From assembly GCA_012031215.1 (NCBI GenBank), contig JAAUUB010000008.1, positions 1-49,150 on the forward strand: a stretch of 49,150 nucleotides of DNA. Reading direction: 5' to 3'. Shown here piece after piece: positions 1-49,150 of the stretch (positions are counted from its first letter, which is position 1; each line of letters opens with the position of its first letter). Below the pieces are notes generated by a model, which worked only from the letters and a program-made list of their open reading frames with translations, searched no databases and was not told the DNA's origin. Origin of the DNA: Microscillaceae bacterium (lineage in GTDB: Bacteria; Bacteroidota; Bacteroidia; Cytophagales; Microscillaceae). The translations under genes and the position numbers were made by a program.

Positions 1-444
1 CCGAAAAAGCTACAATGTCAATGGTGGATTTCATGTCAGCCGCTGAGAGTGTCGCCGGTACTTTGGCCGTGAAAATGAGATAAAATTTATCTTCTTCCAC
101 AATCATCTCCCAGGCTCCTAATTTTTTCTTGCTATTGTCAATCAGCAAACGCCCTAAAATGGCCTCGGAGGGGCGCTGTGGTGAATCATAAATAATAGTA
201 TAGATTTCCCGAAATTCCATCTGGTCGTATATGCTGGTGGCGGAATTAATAAAAATAAGTTGGTAACGTTCGTTTACTGGCACCATAAACTGAAAAATAC
301 CCTCGGCTTTTAGTTCATACTTATAATTGAGTTTATCAAGATTGGCTTTTACCCGCTCATCGGGCGTTTTTGGGCGATTAACAAGCTCCCTCCCAGCCCC
401 CAAAACAAGAGCAAGAGACAGGATATTTTGGCAAATCTAGGCAT
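1..444 (-). CDS. YbjN-like exported protein, 3' end cut by window edge, frameshifted
   Basis: This gene reads leftward and runs off the window at base 1. An ATG at 444 opens a clean signal peptide (starts MPRFAKISCLLLLFWGLGG, cleavage likely after LLIAQ). The reading frame then breaks at the run of five T at 367-371, which is A on the coding strand. One extra base there joins the signal peptide to a good coding frame: DERVKANLDKLNYKYEL, then IFQFMVPVNERYQLIFI, and at the edge IFTAKVPATLSAADM. The alternating hydrophobic strands and the late 'TAKVPA' strand resemble the YbjN/type III chaperone-like fold. That assignment is tentative, because only about 140 residues are visible. The mature protein would act in the periplasm. 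No homologue search was possible. Confidence 0.6.
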
Positions 445-473
445 ACAATCAATTGCTTAATTCGGTTTGATTA

Positions 474-481
474 CAAACTTA
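474..481 (-). promoter_or_regulatory. Bacteroidota -7 element (TAAGTTTG) for the 1..444 gene
   Basis: TAAGTTTG on the minus strand matches the Bacteroidota -7 consensus TAnnTTTG exactly, 29 bp upstream of the ATG at 444. No clear TTTG -33 element sits at the usual 19-21 bp spacing. Confidence 0.45.
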
Positions 482-533
482 AACAAAGATTGTACTTATA
501 AAAGGAGTCTTTGTAAAAAATGCCTCTAATCGC

Positions 534-3500
534 TCAAAAACGCTTGCCTACTACCACTTTTTCTTTGTAGATCTGCTCCTGGCCATCTGCTGAAAGCAAG
601 CGCACCCACACCAGGTAATAGCCCATCCGGGCCAGGTTGCCATTGTTATCGGAGCCATCCCAGACAAAAAAGCCCGCCTCAATACCCAAAAATTGCCGAT
701 TAAGCAATTGCTTGACTTCGCGCCCCTGTCGGTCAAAGATGCGGATGTCCATTAGGTAGCCGCCCCGGTCAAGCTGGTATTTTATCCGGGTAAAATCATC
801 CTGGCCATCTTGGTCGGGGGTAAAAATAGGCGGCTCAATGCTAATGCTTCCCTGTGGGGAAAAAATACCCACCCTTTGCGAGTTGGCATAGCCGGGGGTG
901 GCAAAACCCACCGTGGCCGCTGCCGATTGCCAGTTGTCCGAAAAATTAGTGGCCGCCTGGAAGTCAATTCTTTCTAAGGAAACCCCTTCCTCGTCATCAA
1001 TTAGTTCAAAATGAAAGTCTTCATCATAATCAAACTGCTCTCGCAGTTGGTTTTGGTCATTGATTAAAAAGACGGTTCCTTCGTCATCGGAATAGCCAGG
1101 AAGACTGCTCACCTCGAGTAAGGCCGCCACCCGGGCTTGGGGATAATTTTCCTGAACATTTTGGGCACTGGTGGTGATGGCCACGTATTGCCCGGGAGCC
1201 AGTAAATAAGCCTCGTTGGTAATGAGGGTTTGGTTAGCCAAAATGCCATTGCTGCGATTGGCCAGTTTCCAGTTTTGAAGATTGATAAACTTATCCGAAG
1301 CATTATAAAGCTCCACAAAATCGTCCCCCCCGGGGCGCGGATTAAACAAGAGCTCACTCAGCAAGATATCGAGGGAATCATCGGCCTGGGCCAAGCCAAA
1401 ATCGGCCTGGTTAAAATCTACTTCATCCAAAAGATTGGCACTGCAATCCGTAGGCCCACTCACCTGCACAGAATAGATTTCTTCGGGCTCCAGGGGAGGG
1501 GCCAGTCGGAGCAAAACCCTTTTGAACAAAGGCGATTCGGGAATCACTTCGGTTACGGCCCGCCCCCCGCTCAGGGCATAGGTGGCATTGAGCAAGGAAG
1601 TAGCTTCCATTGGCTCATTAAAACTAAGCTGTATCAAGGTGGGTGAAAGTGCATCGGCCCGCCAGAGCTGGGGCTTGGTGAGGTCGGGGCGGCTTTCCGC
1701 TATGGAATTTACCTGGCCTGGAGTTCCTCCCTGGGCATTTTCGGAGGCCCGCCAGTTATTTTGCGCTCCACAGGGATTTTGGGGGTCAATCATTTCCAGG
1801 GTCCAGCCCCCGTCGGCCTTGGCTGTGTTTTGATACCAATCGTCGGAATAGCGCAGGGCAAACAACAAAGCCCCCGAAGCATTGAAAAGCTGCAAGAGCT
1901 CACCAGCATTCGTCAGGTCTGGAAAAGCGGCTAAACCCAGTCCCGGTCCAAAAGGCTGTAAAATATTGAGGTTCTCATCTTTGCACAAAATCAGGTATTC
2001 CCCCGGAAAAATAGCCCTTTGGGGCAGGGTGTAGATGGTTTCGCTTTCGTCGCGCAAGACACAGTTTTGCAAATCAAGCACCCGGTTGGAACGATTATGC
2101 AGTTCCAGCCATTCTACCTCGGGCAAACCGGGCAAGGGCTTGGCATTGCCGCTAGGGTCGGCCATGATTTCCGTAATCAGGATTTCGTGAAAAGCCGGGC
2201 TTTCGCCCCGGGCCAGGTTCAGGCGGGCAGAGGGCAAAAGATTGCCGGAGCAGTCGCGCAAATTGTTAATTTGTAAAGTATAGTTGATGCCAATTTGGAT
2301 TTCGGGCACAAAGCTGAGCATCACCGCCTGCCCCAGTTCGCCTTCGGGCTGAGCCTGACTAACCACGAGGCCATTGTCAAAGAGATAATTCCCGGCTTCG
2401 GACAAGCTGCCCGCATCCATGGTTTCATTAAAAGTTAGCTGTAATTGGTTGGTGCTCAGCAGTGTAAAGCTCAAAATAGCCGGGGGGCTAGTATCGGGGC
2501 TGTTATCCAGCACCGAATTTACGGTTCCGGGTGTTCCCCCCAGGGGGCTTATAGCTGCCCGCCAATTGCTTTCGGAGGTGCAGGGAAAGGCAGCATTAAT
2601 CTGCTCTAAGGTATAGCCCCCCTCATCTTTGGCCGCATCGCGATACCAGTTCAGGTTATAAGTGAGCCCATCGATGAGTTGGCCCGTATTGTCCAGTAGT
2701 CGGATTTCTTCGCCAGTGTTGGTCAGTGTGTTCCAATTGGCCAGGCCAAGGACGGAGCCAAAACTGCTCAGCAGACCTACCGAGGCCGAAGGGCATAAAA
2801 TAAGGTAATCGCCCGGAGGGAGGGTATAGGCCGGCAAGCTAGCCCCGGTCAATTGCCAGCCGCCCAGCTCAAAAGCCGACGTGGAGGCATTGTATAGCTC
2901 AATAAATTCGGTATCGGGCAAGCCCACCGAGGGGCTGGGGTCGGCCATAATTTCGTTGATGACCACCGCCCGAAAAAAAGGGACTACCGGAGCAAAATAA
3001 GTAAAATTAGCCGTAGAAGGATTGGGATTCAGGACATTGCCCGCCAGGTCTTGCACATTGCTGACAGCGAGCGTGTAAGGCGTGCCTTCCAAAAAATTAC
3101 TGGCGAAGGTCAACCGCGTTTGGTTGGCTTGTCCCGCCACTACTTCCACCAGGGCGGGGTTTCCCAGCCCGGGCTAAGGCTATAGAAAGCCGGATTTTGG
3201 GCCAGGCCCGGGTTAAGGGCTTCGGAAAAAGTGAGCAAAAGCGTGTTGGCCGATTCAAGCAACAAAGATTGCAGCGTGGGCGCTTGAGTATCTATGATTT
3301 CATCTCCCACATAAAAATCATCAAAAAAGAAACTGTCGCGCCGGGTCGAGGTGTGGCGGCAAACCACTCCTAAAAATTGTGTACTGGTGTGGGCATTGTC
3401 GGTAAAACTGCTGCCTTCGGCACTAAAATTTTCGCCTCCCGTGGCATCGCTCAGGATTTGCCATTGGCCTGCGCCGTTGCGCAATACCTTGACCCTTACC

Positions 3501-3937
3501 CGCACATTGCCCGCAAAGCTGGTGCTTCCGGTGAATAACAAGGTGCGCGTAGTGCCCGTCTGGCGGTAAAACCTAAGGGCATCGGCTCCGGTCTGGCCTA
3601 TTTCGAGATAATAGCCATTAAGGGCATTTTCCAGATTGGCCTGGTCGCTGACCAAATACACCTGTACTTGATTAGAACCGGAAGGCTCAAAAGGCAGGTC
3701 TATCAAAAATCGCCACTCCGCATTGTCTATCCGAAGGTTGGGGGTGGACAAATGCAAAGTGGCCGTAGCCTCGGGGCCAGCACTGCGAAGCCGCAAATTA
3801 TCAATGACAAACTCGGCCACATCTCCTGACCAGACGGGATTATTGGTAAAATCTCCATCCGAAAAATCATCGCTGACCTGAGCCAGGGCGGCTATCCACA
3901 AGCCCCAAGCCCAAAACATCAAAAGAAAACGGTGCAT
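534..3937 (-). CDS. Secreted lamin-tail-domain protein with FlgD/CHU-type C-terminal module (frameshifted)
   Basis: This is one gene of about 1,130 residues, split by one frame break at the CCCGGG run 3168-3173. One extra C or G restores the join SLSPGLGNPALVEVVAG. The N-terminus is a signal peptide (MHRFLLMFWAWGLWIAALAQ), followed by a ~190-residue beta-rich, laminin-G/concanavalin-like region. Bacterial Ig-like (SbsA-type) repeats then alternate with three lamin tail domains, recognisable by VVINEIMADPSP, ILITEIMADPSG and DILLSELLFNPRPG, each followed by a 'E(F/W).EL.N.S' strand. The C-terminus (FTPDQDGQDDF, IFDRQGREV, FVWDGSDNNGN, GYYLVWV) is a FlgD-Ig/CHU_C-like module of the type placed at the end of cell-surface or type IX-secreted proteins. 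Its role is probably in adhesion or surface structure. It is divergent from lpxK, about 490 bp away. Confidence 0.85.
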
Positions 3938-3997
3938 ACGTTTTTTTGACTAAATTTAGGCAATTATCTGCAAGTGAATGCCAAGCAGATATTAAGA

Positions 3998-4005
3998 CAA
4001 AGTTA
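3998..4005 (-). promoter_or_regulatory. -7 element (TAACTTTG) for the lamin-tail gene
   Basis: TAACTTTG on the minus strand is an exact TAnnTTTG match, 60 bp upstream of the start codon at 3937. No well-spaced -33 TTTG is seen. Confidence 0.45.
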
Positions 4006-4305
4006 ATTATTCGGCCCTTTTGCTTTCGGATATGCCCAAGTCTTCATCTACCAGCTCCCTCAATGCTATCTTATTGCCTTTCGGGTCCGGTATATGTAAA
4101 AACTTATCGTAGTGGAAGGCTAAAAATAGGGGCTTCCCTTTTCAAAAAAGCTCCATTGTTTATAATTATTTTTTTTCGGGAAGTTCAAAATCGCTGGATG
4201 CAAAATCATCCCTTAGGCATCGGTTTCCAGGCTTAGATTGTCCGCAAACCAGGCCTATGCTGGTGAAGGGTTTTCCGAAAAAAAGAAAATTTACCCAATA
4301 CCCTT

Positions 4306-4313
4306 TACATTTG
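4306..4313 (+). promoter_or_regulatory. -7 element (TACATTTG) upstream of lpxK
   Basis: TACATTTG matches TAnnTTTG exactly and lies 116 bp before the lpxK ATG. This implies an untranslated leader of roughly 110 bases if it is used. No matching -33 box is obvious. Confidence 0.35.
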
Positions 4314-4429
4314 ACTTTGTAAACCCTTCAGAGATAGAGGATTTTGCAGATTTCCCTATCTTGTTTTTGAATACTCGCTAATGAAAAGGGCGGAAAAAGT
4401 TTTTTGCGTAAAAAAATAGCTTACCCAAT

Positions 4430-5496
4430 ATGAAATTGCTTTGGAGAATGCTGATGTATCCCCTTACATTTCTTTATTGCACAATTACAAGCATCCGAAA
4501 TTATCTTTATGACCGGGGCTATTGGAAAAGCTTTTCTTTTGACCTCCCGGTGATCAGTGTAGGCAACCTGACGGTGGGCGGCACGGGCAAAACCCCGCAT
4601 ATTGAATACCTGATTCGTTTTTTGCAGGCCCAATATGAACTCAGTACGCTCAGCCGGGGCTATGGCCGAAAAAGCCGGGGCTTTCGCCTGGCCCAGCCCC
4701 ACGACAATGCCCAAAGCCTGGGAGATGAGCCTTTTCAGCTTTATCAGAAATTTGGCACCCGAATCGGGGTAGCCGTAGGTGAAGACCGGGTGGCCGCCAT
4801 TCCGCATCTCTTGCAAGAACGCCCCCAAACGCAAATTGTGCTGCTCGATGATGCCTTTCAGCACCGGCCCATCGCTCCTCAACTGAACATTTTGCTGACA
4901 GACTATGGCCGGCTGTTTTACCAGGATTTTCCTTTTCCATCAGGACGACTTCGCGAAAGCCGCCGGGGTGCTCGCCGAGCGGATGTCATCATCGTGAGTA
5001 AATGTTCCGCCTCTCTCTCTGAGGCCGAAAAAACCAGGATTCAAGAAAATATTGGCGCTTATGCCCGCAAAGATGTGCCGGTCTTTTTCACGACAATAGC
5101 TTACGAAAGCCCCCGGGCAGCAGCTTTTAGTGCTCAGCAAACACCCTGCAAAATCAGTCTCCCGTATTTTTTTTTGCTGGCCTGGCCCAAAATCAACTTC
5201 CAGAAGTTTATCTGAGACAGCATTTTCTCTGGCAAGGCAGCCAGCACTTTCCCGACCATTACCCCTACCGCCCCCAGGATGTTGAGAAAATGGTACAGTG
5301 GGTCAAAAAAAAAGCCGCCTCCGGCACATCCTTCATCACCACCGAAAAGGACTATGCCAAATTGCAGCAAGCCCCCCTGAGAGAATGTTTTGAGGAACTA
5401 CCTTTGTATGTCTTGCCGATTCGGGTGCAGTTTTTGGAAAAGGAAGCGGATTTTAAAGCTTTGGTGGGCCAATGTCTGGCTTCACTGGAAAAATGA
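4430..5496 (+). CDS. lpxK: Tetraacyldisaccharide 4'-kinase LpxK (frameshifted)
   Basis: LpxK phosphorylates the 4' position of the lipid A disaccharide at the inner membrane, the sixth step of the Raetz pathway. The protein has an N-terminal hydrophobic helix (residues 5-20), the P-loop SVGNLTVGGTGKTP (43-56), SRGYGRKSRGF, GDEP, GVAVGEDR, the conserved LLDDAFQHR and the FPSGRLRES segment. The frame breaks at the nine-T run 5167-5175. Restoring the alternative frame gives VFFFAGLAQNQLPEVYL and continues through TSFITTEKDYAKL to the stop at 5496, for a normal length of about 355 residues. LpxK is normally essential in organisms with lipid A. A real disruption is therefore unlikely, and the break points to a sequencing indel. 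Confidence 0.93.
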
Positions 5497-5617
5497 CTAC
5501 GACTTTTTGCGCCTTTTGTTGGGAAAATCAGAAAAAATTTCTCTTCTTTTTCAAACATTTTCGGGCGGGATTGGTAGTTTAAAGAAACAAATCAAAACCT
5601 ACACAACCTGATTACTT

Positions 5618-6061
5618 ATGGAAAACAGAAATGTCAATGCAGAATACGATGATTTACCGCTCTTGCACAAATCAGGGCAAGCTTCGCTCTTTGAATACAC
5701 GCCGGGCAATGCCCTGGTGCTGCGAGCCGATGCCAACTATATTCCGATGGATGAATTTCAAAAGCTTTTTGAGGAAATAAGAGAACAAGTCAATAAAACA
5801 GGTGCCAATAAACTGGTGTTCGACAAACGACACCTTAGGGTTTTTCACCAGCCTTCTATGGAGTGGTATTTTGTTCATTGGAAAGAGCAAATGTATTTTC
5901 GTGGGCTCCGGGTCCATCGCAAAATATTGCCCAATGACCCCCTCTTTGTGCAAAGTGTGAAAATAGCCCGCGAAAAACTCAATCACCTTTATCCACAAGG
6001 AAAATTCCAACAAATGGATATTCAATATGTACAAACCCTGTCGGAAGCATTTCTGTCCTGA
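5618..6061 (+). CDS. Small STAS-like protein of unknown function
   Basis: This 147-residue cytoplasmic protein has no signal peptide or membrane segment. The core is a strand (ALVLRADANYI), a long helix (MDEFQKLFEEIREQVNKTG), a strand (NKLVFDKRHLRVF), then helix-strand-helix (MEWYFVHWKEQM, RVHRKILPNDPLF, VKIAREKLNHLYP). This order resembles a STAS/SpoIIAA-like anti-sigma-antagonist fold, in which a Ser/Thr near the second strand is usually phosphorylated. Here the equivalent spot (FDKRHL) lacks an obvious Ser/Thr, so the family and any phospho-switch role are inferences. It is preceded by lpxK on the same strand, 121 bp away. I do not recognise a named family. Confidence 0.75.
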   Translation: MENRNVNAEYDDLPLLHKSGQASLFEYTPGNALVLRADANYIPMDEFQKLFEEIREQVNKTGANKLVFDKRHLRVFHQPSMEWYFVHWKEQMYFRGLRVHRKILPNDPLFVQSVKIAREKLNHLYPQGKFQQMDIQYVQTLSEAFLS

Positions 6062-6111
6062 TGGATTTAAAAAGTGAAGGAACCAAGTTTCTTTATTAAA
6101 TGTATAAACAT

Positions 6112-6119
6112 TAGTTTTG
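6112..6119 (+). promoter_or_regulatory. -7 element (TAGTTTTG) for the YceI gene
   Basis: TAGTTTTG is an exact TAnnTTTG match, 44 bp before the YceI ATG. It predicts a leader of roughly 35-40 bases. Confidence 0.5.
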
Positions 6120-6163
6120 CAAACAATTATTTTTTTATTCTTACCTAAACGTTTAATTGTACT

Positions 6164-6871
6164 ATGAAAATGTGGAAAAACTCCCTGATGCTGATGGCTA
6201 TTGCTTTGCTGGCCTTTGCCTGTGCCCAAGCCCCCGAAAGCGATGAGGCCAAAACAACCGATGCCCAAGAGGTGGACGAAAAGGCTACCGAAGGGGCCGC
6301 CGACTTTGCCATTGACACCAAAGCCAGCCAGATAACCTGGGTAGGCACAAAGCCTGTTGGCCGCCACAATGGCTCATTTGCCATCAAAGAAGGAGCCGTG
6401 AAGGTAGAAGGCGAGCAGATTGTGGGTGGCAGCTTTGTGATTGACATCAACACCCTGACGGTGTTGGACATCCCGGCTGACGACGAAGGCAATGGTAAAT
6501 TGAAAGGCCACTTGCTGAGCGGAGATTTCTTCGAGGCCGAAAAATTCCCTACCGCCAAATTCGAGATTACGAAAGTAGAGGCTTACCAGGCCCCCGAAGG
6601 TGGAGAAAAAGAGGTGAGCAAAGAAGAATCTGAGTTTAAACTGGCCAATCCTACCCATACTGTGAGCGGGAACCTGGAGCTGAAAGGGGTATCCAAAAAC
6701 ATTACCTTCCCCGCTAAAATTAGCATCGCCGAAGGTAAATTAACTGCCGAAGCCAAGTTTAACATCAACCGTAAAGACTGGCAGATGAGCTACGGAGCCG
6801 ACGAATCGCTGGGTGATAAATTCATCCGTCCTACGGTTCACATCGGCTTCAATGTAGTAGCCAATAAATAA
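6164..6871 (+). CDS. YceI family lipoprotein
   Basis: This 235-residue exported protein begins with a basic n-region and hydrophobic core (MKMWKNSLMLMAIALLAFAC). The Cys at 20 is in a lipobox-like AFAC context, which suggests a lipid-anchored periplasmic protein. A short acidic linker (EAKTTDAQEVDEKATEGA) follows. A YceI lipocalin-like beta-barrel then starts at FAIDTKASQITWVGTK, with SFVIDINTLTV, GHLLSGDFFEAEKFPTAKF, HTVSGNLELKGVSKNITFP and NINRKDWQMSY. YceI barrels bind isoprenoid or other amphiphilic chains in periplasmic transport or storage. The ligand here is unknown. The gene has its own promoter (6112-6119) and a strong intrinsic terminator (6905-6939), so it is probably monocistronic. 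Confidence 0.92.
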   Translation: MKMWKNSLMLMAIALLAFACAQAPESDEAKTTDAQEVDEKATEGAADFAIDTKASQITWVGTKPVGRHNGSFAIKEGAVKVEGEQIVGGSFVIDINTLTVLDIPADDEGNGKLKGHLLSGDFFEAEKFPTAKFEITKVEAYQAPEGGEKEVSKEESEFKLANPTHTVSGNLELKGVSKNITFPAKISIAEGKLTAEAKFNINRKDWQMSYGADESLGDKFIRPTVHIGFNVVANK

Positions 6872-6904
6872 GCGGTTCTTATTTGTAAGGCCTCATTTGC
6901 GAAG

Positions 6905-6939
6905 AAAGGCAGAAAACACAGGTTTTTCTGCCTTTTTTT
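6905..6939 (+). terminator. Intrinsic terminator after the YceI gene
   Basis: A perfect 12-bp stem AAAGGCAGAAAA (6905-6916) / TTTTCTGCCTTT (6924-6935) with a 7-base loop runs into a T tract to 6939. It begins 34 bp after the YceI stop codon. Confidence 0.9.
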
Positions 6940-6993
6940 ATTGCATAGTGCGAATATTTTCCCGTAATTCGGCAATCATTTTTGCCTGAATAT

Positions 6994-7431
6994 ATGAACA
7001 CAACGCTCCGTGTAGGACGGGCTCCTGACAATGACCTGGTCCTCGACGACCCAAAAATCTCTAAATACCACCTGCATTTGCGCTGGCTGGCCTCGGGCCA
7101 GGTGGAGGTAGAAGATATGGAATCGGCCAATGGCACTTTTGTCAATCAGGAAAAGCTACCGGCTTACCAGGCCCGGACTTTGGAGGGGGGCGATGTGCTG
7201 GTGCTGGCCGAAACCCCGCTGGACTGGGCCAGCCTTGGGCCAAGTACCTCCACAAAGCCTGCCCCCCATGAAGAGAATGCCACTCCTCGTCCGGCCATCG
7301 ATAAGAAAATGTCCATTATTCGCCATCGTAACAAAACGGAGGGTATTTTGAAAATGGGGCTCCTGCTCTTTCTAGGAGTGCTTTTCACCTTCTTGCTGGT
7401 TTGGTATTTCAACTTTGTGGTGAGGCCTTAA
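6994..7431 (+). CDS. FHA domain protein with C-terminal membrane anchor
   Basis: This 145-residue protein starts at the ATG at 6994. A TTG twelve bases upstream is in frame but less likely. The first 80 residues form a forkhead-associated domain, with the phosphothreonine-binding signature GRAPDNDLVL, then KISKYHLHL (Ser/His pair) and ESANGTFVNQEKL. A linker follows, and then one C-terminal transmembrane helix (MGLLLFLGVLFTFLLVWYF), so the FHA domain should face the cytoplasm. FHA domains read Ser/Thr phosphorylation. No Ser/Thr kinase of the Hanks type lies in this window, so its partner is unknown. It is followed after 12 bp by the S1/P1-like gene, a likely two-gene operon. Confidence 0.88.
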   Translation: MNTTLRVGRAPDNDLVLDDPKISKYHLHLRWLASGQVEVEDMESANGTFVNQEKLPAYQARTLEGGDVLVLAETPLDWASLGPSTSTKPAPHEENATPRPAIDKKMSIIRHRNKTEGILKMGLLLFLGVLFTFLLVWYFNFVVRP

Positions 7432-7443
7432 ATTCTTAAAAAG

Positions 7444-8519
7444 ATGAAAATCAACATTAAATCCTGCTTGCTCTTAGGCTTTTGCCTGGTGCTACAGTTT
7501 GGGCAAGCGGCCGAGCTTCCCTGGGGTTTTTTCTCGCATAAGCGCATCAACCGGCTGGCGGTGTTCACGCTTCCGCCTGAGATGCTCAAGTTTTACAAAT
7601 TTTATCTGGAATATATCACCGAAAATGCGGTCAATCCAGACCAACGCCGCTATGCGGTGGAAGGAGAAGCCCCCCGCCATTTTATTGATATTGATGTCTA
7701 TGACCGCTTTTACAATGACAGTGCGGTCTATAAAATCCCGCGCTACTGGAAGCAAGCCGTGGAAGCGCATACCGAAGACACCTTGCAAGCCTATGGCATA
7801 GTGCCCTGGCATATCCAAACGATGAAATATCGGCTTACCGAGGCCTTTAAACGAAGAGACACCAGAGAAATCCTGCGACTATCCGCCGATTTGGGGCATT
7901 ATATCGGGATGCCAATGTGCCCCTGCACACCACCGAAAACTACAATGGGCAGTTGAGCAATCAAATTGGCATACATGGCTTTTGGGAATCGCGCCTGCCC
8001 GAGCTTTTTTCGGATAGCTATGATTTTTTTGTGGGCCCGGCCACCTACCTGCCAAATCCTCAGATGGAAGCCTGGCAGGCGGTCATCAATGCCCACCTGG
8101 CCCTGGATTCCGTTTTGCGATTTGAGCGGGAGCTGACTCAGCGCTTTCCCCCGGACAAAAAATACACCATTGACGAAAGACTGGGTCAAAACCTTCAAAC
8201 TTATTCACGCGATTTTTCGCGGGCTTATCACGAAATGCTGGCCGGACAGGTAGAACGGCGCATGCGGGCTTCTATCAAGATGGTGGGCGATTTTTGGTAC
8301 ACCTGCTGGGTGGACGCTGGCCAACCCGACCTGGAAGCCCTTTTGAACAAAAAAGTGATGGAGGAAATTGAAAAAGAACTCGAGGCCGAACGCCAGGAAT
8401 GGCAAAAGCAAAAGGTAAAATCCCGCCCACACGAAAGCTTTGCCCCTACTACCAACTGCTGCCATCAAAATCCTTACCTGGCCTACTACCAGAAAAGACT
8501 CCGTAGCCAAAAGCCCTGA
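7444..8519 (+). CDS. S1/P1 nuclease / zinc phospholipase C-like exported enzyme (frameshifted)
   Basis: A signal peptide (ending near FGQAAELPWG) precedes a zinc-enzyme fold of about 350 residues. The ligand pattern of the S1/P1 nuclease and bacterial phospholipase C superfamily is visible: an early Trp...His (PWGFFSHKRIN), HFIDID, an ADLGHYIGDAN...PLHTTENYNG block and a late GIHGFWESRLPELF. The central block only appears after correcting a frame break in the G run 7906-7908, where one extra G turns GMPMCPCT into GDANVPLHTT. The substrate could be nucleic acid or phospholipid, and the sequence alone does not decide. The C-terminus is a long charged helix region (EEIEKELEAERQEWQKQ). The protein is likely periplasmic or secreted, and sits in an operon with the FHA gene 12 bp upstream. 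Confidence 0.85.
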
Positions 8520-8580
8520 GTGTTTTTATAGGGGGCAAGGAAAGAAATGCTCATCTCAGATTTTCAGAAGCAAAACCAGT

Positions 8581-9957
8581 TTAAAAACTCACCCTAAAGC
8601 CTACGACAATCATATCATCCGTTTGTTTTTTATGGGCTCCTTTCCATTCTTCAAAGGTTTGCGCCAGGATATCGTGTTGTTCGGAAAAGGGCTTTTGGTG
8701 GATTTCGAGCAGCAAATCTCGTAGCCTTTTGACCATAAATTTACGGTCTTCGGAGCCGCCAAACTGGTCGGGATACCCATCCGAGAACATATAGACGGTG
8801 GTAGGGCGGTCGAGAGGCAGGATTTGCTTCTGAAACACCCTTTGGGCTTCTTTTTGCTCGCCCCCAATGGGATGGCGGTCGCCTTTGATTTGAAAAGCCT
8901 GGTGGTCCTGGATATAAATCATCGAGTTTTTTGCTCCGGCAAATTCCAGCAGTTTGCGGTAGGGGTCTATGGCGCAAAGGGCCATATCCATTCCGTCGCG
9001 GTTTTGGGTTTCGGCTTGTTTGAGCGACTGCCGCACGCGCTGGTGCAGTTTGGTCAGGATAACATCCGGATTGGTGATGCCATCTACATTCACGATTTGG
9101 TTGAGATGGGCATCGCCCACCATAGACATAAAGGCCCCCGGCACCCCGTGGCCAGTGCAATCAATGGCCGAAATCAGGATTTTTCCATCGCGCTCGGTAA
9201 ACCAATAAAAATCGCCGCTCACGATGTCTCGGGGGCGAAAGAGGATGAAGGATTCGGGCAAAAAATACTGAATTCTTTCCAGCGGGGGCATCATAGCTTC
9301 CTGAATCCGCTTGGCATAATTGATACTGGAGGTGATGTCTTGGTTTTTGCGCTCGATAATTTCTTTGGCCTTCACGACTTCGGCGGTGCGTTCTTCTACC
9401 TTTTGTTCAAGGTTGAGGCGATAGGACTCAATCTCCATGATGTCGGCATAAGAGCGAAGGCTGGTGGTGATAGTGGTAAAAAGCTTTTTATCCGTGAGTT
9501 CGGTTTTGTTTTTGTAGTCGTTGATGTCGTATTTGAGGATGACTTCTTCTTCGGGGGCTTGACCAGGTTGGCCGGTGCGCATCACAATCCGCACGAAGTG
9601 ATTGCCCAGTTCTTCACGAATCTGGCTCACGGTGCGCAAGCCGGCATCATTGGTCTCCATGACCACATCCAGCAAGATAAGGGCGATGTCAGGCTTGTTT
9701 TTCAGGTATTCTATACATTCGGCTCCGGTGAAAGCATTGAGAAAGCGGAGTTTTTTGCCTTTATATTTATAATCACTCAGGGCAAATCGGGTAACAGTGT
9801 GGATTTCTTCTTCATCATCCACAATCATCACGTGCCAAGCCGCTTCCATCTCATCCTTGCCTTCGTGCCCGGCTTTCTCTTCCCCGGCAAAAAGCAGTTC
9901 CTCCTCTTCATTTGCTTCATCAGCAAAAAGCAACTCATCATCATCCTCGGTATGCAT
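8581..9957 (-). CDS. Response regulator with SpoIIE-type PP2C phosphatase output
   Basis: This is 458 residues from the ATG at 9957. A GTG at 9993 is an alternative start. The order is an acidic tail with two ELLFA(D/G)E copies, a receiver domain (HVMIVDDEEE; phosphoacceptor Asp near 97 in LILLDVVME), a linker helix (EQKVEERTAEVVKAKEIIERK), and a PPM/SpoIIE phosphatase. The phosphatase has SGDFYWF, IDCTGHGVPGAFMS, MFSDGYPDQFGG and DDMIVVGF, which are the usual metal-binding aspartates. The receiver, with its ETNDAGLR and MRTGQPGQAP segments, is the type usually followed by DUF3369 in c-di-GMP regulators. Here it is joined to a phosphatase instead. It lies 107 bp downstream of the TPR kinase and is its likely phospho-partner. 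Such proteins typically dephosphorylate STAS anti-anti-sigma or SiaC-like proteins; the target here is unknown. Confidence 0.92.
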   Translation of the reverse strand: MHTEDDDELLFADEANEEEELLFAGEEKAGHEGKDEMEAAWHVMIVDDEEEIHTVTRFALSDYKYKGKKLRFLNAFTGAECIEYLKNKPDIALILLDVVMETNDAGLRTVSQIREELGNHFVRIVMRTGQPGQAPEEEVILKYDINDYKNKTELTDKKLFTTITTSLRSYADIMEIESYRLNLEQKVEERTAEVVKAKEIIERKNQDITSSINYAKRIQEAMMPPLERIQYFLPESFILFRPRDIVSGDFYWFTERDGKILISAIDCTGHGVPGAFMSMVGDAHLNQIVNVDGITNPDVILTKLHQRVRQSLKQAETQNRDGMDMALCAIDPYRKLLEFAGAKNSMIYIQDHQAFQIKGDRHPIGGEQKEAQRVFQKQILPLDRPTTVYMFSDGYPDQFGGSEDRKFMVKRLRDLLLEIHQKPFSEQHDILAQTFEEWKGAHKKQTDDMIVVGFRVSF

Positions 9958-10064
9958 ATCAATCTGGTTTGGGTAATTTTGCAAAAATGGCACAAAAAGA
10001 AAGCCTAAATTAAAAGCTAAGGGCTAAACGCCCAAAATTTCGCCTATTTTTCTGAAGCCCTGGT

Positions 10065-12401
10065 TCAGACTTTTCCCTGGGGAATCTCAAATACAAACTG
10101 CACTCCTTGGCCGGGTTGGCTACGCACATTGAGCTTGCCCCCTAGCTTTTGCACAGTGAGGTTATAGACAATGTTCATGCCCAGGCCGGTGCCTCCGCCT
10201 TCGCGGTTGGTTGTAAAAAAAGGCTCATAGATTTTATCCAGCACTTCGGGGCTCATGCCATTGCCATCGTCGGAATAGGTCATTATCACCTGGCTCCCCC
10301 GCCCTTCCAGCCGGATGCGTATCTGGCCCTGGTCGCGGTTTTTGAAGCCGTGAATGAGTGAGTTCATCACCAGGTTGGTCAATATTTGAGAAAAAGCCCC
10401 CGCATAGCTATTAATGAATATATCCTCGGCTATCAATTCTATTTCGTAGGGTTTGTGCTTAAACTCCGGCTTCAGCGCCACGACTGTTTCCTGGAGGTAT
10501 TGCCTGAGGTTAAAGACCTGGCGGTTTTCGGTGCTTTGTCCTACGGCCACCATTTTGAAGCCCGAAACCAGGTCGGCGGCCCGGCGGAGGTTGGTCATCA
10601 AGATTTTATTTCCTTCCAAGACCATATCCATGTATTCTTTGAGGTCTTTGCGCTTCATTTGCCCACTTTGGAAAACCTTGTTAAACTCATTGGTTTTGCT
10701 GTCAAGGGTGGAGGCAGCCGTAACACAAATGCCGACGGGGGTATTGATTTCGTGGGCCACTCCGGCCACGAGCCCTCCCAGCGCGGCCATTTTTTCCGAT
10801 TCTACGAGTTGGGCCTGGGCCGCAGTCAGGATTTCGTAGGTTTCGGCATTGTTGATGGCAATGGTAGTATAAGCCGCCAAGGTTTTAATCATGTCAATAT
10901 GGCGGTGGTTATAGGCATTTTCCTGCTTACTGTAGATGCCTATGGCACCGATGGCTTCTTGGTCTTTGAGCAGCGGAAAATAAATCATGGCATTAAACAC
11001 CGGATTAATGGAATAGCTGTCCAGCCCTTCATATTGACTAAGGTCTTGTTTGGAACGCACCAGGATAGAGCGCCGGTTTTTGACACACCAGACGGCGGGG
11101 TTTTGGGTTTCGCGCATTGATATGCGAATTAGGGGCTTTTTGCGCTGGCTTTCGGTATTAAATTTATACTCCAGGTCGCCCGTTTCGGGGTGGTATTCCG
11201 TAACCCGGAAGCCATCGGCGGGCATCAGTTCACCCACATAGCCGTAGAGGGTATCGAAAATTTCTTTAAAATTGAGCGAGGAGGTGATGCTTTGCCCAAT
11301 GCGGCTCAGGATGGTGATGGTTTTATAGGATTTTTGCAAATCATCTTTTTGGGCTTCCAGTTCAAGGGCCTGTTTCTCGAGGTTGTCGCGCTGGGTCAGT
11401 ATTTCCTCCTGTTGTTGTTTGAGTTCTTCGTTTTTTTCTCCCAACTGGGCATTTTGCATTTCTATTTCGTGTTGTTGCAGGAGAATCTCCCGATTGAGGC
11501 GGTTCATTTCTTCATTCCGCTGTTCCAATTCGGCGGAGGATCGCTCCAGTTTCTCTTTCTGGGCGGTGATTTCTTCTTTTTGCTGCTTGATTTCAGTATT
11601 TTTCTGGATGAGTTCGGCTTTTTGCTGTTCGAGGGCTTTGTTGGCCCGCCGGGTTTGGGCCATTCCCCGCACCAGCAAGACGGCCAGAAAGCCCATCAGC
11701 ACCATGCCCCCAATCAAGAAATAAATAAACACGGCCTGCGCGTGGGCCTGGTCTTGCAAAGCCCGACGAATGATAAAGGCTTTGCTAAACTGGGTTCCGT
11801 CGGTAGTGCCCAATGAGCGATTGGCATATTGGATGGCCCGGTCTTCCTCTCCCTTTTCATAAAACACCTCGGCCAGAAGCCCGGCGGTGCTGTCTATTTC
11901 GGCGGCTGCCTGGTTGTTTTCAAAAATTTCCAGGGCTTTCTGATAATAAAAGACGGCTGAATCCAGGTAGGCCTTTTCCGAAGTATAAGAGGTGTTTCGA
12001 AAAAAAGCCCCAAAACTGCGATACGTGTCTGCTTTGCCCAGTTCATTTTTTTCTCGGCTATAAATCTGGATGGCCTGGCGATAAGCGGCCATCACCTCTT
12101 CGGCATTGGGATTGACCCGATAACTGACCCGGGCGACATTGACCCAGGCCTGCGCCTCTTCTTTGGGCTGGCGGGTGGCTTTGGCCAGTTGTACGGCTTG
12201 CTGGGCCATATTGAGCGATTGGGTGTAGCGTTGGTTAAGGCGATACTCGGCCGAAAGCTGGTTCAGCACTACGGCCTGCTGGCGGGCAGAAGAACGATTC
12301 AGTACCCGCAAAAGGCTGTCTAAGCGGCCGCATTGCGCCATTAACGATGCCCCCCCCAGAACATAAAAGAATATCAATAAACAAAAGGTGCGTTTCATCA
12401 T
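10065..12401 (-). CDS. TPR-GAF sensor histidine kinase
   Basis: The 778-residue protein has a signal peptide and then a periplasmic TPR-like region (about 25-215). One transmembrane helix follows (about 222-245), then a long coiled coil rich in Q/E/K (250-360) and a GAF domain (about 370-520). The kinase core has the H box VAGVAHEINTP (His 550) and HATPase motifs NLVMNSLIHGF, DDGNGMSPE and GGGTGLGMNIVYN. The TPR-TM-coiled-coil-kinase layout is common in Bacteroidota sensors. The coding sequence is intact, unlike many neighbours. The receiver-SpoIIE gene follows in the same direction. Input probably comes through protein contacts at the periplasmic TPRs and a cytoplasmic GAF ligand, and phosphotransfer to the downstream receiver is inferred from adjacency. 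Confidence 0.93.
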   Translation of the reverse strand: MMKRTFCLLIFFYVLGGASLMAQCGRLDSLLRVLNRSSARQQAVVLNQLSAEYRLNQRYTQSLNMAQQAVQLAKATRQPKEEAQAWVNVARVSYRVNPNAEEVMAAYRQAIQIYSREKNELGKADTYRSFGAFFRNTSYTSEKAYLDSAVFYYQKALEIFENNQAAAEIDSTAGLLAEVFYEKGEEDRAIQYANRSLGTTDGTQFSKAFIIRRALQDQAHAQAVFIYFLIGGMVLMGFLAVLLVRGMAQTRRANKALEQQKAELIQKNTEIKQQKEEITAQKEKLERSSAELEQRNEEMNRLNREILLQQHEIEMQNAQLGEKNEELKQQQEEILTQRDNLEKQALELEAQKDDLQKSYKTITILSRIGQSITSSLNFKEIFDTLYGYVGELMPADGFRVTEYHPETGDLEYKFNTESQRKKPLIRISMRETQNPAVWCVKNRRSILVRSKQDLSQYEGLDSYSINPVFNAMIYFPLLKDQEAIGAIGIYSKQENAYNHRHIDMIKTLAAYTTIAINNAETYEILTAAQAQLVESEKMAALGGLVAGVAHEINTPVGICVTAASTLDSKTNEFNKVFQSGQMKRKDLKEYMDMVLEGNKILMTNLRRAADLVSGFKMVAVGQSTENRQVFNLRQYLQETVVALKPEFKHKPYEIELIAEDIFINSYAGAFSQILTNLVMNSLIHGFKNRDQGQIRIRLEGRGSQVIMTYSDDGNGMSPEVLDKIYEPFFTTNREGGGTGLGMNIVYNLTVQKLGGKLNVRSQPGQGVQFVFEIPQGKV

Positions 12402-12566
12402 CCTTATTTAGTTATAAGTTAGCAATCTATTCTCAGAAAAGTGGCTTCAAACAAAGGTCTAAATTTAAACTAAGTTTGGGGCAATTTGCTTGCCTAAGCT
12501 GCATATATTAAAGTAAAACCCAAAAGACAAGAAAAAGGGAAGAAGGCCCTCCTTTGCACAAATAAT

Positions 12567-12597
12567 TTTGTAAGCCCACGCGCATTCTTTATATTTG
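12567..12597 (+). promoter_or_regulatory. Complete Bacteroidota promoter (TTTG-N19-TATATTTG)
   Basis: TTTG at 12567-12570 and TATATTTG at 12590-12597 are separated by 19 bp, matching the Bacteroidota consensus TTTG-N19..21-TAnnTTTG. The -7 box ends only 4 bp before the ATG at 12602. Transcription should therefore begin at or beside the start codon. Confidence 0.7.
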
Positions 12598-12601
12598 ACC
12601 T

Positions 12602-13180
12602 ATGCAAAAACACAAATTATGGTGCCTGGCCTTTGGTTTGTTCGGCCTTATGGCCAGCACCGCTTGCGATACCGAGCCTCCCGCTCAGAAAAAAAAGCAA
12701 GCATTTTATGATGTGAAAGACTTCTTAGACCAGCAGATTCATCAATTGAACTCCTTAAAGCTGCGGGTACAAAAAAAATCCGGTCAATCCGAATTTTCTT
12801 CGCCCCAAGAAATCAAAGACTGGGCCCAAGAACTCGCCCTTTTTACCAGTGCCCATATCAATCGGCCCATTTTTGAGGGGGAATATGCGCTTAGCCAAAC
12901 CGTTGTTCCGGTTAAAAAGTTGCTTTACAAAGCCAACTCTCCTGAGCTCACTACCCGGGAAATTGAGATTATCTTTTCCGCCAACCAATTGCCCGATACC
13001 ATCCGTTTTTTATATCAGAAAAAAAGCTGGTTTTACGATTCAGAACGGAAGATGGAGATGGTCTTTGCCCGGCAAGCTGGCCAAAAGATCCGCCTGGCCC
13101 ATTATAAAGTAGTTGGTTTTCAAAAATCTATTCTTGGAGACTGTCAAAACTATGCCCTGATGGCGCGGCTCACTCAATAA
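12602..13180 (+). CDS. Hypothetical lipoprotein
   Basis: This is a 192-residue protein of unknown family. The N-terminus is a lipoprotein signal: MQKHK, a hydrophobic stretch, then STAC with the modified Cys at 22. The mature part starts with a helical region (FYDVKDFLDQQIHQLNSLKLRVQKK) and continues with beta-rich sequence (REIEIIFSANQLPDTIRFLYQKKSWFYDSERKMEMVF). This would suit a small periplasm-facing fold attached to a membrane. It is divergent from the TPR kinase with about 200 bp between them. The strong promoter with almost no room for a leader is the most unusual aspect. A downstream start at the internal Met 17 would lose the signal peptide, so the first ATG is preferred. Confidence 0.85.
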   Translation: MQKHKLWCLAFGLFGLMASTACDTEPPAQKKKQAFYDVKDFLDQQIHQLNSLKLRVQKKSGQSEFSSPQEIKDWAQELALFTSAHINRPIFEGEYALSQTVVPVKKLLYKANSPELTTREIEIIFSANQLPDTIRFLYQKKSWFYDSERKMEMVFARQAGQKIRLAHYKVVGFQKSILGDCQNYALMARLTQ

Positions 13181-13316
13181 TCTGGGGCCTGTTTTTTTTA
13201 AAAGCGGGACGCGTTTTTTTTTGAATCTACAAATGAAGGATAGTTTAGCAAAGGAATTGTTTTTTTGCCTTAGTCTTTTGTGTAAAATTAACATCAAGCT
13301 TAATTGAATTAAACCT

Positions 13317-14081
13317 ATGCAATCATTTCAGGATAAAGTAGTGGCCATTACGGGGGGAGGTTCAGGCATTGGGCGCGAAACGGCCCTGGCTTTTGCCTGC
13401 AAAGGGGCCAAGGTGTCTATTTGCGACCTCAATGAGGGCGGAGGCCAGGAAACCCTGCGCCAGATTGAAGCCCTGGGGGCGAAAGGATACTTTACCCGGG
13501 TAGATGTGCGCCACGAAGCCGAAGTTCAGGACTGGATTAGGCAAACCATCTCTCAACTGGGGGGGCTGCACAGTGCCGTAAACAATGCTGGCATTGACGG
13601 GGCCGTGGCCTTCACCGACGAATACCCCGAAGAAAGCTTTGACCAGGTCATGGACATCAATGTCAAAGGGGTTTGGTATGGCATGAAAGCCCAATTGGCC
13701 CACATGAAAAATCACGGGGGGGGCACTATTGTCAACATCGCCTCGGTGGCCGGATTTATGAGCCTGCCCCGCCTGATAGCTTATGTGGCTAGCAAGCACG
13801 CCGTGATTGGAATGACCCGCACCGCCGGGGTAGAATACGCCCGCTTTGGGATTCGGGTCAATGCCGTTTGCCCTTCCTTTACCGAAACGCCGATGGTCAG
13901 CCATTCACTGGATTATCCCGGTGCGGTACTCAATGTAGAAAAAATGGCCCAAATCAACCCCAGCAAGCGGATTGCCCAGGCCTACGAAATCGCCAATGCC
14001 ATTTTGTATCTTTGCTCGGACGAATCGTCTTACATCAATGCCCACCCACTGGTGATAGACGGAGGCCTGTCGGTGGTTTAG
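13317..14081 (+). CDS. SDR family NAD-dependent oxidoreductase
   Basis: This is a classical short-chain dehydrogenase/reductase of 254 residues. The Rossmann motif is TGGGSGIG (12-19) and Asp37 after the second strand (CDLNE) favours NAD over NADP. NNAG lies at 89-92, and the catalytic Ser143, Tyr156 and Lys160 are all present (NIASVAG, YVASK). The C-terminal YINAHPLVIDGG segment is typical of the glucose dehydrogenase/3-oxoacyl-ACP reductase-like branch. The substrate cannot be told from sequence. Its stop codon interlocks with that of the convergent kinase gene. Confidence 0.92.
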   Translation: MQSFQDKVVAITGGGSGIGRETALAFACKGAKVSICDLNEGGGQETLRQIEALGAKGYFTRVDVRHEAEVQDWIRQTISQLGGLHSAVNNAGIDGAVAFTDEYPEESFDQVMDINVKGVWYGMKAQLAHMKNHGGGTIVNIASVAGFMSLPRLIAYVASKHAVIGMTRTAGVEYARFGIRVNAVCPSFTETPMVSHSLDYPGAVLNVEKMAQINPSKRIAQAYEIANAILYLCSDESSYINAHPLVIDGGLSVV

Positions 14082-15245
14082 GCCCTCAGGACAATGCGAA
14101 AGGTAGTGCCCACGCCCGGCTCCGATTCTTTCACCAGGAGCTTGCCCCGGTGGTAATCCTCGATGATGCGGCGGGCCAGGGTCAGACCAAGGCCCCAGCC
14201 TCTTTTTTTGGTCGTATAGCCCGGCTGAAACACTTTTTTTGCCTGCGACTTGCTCATGCCTTTGCCAGTATCCTGGATGTCAATCCATACATCGCCTTCG
14301 GGGGCTTCGTGGAGGCGCAGGTAAATGTGGCCGATGCCCCCCATTGCATCTACGGCATTTTTGCAGATGTTTTCAATGACCCATTCAAAAAGATTGCCGG
14401 TTTAGTTGCAGGCTCTTGCCCCGGGGCAGTTGGTTTTGGATATGCCATTCTACCTTGGTAGAGATGCGCCTTTGGAGGTAATTGGTACTCCCCAATATCA
14501 GAAAATATACGTCTTCGCTTTTGAGGGTGGGTTCAGAACCAATGCTGGAAAATCGGGCCGTAATCATTTCCAGACGGCGAACATCCTTTTCCAGTTCTTG
14601 AAGCGTATCCAGGCTGCTATTGTTCTCAAGGCGGAGGTAATCAATCCAGGCCATCAGCGAGGAGATAGGCGTACCGAGTTGATGGGCCGTTTCTTTGGCC
14701 AGCCCAGCCCAGACACGGTTTTGCTCAGCCCGCTTGGAATAGTCAAAGGCCAGAAAGGTTAAAACCCAAAAATAGAAATGACCAACAATTGCACATAGGG
14801 AAAATACCGCAATTGATAGAGCAAATCTGATTCTCGGTAATAGAGGTAATTGGTGATGCCCAGGTCGGCAAACTCCATCACGATGGGGCTACGCTGTTCT
14901 TTCATCGAGACGAGCTCCGCCTCTAAAATTCTTTTTTGCGGGCTTGGGAAGCCCGGGCCGGGATATGCACATTGACAAAATCCTTGATTTGGTCATTTTG
15001 CACCAGAATCGCTGGCACCGATTCGTTGGCTTTGATAATTTTTTCTACATAAATGTTGAGTTCTTCATTGGCTTCGGCTTTGACCACATACTCCAGGGCC
15101 TCGGCATAAAGGTCAATGAGCTTTTTTCACGTTGTCCCAGTTGTTGTACCAATTGATTGGTATATATCAAAGAGACGGCGGCAATTGTCAAGGCGACCAT
15201 CACAAAGCCCGCCTTGAATTGGGAGCGGTTATTATAAATATCCAT
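14078..15245 (-). CDS. Membrane sensor histidine kinase (four frame breaks)
   Basis: Joining five segments gives a ~385-residue kinase. It has an N-terminal helix (KAGFVMVALTIAAVSLIYTN), an extracytoplasmic helical sensor region, and a second helix (YFPYVQLLVISIFGF...LAF). The H box is AKETAHQLGTPISSLMAW, and the HATPase motifs are WVIENICKNAVDAM, DTGKGM and GWGLGLTLARRIIED. Breaks lie at A5 14387-14391 (one base too many), A4 14761-14764, T6 14932-14937 and T6 15122-15127 (each one short). The HQLGTP H box is a known Bacteroidota subtype. No response regulator is adjacent, so it is an orphan. With four breaks it could be a decaying gene, but all four sit in homopolymers and the coding signal is otherwise clean, which favours sequencing error. 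Confidence 0.85.
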
Positions 15246-15426
15246 AAAACCTTTTGCTTGCTACAATTCGTTATTCAGGCAAAATTTAATAAAAATTGAC
15301 GATTATCATTTTTGTTGGCAAGTTTTAGCGGTTTTTTTAAGGCCGGAATCAGATTGCACTTTGTTTAGAATCATTTTAAATTAGTAGATAAGCCGCTTGC
15401 TTCCGTGCCAATACAAATCTTGAAAT

Positions 15427-15434
15427 TAATTTTG
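15427..15434 (+). promoter_or_regulatory. -7 element (TAATTTTG) just upstream of hemA
   Basis: TAATTTTG is an exact TAnnTTTG match, ending 9 bp before the ATG at 15444. It predicts a start of transcription at or next to that ATG. This fits better with translation from the second ATG at 15459. Confidence 0.5.
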
Positions 15435-15443
15435 TGAGAAGGT

Positions 15444-16733
15444 ATGAAAACCGAGTCTATGAATCATTTTAAAGTTGTTAGCCTCACTTATAAAAATACT
15501 CCCCTGTCCATTCGGGAACTGTTGGCCCTTGACAGCCAGGCTTACCTGGAGCTGGCCCGGCGTTGCAAAGACTGGGAAGACATCTCGGATATTTTGGTAC
15601 TTTCCACCTGCAATCGCACTGAGGTCTATTACCTTTCGCCCATAGATTATAGCTATAACATCATTTGTGAGATTTTAGCACTGAAAAATATTTCTCCCCA
15701 GGCCCATTACCAGGATTATTTTACCCGCATCAATGAGCACTATGAGGCCGTTGAGCATCTTTTTGAGGTGGCATTGGGCCTCGATTCGCAGGTGGTGGGC
15801 GATATGCAAATCACCAATCAGGTCAAACAAGCTTATCAGCTATCGGCAGACCTCAACTTGGCCGGGCCATTTTTGCATCGCTTGCTGCACACTATTTTCT
15901 TTACCAATAAAAGGGTGGTACAGGAAACCGCCTTTCGGAGCGGGGCGGCTTCTACCTCTTATGCCACCGTAGAATTGATAGAAGATTTTGCGCTGCAATT
16001 GCCCGCACCCAATATCCTGGTGCTGGGCATTGGCGAAATTGGCGCGGATGTCTGTCGCAATTTGGTGGGAAAAACCAATGGCACCGTACGCATTGCCAAC
16101 CGCACCTTTTCAAAAGCGGCCTCTCTGGCCCAGGAATGTGGTTTCACGGCGATTGACTTTGCCGAGCTGCCCCAAGCCCTGGCCGAAGCCGATGTGGTCA
16201 TCAGTTCTATTGCGCGTTCGGAGCCTTTCATCACCCTAGATTCTTTTAAAGGCCTTCCCCTGCTTTCTTACAAATACTTTATCGACCTGGCTGTGCCCCG
16301 CAGTATTGACCCGGACATTGAGCAACTGCCGGGAATCTTGCTCTACAACATTGACCAAATCAATAACCGGGCGGGCGAGGCTTTACAAAAGCGTCTGGCG
16401 GCGGTCCCCGATGTGCGGGCCATCATCACCCAGTCGGCGGCAGACTTTCACGAATGGGCCAAAGAAATGGAAATTTCGCCCACATTACAAAAGCTCAAAA
16501 ATACGCTTGAGCAAATCCGGCTGGAAGAAGTGCAACGCTTTGCCAAAAAACTGAAACCCGCCGAAGCCCAATTGGTGGACAAAATCACGCGGAATATGAT
16601 GCAAAAAATCTTGAAATTACCAGCGCTCCAGCTCAAAGCCGCTTGCAAAAGGGGAGAAGCCGAAACCCTGATTGATGTGCTCAACGACCTTTTTAACCTG
16701 GAAAAAGAAACCGAAAAAGTAAAAATAGGATAA
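15444..16733 (+). CDS. hemA: Glutamyl-tRNA reductase
   Basis: HemA reduces glutamyl-tRNA(Glu) to glutamate-1-semialdehyde with NADPH, the first committed step of tetrapyrrole synthesis by the C5 pathway. The 429-residue protein carries the catalytic Cys56 in STCNRTEVYYL, followed by LDSQVVGDMQI and RSGAASTSYATVELIEDF. The nucleotide-binding motif is NILVLGIGEIGADVC, and the C-terminal dimerisation helix is present. Two starts are possible, ATG 15444 and ATG 15459 (MNHFKVVSLTYKNTPL). Family alignments usually begin close to the second, and the -7 box at 15427 also favours it. The RibD/DHFR-like gene follows after 10 bp. No hemL or hemC is adjacent. Confidence 0.96.
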   Translation: MKTESMNHFKVVSLTYKNTPLSIRELLALDSQAYLELARRCKDWEDISDILVLSTCNRTEVYYLSPIDYSYNIICEILALKNISPQAHYQDYFTRINEHYEAVEHLFEVALGLDSQVVGDMQITNQVKQAYQLSADLNLAGPFLHRLLHTIFFTNKRVVQETAFRSGAASTSYATVELIEDFALQLPAPNILVLGIGEIGADVCRNLVGKTNGTVRIANRTFSKAASLAQECGFTAIDFAELPQALAEADVVISSIARSEPFITLDSFKGLPLLSYKYFIDLAVPRSIDPDIEQLPGILLYNIDQINNRAGEALQKRLAAVPDVRAIITQSAADFHEWAKEMEISPTLQKLKNTLEQIRLEEVQRFAKKLKPAEAQLVDKITRNMMQKILKLPALQLKAACKRGEAETLIDVLNDLFNLEKETEKVKIG

Positions 16734-16743
16734 CTGGATTCTC

Positions 16744-17280
16744 TTGCGCAAAGTACAACTTTATATTGCCGCCACCCTGGATGGGTATATTGCCCGCCTC
16801 AATGGACAGGTAGATTTCCTAGAAACAATACCCGCCCCGGAGAGCGCGCCTGCTGATTATGGTTACGCCGATTTTTATGCCCTCACAGATACTACCCTGA
16901 TGGGCTACGAAACCTACAAATTCATTGTCGAGTCTGGGCACGCCTTTCCTTATCCTGACAAACAAAACTTTGTCTTCTCGCGCCATTCTCGGCCTGCTTC
17001 GCCGGATGTGGAATTTGTAAAGGGGGATGCTCTGGCCTTCGTACAAAAGCTCAAAGCCCAGGAAGGGCAAAACATTTGGCTGGTGGGCGGTGGTCAAATC
17101 AATGCTTTGCTTCTTAATGCGGGCTTGATTGACGAAATCCTTTTAACCTTGTTTCCGGTTGTATTAGGTGCCGGAATACCTTTGTTTGCGTCCAATGTGA
17201 AGGAATCTTTCCTTTCCACCCAATCCGTGGAGCGTTACAGCAACGGGGTATTGGCCCTCAAACTATTGCCCCATTCTTGA
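16744..17280 (+). CDS. RibD C-terminal / dihydrofolate reductase family protein
   Basis: This 178-residue cytoplasmic reductase-like protein begins with a TTG start (TTG CGC AAA), because no in-frame ATG exists between hemA and the conserved KVQLYIAATLDGYIA. Recognisable elements are the first strand with SLDG-like ATLDGYIA, TTLMGYETYKF, FVFSRH, IWLVGGGQINALLL and FPVVLGAGIPLF. This is the standard arrangement of the DHFR/RibD_C NADPH-binding fold, in its stand-alone YyaP/YwjB-like form. The physiological substrate is unknown. Only 10 bp separate it from hemA, so they are probably co-transcribed. Confidence 0.9.
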   Translation: MRKVQLYIAATLDGYIARLNGQVDFLETIPAPESAPADYGYADFYALTDTTLMGYETYKFIVESGHAFPYPDKQNFVFSRHSRPASPDVEFVKGDALAFVQKLKAQEGQNIWLVGGGQINALLLNAGLIDEILLTLFPVVLGAGIPLFASNVKESFLSTQSVERYSNGVLALKLLPHS

Positions 17281-17323
17281 TTTCACCTCTGTTTTGCCGC
17301 GCAGGCCTGGCGGACCTCAAAAA

Positions 17324-17355
17324 ATAAATGCCTAAATCCAGGCTTAGGAATTTAT
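17324..17355. promoter_or_regulatory. Inverted repeat, 11 of 12 bp, between reductase and DUF4919-like gene
   Basis: ATAAATGCCTAA (17324-17335) pairs with TTAGGAATTTAT (17344-17355) around an 8-base loop, with one mismatch. No T tract follows, so it is not an ordinary intrinsic terminator. It starts 43 bp after the reductase stop and ends 54 bp before the next start. It could be an operator or an RNA hairpin in the leader. Confidence 0.55.
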
Positions 17356-17409
17356 GTTGGCGTTTGTTTGTACGTTATGATAGGGTTTTACTGCATTAAT
17401 ACATTTTAT

Positions 17410-18165
17410 ATGAACCGTTTTTTTTTCATTATTTGTGTAAGTCTGGGTTTCGTAGCCTTTGGAGTTCAGGGCCAAGACAAGCTCACCCAAGCCCTCAAAG
17501 AAATCTCGGTTAATAATATTAGCCTCGAGACCGTACAAGCGATGGTTTCGGACAGTAACGGGGTATATTTCTACCCCAAGTTGGTGGAGCAGTTTGAGCA
17601 AGCGCCCCAAAAAATGCTCAATACCGATTTTTTGATGCTTTACTATGGCTTTATGTTTATGGAAAGCTATGACCCCTTCGCCCATTTTGCCCTTGAAGAC
17701 AGCCTGAGCGCGCTCAATGAACAAGCCCGGCACCAAGAGGCGCTAGAGTTGGCCAATGAATTATTGCTGGCCAATCCGGTTTCTATTTTTGGCAATATCG
17801 AGAAAGCCATTGCCCTCAATGGTCTGAGCGAAAAGGCCCAGGGGCTTGACTCGAGCGCCTATCTCCAGCAGTCTTTTGAATACCTGGAGCGCTACCGAAT
17901 TTTGGTAGAAACGATGGAGCGGGCCGGGGTGGGCAGTAACTACGAAAAACCCATTGTGCTTATCACGCCAAAAGATGCCCAGGCCATTTTGCGCAGATAT
18001 CGCCTCACAGAACTATCCAAAACCCTTAATGGCCAGGGAGACCGCCTCTACGACGTGTATCTGGTGCGCAATCCACAGGAGCAACAATACCCGATTTATT
18101 TCGACATCACAGTTGCCAACCTCATCGGGATGGCCAAACTCCAAGACCGGCTACCCCAAGATTAA
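17410..18165 (+). CDS. DUF4919-like exported protein
   Basis: The start chosen is ATG 17410, because it opens a textbook signal peptide (MNRFFFIICVSLGFVAFGVQG) ending at GQ. A longer in-frame start at 17368 would spoil this. The 251-residue protein shows YFYPKLVEQFEQAP, LNTDFLMLYYGFMF and a helical, TPR-like stretch (EALELANELLLANPVSIFGNIEKAIALNGL). It ends with a strand-rich segment (RLYDVYLVRNPQEQQYPIYFDI). The LYYGF and PIYFDI features match DUF4919, a Bacteroidota family of unknown function. It is probably periplasmic. It converges on the RprY-like regulator, sharing four bases of stop codon. Confidence 0.82.
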   Translation: MNRFFFIICVSLGFVAFGVQGQDKLTQALKEISVNNISLETVQAMVSDSNGVYFYPKLVEQFEQAPQKMLNTDFLMLYYGFMFMESYDPFAHFALEDSLSALNEQARHQEALELANELLLANPVSIFGNIEKAIALNGLSEKAQGLDSSAYLQQSFEYLERYRILVETMERAGVGSNYEKPIVLITPKDAQAILRRYRLTELSKTLNGQGDRLYDVYLVRNPQEQQYPIYFDITVANLIGMAKLQDRLPQD

Positions 18166-18886
18166 AGCCCCTCAGAAAGCAAGGAGCCTTGGGGCAATTC
18201 TATTAGTTTAAAACCCTGCCCATGAACGTTGACAATTTGCAAACGCTCATCGGCTTTGAGGTATTTGCGAAGCTTGGTGATATATACATCCATACTGCGG
18301 GCATTAAAATAGGTGTCGCGTTCCCAAATTTGGGTAAGGCCAGCGAACGGTTCACAACCTGGTTTTTGTGAAGGCACAAAAGGCGGAGCAGGTCGGCTTC
18401 TTTGGAGGTGAGGCGTAAGCTTTTTTCGCCAAAGGCAAGTTCACGCTTGGGGTAAGTAAATTGGTAGTGCCCGATTTGAAAAACGTCGGTCATTTCCACT
18501 GCGCTTCGGGGGCTTTGCACTCTCCTGAGAATGGCTTGCATACGCAAGAGCAATTCCTCCATCCGAAAGGGTTTGGTGAGGTAATCATCGGCCCCGATTT
18601 TAAGCCCCCGGATGGTATCATCTTTAAGCGATTTGGCGGTTAGAAACACCAGGGGCAAATGGGGCTGTGCGGCCCGGATTTTTTCGCCCAGTGTAAAGCC
18701 ATCCATTTGCGGCAACATCACATCCAGAATACAAAAATCAAAAACGCCGTTCTCGAATGCCTGCCAGCCCGCCGACCCGTCGTGGCAAAGCAAAGGGGCA
18801 TAGCCTTTGGCCTGTAAATACTCACTGAGCAAAGCCCCCAGGTTAGGGTCGTCTTCAACCAGTAATACGCTCAAGGTTTCTTTCAT
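18162..18886 (-). CDS. OmpR-family response regulator, RprY-like (frameshifted)
   Basis: The N-terminal receiver has the acidic pocket VEDD, phosphoacceptor Asp55 (CILDVMLPQMDGF) and Lys105 (YLTKPFR). The winged-helix output begins at YQFTYPKRELAFGEKSLRLTS and continues KEADLLRLLCLHKNQVVNRS. The frame then breaks around GGCC 18338-18341. One extra base restores LTQIWERDTYFNARSMDVYI and TKLRKYLKADERLQIVNVHG through to the stop at 18162, about 241 residues. The RSMDVYITKLRKYL wing is typical of the Bacteroidota RprY group. It lies 12 bp downstream of its cognate kinase. The regulon is unknown, and the missing wing frame is probably a sequencing indel. Confidence 0.92.
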
Positions 18887-18898
18887 GGTGCTATGGTT

Positions 18899-20815
18899 TT
18901 AATAATCAATGGTTTTTTGTTGATAAGGCAAAAATAAAGCGAAAAGACTGCCTTTATTGGGCTCGCTTTGCACTGTGATATGCCCCTGGTGGGCTTCTAT
19001 CATCATCTTTACATAGCTCAGGCCTAATCCAAAGCCTTTCACATCATGACGATTGCCGGTTGGCACTCGATAAAATTTATCAAAAATCTTCTTTTGCGCC
19101 TCTCGGCTCATTCCTTGCCCCTGGTCGGCCACGCTGATTTCCAGGCCTTCGGTGTGGCTGAGGGTTTTCACCGTAATTTGGGGGGTTTGGGGGGAATATT
19201 TATTGGCGTTGTCGAGCAGATTGAGCAGGATATTGGTGAGATGCACTTCATCGGCTTCGGCAACACTGGGAGCCGCCATTAAATCAAGCTGAATGTGCCC
19301 ACCCCGATTTTCTACGTGAATACCCAGATGAAGAACCGCCTGCCGAATGATTTGATGCACATCTATGGTCGCCATTTTGAGGCGAACGCCGCCCCGGTCT
19401 AGCAGGGCAATCTGAAGCACCTTTTCTACCTGGCTGGCCAGGCGTTCGTTTTCCTGCTTAATCATTCCCAGAAAACGCTCCGTCTTGCCGGGCAACTGCC
19501 GCAAGTCGGGGTCCTGGAGGGCTTCGCAGGCCAAAGACACAGTGGCAATGGGCGTTTTAAGCTCGTGGGTCATATTATTGATAAAATCGTGGGTAATTTC
19601 CGAAATCTTCTTTTGCTGTAAGATAATATGAATAGCCGACGCGAAGCAAAAGACAACCAGCCCCAACAATAACAAAGAACTGCCCAAGACCCAGGCCGTG
19701 TTTTTGAGAATAAAATTTTGTTCCTCAGCAAAACGGACATACAAAAAAGAGGGGGCGGTGTACCATTCGGTAGGAAAAAGCCGTACCGAATAGCCTTTCT
19801 CAATGAGGGCCGATTTCTGGTCTTCGGCTTCTACAAAAAGATACGTAGGGGGGGATTTTTCTTCCCGGCGGTATTCAACCATAAATTCGTAAGAAACCGT
19901 AATGCCCCGATGCGTAAGTTCGGCTTTCAGGAGTGAATCAATGGCCGCGTAGCGAAGTTGGGGGTCTTGCTTTTGTTGCTTGGTGCGGAGTTGCTCCAGC
20001 AAATAGCTCACAATATCGGCTTTGGAAGCTATTCGGATGATGTTTTGGGCATTGCGTAAGCTGTCGGCCTTAAAGTGGCGGTGCTCCAGTGGGTTGGTCA
20101 GGGGTTGGTCAAAAGCAAAGGCAGCATCAGCCCTGGATTGTATTTTTTGCTGCCAGATACGGTTTTGCACGGAGTCGCCCTGGCTAAGGCCCAGATACAC
20201 ATCCTGGCCCGGGGGCATTTCTTCAATTTTCTGTACAACGGGTTGGAAGGCCTGCTCTAGGCTATCAAATAACTGGCGATAGGCCGTAGCCTGGGCCGGA
20301 AAAGAAAAACTCCATTGGGGGTGTTGGGCAGAGGGCAGGGCAATTTCGGCCAGTTTTTCGGTCTTCCGGTCATCCTGGATAAGAATCGTTTCTTTTAAAG
20401 GTGCGTTATTTTTTTGGATGCTGAGGCTTTGCTCCAGGGCTTCTACCTGGTAAGCGGGCCCCTCTGGGGTAGAATCGCGCCGAATAGTCAGAAATGGGAG
20501 TGTTGTTTCGTGTGGCAAAGAAGAGGCTATCACTGCATCCGGCCCTGGTGAGGGGCCCGAGGGAGGCAGGCTATCAATCGGATTGAGAAACTGGAGTAAG
20601 CTTTGAGGCTCGCGCAGGGACAAATTGGTAAGGTAAAGCACTTCTTTTTGTTCCAGCTTGTGGGCCACTTCACTTAGGGCTTTATGCACTGACTGCCGAA
20701 ACCGTTCGTGGTTGACGGAGGCGGCCAGATTGACCCAATAGGCCTGCAAGGCCACCAGTCCTACCAATGCGATGGCAATGAGGGCGATGAATATCTGAAG
20801 ATTTTGTTTTTTCAA
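18899..20815 (-). CDS. Sensor histidine kinase, RprX-like
   Basis: The 638-residue kinase has a transmembrane helix at 8-30, a large ~340-residue periplasmic sensor region and a second helix at 373-398. HisKA carries FINNMTHELKTPIATVSLA (His 417), and the HATPase has NILLNLLDNANKY, DQGQGM and GFGLGLSYVKMM. The NNMTHELKTPIATV H box is characteristic of the RprX group in Bacteroidota. The start appears to be TTG at 20815: the frame KKQNLQIFIALIAIAL has no in-frame ATG upstream, and a -7 element (20832-20839) lies just before it. The RprY-like regulator follows after 12 bp, giving a classic kinase-regulator operon. Confidence 0.93.
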   Translation of the reverse strand: MKKQNLQIFIALIAIALVGLVALQAYWVNLAASVNHERFRQSVHKALSEVAHKLEQKEVLYLTNLSLREPQSLLQFLNPIDSLPPSGPSPGPDAVIASSLPHETTLPFLTIRRDSTPEGPAYQVEALEQSLSIQKNNAPLKETILIQDDRKTEKLAEIALPSAQHPQWSFSFPAQATAYRQLFDSLEQAFQPVVQKIEEMPPGQDVYLGLSQGDSVQNRIWQQKIQSRADAAFAFDQPLTNPLEHRHFKADSLRNAQNIIRIASKADIVSYLLEQLRTKQQKQDPQLRYAAIDSLLKAELTHRGITVSYEFMVEYRREEKSPPTYLFVEAEDQKSALIEKGYSVRLFPTEWYTAPSFLYVRFAEEQNFILKNTAWVLGSSLLLLGLVVFCFASAIHIILQQKKISEITHDFINNMTHELKTPIATVSLACEALQDPDLRQLPGKTERFLGMIKQENERLASQVEKVLQIALLDRGGVRLKMATIDVHQIIRQAVLHLGIHVENRGGHIQLDLMAAPSVAEADEVHLTNILLNLLDNANKYSPQTPQITVKTLSHTEGLEISVADQGQGMSREAQKKIFDKFYRVPTGNRHDVKGFGLGLSYVKMMIEAHQGHITVQSEPNKGSLFALFLPYQQKTIDY

Positions 20816-20831
20816 GGCATTTGCAATTTTT

Positions 20832-20839
20832 CAAATTTA
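20832..20839 (-). promoter_or_regulatory. -7 element (TAAATTTG) for the RprX-like kinase
   Basis: TAAATTTG on the minus strand matches TAnnTTTG exactly, 16 bp before the TTG start codon. This gives a very short leader and supports that TTG as the start. Confidence 0.5.
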
Positions 20840-21198
20840 CATAAATCTCAACGGGGTTCCGGGCTTTTAACATTTTTTAAGAAAATGATGCCCCTCTTTT
20901 TCATACAAAGACAAGCTTGCTCTTGAAATGACTGCATGGTTTTTTAGATAAATTTCATTGGCCAGTTTGTAAGGCCAGGGAAAATCAAGCGGTTTTTTTG
21001 GGAAGCTTTTGCGCTTTTGCTTCAAAACGAATGCGCTGGATTTGCCCCAGAACAGTTTTGAACCCAGACAGGTAAGATTTTTTCGGGCGGCACTTTGGGT
21101 CAGGTCTGCGACTGGTGGCGGCGGCTTAGCCCCGCTTCTACGGGCCAAATGGCCTTTTTTGTGGCCGAAACATTTTACAATATTGAGAAATAAAATCT

Positions 21199-21206
21199 TA
21201 TTTTTG
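21199..21206 (+). promoter_or_regulatory. -7 element (TATTTTTG) upstream of the sigma-54 activator
   Basis: TATTTTTG matches TAnnTTTG, 113 bp upstream of the ATG at 21320. No -33 TTTG at the right spacing was seen. Confidence 0.35.
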
Positions 21207-21319
21207 GACAAAATTTCATTTTCGGAACATTTCTTGCTATATTTACAGTGTTCTTGTGCGTCTATTCCTTACATAAGCCGATTTTTTATTTTTAAAAAAC
21301 CATTGCCGTAGATTATTAT

Positions 21320-22663
21320 ATGGAGGCTTTCAAAATATTTGTGGTCGAGGACGATGAAATGTATGCCCAGATTTTGTCTTACCACCTTTCGCTAAACCCT
21401 GACTATGAGGTACAGGTATTTACCTCGGCTAAAAAATTCCTGCATCATCTCCACCAAAAGCCCTCTCTGGTAACCCTGGATTACTCCCTGCCGGATATGA
21501 GCGGCGGCGAATTGCTTCAGAAAATCAAGGTCCAATATCCGGACGTGCCCGTTATTATTGTTTCGGGGCAAGAAGACATTGCCACTGCCGTAAAACTACT
21601 CAAAGAAGGGGCTTACGACTATATTGTAAAAGATGATGATGCCAAAGAACGACTTTGGAATGCCGTGCGCAATGCCCGCGAAAACCAAAGCCTGAAGGAA
21701 GAAATCACCTATCTACGCGAAGAAATTGGCAAAAAGTATGAGTTTGGCAAAATCATTAAGGGCAATAGCCCGGCCATAAAAAAGGTGTTTGCCCTGATGG
21801 AAAAGGCCGCCCGTACCAATATCACTGTATCTATCTCGGGCGAAACCGGCACAGGCAAGGAACTGGTGGCCAAAGCCATTCATTATAATTCAACCCGGAG
21901 CAAGAAAAACTTTGTGGCCGTCAATGTAGCGGCTATCCCCAAAGAACTGATTGAGAGTGAGTTGTTTGGCCACGAAAAGGGTTCTTTTACGGGTGCCGCT
22001 ACCCGCCGCATTGGTAAATTTGAAGAAGCGCACCAGGGTACTATCTTTTTGGACGAAATCGGGGAAATGGACCTCAATATGCAGTCAAAGTTGCTGCGGG
22101 TATTGCAGGAGCGCGAAGTAACCCGAGTAGGCGGTAATGACATCACCAAAGTGGATGTGCGGGTGATTGTGGCTACGCATAAAGACCTGGCCGAGGAGGT
22201 GCGCAAAAACAATTTTCGGGAAGATTTGTATTATCGCCTCTTGGGCTTGCCCGTCAAAATGCCCCCTTTACGCGAGAGAGCTAATGATATTTTGCTCCTG
22301 GCCAAGTTTTTCATAGATGAGTTTTGTCGCGACAATAAGCTGCCTAAGCTCACTATTTCGCAAGAGGCCCAGAAAAAACTAATGAAATATCCTTTCCCAG
22401 GCAATGTCCGGGAGTTGAAAGCCATTATGGAACTTTCGGCTGTGATGGCCAACGAAAATGTGATTGAAGAGGAAAACATCACTTTTAGCTCCGCCACCAG
22501 CCTTTCAGATGTGATGATGCAGGAAATGACCTTGCGCGAATATACCAATCATATCATCCGCAATTTTTTGGACAAATATGACAACAATGTGATGTTGGTA
22601 GCCGAAAAGTTGGACATTGGCAAATCTACCATCTACCGCCTGTTGAAAAATGAAGAGCTTTAA
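21320..22663 (+). CDS. Sigma-54-dependent NtrC-family response regulator
   Basis: The 447-residue regulator has three parts. The receiver has the acidic pocket VEDDE and phosphoacceptor Asp54 in TLDYSLPDMSGG. The AAA+ activator domain has Walker A GETGTGKE at 174-181, the sigma-54 contact loop GSFTGA at 221-226, Walker B TIFLDEIGEM, and NFREDLYYRL. A Fis-type helix-turn-helix follows (NNVMLVAEKLDIGKSTIYRLLK). Contact loops in the family are usually GAFTGA; the Ser variant occurs in active members. It activates promoters read by RpoN. The hybrid kinase with an Hpt domain starts 98 bp downstream on the same strand and is a plausible phosphodonor. Confidence 0.95.
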   Translation: MEAFKIFVVEDDEMYAQILSYHLSLNPDYEVQVFTSAKKFLHHLHQKPSLVTLDYSLPDMSGGELLQKIKVQYPDVPVIIVSGQEDIATAVKLLKEGAYDYIVKDDDAKERLWNAVRNARENQSLKEEITYLREEIGKKYEFGKIIKGNSPAIKKVFALMEKAARTNITVSISGETGTGKELVAKAIHYNSTRSKKNFVAVNVAAIPKELIESELFGHEKGSFTGAATRRIGKFEEAHQGTIFLDEIGEMDLNMQSKLLRVLQEREVTRVGGNDITKVDVRVIVATHKDLAEEVRKNNFREDLYYRLLGLPVKMPPLRERANDILLLAKFFIDEFCRDNKLPKLTISQEAQKKLMKYPFPGNVRELKAIMELSAVMANENVIEEENITFSSATSLSDVMMQEMTLREYTNHIIRNFLDKYDNNVMLVAEKLDIGKSTIYRLLKNEEL

Positions 22664-22761
22664 TTTTTGAAAAAAGGCCTGAGATTTTTTACTCAATTTT
22701 GTCTAACTTGGACTAGATTATCATCTATTCTCCAAGTTTATGACTAAGGCACTTGGCAATT

Positions 22762-25545
22762 ATGCAGATACACCATACCTTCGTTAAAATTGCGCTCGCG
22801 CTTGGCCAAGCCCGGAGTCTTGAAGAAGCTCAAAAACAATACGCCGAGCACCTGGCCGCTCATTTTGAGTTTGACCACACGGCCATTTGGGCGGCAAAAT
22901 ACGAACCCGAAAACTACACCCACTACCCCATTGCCGTAGTGCCTGCCTCCTCACCGCCCCTCTTTACCCTAACAGGTTTTCAGATTCCGAAATCGTATCA
23001 AATATATCCCGGGCCAATCCCGGAGCTTGTTCCCGGGCAGCCTTCGCCCAACTGGGAAAAAGGCCAGAGCATTGTGTTCAAACTGGACGAAACGCATTTT
23101 TTGGTCACCTACCAGCAATCGCCCAATGGACTGATGAAATCCGAAGCCCTGGAAGCCTTATGCCAATTTGTAAAATATTGCTGGGAGTTTCTTTTAAACC
23201 ATTCTCATTTGCCCAAAAGCCATTCCGACGAATTGTATTTCAAAATTTTTGAAACCGTCAATGAGGCCATCCTCCTGGCCAATCTTCACGGAGACATCGT
23301 GCTGGCCAACCAAGAAGCTGCCGCAAACCTGGGCTATTCTACCACTGAGCTGTGCCAATACAATATAAGAGAACTTCTGCCCAACTACCGCGACCAACAA
23401 GAATGGAATCATTTGTTGGAAATCCTACAGCACCAGCCTTCGGTGCTTCATGAGGGCCTGAGCTATCGCAAGGATGGCTCCATCATGCCCGTAGAAACCA
23501 ATATCCAAACCCTGGTGCACGAAGCACGGCCTTATGTGGTGTTTTTCACCCGCGACATTACCTCCCGCAAGCGCAATGAAAACGAAATGATGCTGCGCCA
23601 GCGCCAATTGCGCTCTTTTGTGGAGGCCGCGCCGGCGGCGATTGCTATGTTTGACCGTAAATTCCGGTTTGTGGCGGCCAGCAAGCGCTGGATGGAAGAT
23701 TATAATTTGTCTGAAACCGAAAAACTCACGGGGCAGGATTTTTTTACTACCATGCCCCCGGCCTTTCAGGCTTGGCGGCCAGTATTTGACCTCTGCCTGG
23801 AAGGAGAGGTGGTGCGCCAAGAAGAAGAAGAAATCATTGCCAACCAAAGCGACCGTATTTGGATAAAATGGGAAGCGCGCCCTTGGTACAATGCCGAAAA
23901 GCGAATAGAGGGTGTTATTGTTTTTACCGAAGACATTACCACCCAGAAGAAACAAGAAGAAGAACTTCGCATCGCCAAAGAAAAAGCCGAAGAAGCCAGC
24001 CGAGCCAAAGAACAGTTTTTGGCCAATATGAGCCACGAAATCCGCACCCCGATGCACGCCATCCTGGGCATGGCCAATCTCTTGCAAAAACTGGCCTTTC
24101 TGAACGCCAGGAAGCCTATCGTGATGCTATCAAAACCTCCGCCGACAACCTTTTGGTGATAATCAATGATATTCTGGATTGTCAAAAATTGAGGCGGGCA
24201 AGATTGATATGGAAGCGGTTTCCTTTGACCCGCGCCGCGTCCTGGACCACGTCCTCAATACCCTTACCCAAAAAGCGGAGCAAAAAGACATTACAGTCAA
24301 TGCCGAATTTGACCCCCGAATTTCTCCTGTTTTGGTGGGGGATTCTGTACGCCTGAGCCAGGTACTCACCAACCTCATCAGCAATGCCATCAAGTTTACC
24401 AATGAAGGCGGAAGGGTGGATATTGAGTGTGTGCTGGTCAACAAAACGGCGGACCATAATACGGTTGTTTTTCGGGTAATTGATACCGGCATTGGCATTC
24501 CGGAAGACAAACTTGACACCATCTTTGAAAGCTTTACCCAAGCCGATGCCAGTATTTCGCGCAAATATGGAGGCACGGGGCTGGGGCTTACCATTAGCAA
24601 AAAGCTGGTGGAAATGTTTGGTGGGCAACTGAAAGTAAAAAGTAGCAAGGCTACGGGGACAACTTTTTTCTTCCAGGTTACTTTTCCGGTGGGAGAAGCC
24701 AAAGACCTGGAGCGCAAAACCGAATTAAAACAAAAAAATGTCAGCTTAGAGGGCTTGCGCGTCTTGCTGGCCGAAGACCACGATATTAACCAGTTTTTGG
24801 CCACGACCTTGCTTGATGAATGGGGTACTATTTTTGAAGTCGCCGAAAACGGCCTGGAAGTAACCGAAAAGATGAAGCAAAATGAATATGACATCATCTT
24901 GATGGATATTCAAATGCCCGTGATGGGGGGGATAGACGCGACCAAATGGATTCGCAAAAAACTACGTTCCGATATTCCCATCATTGCCCTGACGGCCAAT
25001 GCCCTCAAAGGCGTGGGTGAAAAATACTTGAGCTTTGGGATGAATGATTATGTTTCCAAGCCTTTCGAGCCAGTGGAGTTATTTAATAAAATTGCCGAAC
25101 TGGTAGAAAGACACCGCCACACGCCTCTTCCTCTTGCCAGCAAGGAGACTAAACCGGACCGCCCGCCTTCGCCTAAGGTAAAAAAACTGTCCAAGCCCCA
25201 CCCCGCCCTTTACAATCTTGAAAAACTGCGCCGATGGTAGAAAATGATGAAAAACAGGTCAAAAAACTGGTGAGTATGTTTTTGGAGAGTGCCCCAGAAT
25301 CTTTGGAAGGCATCCGGGAGAGTTTTAAAAATGGCGACCTGCCCGAAGTAGGCCGCCTGGCCCATAAGCTCAAATCTTCTATCAATCTGCTGGGCATTGA
25401 GGCCTTGTATCTGCGTATCCGACAGATAGAGGAATATGGAATGAAAAATGAAGCCCATCCCGACTTGGCTTCCCTGATTGCCCAACTGGATGAGATTTGC
25501 CAGCAGGTCTTTTCCGGCCTCCAGACGGAGATTGGCCTTTCTTAA
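22762..25545 (+). CDS. Hybrid histidine kinase PAS-PAS-HisKA-HATPase-REC-Hpt (three frame breaks)
   Basis: After reconstruction this is a ~925-residue cytoplasmic phosphorelay protein. The order is an N-terminal GAF-like region (1-145), PAS1 (from [16 protein letters not shown]) and PAS2 (from [16 protein letters not shown]). HisKA follows with [17 protein letters not shown], then an HATPase with [17 protein letters not shown] and [11 protein letters not shown] receiver ([27 protein letters not shown]) and a C-terminal Hpt with [12 protein letters not shown] end the protein. Breaks are at A5 24086-24090, TT 24179-24180 ([11 protein letters not shown] restored) and about 25228-25233 ([11 protein letters not shown] restored). 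The ATG at 22762 is chosen over a TTG at 22753. Having its own receiver and Hpt, it can pass phosphate to another receiver, plausibly the sigma-54 activator upstream. Confidence 0.92.
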
Positions 25546-26519
25546 TCCACTGCCTTTTTCTCCATTTCGTGCCAGATAAGCCCGGCCGCCCCCAGCACAG
25601 CGGCATTTTTCTCTTGCAGTTCAGAAATCATAAGCTTGACCGTGCCCCGAAAGGGTCCAAAAAGATTGCGCTCCAGATGCCGAAGTGTGGGCTCAAAAAT
25701 CAAATCTTTGGAATTGGCCAGCCCGCCAAACAAAATCACCGCTTCGGGGCTGGTGATGAGCACGGTATCAGCCAGTTTCTGCCCCAGAATCCGGCCCGTG
25801 TATTCAAAGGCTTCCAGCGCGATTTTGTCTCCGTTGAGGGCGGCCTGGGCAATGCGCTCGCCGCTGAGGTCGTCCTGGCCTACATTGCGCAGCTCGCTGG
25901 GAGCCAGTGAATCGGCCAGGAGTTTGGATACCGTTCGCCGAATGCCCGTCACGGAGACATAGGCCTCCAGGCAACCTCGCCTTCCATCGCCGCAGATTCG
26001 TCCGTTGGAATTGACAATCAAATGCCCCATTTCGCCCGCAAAACCACTGTGCCCATATACCAATTCGCCATTCACTACAATACCGCTCCCCAGGCCTGTG
26101 CCCAGGGTGATAAGGATAAAATTTTTCATTCCCCGGGCCGCGCCAAATTTCAGCTCGCCCAGCGCGGCCGCATTGGCATCATTGGTTATGGCCACCGGAA
26201 GTTGATATTGGTTGTAAACCAATTCCGACAAATTGACCACCCCGCCCCAATTAAGGTTAGGGGGGTTTTCTACCGTGCCCCGAAAATAATTGGCATTTGG
26301 CGCACCAATCCCAATGCCAATGCATTCGGCCTGCTCGGCCACCTGGGCAAAGGCCGCATCAAGGGCTTTGTAGAGGCGGGGCAGATAGGCCGTAACATGT
26401 TCTTTTGAGCGGGTTTGCATTTGCGCTTCAAACAATATCTCGCCCTGGGCATCCACGAAGCCATACGTGGTGGTGGTTCCCCCAATGTCAAGCCCTAAAG
26501 CAACTTTTTTCTTCGCCAT
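25542..26519 (-). CDS. ROK family sugar kinase
   Basis: This 325-residue protein starts at ATG 26519 (MAKKKVALGLDIGGTTTT). An upstream in-frame start two codons earlier is possible. The phosphate-1 loop is LGLDIGGTTTTYGFVD. The substrate region has IGIGAPNAN and ITNDANAAALGE with the catalytic Asp, then ITLGTGLGSGIV and GHSGFAGEMGHLIV. The ROK zinc motif normally reads CxCGxxGCxE; here it is CGDGRRGCLEAY, with Asp in place of the second Cys. Substrates of ROK kinases are glucose or other hexoses and their N-acetyl derivatives. Its annotation as glucokinase is likely but not certain. Its stop interlocks with that of the hybrid kinase. Confidence 0.92.
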   Translation of the reverse strand: MAKKKVALGLDIGGTTTTYGFVDAQGEILFEAQMQTRSKEHVTAYLPRLYKALDAAFAQVAEQAECIGIGIGAPNANYFRGTVENPPNLNWGGVVNLSELVYNQYQLPVAITNDANAAALGELKFGAARGMKNFILITLGTGLGSGIVVNGELVYGHSGFAGEMGHLIVNSNGRICGDGRRGCLEAYVSVTGIRRTVSKLLADSLAPSELRNVGQDDLSGERIAQAALNGDKIALEAFEYTGRILGQKLADTVLITSPEAVILFGGLANSKDLIFEPTLRHLERNLFGPFRGTVKLMISELQEKNAAVLGAAGLIWHEMEKKAVD

Positions 26520-26585
26520 AATCATTTAGTTTTCGCCGAATGCAAAGGCTCAAGCCTCCGCAGAGGGCAGGCATTGCATTTTTTC

Positions 26586-26593
26586 CAAACATA
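26586..26593 (-). promoter_or_regulatory. -7 element (TATGTTTG) for the ROK kinase
   Basis: TATGTTTG on the minus strand is an exact TAnnTTTG match, 66 bp upstream of the ROK start codon. An 11-A tract lies immediately upstream of it on the coding strand. Confidence 0.45.
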
Positions 26594-26660
26594 AGGATTT
26601 TTTTTTTTCAATATCCCGAAATAATCTCTATTTTACAGCATATATTCTAAAACAAGCCTC

Positions 26661-27264
26661 ATGAAGCTCGATGTAAGCCTCCTCAAATCGGTCCTTACCA
26701 TTTATGATGAATTGCAAACGAATGGTATTTACCTGGTTTATCTGGGCGTTTTTAGCCACGATATTACCAAAATGTTTACCTCTATGGCCGAAGATGAGCT
26801 CGACAGCAAGGGAGAACACCTGACCATCAAGCGAAAAGTGTATCATGTAATGGTAGAAACACTCCAAAATATGAATCGCCATTCTGACGAGCTCACTGAT
26901 GTGGGTAATGCGGGCAAGGGGCTTTTTATGATTGGGCACAAAAATGATTCTTATTACATCATCACCGCCAATAAGGTTTCTAACGAAAAAAAAAGAAAAA
27001 TTAGAAAGCTCGCTGGTGCTCATCAATCGTTCCAGCCCCGAAGAACTCAAACAAATGTACTTGCAGCAAATCAAGCACGGCAAGCTATCCGAAAAAGGCG
27101 GGGCGGGTCTGGGTCTCATTGACATTGCCCGCAAAACCAGTGGCTGGCACGATTATCAGTTTATTCCTTATGATGACGAAAGCTATTTCTTTGTTCTCAA
27201 AGTAGAAATAGATACCCGAAAGATGAAGGAAGAAAAAGACCCCAAGCCGGGCCCGGCCAACTGA
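26661..27264 (+). CDS. SiaB-like (DUF6272) protein kinase (frameshifted)
   Basis: Reconstruction joins MKLDVSLLKSVLTIYDELQ through SYYIITANKVSNEK to LESSLVLINRSSPEELKQMY by removing one A from the nine-A run 26986-26994, giving about 200 residues. The sequence has a GHKL-like ATPase pattern: an N-box-like helix VMVETLQNMNRHSDE, FMIGHKNDSYYIITAN, and a glycine box GGAGLGLIDIARKT near the end. This is the layout of the SiaB/DUF6272 family, small kinases that phosphorylate the SiaC (DUF1987) switch protein opposite a PP2C phosphatase. Neither siaC nor a linked phosphatase is adjacent, so the partner assignment is open. It converges on sbcC with a 4-bp gap. Confidence 0.85.
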
Positions 27265-27268
27265 GCCC

Positions 27269-30200
27269 CTAGCCCCGATGAATTTTAATCTGGCTTCCAT
27301 TCTTGCCCTTGATGACCTCGAGGCGGCTAGCCGCAATTCTTTCTTTTAGCTCCGCCACGTGCGAAATAATGCCCACCAGGCGATGCTCACCGTCCAGGTT
27401 CATCAACGTGGCGATGGCCAAATCCAGGGTTTCGCTGTCCAGGGTTCCAAATCCTTCGTCTATGAACATGGCATCCAGGCGCAGCCCCCCCGCATTGGCG
27501 GTGGCCACATCGGCCAGCCCCAGGGCCAGGGCCAGGGAGGTGAAGAAAGTCTCTCCTCCCGACAAGCTGTTCACGGGGCGTTCCTTGCCGCTGTGGTTAT
27601 CAAAAACGGCCAATTCCAGGCCCTTTTTTCCTCCGCCTTTCACTTCTTCGCTACGAAAAAGCTGATAGCGGTCTTGCGAAAGCCGGGCCAGCCGGCGATT
27701 GGCATATTCTATCACTTCATCTAAAAATACCGAGATGACATAGGTCTGAAACTTTTGCTTTAAGGCGTTATCGCCATTGGCCAGGGCAAAGAGGGAAAGC
27801 GTATGACTGGCTTCCGCCTGTAGCTGTTCCAGGGCGACCTGGGTGCTGAGAAGGCGGTCCAGCCGATTTTCAAAATCCTGGATTTGGGTGCTGAGCGTAG
27901 TAATCAGGGCTTTATGTTGCTCTAAGGCCTCGGTTTTGAGATTTTTATCCTGCTCCAAAGCCTGCAACTGAGGGGGCATTTGCGTCCCAATCTTTTTGAT
28001 GATTTGGTCCAGACGGTCTTGCCAGCGGCGGTGTTCATCGTTCCAGCGGTCAATGTGTGCTTGAAGGGCTTCGCGGGCCTGCTTTTCACGAAGGGCCGCT
28101 TGCAGTGCTTTTTGGTCTTTAAAGCCCCGTTTTTTAAGTTCGCGCAAGATTTTTTTCTCTATGTCTTCCTGTTTTGATTTTAGCTGGGCCAGGATTTTCT
28201 CATTTTCTTTTTTGACGGCTTCCTGGGTTTTGATGCCATCTTCTCCCTCTTTTTGGGCAGCTTGGAGTTGCTCCATCGCTTTTTGGTAGATTTCTAGCTC
28301 TTTGAGGAGGCGGGCGAGGGCTTTCTCCAAGGCCCTTTCCTGGGCATATTCTTTGGGCAAATGGTCATTTAAGGCTTTCCAATTGGCTTGGGCTTGCATA
28401 AAGGCCTCTTTTTCGGCATCCAGTTGGGGGCGAAGCACCTGGCTTTGGGCTTGCCATTCCTCGGTTTGCTGCTTGAGGCGGGCCATCTGCGCGCGGAGTT
28501 GCTGCCCCTCGGCATTGGCCTGCCGGGCTTGGGCAAGGGCCTTTTTTTGCGCTTCGTATTCGGCCTGAAATACCTCCTCGGGCAAATCTTTTTTGTCTTT
28601 GAGCTGTTCGGTCTGGACTTTGCCTTCGGCGGCTATTTTATCGAGCTCGCGCCGGGCTTTTTGGCAAAGGTCTTTGGCGGCTTCGTACTGGGCTTCGGCC
28701 TGGTCGCGGGCGCCTTGGCCTGGCTGAGCTGGGCATCACTCACGGTACTTGGTTCCTGAGGGGCCAATTGGGGGTGGGTGGTACTGCCACAGACGGGGGC
28801 AGGCCTGCCGGGGGTTTTCCCGGAGTTGGTTGGCCAATACCCAAGCCTGGCTTTTTCGCCATAGGGCATCGAGGCGGTCATAGGCTTGTGATTTTTGCGT
28901 CCGTTCTTCGCCAGTTTTTTCTTGATGGTCCTGGGCTTTTTTAAATTCTTTATCCAATTCTCGGTACTTTTCCCGGAGCTCATTGACAAGCTGGCGGCGT
29001 GCTTGCCATTCGGTATATTCCTGCACTTCTTTGGCCAGCAGGGCTTCTTGTTGGGCCAGTTCTGTAAGTTTCTCGATTTGAGGTCCCAATTGTTGGTCTA
29101 GCTGGTCTTGGGCTTGTTGCCGTTTTTTCTCGATTTGTTCAGACTGGGTCTTGAGATTTGAAAACCGGGCCTCAGCCTTTTCTTTTTTCTCGGCCATGGC
29201 TTCGCGCTCCTGGTATTTGGGCAGGTATTGCTCAAGCCGGATAATTTCGGCTTTTCGGGCTTCAAATTCGGGCTTTTGCTTCTCAAGTTTTTTGAGTTCT
29301 TCCCCACTTTTACGAATTTTTTCGCGGTTAGCCCCCAGGCGGCTTTCAATGGTGAGGAGTTCGCGGTCTTTCTCCTCTATTTGCTGGTTTAGCTCCGAGA
29401 GGCTGTTGAGGTCGGGTCTTATTTCTTCGGCTTTTTCGGCCAGGCTAAGTTCTTCTCTGTGCCCCTCAACCCGGGCTTCCTCTTGGAGAAGCCGTTTTAA
29501 TTCGGCTTCAATCTGGGCTTTTTCCTGAAAAAGGGTGTCGGCTTGGGAAGCCTGCTCGAAAAGTGTTTGGGCTTTCTGGGCCGCCGTTTGCATTATTGGG
29601 CTCTGCGCTTTTAAAGCTGCCAACTGGGCCTGTTGCTGGCTGAGGGAGTTTTGTGCTTCGGCCAGCGAAGGCTGTTGCATGCCTTCCAATTGGGTCAGAA
29701 GACTTTGCTCCTGCTTTTCCAGTTTTTTTTTGTATTGTTTGGCATTTTCTTCCAGTTTGGCCGTGATTTTTTCGTAGAGTTCCACCCCAAAAAGCTGGGT
29801 AAGAATTTTTTCCTTGTCAGTAGTAGAAGCCAGGAGCAATTCCTGAAACCGACCCTGTGGCAGGATGACAATTTTTTTGAACTGATCTGCCGTAAAGCCC
29901 AGTAGTTCGGTGATTTTTTTGTCAATCTCCCCCACTTTGGTCAGCGGGGTGCTCACCTCGGCATAGCTTTGTTGGCTTTCATCCCAGGAGATTTCGGCAA
30001 AGACTTGCTTTTTGCTAATACTTTCTTTTTTCCCAGTGCTGAGACGGAGGCTTCTCTGGACTTTAAACGTGCGCGGGCCTTTTGGAAAATAAAGCTCACT
30101 TCGGTATCCGTGGATTTGTCGGCGTGGTCGGAACGCATGCCTTCACCGGAGCGGCTTCCCGTAGTTTCGCCATAGAGGGCATAGGTCATGGCATCAAAGA

Positions 30201-30330
30201 GCGTGGTTTTGCCGGCCCCGGTGGGCCCATGAATCAGAAAGAGGCGGTGGCCTTCAAATTTTCGAAAATCTACTACCTGTCGGTTGGCAAAAGCCCCAAA
30301 GGCCTGTATTTCTAATTGGATGGGTTTCAT
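27269..30330 (-). CDS. sbcC: Exonuclease subunit SbcC (three frame breaks)
   Basis: SbcC is the SMC-like ATPase of the SbcCD nuclease, which cleaves DNA hairpins and protein-blocked ends. Reconstructed length is about 1,020 residues. The N-terminal Walker A is HGPTGAGKTTLFDAMTYALYG, with ILPQGRFQELL. Two long coiled-coil arms flank the zinc hook CPVCGSTTHP. At the C-terminus are the signature SLSGGETFFTSLALALGLAD, Walker B LDAMFIDEGFGTLD and the switch His in GIISHVAEL. Breaks are at 30062-30067, the five-G run 28795-28799 (one base too many, destroying the hook Cys pair) and about 28711-28714. All key motifs are present once these are corrected. It sits 35 bp downstream of sbcD. Confidence 0.94.
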
Positions 30331-30365
30331 TGGGTAGGGAAATAAAGAGATTCAAGAGACAGAGA

Positions 30366-31544
30366 TTAAGATTGCCGTTGCAAATCCTTGGCGATTTCTT
30401 CCAGCACCTGCTTTTTGGCATTGTCCAGGGCTTGGCCCATAAAATGCTGATAAAAATCGGCAAATAAATCCACGGGGCTCATTGCCGATATCTTGGCTGT
30501 GTCTAGTTGGTTTTGGGGGCGCAGTTCTGGAAGCTCGACCCATCGCAGGCTGAGGGCATTGGGGTATTGCTGCTTGATGATGGGCATAGCATTCGGTACT
30601 ACTTGCGTATTATGGAGCCTGACCTCCAGGTAATCATCGGTTTGGGGCAATTCGGCGGCATCTTGCAAATAAAAAGTGCGATTTTCGATATAGCCTTCCA
30701 CGCGGCGCACCTGCCGCCGGGGCTGCAAGGGGAGTCGCTCGGCCCGCACAGGGCCCTGAAGGGGCAAATCAATGAGGAGCACAGATTTTTCGTAATCTGC
30801 CTCCGAAAAAGAGTATTTGAGCAAAGCGCCAGCATATTTCACTTTTCCATCTCCGAAGCTGAGGGGCTTGTGCAAATGTCCTAGGGCCGTATAATCAAAA
30901 AAATCAAACACCTCGGCGGGCACATAGGCGGCCCCTCCCACCGAGAGCTGGCGCTCTGAATCAGAATCTTCTCCCTGGGCTTCGGCTATATATGCATGGC
31001 CCACAAACACGGCCCGCTTGCCCGCCGGATGGTGGGCCTGGATATGATTCACTATCCAGCGCATTACGTCAGCGTGCGTTTCGAGCACCGGGAACGAGTC
31101 CTGGGCATAGGTTCGGCTAAGGACATAGCGCAGGGTTTCGGGCTCGGTATAAGGCAGGGGATAGAAATAGACCTCTCCCTGGTCATCGGCCAGTATGACG
31201 GGGGCAAGCGGCAACTCAAGGCTGCCACGAATATGCAGGCCTTGCTTTTGGAGCAGGTAAGCCCCAAAATGCAGTCGCTCCGGACTGTCGTGATTGCCGG
31301 CAATGGCAATGACTGGCGTTTTGTATTCCAGAATGATTTTGCTGAGGGCTTCATCAAAAAGTCGCACGGCCTCGGTGGGAGGCACCGAACGGTCATACAC
31401 ATCGCCCGCCAAAAGAAGCACCTCGGGCCGATGTACCTCCACATAGGCTACCAGTTGGTCAAGCACGTGTTTTTGGTCCTGCAGCAGGTTTTCGCCCAGG
31501 AAAGTTTTGCCCAAATGCCAGTCGGCGGTGTGCAATATTTTCAT
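30366..31544 (-). CDS. sbcD: Exonuclease subunit SbcD
   Basis: This 392-residue calcineurin-like metallophosphoesterase is the nuclease subunit of SbcCD. The five phosphoesterase motifs are visible: ADWHLGKTF, AGDVYDRSVPP, AGNHDSPERLH, FVGHAYIAEAQGE and LGHLHKPLSF, which together ligate two Mn ions. A C-terminal capping domain follows (RRVEGYIENRTFYL and onward). The gene is intact. It is the first gene of the sbcDC operon, in the order seen in many bacteria, and the protein works on the ATP-bound SbcC head. No clear promoter was found; TAAAATTA-type near matches lie at 31556-31563. Confidence 0.96.
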   Translation of the reverse strand: MKILHTADWHLGKTFLGENLLQDQKHVLDQLVAYVEVHRPEVLLLAGDVYDRSVPPTEAVRLFDEALSKIILEYKTPVIAIAGNHDSPERLHFGAYLLQKQGLHIRGSLELPLAPVILADDQGEVYFYPLPYTEPETLRYVLSRTYAQDSFPVLETHADVMRWIVNHIQAHHPAGKRAVFVGHAYIAEAQGEDSDSERQLSVGGAAYVPAEVFDFFDYTALGHLHKPLSFGDGKVKYAGALLKYSFSEADYEKSVLLIDLPLQGPVRAERLPLQPRRQVRRVEGYIENRTFYLQDAAELPQTDDYLEVRLHNTQVVPNAMPIIKQQYPNALSLRWVELPELRPQNQLDTAKISAMSPVDLFADFYQHFMGQALDNAKKQVLEEIAKDLQRQS

Positions 31545-31660
31545 TTGCTTGCCCGTAAAATTAAATGAATGGAGAATGCCTCAATACAAAAAACCCGGAA
31601 ATGCCGGAAAGTTTATTTGCCATCTTCTTTCTTTTATGCAATATTTTGGCCCATCAAGGC

Positions 31661-34600
31661 CTAACTGGCTATTTTGGATTTGACCCGCCGGTTAAAAGCG
31701 GTGGTAATGACTTTGAAAGATTCCCGAAAAACCTGATAATACAAAGTGGTGTAGAGCAATAAGGTCATCAGCCAAATCACGGCAATATTAAACCAAACTG
31801 TATCAAAATACTGCCCCAGAAAATGCTTGCGGGGTGCATAAAAATGGGTACGAAACTCAAACCAATGCTGCGGCTCAGGGTCAGTAAAGATGGGATAAAT
31901 TTTCTGAATCAGCTTGTCATTGATTTCTACAATACGCACTGGCTCGTTTTCACTCCTGACCAAGTCGGCCACGGCTTGGTTATGGTGTTTTTGGACCTGC
32001 CGCACAAAGGCATCGCGGGCGGCTTTGGTAGGGGTTTGGGTAGAGATGAGGCGGTCTTTGGCCTGGTCAGCCCGATTGTACTGGCGGATGTAGTGCTTGC
32101 GAACCTGCCCGAGGTAGTCTTTCACCTCTTCTACCAGTTCCAGATTTATCCGATCATTATTGAGTTTTCCCAAACCCTGAAAGCGGATGTGAGGGGTAAG
32201 GGATTGCTCGCGGAGGATTTCCTGGTGAAGCAAGCGAAGCTTGGCGTTCACGTTGGCCCGGATGGTATCGCTGGTGCTGTTATAATGATTGATACAATAG
32301 GCCAATTCTGATTCTAACTTTGGGATATAAAAAGTCTTTTTATATTCGGCGATGGCCCGCCGACGGTCATAGTCATAAAAAGCCGCTTCAAACTTGTTGT
32401 CTTTAAACTGGCTGACCATAATGGCTTCAAAAGCCCAGCGGGCGGTCATCAGTTCGCTGATAAAGGGCACTTTATTTTCGGAGGCCAGATGCGGGTTGAT
32501 ATCATCAAACTTGACTACGATGCCGCCCAGGATGAGCTGCGGGATGAGCAAAATCGGAATCAGGATATAGACCGTAATCACGGAGTTGAAAGTGGAAGAA
32601 ATGTTTAAACCCAGCATATTGGCAAAACAAGCCGTGCTGAAAAGAGCCGCCCAATAGGTAAAATGAAGCCCTTCTATTTCCAAAATCCAATTGCCAATCA
32701 GCACAAAGGCAAGCATTTGCAAGGCCGAAAGCCCAAACAAGATACTCACCTTGGAGAGCAAGTAACTGCTGCGACTGAGGTGCAAAAAGGCCTCCCGCTT
32801 GAGTATCTTGGCATCTTTGATGATTTCTTCGGCGCTGACTGTGAGCCCAATAAAAAGGGCGACGATGATACTCATAAAGATGTAAGCCGGAATATTCATA
32901 TTGTCGGCAAAGACATAGGTATTTTTTGCGAGGGAGTGATCCAGATGATAATAGCGCACAATATAAGACAATATCAGGGCCAGGGCAGGGGCCTCCAGCA
33001 AGCTGATGACCATATATTGGGTATTGCTGAACTTGGCCAGCAAATCGCGGCGGGCAAAGAGCCACCATTGCTGCCCGCGCCTCGGAATATCCAGGGTGCT
33101 TCGCAGGGCATCGCCCGTTTGGGGGTTTTCACTTCCGTTGCGGATGGCGTTCTTCGTAGTATTTGCGCCATTGCACCGGCGAAATTTTGCGCTGGCTGGT
33201 GTAGCGGCCATACTCATCCACGACCTTCGTCTCGATGATGTTAAAGATTTGCTCCGGGTTTACATTGCCGCAAGTCTGGCAAACGCCCTGGTCGCTGTTG
33301 ACCAGATTGGCCAGGGACTTAAAATAAGTAACGGCCTCTATCGGGTTGCCATAATAAATCTGATAGCCCCCCACATCCAGAATCAGGAGGCGGTCAAACA
33401 TTTTAAAAATATCGGAGGAGGGCTGGTGAATGACCACAAAAATCAGCTTGCCTTTGAGTGAAAGCTCTTTGAGTAAATCCAGAATATTTTCCGAATCGTT
33501 GGAAGAAAGCCCCGAAGTAGGCTCATCTACAAACATCACGGCGGGTTCGCGCAGGAGCTCCAGGCCTATGTTGAGGCGCTTGCGCTGGCCTCCGCTGATG
33601 GTTTTTTGTAAAACATTGCCCACTTTCAAATCAGCAATATCGCCCAGGCCCAGGCTTTGCAGCGTTTTATTGACCAGGCGGTGGATTTCTTCTTCGCTGT
33701 GGCGGCCAAAACAAAGCTTGGCGGCAAAATACATATTTTGAAAGACGCTCAGGTCCTCGATGAGCAAGTCGTCTTGGGGGACATAGCCAATCACGCCCTG
33801 GATTTTTTGCTTGTCTATTTCATCGTGGACATCTATCCCGTTAATCATCACCTGGCCCCCCACCGGGAGGGCATTGCCATTGAGCACATTGAGCAAGGTA
33901 GATTTGCCCGAGCCGCTGGCCCCCATAATGCCCACCAATCGCCCCGATTCCTCCTCAAGGTTGATATTGCGCAGGCCTATTTTGCCCCCTGGAAAGGTAT
34001 AGTACACGTGCTTGGCCGTGAAATGAATTTTACTCTTCTGGCCCGACTGCAAAAAGCGACTGACCACATCGCTGTAGTAAATCGGGGTAATCATTTCATT
34101 GCGAATCACCGAGCCATTTGAAAAGGTGTAAATATGATGGTCTTTGAGCAGCAAGCCGTTTAAAAAGGTGTTGGTATCCCCGGCAAAATATTTGAGCATA
34201 TACATCTCCACACTGGGAATGCGCAACACCCCGATAGTAGCTGAGAAACGAGATTTATAAATATGACGAATTTTGCTGTCCAGTTTGCGATTACTTATCA
34301 CCAAAATATTGCTCAAGCCCAGCCACAGGGCCTCTTCATCGGTTACAAAGGCTTTGATGATATTGTATTCGTGAATATCTACATTGAAGGCCTCGGCCAC
34401 ACTGTCAACAAATCGCCCTTCTTCTTCGCCGATATTGCCATCCACACTCACCAGCTCAAGCAGGTGAAACAAGACAATTATTTTTTGCTTCTGATTTAGT
34501 TCTACATTGATACGCTTGCAGATATTGACCGCTTCTATATTCCCCGCAATGGCAATTTCGGTGTATTCATTGAAGAGCTGAATAAAGGGCTGGGCGTAAT

Positions 34601-34724
34601 CTTCGTTGAGGCTTTCGTGGATAAAGCCATGAATTACCTCCCGCTCCGAAGCACTTATTTCCCCATCAATGGCCGCTGATATGGCCAAGAGCTGGATGAT
34701 AGATTTAAGAACGGGTTCACTCAT
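31661..34724 (-). CDS. TerB-ABC ATPase-permease fusion exporter (frameshifted)
   Basis: Two overlapping frames form one ~1,020-residue protein once the extra base near TT 33133-33134 is removed (ERHPQR then SENPQTGDALRST). The N-terminus is a TerB-like helical domain (AISAAIDGEISASEREVI, LELVSVDGNIGEEEGRFV). An ABCG-type ATPase follows, with Walker A GASGSGKST, signature ISGGQRKRLNIG, Walker B VMFVDEPTSGLSS and the H-loop VIHQPSSD. The ABC-2 permease comes last. It has about three helices (MVISLLEAPALALILSYIV, IFMSIIVALFIGLTVSAEE, LALL-like segments to LLIPQLILGGIVV), a ~250-residue extracytoplasmic insertion, and a final helix (FNIAVIWLMTLLLYTTLYY). The substrate is unknown. TerB domains sense membranes or metals in tellurite-resistance systems. 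Confidence 0.9.
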
Positions 34725-35139
34725 GGTCAGCTTTTTATTTTAGAGGAAATTTGCTTGCCTGGCCTGGAGCACAGTTTTTTTTGGGTTTATAATTTGATTT
34801 ATCACAATCCCGGAAAAGCTTCCCGGAATTTAAGTTCCTGCGCTGTCTTTCTTCCCAAGAGGAGAAGGAACCTGAATGTGGTCTGTTATTCCTGTCAAGG
34901 CTTGTCGGATGTTATTTTTCAAAACGAATAAAGACATACATCCGAACCATCCCTACCTTGACAGAGGTTTTGACAGTTACAATATTAGCAAAGAAACCTT
35001 AAATAAAAAAAAGGGCCTTTTGATAAGGAAAGGAATAGGTGAGTTGCTGACACAGCCCCCTAGCCTGGATGAGCAAAATAGAGTAGCAAATACTGTCTCT
35101 AAAAGCAGCCCCCTTAGCAAAAAGAAAAGAAAGGGCCAT
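34725..35139. other. 415-bp intergenic region with a long dyad
   Basis: This lies between the two ABC genes, both leftward. It contains an 8-bp direct repeat TCCCGGAA (34808-34815 and 34821-34828) and the interrupted palindrome at 34892-34964. A rightward open frame at 34876-35241 runs 100 bp into the downstream ABC gene and lacks coding character. I see no tRNA, clear promoter or intrinsic terminator here. Confidence 0.45.
34892..34964. repeat. Two-part inverted repeat (9 bp + 8 bp)
   Basis: CTGTCAAGG (34892-34900) and TCGGATGT (34905-34912) are followed by their complements in reverse order, ACATCCGA (34938-34945) and CCTTGACAG (34956-34964). Together they make a 17-bp stem interrupted by a 4/10-base internal loop and capped by a 25-base loop. 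It could be an RNA structure on either strand, a protein-binding dyad or the remnant of a small mobile element. Confidence 0.6.
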
Positions 35140-36051
35140 TTAGTCCGGCAAGAGTACTGCTTTTTCCGCTTCTTTAATCACATTGAAATATACATCTTCA
35201 AGGTCGGCTTCCGCAGGCTCAAAGGTAGCATCGGGTCTTAGCTCCGCATAGACTTTTATAATTACCTGTCCGCTCCCGGCAAAAAGCCGCGATGAAATGA
35301 CATTGTAGCGCTTTTGGTGGCTGGGCAGCTCGGCTTTGTCGATGTTTTTTTTCCAGACCTTGCCCTGGGCATCGGCAATGATTTGGGCCGGATGCCCGGT
35401 GAGCCGCACTTCTCCTTTGTGAATGATGGCCATTTGGTTGCAAAGATTGCTGACATCTTCCACGATATGGGTAGAGAGAATGACAATGATGTTTTGTCCT
35501 ACTTCGCTAAGCAGATTATGAAACCGGTTGCGCTCGGCCGGGTCCAGGCCTGCGGTAGGCTCATCCACAATCAAAATTTTGGGATTGCCTAAAAGTGCCT
35601 GGGCGATGCCAAACCTTTGTTTCATCCCTCCGGAGTAACCCCCCAGTTTTCGCTTCCGAACAGGGTATAGATTGGTTTGCTCAAGGAGGGCTTTGACAAT
35701 TTCGCGCCTCTGTTTGGGCTGGTGGATGCCTTTGAGGGCCGCAAAGTGGTCTAGCATCTCTTCGGCACTCATTCGGGGATATACTCCAAACTCCTGGGGC
35801 AAGTAGCCCAGCAATTGCCGCACCCGCATTTTTTCCTGCAATACATCGAGCCTCTCGGATTCACCTTCAAGATAGACCTCGCCCCGGTCGGCTTCTTGCA
35901 GAGTGGCCAGGGTACGCATCAAAGAGGATTTGCCTGCTCCGTTGGGGCCCAGTAAGCCAAACATCCCGGGAGCAATTTCCAGTGATACTTCATTGAGGGC
36001 CTGGGTGCCGTCCGCATAGGTCTTGGAGAGGTTATGAATGAGGAGTTTCAT
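35140..36051 (-). CDS. ABC transporter ATP-binding protein
   Basis: The start chosen is ATG 36051 (MKLLIHNLSKTYADG). The open frame extends upstream to 36285 but the added residues are not ABC-like and cross into the next gene. The 303-residue ATPase has Walker A LLGPNGAGKSSLMRTL, Q-loop GYLPQEFGVYP, signature GYSGGMKQRFGIA, Walker B ILIVDEPTAGLDP and H-loop ILSTHIVED. A C-terminal extension ends in LEDVYFNVIKEAEK. The D-loop and C-terminal LEDVYF are typical of ABC-2 type (lipid, drug or antibiotic) exporters of Bacteroidota. No permease lies next to it, because the TerB fusion carries its own, so the membrane partner must be encoded elsewhere. Confidence 0.93.
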   Translation of the reverse strand: MKLLIHNLSKTYADGTQALNEVSLEIAPGMFGLLGPNGAGKSSLMRTLATLQEADRGEVYLEGESERLDVLQEKMRVRQLLGYLPQEFGVYPRMSAEEMLDHFAALKGIHQPKQRREIVKALLEQTNLYPVRKRKLGGYSGGMKQRFGIAQALLGNPKILIVDEPTAGLDPAERNRFHNLLSEVGQNIIVILSTHIVEDVSNLCNQMAIIHKGEVRLTGHPAQIIADAQGKVWKKNIDKAELPSHQKRYNVISSRLFAGSGQVIIKVYAELRPDATFEPAEADLEDVYFNVIKEAEKAVLLPD

Positions 36052-36203
36052 GCCTTGTGATTGCTTTTGGGGTAATGGTCGCAAAAAAAGCGAATCTATT
36101 ACATTTTCGAAGCAAAACAGTTCGCCTTGCCAGAAAAAAAGCCCGGCTTTTCTATTAAACACCCCTTCAATTCCCCTGAAACCCCACCCTCCTTGGGCGA
36201 TTT

Positions 36204-38432
36204 TTAAGGATTGAGCAATATCTTGCGATGAAATATGGGTTGCCCAGGCACTTCTATTCGAAGCAGATACGTCCCGGGTGGCCATCCGCGTACATCAAGG
36301 GTGGCTTCCTTCCCGGCTTCTACCGCCATAGGCTTTCCAAGCATTTTTCCGGTTCCATCGCTCAGTTGCACCCGCATTGCTTCGTGATAGCGTAGATATA
36401 TAAAGCTGTCGGCAGGATTAGGAAAAACATACAGCCCGGGTATTTCGGTTTGGGCGGGGTCGGCAAAAAAGCCATCGGTTTGGTTGTAAGCAATCCGCAA
36501 ACCACCCGTAGCCAGGCCCACCACCAGGTCTGGTTTTTGGTCGCCGTTCAGGTCTCCCAGTGCCGGAAAAATGGCGGTGCCCAGGTTTTCTGGGATAAAA
36601 TCTTCCCGGGCCGCATTTTCAAAAATATCCATACTAGCCGTCCAGGTGGGAGCAGGCTGATGCCGGGCATTGGCATAAAAGCGCAATTTGCCGCCAGCGT
36701 CGCCCGTGAGCAAGTCTGAAAGACCATCCCCATCCAGGTCGGCCACGATAGGGGTGAGCAAGCGGGCAAAGGCATGGTTCTGAATCTGACCCATTCCTTC
36801 TTGCTGAAGCACAAAAGCCGTCCCGGTGTTTTCATAATAGGCCAAGCCCCCCAGGCGGCGGCCTACCAGCGCATCAAGGTCGCCATCTCCATCCCAATCA
36901 AAGAAATGGGGGAAATCACCCGCTTGCAAAGTAAGCGGCAGGTTTTCGCGTTGTTGGGGCTCAAATCGGAAAGCCTGCCCGCGCGGGGCCTGATTGGGAA
37001 AATACTGCACCTGGGTCTGGCCATTTTGGGTGAAGACCCAGCCTGCATCCAGGCTTTGGTCGCCGTTCAAATCCTGAAAAAAGAGCTTAAAGTCTTGGGC
37101 CAATTCTGCCGAAAGGCCAAGCCAGTCATCGTGCGTTTTTTCAAACACCGGGTTTTGGGCTGTGCCGGTATTCTCAAACCGCATCAGCCTTGCCACCAGT
37201 CTCCCCGCTTGTAGCCTGCCTTTTTGGCCCACAAACAAATCAAGGTCGCCATCGCCATCGTCATCGGCCAGGGCCGGAAAAGCCTGCTCTCCCACATCCA
37301 GCATCTGGGACTGTAGAAAATCCTGGCTTTGAAAAACAAAATCAGGGACCTGAGAATCGCTTTCATTTTTGTAGTACCAAACCGAATTTTCAAAATCAAT
37401 CTGATTGCCTTCATTCACAAAGAGATTGGGCGCGGCCAGTAAATCGGCCTTTCCATCGGCATCTACGTCTTCAAAAAATAAAGCCGGAAAGGTGCTGAAT
37501 TGCAAAGCTTTAGAATCGGGGAAAGCTGTACTTACAGACTCAAAGCGGGCTTTTTTGAGCGTACCGACATTGTACATCAGATAAACCTCCGGACAGGCCA
37601 CATCGCCAATCAGGGCATCCAGCAGGCCGTCGCCATTGACATCGTGCAGGGCCAGGGTAGAACCCACGTGCAGAATACGATTATCAGGGTTTCCCCCCCC
37701 GCCGCCATTGCCAGGCACCTCACATTCGTAGCCAAAGCTAAACGCTCCGCAAGTGGCCCCCTCTATCAGACCGCCCCAGCAACTGCTTTCCCGCCGAAAA
37801 ACCAGGTGCTCACGATTGCCAAATTGCTCCACACTTTCATTTTTATGCCACTCGAGCCAACTGCCTGTGGCAAAGTCAAAACTGACAATATCCAAATCAC
37901 CATCGCCATCTACATCGGCCAGAGCAGGCACATCCATGATATTGACTTGTAAATTAACCAGGCCACGATAGCCCTGGGTCATGAGTGGTTCTGCCACAAG
38001 CTGCCAGGCTGGGTATTGGCCGGCCAGGGTTTGGTTGCGAAACACCCGGATGCCCAGGTTGGTATGAGTGAAAATATCTTTGCGCCCGTCACCATCATAG
38101 TCGCGCAAGAGTATCCAGCCTTTCAGGTCGGTTGGGAAAAAATTTTCGTACTGAGGGGCATATTGATAGCGGGCCTGGCCATTGACCAGGAAAACGAGAA
38201 AAGTGTAAAGCTTGCCATTGCTACGGTCAAAAACTACCAAATCGGCTTTTCCGTCCTGGTTGAGGTCCAGGGTAGAAAATTGCGGGGCATTGAGCCCGCC
38301 AGCCCAGGCCAAATCCAGGGCTTGACCATTGATTTTTAAAGGAATTTGATTTTGCCAGGCAAAGCGAAGCGGCTGAGCCAGCAGCATTGGGCTGCTGACC
38401 AATAGCACGAGAAGGTAAAAAAAGGTTTTCAT
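36204..38432 (-). CDS. Secreted FG-GAP/VCBS repeat protein with type IX sorting domain
   Basis: The 742-residue protein begins with a signal peptide (MKTFFYLLVLLVSSPMLLAQ). It then carries at least seven FG-GAP/VCBS-type repeats marked by calcium-binding DxDxDG loops: LDLNQDGKADLV, DYDGDGRKDIF, DVDGDGDLDIV, DVNGDGLLDAL, DVDADGKADLL, DDDGDGDLDLF and DWDGDGDLDALV. Such repeats build a beta-propeller, often in adhesins or extracellular enzymes. The C-terminal ~75 residues (LYVFPNPADSFIYL ... GTYLLRIEVPGQPIFHRKIL) form a type A T9SS C-terminal sorting domain, so export should be by the type IX secretion system with attachment at the cell surface. A second repeat region could mediate ligand binding. 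Divergent from the glycosyltransferase. Confidence 0.93.
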   Translation of the reverse strand: MKTFFYLLVLLVSSPMLLAQPLRFAWQNQIPLKINGQALDLAWAGGLNAPQFSTLDLNQDGKADLVVFDRSNGKLYTFLVFLVNGQARYQYAPQYENFFPTDLKGWILLRDYDGDGRKDIFTHTNLGIRVFRNQTLAGQYPAWQLVAEPLMTQGYRGLVNLQVNIMDVPALADVDGDGDLDIVSFDFATGSWLEWHKNESVEQFGNREHLVFRRESSCWGGLIEGATCGAFSFGYECEVPGNGGGGGNPDNRILHVGSTLALHDVNGDGLLDALIGDVACPEVYLMYNVGTLKKARFESVSTAFPDSKALQFSTFPALFFEDVDADGKADLLAAPNLFVNEGNQIDFENSVWYYKNESDSQVPDFVFQSQDFLQSQMLDVGEQAFPALADDDGDGDLDLFVGQKGRLQAGRLVARLMRFENTGTAQNPVFEKTHDDWLGLSAELAQDFKLFFQDLNGDQSLDAGWVFTQNGQTQVQYFPNQAPRGQAFRFEPQQRENLPLTLQAGDFPHFFDWDGDGDLDALVGRRLGGLAYYENTGTAFVLQQEGMGQIQNHAFARLLTPIVADLDGDGLSDLLTGDAGGKLRFYANARHQPAPTWTASMDIFENAAREDFIPENLGTAIFPALGDLNGDQKPDLVVGLATGGLRIAYNQTDGFFADPAQTEIPGLYVFPNPADSFIYLRYHEAMRVQLSDGTGKMLGKPMAVEAGKEATLDVRGWPPGTYLLRIEVPGQPIFHRKILLNP

Positions 38433-38635
38433 GCGAAAGATGGTTTAAAAAATGGCTTAAACTACATGATGAATGGATGGAAGTGAGTAGTAGTAAAATC
38501 CGGGTATTGCCCTCATAACAAGGCACTGGAAAAAAAAGTTAGCTTTCCTGGCTTATCAAACACCCTTTTTGTTTGGTAAAACATCTTTGCCCGCCTATTT
38601 TGCGCTCCTTATTCATTTTGAACATTTATTAAAGC

Positions 38636-39846
38636 GTGAAATTACTTCACTCCCCAATCGCTCCTTTAGTTTCTATTTGGTTGGGGCTGGTATTGGCCAT
38701 TGACCTTAGGGCCTCGGTAGAAGCCACGCATTACACATCGCCCGATTCGCGTTTTTATTTCTGGGTAGCCGAAAATATGAAAGCGGGCAATGGGCTTTCT
38801 TCGCCTGATTATGCAGGCTATCCCTTTGACTCAGGTTCGCGTCTTTATATCTTTTCTACCTGGCCAGCAGGTTATCCGGCTTTCATTGCATTGGTAGCCT
38901 GGATAGGGCAAATTTCGCCGCTGGTGGCCTCCAAGGCCGTCAATCTGTTTTTTTTAGGGCTTTTGTTTGCCTTGTTTTATCGCTGGTGGGGCAAGGAAGC
39001 CTGGTTTCCGGCCCTCTATTTTTTTTCTACGGTAAACTGGAAGTGTATTCCTATACCTGGTCGGAAGGGCCTTTCCTTTTCTTTGTATGCTGGTTGGCAT
39101 TTTTACTGGCAAAAGACTCCCCCGAGCGACAAGATGCCAGGCTTTTCCTGAAACTCAGCCTGGCCCTCATTGCTTTGTTTATGCTTCGCTATGCCGGCTT
39201 GATTTACTTTTTCTTTGTCTTTCTGTTTTTTATGCGCTATATCCTGCAAAAACATTATGCCAAAGCTGGTCATTATTTTGTAGCAATGCTGGTGGGCAGT
39301 GCATTTGTTTTGGGCTATTTCTATCTTAATAAGTTGCATACCGGATACTACACGGGTATGAACCGCATTTATCCCGAAAAGGAGAGTTGGCTAGCTTATG
39401 GCTTCTATTTAGTTACCGGGTTGGCCAATGAGCTGTCGCTGGCCCGGAATTATTTCTATCGGGGCTATACCGACTGGCTTTATGGGGGGCTGATGGCATT
39501 ACAGGGTGGTTTGTTTTGGTATTTGTATCGGGAGCGCCAATTACTCAGCGATTGTTTCAAAAGACGGGAGGTGCGCGTGCGGCTGGGGATGGCCTTTTTC
39601 TATCTTGCTTTCACGATGGTCTTGCGCAAGATACAGCCCTTTGACCCTTTCAATTATCGCATCCTGGCTCCTTTCTCTACGCCCATTTATGTAGGCTTAA
39701 TGGCCGCAGTAGCCACGGCGGAGTCAAAAACTTATTTCAGAAAAATAAAACCCTGGGTATTGGCTTTTATGCTGGTGAGCTTGCTAATGAATTTGCCCAA
39801 GCAATTTTTGCTCAATATTTTACTCGGAGGGACGGGAAGCCAGTAA
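38636..39846 (+). CDS. Multi-pass glycosyltransferase-like membrane protein (frameshifted)
   Basis: A GTG start at 38636 opens a ~400-residue integral membrane protein once the eight-T run 39019-39026 is lengthened by one base (LYFFFYGKLEVYSYTWSEGP restored). About nine to ten hydrophobic helices are visible. The first extracytoplasmic loop has SPDSRFYFWVAENMKAG followed by STWPAGYPAFIALVAWI. These acidic and Trp/Pro-rich loop features resemble the GT39/GT83 (ArnT-like) or DUF2029/GT87 families, which move sugars from polyprenyl-phosphate donors to lipid or protein acceptors on the outer face of the inner membrane. The precise donor and acceptor are unknown. Its end overlaps nuoJ by 27 bp in convergent orientation. 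Confidence 0.82.
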
Positions 39847-40380
39847 TACGGAACCTACCAAAGCCACCAGGAGTAGCCAGGCGGCCAGCTCGAAAACCAG
39901 CAGATAGTCGGCCACCAACACTACGCCCAAGCCGGCCGTCGTATTTGTGGCTTGTGGCTTACCAGGGTTTGCCGCTTCTTGTATCCAGGTCATTTGCGCA
40001 AAATCGGCTTCCAGAATGAGATAAACCAAAGCCAGACCGGCCAAAACGGCAATGCCCAGGCCCAGTCCGAGATTTCTAAATCCCGCCATTGGTCCGGTTT
40101 CGGCCTTTTCTGCCTCGGGTGTGCCTGGGATTTTTGGACGATAAGTGAGCATAATGCCAAACAAAAGCAAAACCAAGACCCCGCCGATATAGATGACAAT
40201 TTGGGCAACGGCCACAAAATCAGCGTGATTGAGCACATACAAAGCCGCCAGCGATAAAAATGAAAAAAGTAAGCCCAGGGCCACGTACAAAATATTGCGG
40301 CTCAGGAGCATGGTCAGTGCCGAAAAAACCATCAGTCCGGCAAAACCATAAAAAGCCAGGATAAAGAGCCAATCGTTCAT
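39820..40380 (-). CDS. nuoJ: NADH-quinone oxidoreductase subunit J
   Basis: NuoJ is a membrane-arm subunit of respiratory complex I. The 186-residue protein has five hydrophobic helices (LFILAFYGFAGLMVFSALTML, VALGLLFSFLSLAALYVL, VAVAQIVIYIGGVLVLLLFGIML, LGLGLGIAVLAGLALVYLIL and VADYLLVFELAAWLLLVALVGSVLLA). The HADFVAVAQIVIYIGG region is the conserved third-helix pi-bulge element that couples quinone chemistry to proton pumping. It overlaps nuoI by 4 bp, indicating translational coupling. No nuoK follows, unlike in standard operons; the next gene is a convergent glycosyltransferase. Confidence 0.95.
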   Translation of the reverse strand: MNDWLFILAFYGFAGLMVFSALTMLLSRNILYVALGLLFSFLSLAALYVLNHADFVAVAQIVIYIGGVLVLLLFGIMLTYRPKIPGTPEAEKAETGPMAGFRNLGLGLGIAVLAGLALVYLILEADFAQMTWIQEAANPGKPQATNTTAGLGVVLVADYLLVFELAAWLLLVALVGSVLLASRPSE

Positions 40381-41261
40381 GCTTCCGGGTCTCCGTCTGT
40401 GGAGGGTTTAATTTTGGGGCGCATTGGCATTTTGGGCTTATGCTGAGGGGGCTTGGTGGCCGGTTTTTCTTCATGATTTGGGGAAGCCGGGCGGGGCTCG
40501 GTGGTGCTTGAAGGCAGCTTGGGCTTCATTTTTGGCACAAATTTGGGCTTGGCCGGAGAAGTGGGTAGTTCGGTGGGCGTTTCGTCCGTTTTGCCTTCAT
40601 CCGAAACAGTTGGGGTTTTCACCTTCGGCACAAACTTGGGCTTAGGCTTTGAAGTGGGAATCTCCGGGGCAGCCTTTTCGGCTTGCTGGGCAGCCTTTTC
40701 CTGCTGAAACTGCGCCAGCAAGACTTTTTTCTCATCGGCCTGGGCCGGGCTCAGATTGCCGAAGTGATAAACCATTTCGCGCACATCAAACTCGCTAAAG
40801 TCGTAGGCCCGGGTCATGGTGAGGCACTCTGTGGGGCAAACAGTAGTACAAAGGCCACAAAAACAACATTTGGCCATGTCAATATCAAACCGGGCCGCAT
40901 ACAAACGAATGGGGGAGCCATCGGAGGCTGTACTTACCTGCCCGGTGGCTTTTATAGGTTCTATCTCGATACAATCAACGGGGCAAATCTTGGCGCATTT
41001 GTCGCAAACAATGCAATCATCCATCTCATTGTGCAGGCGATAGCGCCCATGGTCAGGAACGGGCAGGGCCTCATAAGGATAACCCAGGGTAACGATACCC
41101 GTTTCTTGCGCAAAATAAGTGGAATCATCCACATTGATGGGCCGCCGCCGCCGGGAAGCCTGAAAAAAATGCCGGATAGAAATTCGCAAACCCAGCCAGG
41201 CCGTGCGAATGCCCTGAGCCAAATGCCCCAGGTAACTAAGAGAAGAACCTTGAGATGCCAT
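40377..41261 (-). CDS. nuoI: NADH-quinone oxidoreductase subunit I with long C-terminal tail
   Basis: This 294-residue protein starts at ATG 41261. The first 200 residues are a standard NuoI, with two ferredoxin-type 4Fe-4S sites CIVCDKCAKICP and CCFCGLCTTVCP that carry clusters N6a and N6b, and an amphipathic N-terminus. A low-complexity tail of about 90 residues follows, rich in Lys, Pro and Glu, with the KPKFVPKVK/KPKFVPKMK repeat and a KPKMPMRPKIK variant. Usual bacterial NuoI is 160-230 residues, so the tail is extra. Its role is unknown. nuoI and nuoJ are coupled by a 4-bp overlap, but nuoH is not upstream; the InsA-like gene is. Confidence 0.95.
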   Translation of the reverse strand: MASQGSSLSYLGHLAQGIRTAWLGLRISIRHFFQASRRRRPINVDDSTYFAQETGIVTLGYPYEALPVPDHGRYRLHNEMDDCIVCDKCAKICPVDCIEIEPIKATGQVSTASDGSPIRLYAARFDIDMAKCCFCGLCTTVCPTECLTMTRAYDFSEFDVREMVYHFGNLSPAQADEKKVLLAQFQQEKAAQQAEKAAPEIPTSKPKPKFVPKVKTPTVSDEGKTDETPTELPTSPAKPKFVPKMKPKLPSSTTEPRPASPNHEEKPATKPPQHKPKMPMRPKIKPSTDGDPEA

Positions 41262-41347
41262 GTTTATCAATTGCGTAGGTCTAAATTAGGCCAAAAAAGC
41301 GAAAAACAAAGCCAAAGCTGTTCTTTTTAGGAAAAAAAGGCGCGGAT

Positions 41348-41767
41348 TTATTCTCGGAAACGTTCCCATTTTATCATCATGAATTTATCGCCCAGCTCAG
41401 TTATAATCATTCCAGAGCCTTTGAGCTGGTCGGATTTGGCCAGGTATTCTACCAGTTCGTTATGATTGAGGATTTTATAAGTAGGGTGGTATTCCGAGTT
41501 TTCAGGTGCCTGGATACGATATTTCTTCACCCAGTTCATCACCGAAACGTGGCTCACCCCCAGCAAGCGCTCTATTTCGCGGTAGCTAATGCCCTCTATG
41601 TAAAGTTGTAAAGCTTTGATGACATAATAATTGTCAATTTGCTTGCCCAGTTTATTGACCGTGAAGTAATAATCACAGGTTTTGCAACGATAGCGTTGCC
41701 GTTCCCGGATAATACCGCTTTTGGTAGCTTTATCGCTCCCGCATTTTGGGCAAACAGGATGTTTCAT
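41348..41767 (-). CDS. IS1 InsA-like zinc-ribbon/HTH DNA-binding protein
   Basis: The 139-residue protein has an N-terminal zinc ribbon with four Cys (CPKCGSDKATKSG and YRCKTCDYYFT) matching the InsA N-terminal domain of IS1-type transposases. A helix-turn-helix follows (YIEGISYREIERLLGVSHVSVMNWVKKY). The last ~50 residues (MIITELGDKFMMIKWERF) do not look like a transposase catalytic domain and have no DDE residues. No InsB frame, IS1 terminal repeats or target duplication is visible nearby. This suggests a stand-alone, perhaps domesticated, transcription regulator; a transposon remnant is the alternative. It has a very close -7 box (41772-41779). Confidence 0.85.
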   Translation of the reverse strand: MKHPVCPKCGSDKATKSGIIRERQRYRCKTCDYYFTVNKLGKQIDNYYVIKALQLYIEGISYREIERLLGVSHVSVMNWVKKYRIQAPENSEYHPTYKILNHNELVEYLAKSDQLKGSGMIITELGDKFMMIKWERFRE

Positions 41768-41771
41768 AGTT

Positions 41772-41779
41772 CAAATATA
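41772..41779 (-). promoter_or_regulatory. -7 element (TATATTTG) 4 bp before the InsA-like start codon
   Basis: On the minus strand the sequence is TATATTTG-AACT-ATG, an exact TAnnTTTG match whose end is 4 bp from the start codon. The same spacing and -7 sequence occur at 12590-12602. No well-placed -33 TTTG was found. Confidence 0.6.
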
Positions 41780-41870
41780 AATATTTTTTCAGGTATTTTT
41801 CTTTGCATCGCGTGCTGCGTGCCGGATTTTTTAGCCTGTTGGGGTATTCAGTACATTTCAAAAAAGGCAC

Positions 41871-41878
41871 TATTTTTG
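41871..41878 (+). promoter_or_regulatory. -7 element (TATTTTTG) for the AI-2E family gene
   Basis: TATTTTTG matches TAnnTTTG, 16 bp upstream of the ATG at 41895. It predicts a leader of roughly 9 bases. Confidence 0.45.
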
Positions 41879-41894
41879 GAAAAAATGTGTGCGT

Positions 41895-43070
41895 ATGCAA
41901 GACCAAAAAGCTCATTTACCCCTCCATATTCATTTATCCATCGGGATTGTGGGTTTGTTAGCCTTTTTTTATATACTTACCCTGGCGGGGGGCATCCTCA
42001 TTCCTTTGGCTTTCGCGCTGCTATTTTCGCTTTTTCTTTATCCTTTGTGCCGTTGGCTTGAGCGTCGCGGGCTTGCCCGTAGCCTGGCCATTGCCCTTTG
42101 TCTCTCACTAATTGTACTTTTTCTGACGGTTATTCTTTCACTTATTTACGAAAACCTGCTCACGTTTGCCAACGATATGCCCCAAATGCGCCGTCGTAGC
42201 CTTCGGCTTATTGACCAGACCCAAGCCTTGATAGAGCAACGCTTTCAAATGGATGAGCAAAAGCAACTGGCCTGGCTTAATGAAAACCTCAGTTATTTTG
42301 TCAATGCCGGGGGTAATTTTCTCAATACTTTTGTGAGTTCGGCAACTACTTTTTTTACTTATGCCCTGCTTATTCCGATTTATGTCTTTTTTATGATGTA
42401 TTACCGCCATGTTTTCAAGGAGTTTGTCAACCGGGTCGTACATCCGGATTATCTCGACAATGCGGTGCTCATTGAAGAACAAATTCTTTCGGTGGTACAA
42501 AAATATATTTCCGGCCTCTTTACGGTCATTGCCATTGTGGGGGTGCTGAATATTGGCGGCCTATGGCTGATTGGGATTCCGCACGCGCTTTTCTTTGGGG
42601 CACTGGCGGCCATTTTGGTCATCTTGCCTTACATTGGCAATCTGATTGGGTCTCTGCTCCCTGCGGTCTATGCCCTGGTGATGACGGACAGTTTTTTTTA
42701 TCCCGTTGCCGTGATTTTGTGGTTTCAGATTGTACAGGCCATCGAGGGCAATTTCATCACCCCGAACATTGTCGGCTCCCAGGTCAATCTCAATCCCTTG
42801 GTAGCCATTATTGCCTTGCTCACGGGGGCGGCACTATGGGGTATTCCCGGCATGATTCTTTTCACGCCTTTAATGGCTATGCTAAAGGTATTGTTAGACA
42901 ACGTGCCCAGCCTGGCCCCTTACGGTTATTTGCTCAGCGAAGGAGAGAAGAAATCCACTCGCCCCGCCCGGCTAGCGGTTGAAAAAAAACGGGCTTTTTG
43001 GCATCTTTGGGGCCGTAAAAAAATGCACAAATCTCCCCTCAAGCATCCTGAGTCATTAGAAAATCCTTAA
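41895..43070 (+). CDS. AI-2E family transporter (PerM/TqsA-like)
   Basis: This 392-residue inner-membrane protein starts at ATG 41895; GTG 41889 is also possible. About eight transmembrane helices are spread along it. They include IGIVGLLAFFYILTLAGGI, LAFALLFSLFLYPLCRWLERR, IALCLSLIVLFLTVILSLIYE and VVQKYISGLFTVIAIVGVL. Later helices are ILVILPYIGNLIGSLLPAV, and IEGNFITPNIVGSQVNLNP before GIPGMILFTPLMAMLKVLLD. The P...G...P...V G segments fit the AI-2E/PerM family. Members export autoinducer-2 or Na+ or have unknown roles, so the substrate is open. The basic C-terminus is divergent. It overlaps thrC by 32 bp convergently. Confidence 0.9.
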   Translation: MQDQKAHLPLHIHLSIGIVGLLAFFYILTLAGGILIPLAFALLFSLFLYPLCRWLERRGLARSLAIALCLSLIVLFLTVILSLIYENLLTFANDMPQMRRRSLRLIDQTQALIEQRFQMDEQKQLAWLNENLSYFVNAGGNFLNTFVSSATTFFTYALLIPIYVFFMMYYRHVFKEFVNRVVHPDYLDNAVLIEEQILSVVQKYISGLFTVIAIVGVLNIGGLWLIGIPHALFFGALAAILVILPYIGNLIGSLLPAVYALVMTDSFFYPVAVILWFQIVQAIEGNFITPNIVGSQVNLNPLVAIIALLTGAALWGIPGMILFTPLMAMLKVLLDNVPSLAPYGYLLSEGEKKSTRPARLAVEKKRAFWHLWGRKKMHKSPLKHPESLENP

Positions 43071-44430
43071 ATGCGGGGTAGTTTGCGGCAAGGGCTTGCA
43101 CCTGCGCCGGGCGTTGATTCACTTTTTCCAAGACCGGGCAGGCCGGAGGGGCAAAACCCAGCACCCGCTCCACAATTTGAGCAAACTTGGCCGGGTGCGC
43201 GGTCTCGAGCACAATCGCTGGAAAGGGCAGGTCTTCGGAATATTTTGCCAAATGCTTCTCCAGGGCCAGGCAGCCTACCGCTCCGTGGGGTTCCAGTATA
43301 AGCTGATGTTCTTGATAAAAGCGGCGCATCGTGGCCTCAGTAGCAGCATCCTCAAAAGCGTATCCTGCCAGGTATTGCTGCATTTGGGGCAGGTCGGGCA
43401 TTTGGTACAAAACCCCCTCCTTATCCAATATCCCCCCATAAAGGTCCAGGTAGCGGGCCGCATTGCTGGGATGGCCCACATTCATGGCATTGGAAAGACA
43501 GGGAAGGGAAGGCTGGATTTTGTGATAGGCCCCAGTGGCTAAAAAGATGGGAAAAGCCTGGTTTAGGTTCGTGCCAATAATGATTTTGCGCACAGGCAGC
43601 CCCATGCGCCGGGCCAGCTCTGCTCCCAGCGAATTGCCCAGATTGCCCGATGGCACGGCAAATATCACTTCCTCACCGGGTACTTGGACCACCTGGGCAT
43701 ACATATAAAAATAATACACGATTTGGGGCAGTACCCGCCCAATACTAATAGAATTGGCCGAAGTAAGCGACAAATGTTGCAAATCCGGGTCTAAAAAAGC
43801 GGTTTTGACCAGTTGTTGGCAATCGTCAAACTTCCCGCTTATGCGCAAAGCCCTCACGTTTTGGCCGATATGGTCTAGTTGCTTTTGCTGGATGGGGCTC
43901 ACTTCGGCCTCAGGGTATAAAATCAAAACCCGCACTCCGGCAATCCCCCGAAAAGCTTCGCCGACGGCACTGCCTGTGTCCCCGGAGGTAGCTACCAGGA
44001 TAGTGAGAGAATACCCGGATGGATAACAATAGGGCAAAACCTGAGCCAGCAAACGAGCCGCAAAATCCTTGAAAGAAGCCGTAGGCCCCCGGTCAAGGCG
44101 AGCCAGGTAGCGTTGGGGGGCGTAGTTTTCTAAGGGCAGTTCCACCCCCTCTTCCCAGCCCGGGGTTTGGGAATAGGCCTTTTGCAAAAGCGTACGAAGC
44201 AGACTTAGTTCCAGAAAGCCCTCGAAAAAAGGTGCCAGTACCCCTTCGGCTATGGTCAAATAATCGGCCTGATGCCATTTTGCGAGCATCTGCCCAGAGA
44301 AAAAAGGCAAGCTATCGGGCATATATAAACCCCCGTCTGGGGCCTGGCCCAAGCGCAGGGCCTCTGGCAAGGTTACCATTTTCGCCCTTTGGGGAGCCCG
44401 GTGTCGGTAGGTACTATGGTAAAGAATCAT
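43039..44430 (-). CDS. thrC: Threonine synthase
   Basis: ThrC converts O-phospho-L-homoserine to L-threonine with pyridoxal phosphate, the last step of threonine biosynthesis. The 463-residue protein starts at ATG 44430 (MILYHSTYRH). It has the N-terminal domain LPEALRLGQAPDGGLYMP and the PLP lysine 121 in GPTASFKDFAARLL. It also has the phosphate-binding VATSGDTGSAVGEAF and VPSGNLGNSLGAELA, and NAMNVGHPSNAARYLDLYG. Length and motifs fit the long bacterial/yeast-type threonine synthase. No thrA or thrB is adjacent. The Lon-domain gene lies 29 bp upstream on the same strand. Confidence 0.96.
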   Translation of the reverse strand: MILYHSTYRHRAPQRAKMVTLPEALRLGQAPDGGLYMPDSLPFFSGQMLAKWHQADYLTIAEGVLAPFFEGFLELSLLRTLLQKAYSQTPGWEEGVELPLENYAPQRYLARLDRGPTASFKDFAARLLAQVLPYCYPSGYSLTILVATSGDTGSAVGEAFRGIAGVRVLILYPEAEVSPIQQKQLDHIGQNVRALRISGKFDDCQQLVKTAFLDPDLQHLSLTSANSISIGRVLPQIVYYFYMYAQVVQVPGEEVIFAVPSGNLGNSLGAELARRMGLPVRKIIIGTNLNQAFPIFLATGAYHKIQPSLPCLSNAMNVGHPSNAARYLDLYGGILDKEGVLYQMPDLPQMQQYLAGYAFEDAATEATMRRFYQEHQLILEPHGAVGCLALEKHLAKYSEDLPFPAIVLETAHPAKFAQIVERVLGFAPPACPVLEKVNQRPAQVQALAANYPAFKDFLMTQDA

Positions 44431-44459
44431 ACGCAAAAGCCCTCGGAAAACCGGATGCT

Positions 44460-45095
44460 TTAAAAATTGAGCGGGTCAAAATATTTAAAATGACCGTTCA
44501 TACGCACCAATTGCTTGACCCTTTCCATCTCGGCAATGATGGGCAAGGCCCGCTCCAGATGTTCCAGCATAAAAGTCTGGCGTTCCTGTTCGCTTGGGAT
44601 TTTGAGCAGTTCGTATTTTTGCTCGAGTGAAAGGCCAATCTTTTGGGCAATTTCGAAAGTAAATATCTCAAAATCAAAGATGGAAAGATCAAATTGAATT
44701 TGCAAAATGCCAAAGAGGGTTTCTATTTTCTCAATCAAGGCCTGACGCACCAGTGGGTCATCTTTTCCGTCAGCAGGCATCATCTCCGCTTCCCCTCCGG
44801 CATAGAGGCGGTCGCGCCAGGGGTTTTCAAAACTAAGCAAGCGAAACACCTGCACGCCCTCGGTGCGGATGTCCATCCGTCCATCTTCATATACTTTTTC
44901 AATGGACTTCAGGCGTACCTCGGTGCCATAATCGGTCACCTGATTATTGATGTAAGCCGGAATACCAAACGTACCTTCGCCCTGCTCTACATCCCGAATG
45001 AGTTGCCGGTAGCGGGGTTCAAAAATATGCAAGTTCAAGTCCTCGAGGGGAAAAACGACCAAACCAAGCGGAAACAAAGGCAATTCTTTTTTCAT
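44460..45095 (-). CDS. Lon protease substrate-binding (LON N-domain) protein
   Basis: The 211-residue cytoplasmic protein has the LON N-terminal domain signature ELPLFPLGLVVFPLEDLNLHIFEPRYRQLI, spread over residues 4-34, then VGF-like EVRLKSIEKVYEDGRMDI and VFRLLSFENPW. A helical second half follows, with EIFTFEIAQKIGLSLEQKYELLKIPSEQER. It lacks the AAA+ and protease domains of Lon, so it is the stand-alone family (PF02190-type) found widely in bacteria. The function is uncertain; substrate recognition or chaperone-like roles have been suggested. It is followed by thrC in the same direction, 29 bp away. The two could be co-transcribed. Confidence 0.92.
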   Translation of the reverse strand: MKKELPLFPLGLVVFPLEDLNLHIFEPRYRQLIRDVEQGEGTFGIPAYINNQVTDYGTEVRLKSIEKVYEDGRMDIRTEGVQVFRLLSFENPWRDRLYAGGEAEMMPADGKDDPLVRQALIEKIETLFGILQIQFDLSIFDFEIFTFEIAQKIGLSLEQKYELLKIPSEQERQTFMLEHLERALPIIAEMERVKQLVRMNGHFKYFDPLNF

Positions 45096-45112
45096 GGCTA
45101 TTCAATTGGGGA

Positions 45113-45133
45113 AGGAGTTCTTGTTAGACTCCT
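45113..45133. promoter_or_regulatory. Small inverted repeat AGGAGT-N9-ACTCCT
   Basis: A 6-bp perfect dyad lies between the divergent Lon-domain and CoA-transferase genes, starting 18 bp upstream of the Lon-domain ATG. It resembles a small operator or a hairpin sequestering the AGGAGT (an anti-Shine-Dalgarno-complementary word). No clear -7 box accompanies it. Confidence 0.35.
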
Positions 45134-45241
45134 AATTTAGCAAATTTTGTGTTTAGGTTTTTTGGTTTGCAGGCTTCCTATTATTTTTACTTTGCTAAGG
45201 TAGCACATCTATCATCTTTTTCCTAAAACCCGCATAAGACA

Positions 45242-46528
45242 ATGTCCTGGAAAAAACTTACTTTTTTGAGCCCTGAGGAGGCACTCTCCCCTCTGCAATC
45301 AGGGCATAATGTTTTTATACATGGCACTTCGGCCACTCCCTTTGGCTTGATAGAGGGGCTGGTGGCGCAGGCGTCACGTCTTCAAAATGTAACCCTGCAT
45401 CATTTGCACGTAGAAGGCGAAGCCCCTTATGCCCAGCCAGCGTTTGCGGGCATTTTCAGGGTCAATAACCTTTTTACGGGTGGCAACCTGCGGCGGGCTG
45501 TCAATGAAGGCCGGGCCGATTATGTACCAATCTTTTTGAGCGAAATTCCATACCTTTTCCGGCGGCGCATCATTCCCCTGGATGTGGCCCTGGTGCAGGT
45601 CTCGCCCCCGGATAAAAACGGCTTTTGCACCCTGGGCACTTCGGTAGATGTGGCGGTGGCCGCTACCCAGTCGGCAAAAATCATCATTGCCGAAGTCAAC
45701 CATCAAATGCCCCGCTCACACGGCGATGGCACTCTCCATGTCAGCAAAATTCACAAAGCCATTGAGGTAGATAGGCCGCTGCCCTCGCCGGCCTCGCTTG
45801 CCCTCAGCGAAGTGGAGTTAAAAATCGGGCAGTTTGTGGCTGGATTGGTAGAAGATGGCGCAACCCTTCAAATGGGCATCGGCGCCATTCCAGATGCTTC
45901 GCTGGCCGCTCTGGTGCATCATCGTGGGCTGGGCATTCATACCGAAATGTTTTCGGATGGAGTGATTGACCTGGTAGAACGCGGTGTGATTACCAATGAG
46001 CACAAAGCCGGGCATCCGGGACATATTGTGGCTGGTTTTGTGGTAGGCTCCAGGAATCTTTATGATTTTGTAGATGACAATCCTTTGGTGCGGATGTTAG
46101 ACATTGCTTATGTGAACGATACCCATACCATTCGTCAAAACCCCAAAGTAACGGCCATCAACAGCGCGATTGAAGTAGATTTAACGGGCCAGGTTTGTGC
46201 TGATTCCATCGGAACAAGCATTTATTCGGGCGTGGGTGGCCAGATGGACTTCATCCGGGGGGCTTCGCTTTCAGAGGGCGGAAAGCCCATCATCGCCCTG
46301 CCTTCGGTTACTTCAAAAGGCGAAAGCCGCATTGTTACCTATCTGCATCCAGGGGCCGGTGTGGTAACTACCCGCGCCCACGTACACTACATCGTAACGG
46401 AATATGGGGTGGCGAATCTCTACGGACAAAACCTGCGGCAGCGAGCCAAAGCCTTGATTGAGATTGCCCATCCCAATCATCGTGAAAGGCTCGAAAAAGA
46501 ATGTTATGCCTGCCTGAAAGGGCAATAA
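45242..46528 (+). CDS. Acetyl-CoA hydrolase/CoA-transferase family protein
   Basis: This 428-residue CoA-transferase belongs to the acetyl-CoA hydrolase/4-hydroxybutyrate CoA-transferase family. The first half has SPEEALSPLQSGHNVFIHG, FLSEIPYLFR, VSPPDKNGFCTLGTSVD and AEVNHQMPRSHGDGTLHVS. The second half has the catalytic Glu235 in GIHTEMFSDGVIDLVERG, GIGAIPDA, and YSGVGGQMDFIRGA with VTEYGVANL. These map the thioester-forming glutamate and the CoA pocket. Acyl specificity (acetate, butyrate, 4-hydroxybutyrate or succinate) cannot be read from sequence. The gene ends before a short microprotein gene. It is divergent from the Lon-domain gene. Confidence 0.93.
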   Translation: MSWKKLTFLSPEEALSPLQSGHNVFIHGTSATPFGLIEGLVAQASRLQNVTLHHLHVEGEAPYAQPAFAGIFRVNNLFTGGNLRRAVNEGRADYVPIFLSEIPYLFRRRIIPLDVALVQVSPPDKNGFCTLGTSVDVAVAATQSAKIIIAEVNHQMPRSHGDGTLHVSKIHKAIEVDRPLPSPASLALSEVELKIGQFVAGLVEDGATLQMGIGAIPDASLAALVHHRGLGIHTEMFSDGVIDLVERGVITNEHKAGHPGHIVAGFVVGSRNLYDFVDDNPLVRMLDIAYVNDTHTIRQNPKVTAINSAIEVDLTGQVCADSIGTSIYSGVGGQMDFIRGASLSEGGKPIIALPSVTSKGESRIVTYLHPGAGVVTTRAHVHYIVTEYGVANLYGQNLRQRAKALIEIAHPNHRERLEKECYACLKGQ

Positions 46529-46614
46529 GCCCCTTTCACAAATAAAACGGTAACTTTTTCGGGCAGGGCATCGTTTTGGGGTTGTAAACAATTTTCCTTA
46601 TAACCCCCTTTAAA

Positions 46615-46731
46615 ATGAAAATGCAGCAAGAAAAAGAGACCTCAAAATTACCGAAAAACCGCTTGGGTGAGTTTTTCGCCGTCATTAACATTCTGATTTT
46701 TTTGGTGGTAGTATTTATGATTGTCATTTAG
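46615..46731 (+). CDS. Single-helix membrane microprotein (38 residues)
   Basis: This is a small gene that automatic callers would likely miss. ATG 46615 opens MKMQQEKETSKLPKNRLGEF followed by one hydrophobic helix (FFAVINILIFLVVVFMIVI) and a TAG stop. The cytosolic part is charged and the helix is well formed, so the product is likely an inner-membrane microprotein with its N-terminus inside. It has its own intrinsic terminator 27 bp after the stop, arguing for genuine expression. Transcript may come from the CoA-transferase promoter 86 bp upstream or a nearby site. The function is unknown; such proteins often modulate a larger membrane complex. Confidence 0.65.
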   Translation: MKMQQEKETSKLPKNRLGEFFAVINILIFLVVVFMIVI

Positions 46732-46757
46732 GGCGCAACAATCCCACTGGTCATATC

Positions 46758-46790
46758 AAGGCCCTTGTTTTTTCAGGACAAGGGCTTTTT
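46758..46790 (+). terminator. Intrinsic terminator after the microprotein gene
   Basis: GCCCTTGT (46761-46768) pairs with ACAAGGGC (46778-46785). The stem extends by G-T and two A-T pairs at the base, and a T5 tract follows to 46790. It is oriented for rightward transcription. Confidence 0.88.
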
Positions 46791-46870
46791 GATTTTTATT
46801 CTCAAAAGGAAAGACTGGGCGGTGGAGAAATTGAGAACAAGAACTTGCCCGAAAGTCATTTTACTCTGAA

Positions 46871-47557
46871 TCAGGAATTTTTTTCCAGCAATTGGACGAT
46901 ATTGCCTTTTGTGTCATAGATTTTCCACCACTGGCAGGGCTTTCCATCGCAAAAGAAACCTTCCTGAAAGAGTTTGCGCTGGCTAAAAAAATGCCAATAG
47001 CCATCCTTTTCCCCTTTAAGATAACGGCCTTTGGCTTCTAAGTGCCCTTCTTGGTCATACATCATCCACCAGCCGCTCTTTTGGTCTTGATGATAATATC
47101 CTTCCTTTGCCAGAGTGCCTTGCGGATAAAATTCCCGCCAGTAGCCCTGCTTTTGGCCTTTTGCATAGTGTCCTAGGCTGGCCGTTTGCCCGTTTTCATA
47201 ATATTCTTCCCACCAGCCCTGTTTTTCGCCCTCACGAATGTATCCTTGTGCCTGGAGATACGCATTGGGGTGGTAGGCCTTCCAGTAGCCCGACAAGGTG
47301 TTTTTTTGCAGATGGATATAGGCCGAAGCTTGCTGGGTGGCCGGATGATACAAGACCACCCATACTGAATCGTCCGTTTGAAAGAGGGTATCTTTCAGGG
47401 CCGTTTTCCACTCCTGCAAAAGTTCGGAGGGCCGAAGCACCAGTGCCTGTTCTTGCATTTCTGCACAAGGCTCACAAGCCCATAAAGATATTAGGCAGAA
47501 AAAAAGAAGCCCATTTTGAGCTCCAATTCCATAGAACAAATTGCGTCCACTTTTCAT
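46871..47557 (-). CDS. MORN/YwqK-type repeat lipoprotein
   Basis: The 228-residue protein starts at ATG 47557. A basic n-region (MKSGRNLFYGIGAQNG) and hydrophobic stretch end in SLWAC, with a lipobox Cys near 28, suggesting an outer-membrane lipoprotein. The C-terminal 130 residues contain about five MORN-variant repeats of ~23 residues: SGYWKAYHPNAYLQAQGYIRE, GWWEEYYENGQTASLGHYAK, GYWREFYPQGTLAKEGYYHQ, GWWMMYDQEGHLEAKGRYLK and GYWHFFSQRKLFQEGFF. The 'G.W..Y...G....G.Y..G...G' pattern matches the YwqK-like antitoxin-annotated family. No toxin gene is adjacent, so a structural or cell-envelope role is more plausible. Divergent from the OMP gene. Confidence 0.9.
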   Translation of the reverse strand: MKSGRNLFYGIGAQNGLLFFCLISLWACEPCAEMQEQALVLRPSELLQEWKTALKDTLFQTDDSVWVVLYHPATQQASAYIHLQKNTLSGYWKAYHPNAYLQAQGYIREGEKQGWWEEYYENGQTASLGHYAKGQKQGYWREFYPQGTLAKEGYYHQDQKSGWWMMYDQEGHLEAKGRYLKGEKDGYWHFFSQRKLFQEGFFCDGKPCQWWKIYDTKGNIVQLLEKNS

Positions 47558-47619
47558 ATTGAACAAGGCCAGAAAGCTTTGGTAGTTTCGCTATCAAAAC
47601 ATTAAAACCAACTTTCATT

Positions 47620-47711
47620 TTGTCAGATAAGCGACTTTTTGCTTATCTGGCTAAATTTTTTCAAGAGGAAGTCCTGAGCCAGAATCCTGGCTTTTGTCTG
47701 CTTTCTGACAA
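47620..47711. promoter_or_regulatory. Cluster of dyads with competing pairings upstream of the barrel gene
   Basis: Hairpin 1 is CAGATAAGC (47624-47632) and GCTTATCTG (47641-47649), a perfect 9-bp stem. Hairpin 2 is AGCCAG (47677-47682) and CTGGCT (47687-47692), with a 4-base loop and trailing T4. A third pairing, TTGTCAGA (47620-47627) with TCTGACAA (47704-47711), would enclose both but shares bases with hairpin 1, so the two states exclude each other. Confidence 0.55.
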
Positions 47712-47761
47712 GAATATCGGTCTGTAAGGGGGTTCTAAGTTTAAATTAAACAAAGTAGAAA

Positions 47762-48649
47762 ATGAAAAAACTAACATGGTTGATTGTAATAAGCATGGGC
47801 TTCGGGGGCGCACTTTGGGCACAAGAAGACGAAGAAAGTGTGAATATTCAGGCCTACACCCCTTCTGTGCTGCTAAGACCAGGTCAATGGGAATTCAAAC
47901 ATTTCAACAATCTCTATACCCAAACCAAATTTTTTAGTGGTACGGAGCGGGTTTCGGCAGGGCAACGCCAAAGTTTTCTCACCTCCATCAATCAGTTTTT
48001 TATAGGTGTACATCCAAAATTTAACCTCGGCCTGGAAGTATGGCTTAATTCTACCCGTTATGACTCGGAAAACAGCTCAGCCTTCAAGACTTATACTTTT
48101 GCAGACAACCCAAACCACCGCACAGCCCTTTCCTACCTCGGCCCAAAAATCAAATTTGCCCCTTTTCGCAATTTTGAACGCTTTTCTATCCAAAGCACTT
48201 TTTTATTTCCTATTGCCAATAACCTGACGGGCAATGAAGAAAAACCAGGTATTTTTGTGGCCGATGACCGCTACCTCTGGATCAACCAGTTTTTTGTGGA
48301 CTGGAATCTGGGGGAAAAATTTCAGGTTTTTGCCCAGGTGTCCACATGGCTAAGCCTGGACCGCTACCCCAGCGATGCCAGCAATTTTCGGCGTTTTGAC
48401 CTCCCCCTTACCGCTTTTTTGAGTTATTTTCCCAGTCCGCGTTGGACCATTTACCTTCAGCAGGAATTTTGGAACCGCTTTAATCAAAATGATACTTTTT
48501 CTTATTTCTATCAGCCGGGGCTGGGGCTTAAGTTTCAGGCCGTCCCTGGCCTTTTGGAACTGGAAGGTTCTTATACCAATTTTTTGCTGGGTAAAAACGA
48601 AGGCGCCGGTCAGACTTTTAATGTGGGCATCCGGCTCATTCGCCAATAG
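47762..48649 (+). CDS. Outer-membrane beta-barrel protein
   Basis: The 295-residue exported protein has a signal peptide (MKKLTWLIVISMGFGGALWAQ). The remainder is made of short amphipathic strands with aromatic residues at the ends, for example GQWEFKHFNNLYTQTKFF, FNLGLEVWLNSTRY and GEKFQVFAQVSTWLSL. It ends in FNVGIRLIRQ, though the final residue is Gln rather than the usual Phe/Trp. This suggests an 8-12 strand barrel of the kind used for small-molecule uptake or adhesion. It is reminiscent of the MetA/phenol-degradation 'transporter'-type families but I cannot place it firmly. A candidate -7 (TAAGTTTA, one mismatch) lies at 47736-47743. Confidence 0.82.
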   Translation: MKKLTWLIVISMGFGGALWAQEDEESVNIQAYTPSVLLRPGQWEFKHFNNLYTQTKFFSGTERVSAGQRQSFLTSINQFFIGVHPKFNLGLEVWLNSTRYDSENSSAFKTYTFADNPNHRTALSYLGPKIKFAPFRNFERFSIQSTFLFPIANNLTGNEEKPGIFVADDRYLWINQFFVDWNLGEKFQVFAQVSTWLSLDRYPSDASNFRRFDLPLTAFLSYFPSPRWTIYLQQEFWNRFNQNDTFSYFYQPGLGLKFQAVPGLLELEGSYTNFLLGKNEGAGQTFNVGIRLIRQ

Positions 48650-48684
48650 CCCGCCGGCATTCTAGCCTCCTTCAAATCGCCCTA

Positions 48685-48719
48685 AAAAGCCTTTGCCCAA
48701 AGCGAAGGCTTTTCTTTTT
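48685..48719 (+). terminator. Intrinsic terminator after the barrel gene
   Basis: AAAAGCCTT (48685-48693) pairs with AAGGCTTTT (48705-48713), with an 11-base loop, followed by C and T5 to 48719. It starts 36 bp after the stop codon at 48649. Confidence 0.85.
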
Positions 48720-48830
48720 GAGACCGGGGAAATATTTTTTTGGAAAAGGATGTAATACGGGCTCATTTCGGTCGGTAAGCTTAGCCCAGATAAAATCCAA
48801 AAAAATCTTTACAATTTAAATCCAATTGCG

Positions 48831-49150
48831 ATGCCTATCCTGCAAAATCCCAAAGCACAAATGGCCCTTATGCTGGGCCTGATAATGGGCCTGGCTTTTT
48901 TACCCAAACCCGGCCTGTATTCACCCCGCAACACGGCGGCGCTCTTGCCTGTTGATAAAACAAATCAGGAAAACATCCCTGATTTTGCCCAAAAAGGAAT
49001 CGAGTACCTTGTAAAAGACAATTTGAAAATGGCGGCTGGGGGCCGGCTCCCATGCCAACCAGCACATGATAGATGCTACCCGTGTGCAGGTGGACCCTGC
49101 CACCACCGCCTTTGCGGCTATGGCCCTCTTGCGGCGGCAATACCTCCACG
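48831..49150 (+). CDS. Terpene-cyclase/prenyltransferase-repeat-like protein, 3' end cut by window (frameshifted)
   Basis: The gene starts at ATG 48831 and runs off the window. An N-terminal hydrophobic stretch (MALMLGLIMGLAFLP) suggests export or membrane association. The frame KGIEYLVKDNLK should be followed by a N-G-G-W-G motif, which appears only if one A is added to A4 49026-49029 and one G to G5 49038-49042. The reconstructed sequence is NGGWGAGSHANQHMIDATRV then DPATTAFAAMALLRR. Such QW-like repeats with DPATTAFAALALLR occur in prenyltransferase/squalene-oxidase repeat proteins and in some caspase- or VWA-linked enzymes. Only ~105 residues are visible, so the family is tentative. Confidence 0.55.
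   Translation, partial: MPILQNPKAQMALMLGLIMGLAFLPKPGLYSPRNTAALLPVDKTNQENIPDFAQKGIEYLVKDNLKMAAGGRLPCQPAHDRCYPCAGGPCHHRLCGYGPLAAAIPP

Follow-up and report, generated by a model that had tools for sequence, protein, structure and literature searches.

Why would a Microscillaceae bacterium keep an intact gene for an IS1 InsA-like protein, followed by no transposase, directly ahead of nuoI? In the 49,150-nucleotide stretch of DNA that we analysed (the window), this gene, for which we use the label REG (InsA-derived regulator gene), lies on the minus strand at positions 41348-41767. The preliminary description's intact InsA-like open reading frame is borne out by family matches, orthologues and alignment: it starts with ATG and encodes 139 amino acids. 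A zinc ribbon (residues 6-31, positions 41675-41752) is followed by a helix-turn-helix (HTH; residues 46-82, 41522-41632) and a C-terminal beta-alpha-beta-beta segment (residues 93-136, 41360-41491), all on the minus strand. Both DNA-binding elements are kept, as the preliminary description had it: the cysteines C6, C9, C28 and C31 and most of the HTH are invariant across 81 aligned sequences, the zinc domain matches NF050000 at 37.2 bits (cut-off 28), and HTH_28 and HTH_23 both score over their cut-offs. The match to NF033558 (E 2.5e-21, 76.6 bits) covers residues 6-114 only and falls below its cut-off of 100. In the C-terminal segment, G126, D127, K128 and W134 are likewise invariant.

The position reported earlier, just upstream of the nuoI-nuoJ pair and in the same orientation, is confirmed within the window. 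The stop codon of REG lies 77-86 nt ahead of nuoI (40377-41270) with no intervening gene, and nuoJ (39820-40380) follows, both being minus-strand open reading frames with family matches. At its C-terminus, the window NuoI is lengthened by a long Lys/Pro-rich stretch (40377-40830, minus strand) with repeats like PKPKFVPKxK, through which its closest relative, from genome G006, also aligns. On the side opposite nuoI, REG adjoins a divergent AI-2E-type gene across an intergenic region (41768-41888). Of the dedicated promoter that had been proposed, a candidate -7-like box remains: a sigma-70 scan of the REG strand gave no promoter, and TATATTTG (41772-41779, minus strand), 4 nt before the REG ATG, fits TAnnTTTG, which we take to be the Bacteroidota -7 consensus. 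Such a box occurs in the last 30 nt of 1.5% of shuffles, and no clear -33 box accompanies this one, leaving the promoter unconfirmed.

REG could be no more than the remains of an IS1 element, or a mobile accessory gene, as its similarity of up to about 40% to IS1 transposases might suggest, or it could be the transcription factor of the adjoining nuoI-nuoJ pair, with which it shares a strand and a short, gene-free junction. The preliminary description had taken many identical copies with flanking repeats as a sign against exaptation; a search of the window genome instead gave one copy of REG, with the next match at E 0.3, and there are no terminal inverted repeats around it. Nor does an insB frame or a DDE domain follow it in the window, where nuoI comes next, in agreement with the earlier statement that InsB, the DDE domain and terminal repeats are missing. 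The Asp of the DEM motif, which we take to be a catalytic residue of IS1, is absent from the aligned position of REG. In the window gene, runs of A never exceed four, and 11 of 81 regulator genes contain the slippery AAAAAAC. Of 72,556 plasmid records, 22 match REG, the best being IS1 transposases at 40.5% identity or less, and none reaches 60%. Together with its full length, purifying selection and recurrent neighbourhood, these features make a remnant or mobile gene scarcely conceivable. A role at nuoI is very improbable as well. A NuoI match is present in 11 of 14 genomes with REG, and in all 10 besides the window the two genes are separated, either by more than 50 kb or by being assigned to different contigs, in a test that contig breaks limit in the fragmented genomes. 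The link implied by the preliminary description thus finds no support, with REG adjoining nuoI in 0 of 10 relatives that have both; the conserved partners of REG are acetate-type genes, and its position at nuoI is probably a private rearrangement of the window lineage. We also considered the AI-2E-type gene as a partner and rejected it, since it adjoins REG in none of 12 other genomes with a match, the nearest case being about 13 kb away in G026.

The genes that do accompany REG form an acetate-type module. Among 13 relatives bearing REG, it is linked to porin, transporter or acetyl-CoA synthetase (Acs) genes in 12, which answers the synteny question raised earlier, and in 10 the porin is encoded on the REG strand no more than 1 kb away. 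G043 has the order REG, MFS transporter, Acs; in G046 Acs is next to REG; in G038 REG sits on a separate contig. We extended this comparison to named loci from a species collection, using the best 80 of at least 544 stretches that encode a REG relative (67-76% identical); this set is rich in Flavobacterium (16) and Pontibacter (11) and includes Hymenobacter (8). After clustering of their open reading frames, with five loci that have less than 3.5 kb downstream set aside, 75 remained. On the same strand 3' of REG, 70 of these have the porin, 71 a transporter (37 a symporter and 34 an MFS protein) and 69 both; an SLC5-type histidine kinase is found in 64, Acs in 7, and one or the other in 69, counts that miss farther genes because the loci span only 6 kb. 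Neither porin nor transporter is present at three loci, of which L082 has none of the genes whereas L093 and L097 have a kinase, a response regulator and Acs. The symporter belongs to TIGR03648 (VC_2705, 866.6 bits), the small subunit to TIGR03647 (119.3 bits) and the acetate-CoA ligase to TIGR02188 (965.9 bits); the kinase matches HisKA and HATPase over their cut-offs and SSF (PF00474) below it, the MFS protein matches TIGR00883 below cut-off, and the sole match of the porin, to ExtI, is likewise below cut-off. Judged from these family names and the linkage to Acs, the substrate of the module is presumably of the acetate type. Five genomes (G003, G007, G012, G013 and G017) have the symporter and no full-length REG, so the module does not require REG. 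One contig labelled as a Rickettsiales MAG (L104) carries REG with a Bacteroidota-type module and is probably a mislabelled bin.

Matches to REG at E 0.001 or better occur in 26 of 57 genomes (the window genome and 56 relatives), and 13 of the 56 encode an orthologue over its full length (identity 55-78%), the other matches being weaker and IS1-like. In an even sample of 395 genomes of the phylum, 32 match at E 1e-20; 30 of them, the window included, have one match each below E 1e-50, and the other two matches contain stops and resemble IS1. The sporadic distribution that the preliminary description had also counted against exaptation is therefore seen in part: occurrence is patchy between lineages (30 of 395 genomes), but Pontibacter and Hymenobacter form supported tree groups. 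The dN/dS ratio suggested earlier has a median of 0.029 and a maximum of 0.25 in the 76 of 3240 REG pairs with usable dS, dS being saturated between the window REG and its nearest sequences; these values indicate that REG orthologues are under purifying selection. A gene tree parts REG from IS1 with a support of 91, built from few columns and with very long IS1 branches, and does not fix the nearest relative of the window gene. Because the tree is poorly resolved and places two same-order genomes with Flavobacterium, vertical descent is not established. In two genomes of one genus (G037 and G052; L019 and L020) we noticed short stand-alone InsA-like matches, possibly another domestication; that in L019 is a 93-amino-acid open reading frame, 41% identical to REG over residues 5-84, beside a LytS-like kinase recognised by eye.

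Upstream of REG we found a tandem, operator-like element. With a weight matrix, at least one TTGCTAAATTnnTATA site is detected in 78 of 80 loci (0.4% of single-base shuffles) and two sites in 68 of 80, spaced 19 bp in all 68 (0% of shuffles). A scan of the complete loci (933 kb, score above 9) returned 146 plus-strand sites upstream of REG, 39 sites between REG and the next module gene, 32 of these inverted, and 37 inside other open reading frames. Since the matrix was trained on the same upstream sequences, scans of whole genomes for the tandem are the more independent tests. In 21 chosen genomes, allowing two mismatches, the tandem occurs in 17 genomes at 25 places, of which 18 are at REG or the module and seven, each with two mismatches, elsewhere; the reversed-pattern control gave two matches, both in G024. 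Among the relatives, 11 of 13 have an upstream site at REG. Allowing one mismatch in the 395-genome sample, the tandem is present in 23 genomes, once in each, and every one of these belongs to the 30 that have REG; none of the 365 genomes without REG has it, and the reversed pattern is found in 1 of 395. In 21 of the 23 it stands directly upstream of REG, in G024 between REG and the porin, and in G315 at a contig edge. Fisher's exact test of the co-occurrence gives 2e-31, which overstates the case because the genomes are related. Seven REG genomes lack the tandem at this threshold (G000, which is the window genome, G026, G043, G421, G437, G350 and G340); five have weaker or single sites and the window none, and the contig of G340 ends 46 nt upstream of REG. 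In G020, REG adjoins the porin without any site.

The element also has a counterpart on the other side of the gene. An inverted site (score above 5, minus strand) lies within 130 nt after the REG stop codon in 34 of 79 loci, L087 being too short; plus-strand sites are present in 7 of the 79, and shuffles give about 6%. The inverted site is 3-28 nt from the stop codon in 26 of the 34, and several other loci have, by eye, an inverted element with a spacer shortened by one or two bases. In 35 of 80 loci, compared with 8 in shuffles, the 100 nt upstream of REG contain a TAnnTTTG box, mostly 36-76 nt before the start; these boxes fall among the sites, which fits promoter occlusion. It is likely, as judged from the sequence patterns, that the tandem is bound by the REG protein. 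Among the papers listed by literature searches, which for several queries were the leading matches, none concerned a domesticated InsA or such an operator.

We considered two further explanations, one for the tandem and one for the window gene. The tandem could be the site of a CrbR-like response regulator paired with the SLC5-histidine kinase, REG being a mere passenger: the kinase is present in 28 of 30 REG genomes, and CrbR regulates acs and actP in Gammaproteobacteria according to passages of PMC5715377. This reading is quite unlikely. The kinase occurs in 41 of the 395 genomes, and none of the 13 that lack REG has the tandem, although all 13 belong to other classes and the missing tandem may reflect only distance. 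The CrbR motif given in those passages is a different, imperfect inverted repeat (PMC5715377), and the TTGCTAAATTnnTATA half-site coincides with the ends of certain IS1 elements, which are what InsA-type DNA-binding domains naturally recognise. Alternatively, REG in the window could be a decaying leftover, cut off from operator and module. Its upstream region, which lacks the tandem common to most orthologues, has a best matrix score of -12, and no site scores above 9 in the 3.4-kb locus. The whole assembly contains no tandem at up to two mismatches. Half-sites with one mismatch number just three, each standing alone: the first overlaps open frames on either strand, the second is near a TIGR00730-like gene (by eye) and the third is in no long frame, with no acetate genes seen around the latter two. 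A half-site at window position 11339 (score 15) falls within the coding sequence of a histidine kinase, and we took it as chance. The module's porin is split over three frames (G000:C168:27517-28843), and the SLC5-kinase match contains stops (G000:C114:11110-12375). We nevertheless think decay unlikely: the window REG is intact with all invariant residues, the symporter frame is open, and the short indels in porin and kinase may be sequencing errors. Moreover, the module on contig C168 comprises porin, small subunit, symporter and Acs (small subunit and Acs by eye), and this contig stops some 58 nt short of the porin ATG, which would hide an operator located there.

A regulator displaced from operators that persist, which is the arrangement our preferred reading of REG as a working regulator would require in the window genome, can be observed in G038. 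Here REG is on contig C27, and the tandem remains before the porin on C29, together with an inverted site recognised by eye (TTGTTAATAGTATAG when reversed, below the matrix threshold), with no open stretch longer than 44 codons between the two. In L082, the sister of G038 in the tree (support 100), REG is likewise away from the module and without sites. The G038 arrangement may be what has happened in the window genome.

The similarity of the half-site to IS1 ends bears on where the element came from. Two G010 copies define IS1 ends as TTGTTAATTTTGTATAG (left) and TTGTTAAAATAGTATAG (right, reversed), and we scored 25 IS1 elements with the operator matrix. The Tenacibaculum IS1 (two near-copies) scores 22.0 at its left and 10.2 at its right end; the G010 IS1 scores 13.0-14.8 at the left end in 7 of 7 copies and 14.3 at the right in 4 of 5 with right-hand sequence; and the G016 IS1 scores 14.4 and 9.6, respectively. 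Both ends thus match in three Bacteroidota types, and the right end only in one proteobacterial type (Methylobacter; 2.5 left, 12.2 right). Near the gene start or right end, scores stay below 9 in the G015, G018, G053, Hymenobacter, Emticicia, Aureispira, archaeal, cyanobacterial and Methylobacterium elements, Microcystis (9.5) excepted; in one copy from G015, a site scoring 12.4 is seen 130 nt ahead of the gene, where it probably lies beyond the element itself. By identity, the archaeal IS1 is the closest to REG (40.5%); its ends do not match. A shared IS1 promoter was rejected as the cause of the likeness, since several right ends match too. In the G010 copies (L018, L029 and L212-L216), a second TTGCAAAA...TTACTA stretch lies slightly inside the left terminal repeat; it may be a forerunner of the tandem. 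With a half-site like IS1 ends and an inverted copy at the place of the right end, REG and its operators look like a fossil IS1. We tentatively suggest, with slightly less than even confidence, that such an element became a control unit. The left end would have been doubled to the tandem, insA and the inverted right end kept and insB lost, the ends turning into operators and the zero-frame tail into the conserved C-terminal segment. The unit would have taken over acetate-type uptake in many Bacteroidota, and REG would later have moved in at least two lineages, now acting in trans.

The AlphaFold2 model of REG (mean pLDDT 84, pTM 0.59) predicts a zinc ribbon, a three-helix HTH (46-57, 62-69 and 73-82) and the beta-alpha-beta-beta segment, in this order. 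Its HTH part resembles those of GcrA, Pax and IstA with Z of 6-6.7, values that can reflect just a common arrangement; most VIA-align matches are confined to the HTH, and on the C-terminal part KCTD5 alone aligns (Z about 5). In the comparison of the whole chain with Lrp/AsnC and other solved regulator folds, the best Foldseek match has an E of 0.04. In IS1, the zero-frame tail of InsA overlaps insB out of frame. A REG profile aligned with zero-frame InsA proteins, the broken copy L017 being left out, over 138 columns (E 9e-38). The C-terminal part alone scores 19.5 against the InsA zero-frame tail, a modest similarity that 1 of 200 column shuffles attains (shuffle median 9.6), or 7 of 200 when just the tail part is taken; against the InsAB' frame it scores 8.8, less than that median. 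High in one frame and low in the other, these scores are suggestive of a C-terminal segment derived from the zero-frame tail of InsA, and not from the catalytic domain. The C-terminus had been called novel, which is only partly right: it is conserved among orthologues and aligns weakly with that tail.

Single copy, spread over several families, purifying selection, kept neighbourhood and a near-unique operator-like element resembling IS1 ends uphold the exapted InsA-type transcription factor of the preliminary description, and REG as a domesticated InsA-type regulator is strongly supported. We consider it quite probable that this regulator binds tandem and inverted IS1-end-like sites and represses itself and acetate-type uptake genes until an organic-acid signal arrives, a confidence slightly lowered because no more than three Bacteroidota IS1 types have matching ends and the gene tree does not demonstrate vertical descent. 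On this reading, REG is a conserved zero-frame InsA derivative with zinc ribbon and HTH and no catalytic domain. In Bacteroidota it normally stands directly before genes for an outer-membrane porin, for either an MHS-type MFS transporter or a VC_2705-family sodium symporter with its TIGR03647 small subunit, for an SLC5-histidine kinase and for acetyl-CoA synthetase. Its protein would bind the tandem TTGCTAAATTnnTATA half-sites, spaced by 19 bp, over the REG promoter and the inverted copy before the next gene, and would repress both genes until a signal of organic-acid metabolism, perhaps sensed by the C-terminal segment, releases them. In the window organism, REG would have moved beside nuoI without its operators and would act in trans on the C168 module. 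REG is thus probably a switch of acetate-type uptake genes; that it represses them, rather than activates them, is plausible by analogy with InsA. We propose that REG is a transcriptional regulator so far missing for the acetate-type uptake genes of Bacteroidota. A transposon repressor and terminal repeats domesticated together make a ready-made regulator-operator pair and a simple route to new regulation; such co-domestication is much discussed for eukaryotes, and the present case would place it in culturable bacteria, with named operator, targets and controls.

The closest known system is InsA of IS1, which shares the zinc ribbon and HTH with REG. As passages of PMC12428005 describe, InsA uses its zinc finger and HTH to bind the IS1 inverted repeats and acts as a repressor of the insA promoter, which overlaps the left repeat. 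REG differs in being a single-copy gene without insB, without a -1 frameshift to a DDE transposase and in no mobile element; its orthologues keep the repeats only as tandem and inverted operator-like sites, and it recurs within a metabolic cluster. The IS1/IS1595 N-terminal zinc-binding domain proteins of NF050000 include REG by its domain match, but the family name is silent on a regulatory role, and proteins like REG are now probably labelled transposase-like zinc-binding protein. With the CrbS/CrbR system of Vibrio and Pseudomonas, as described in passages of PMC5715377, the Bacteroidota module shares the combination of an SLC5-histidine kinase, an acetate-type symporter and acetyl-CoA synthetase. 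It differs in adding an IS1-derived regulator, and in carrying a tandem direct repeat where CrbR has an inverted one (PMC5715377).
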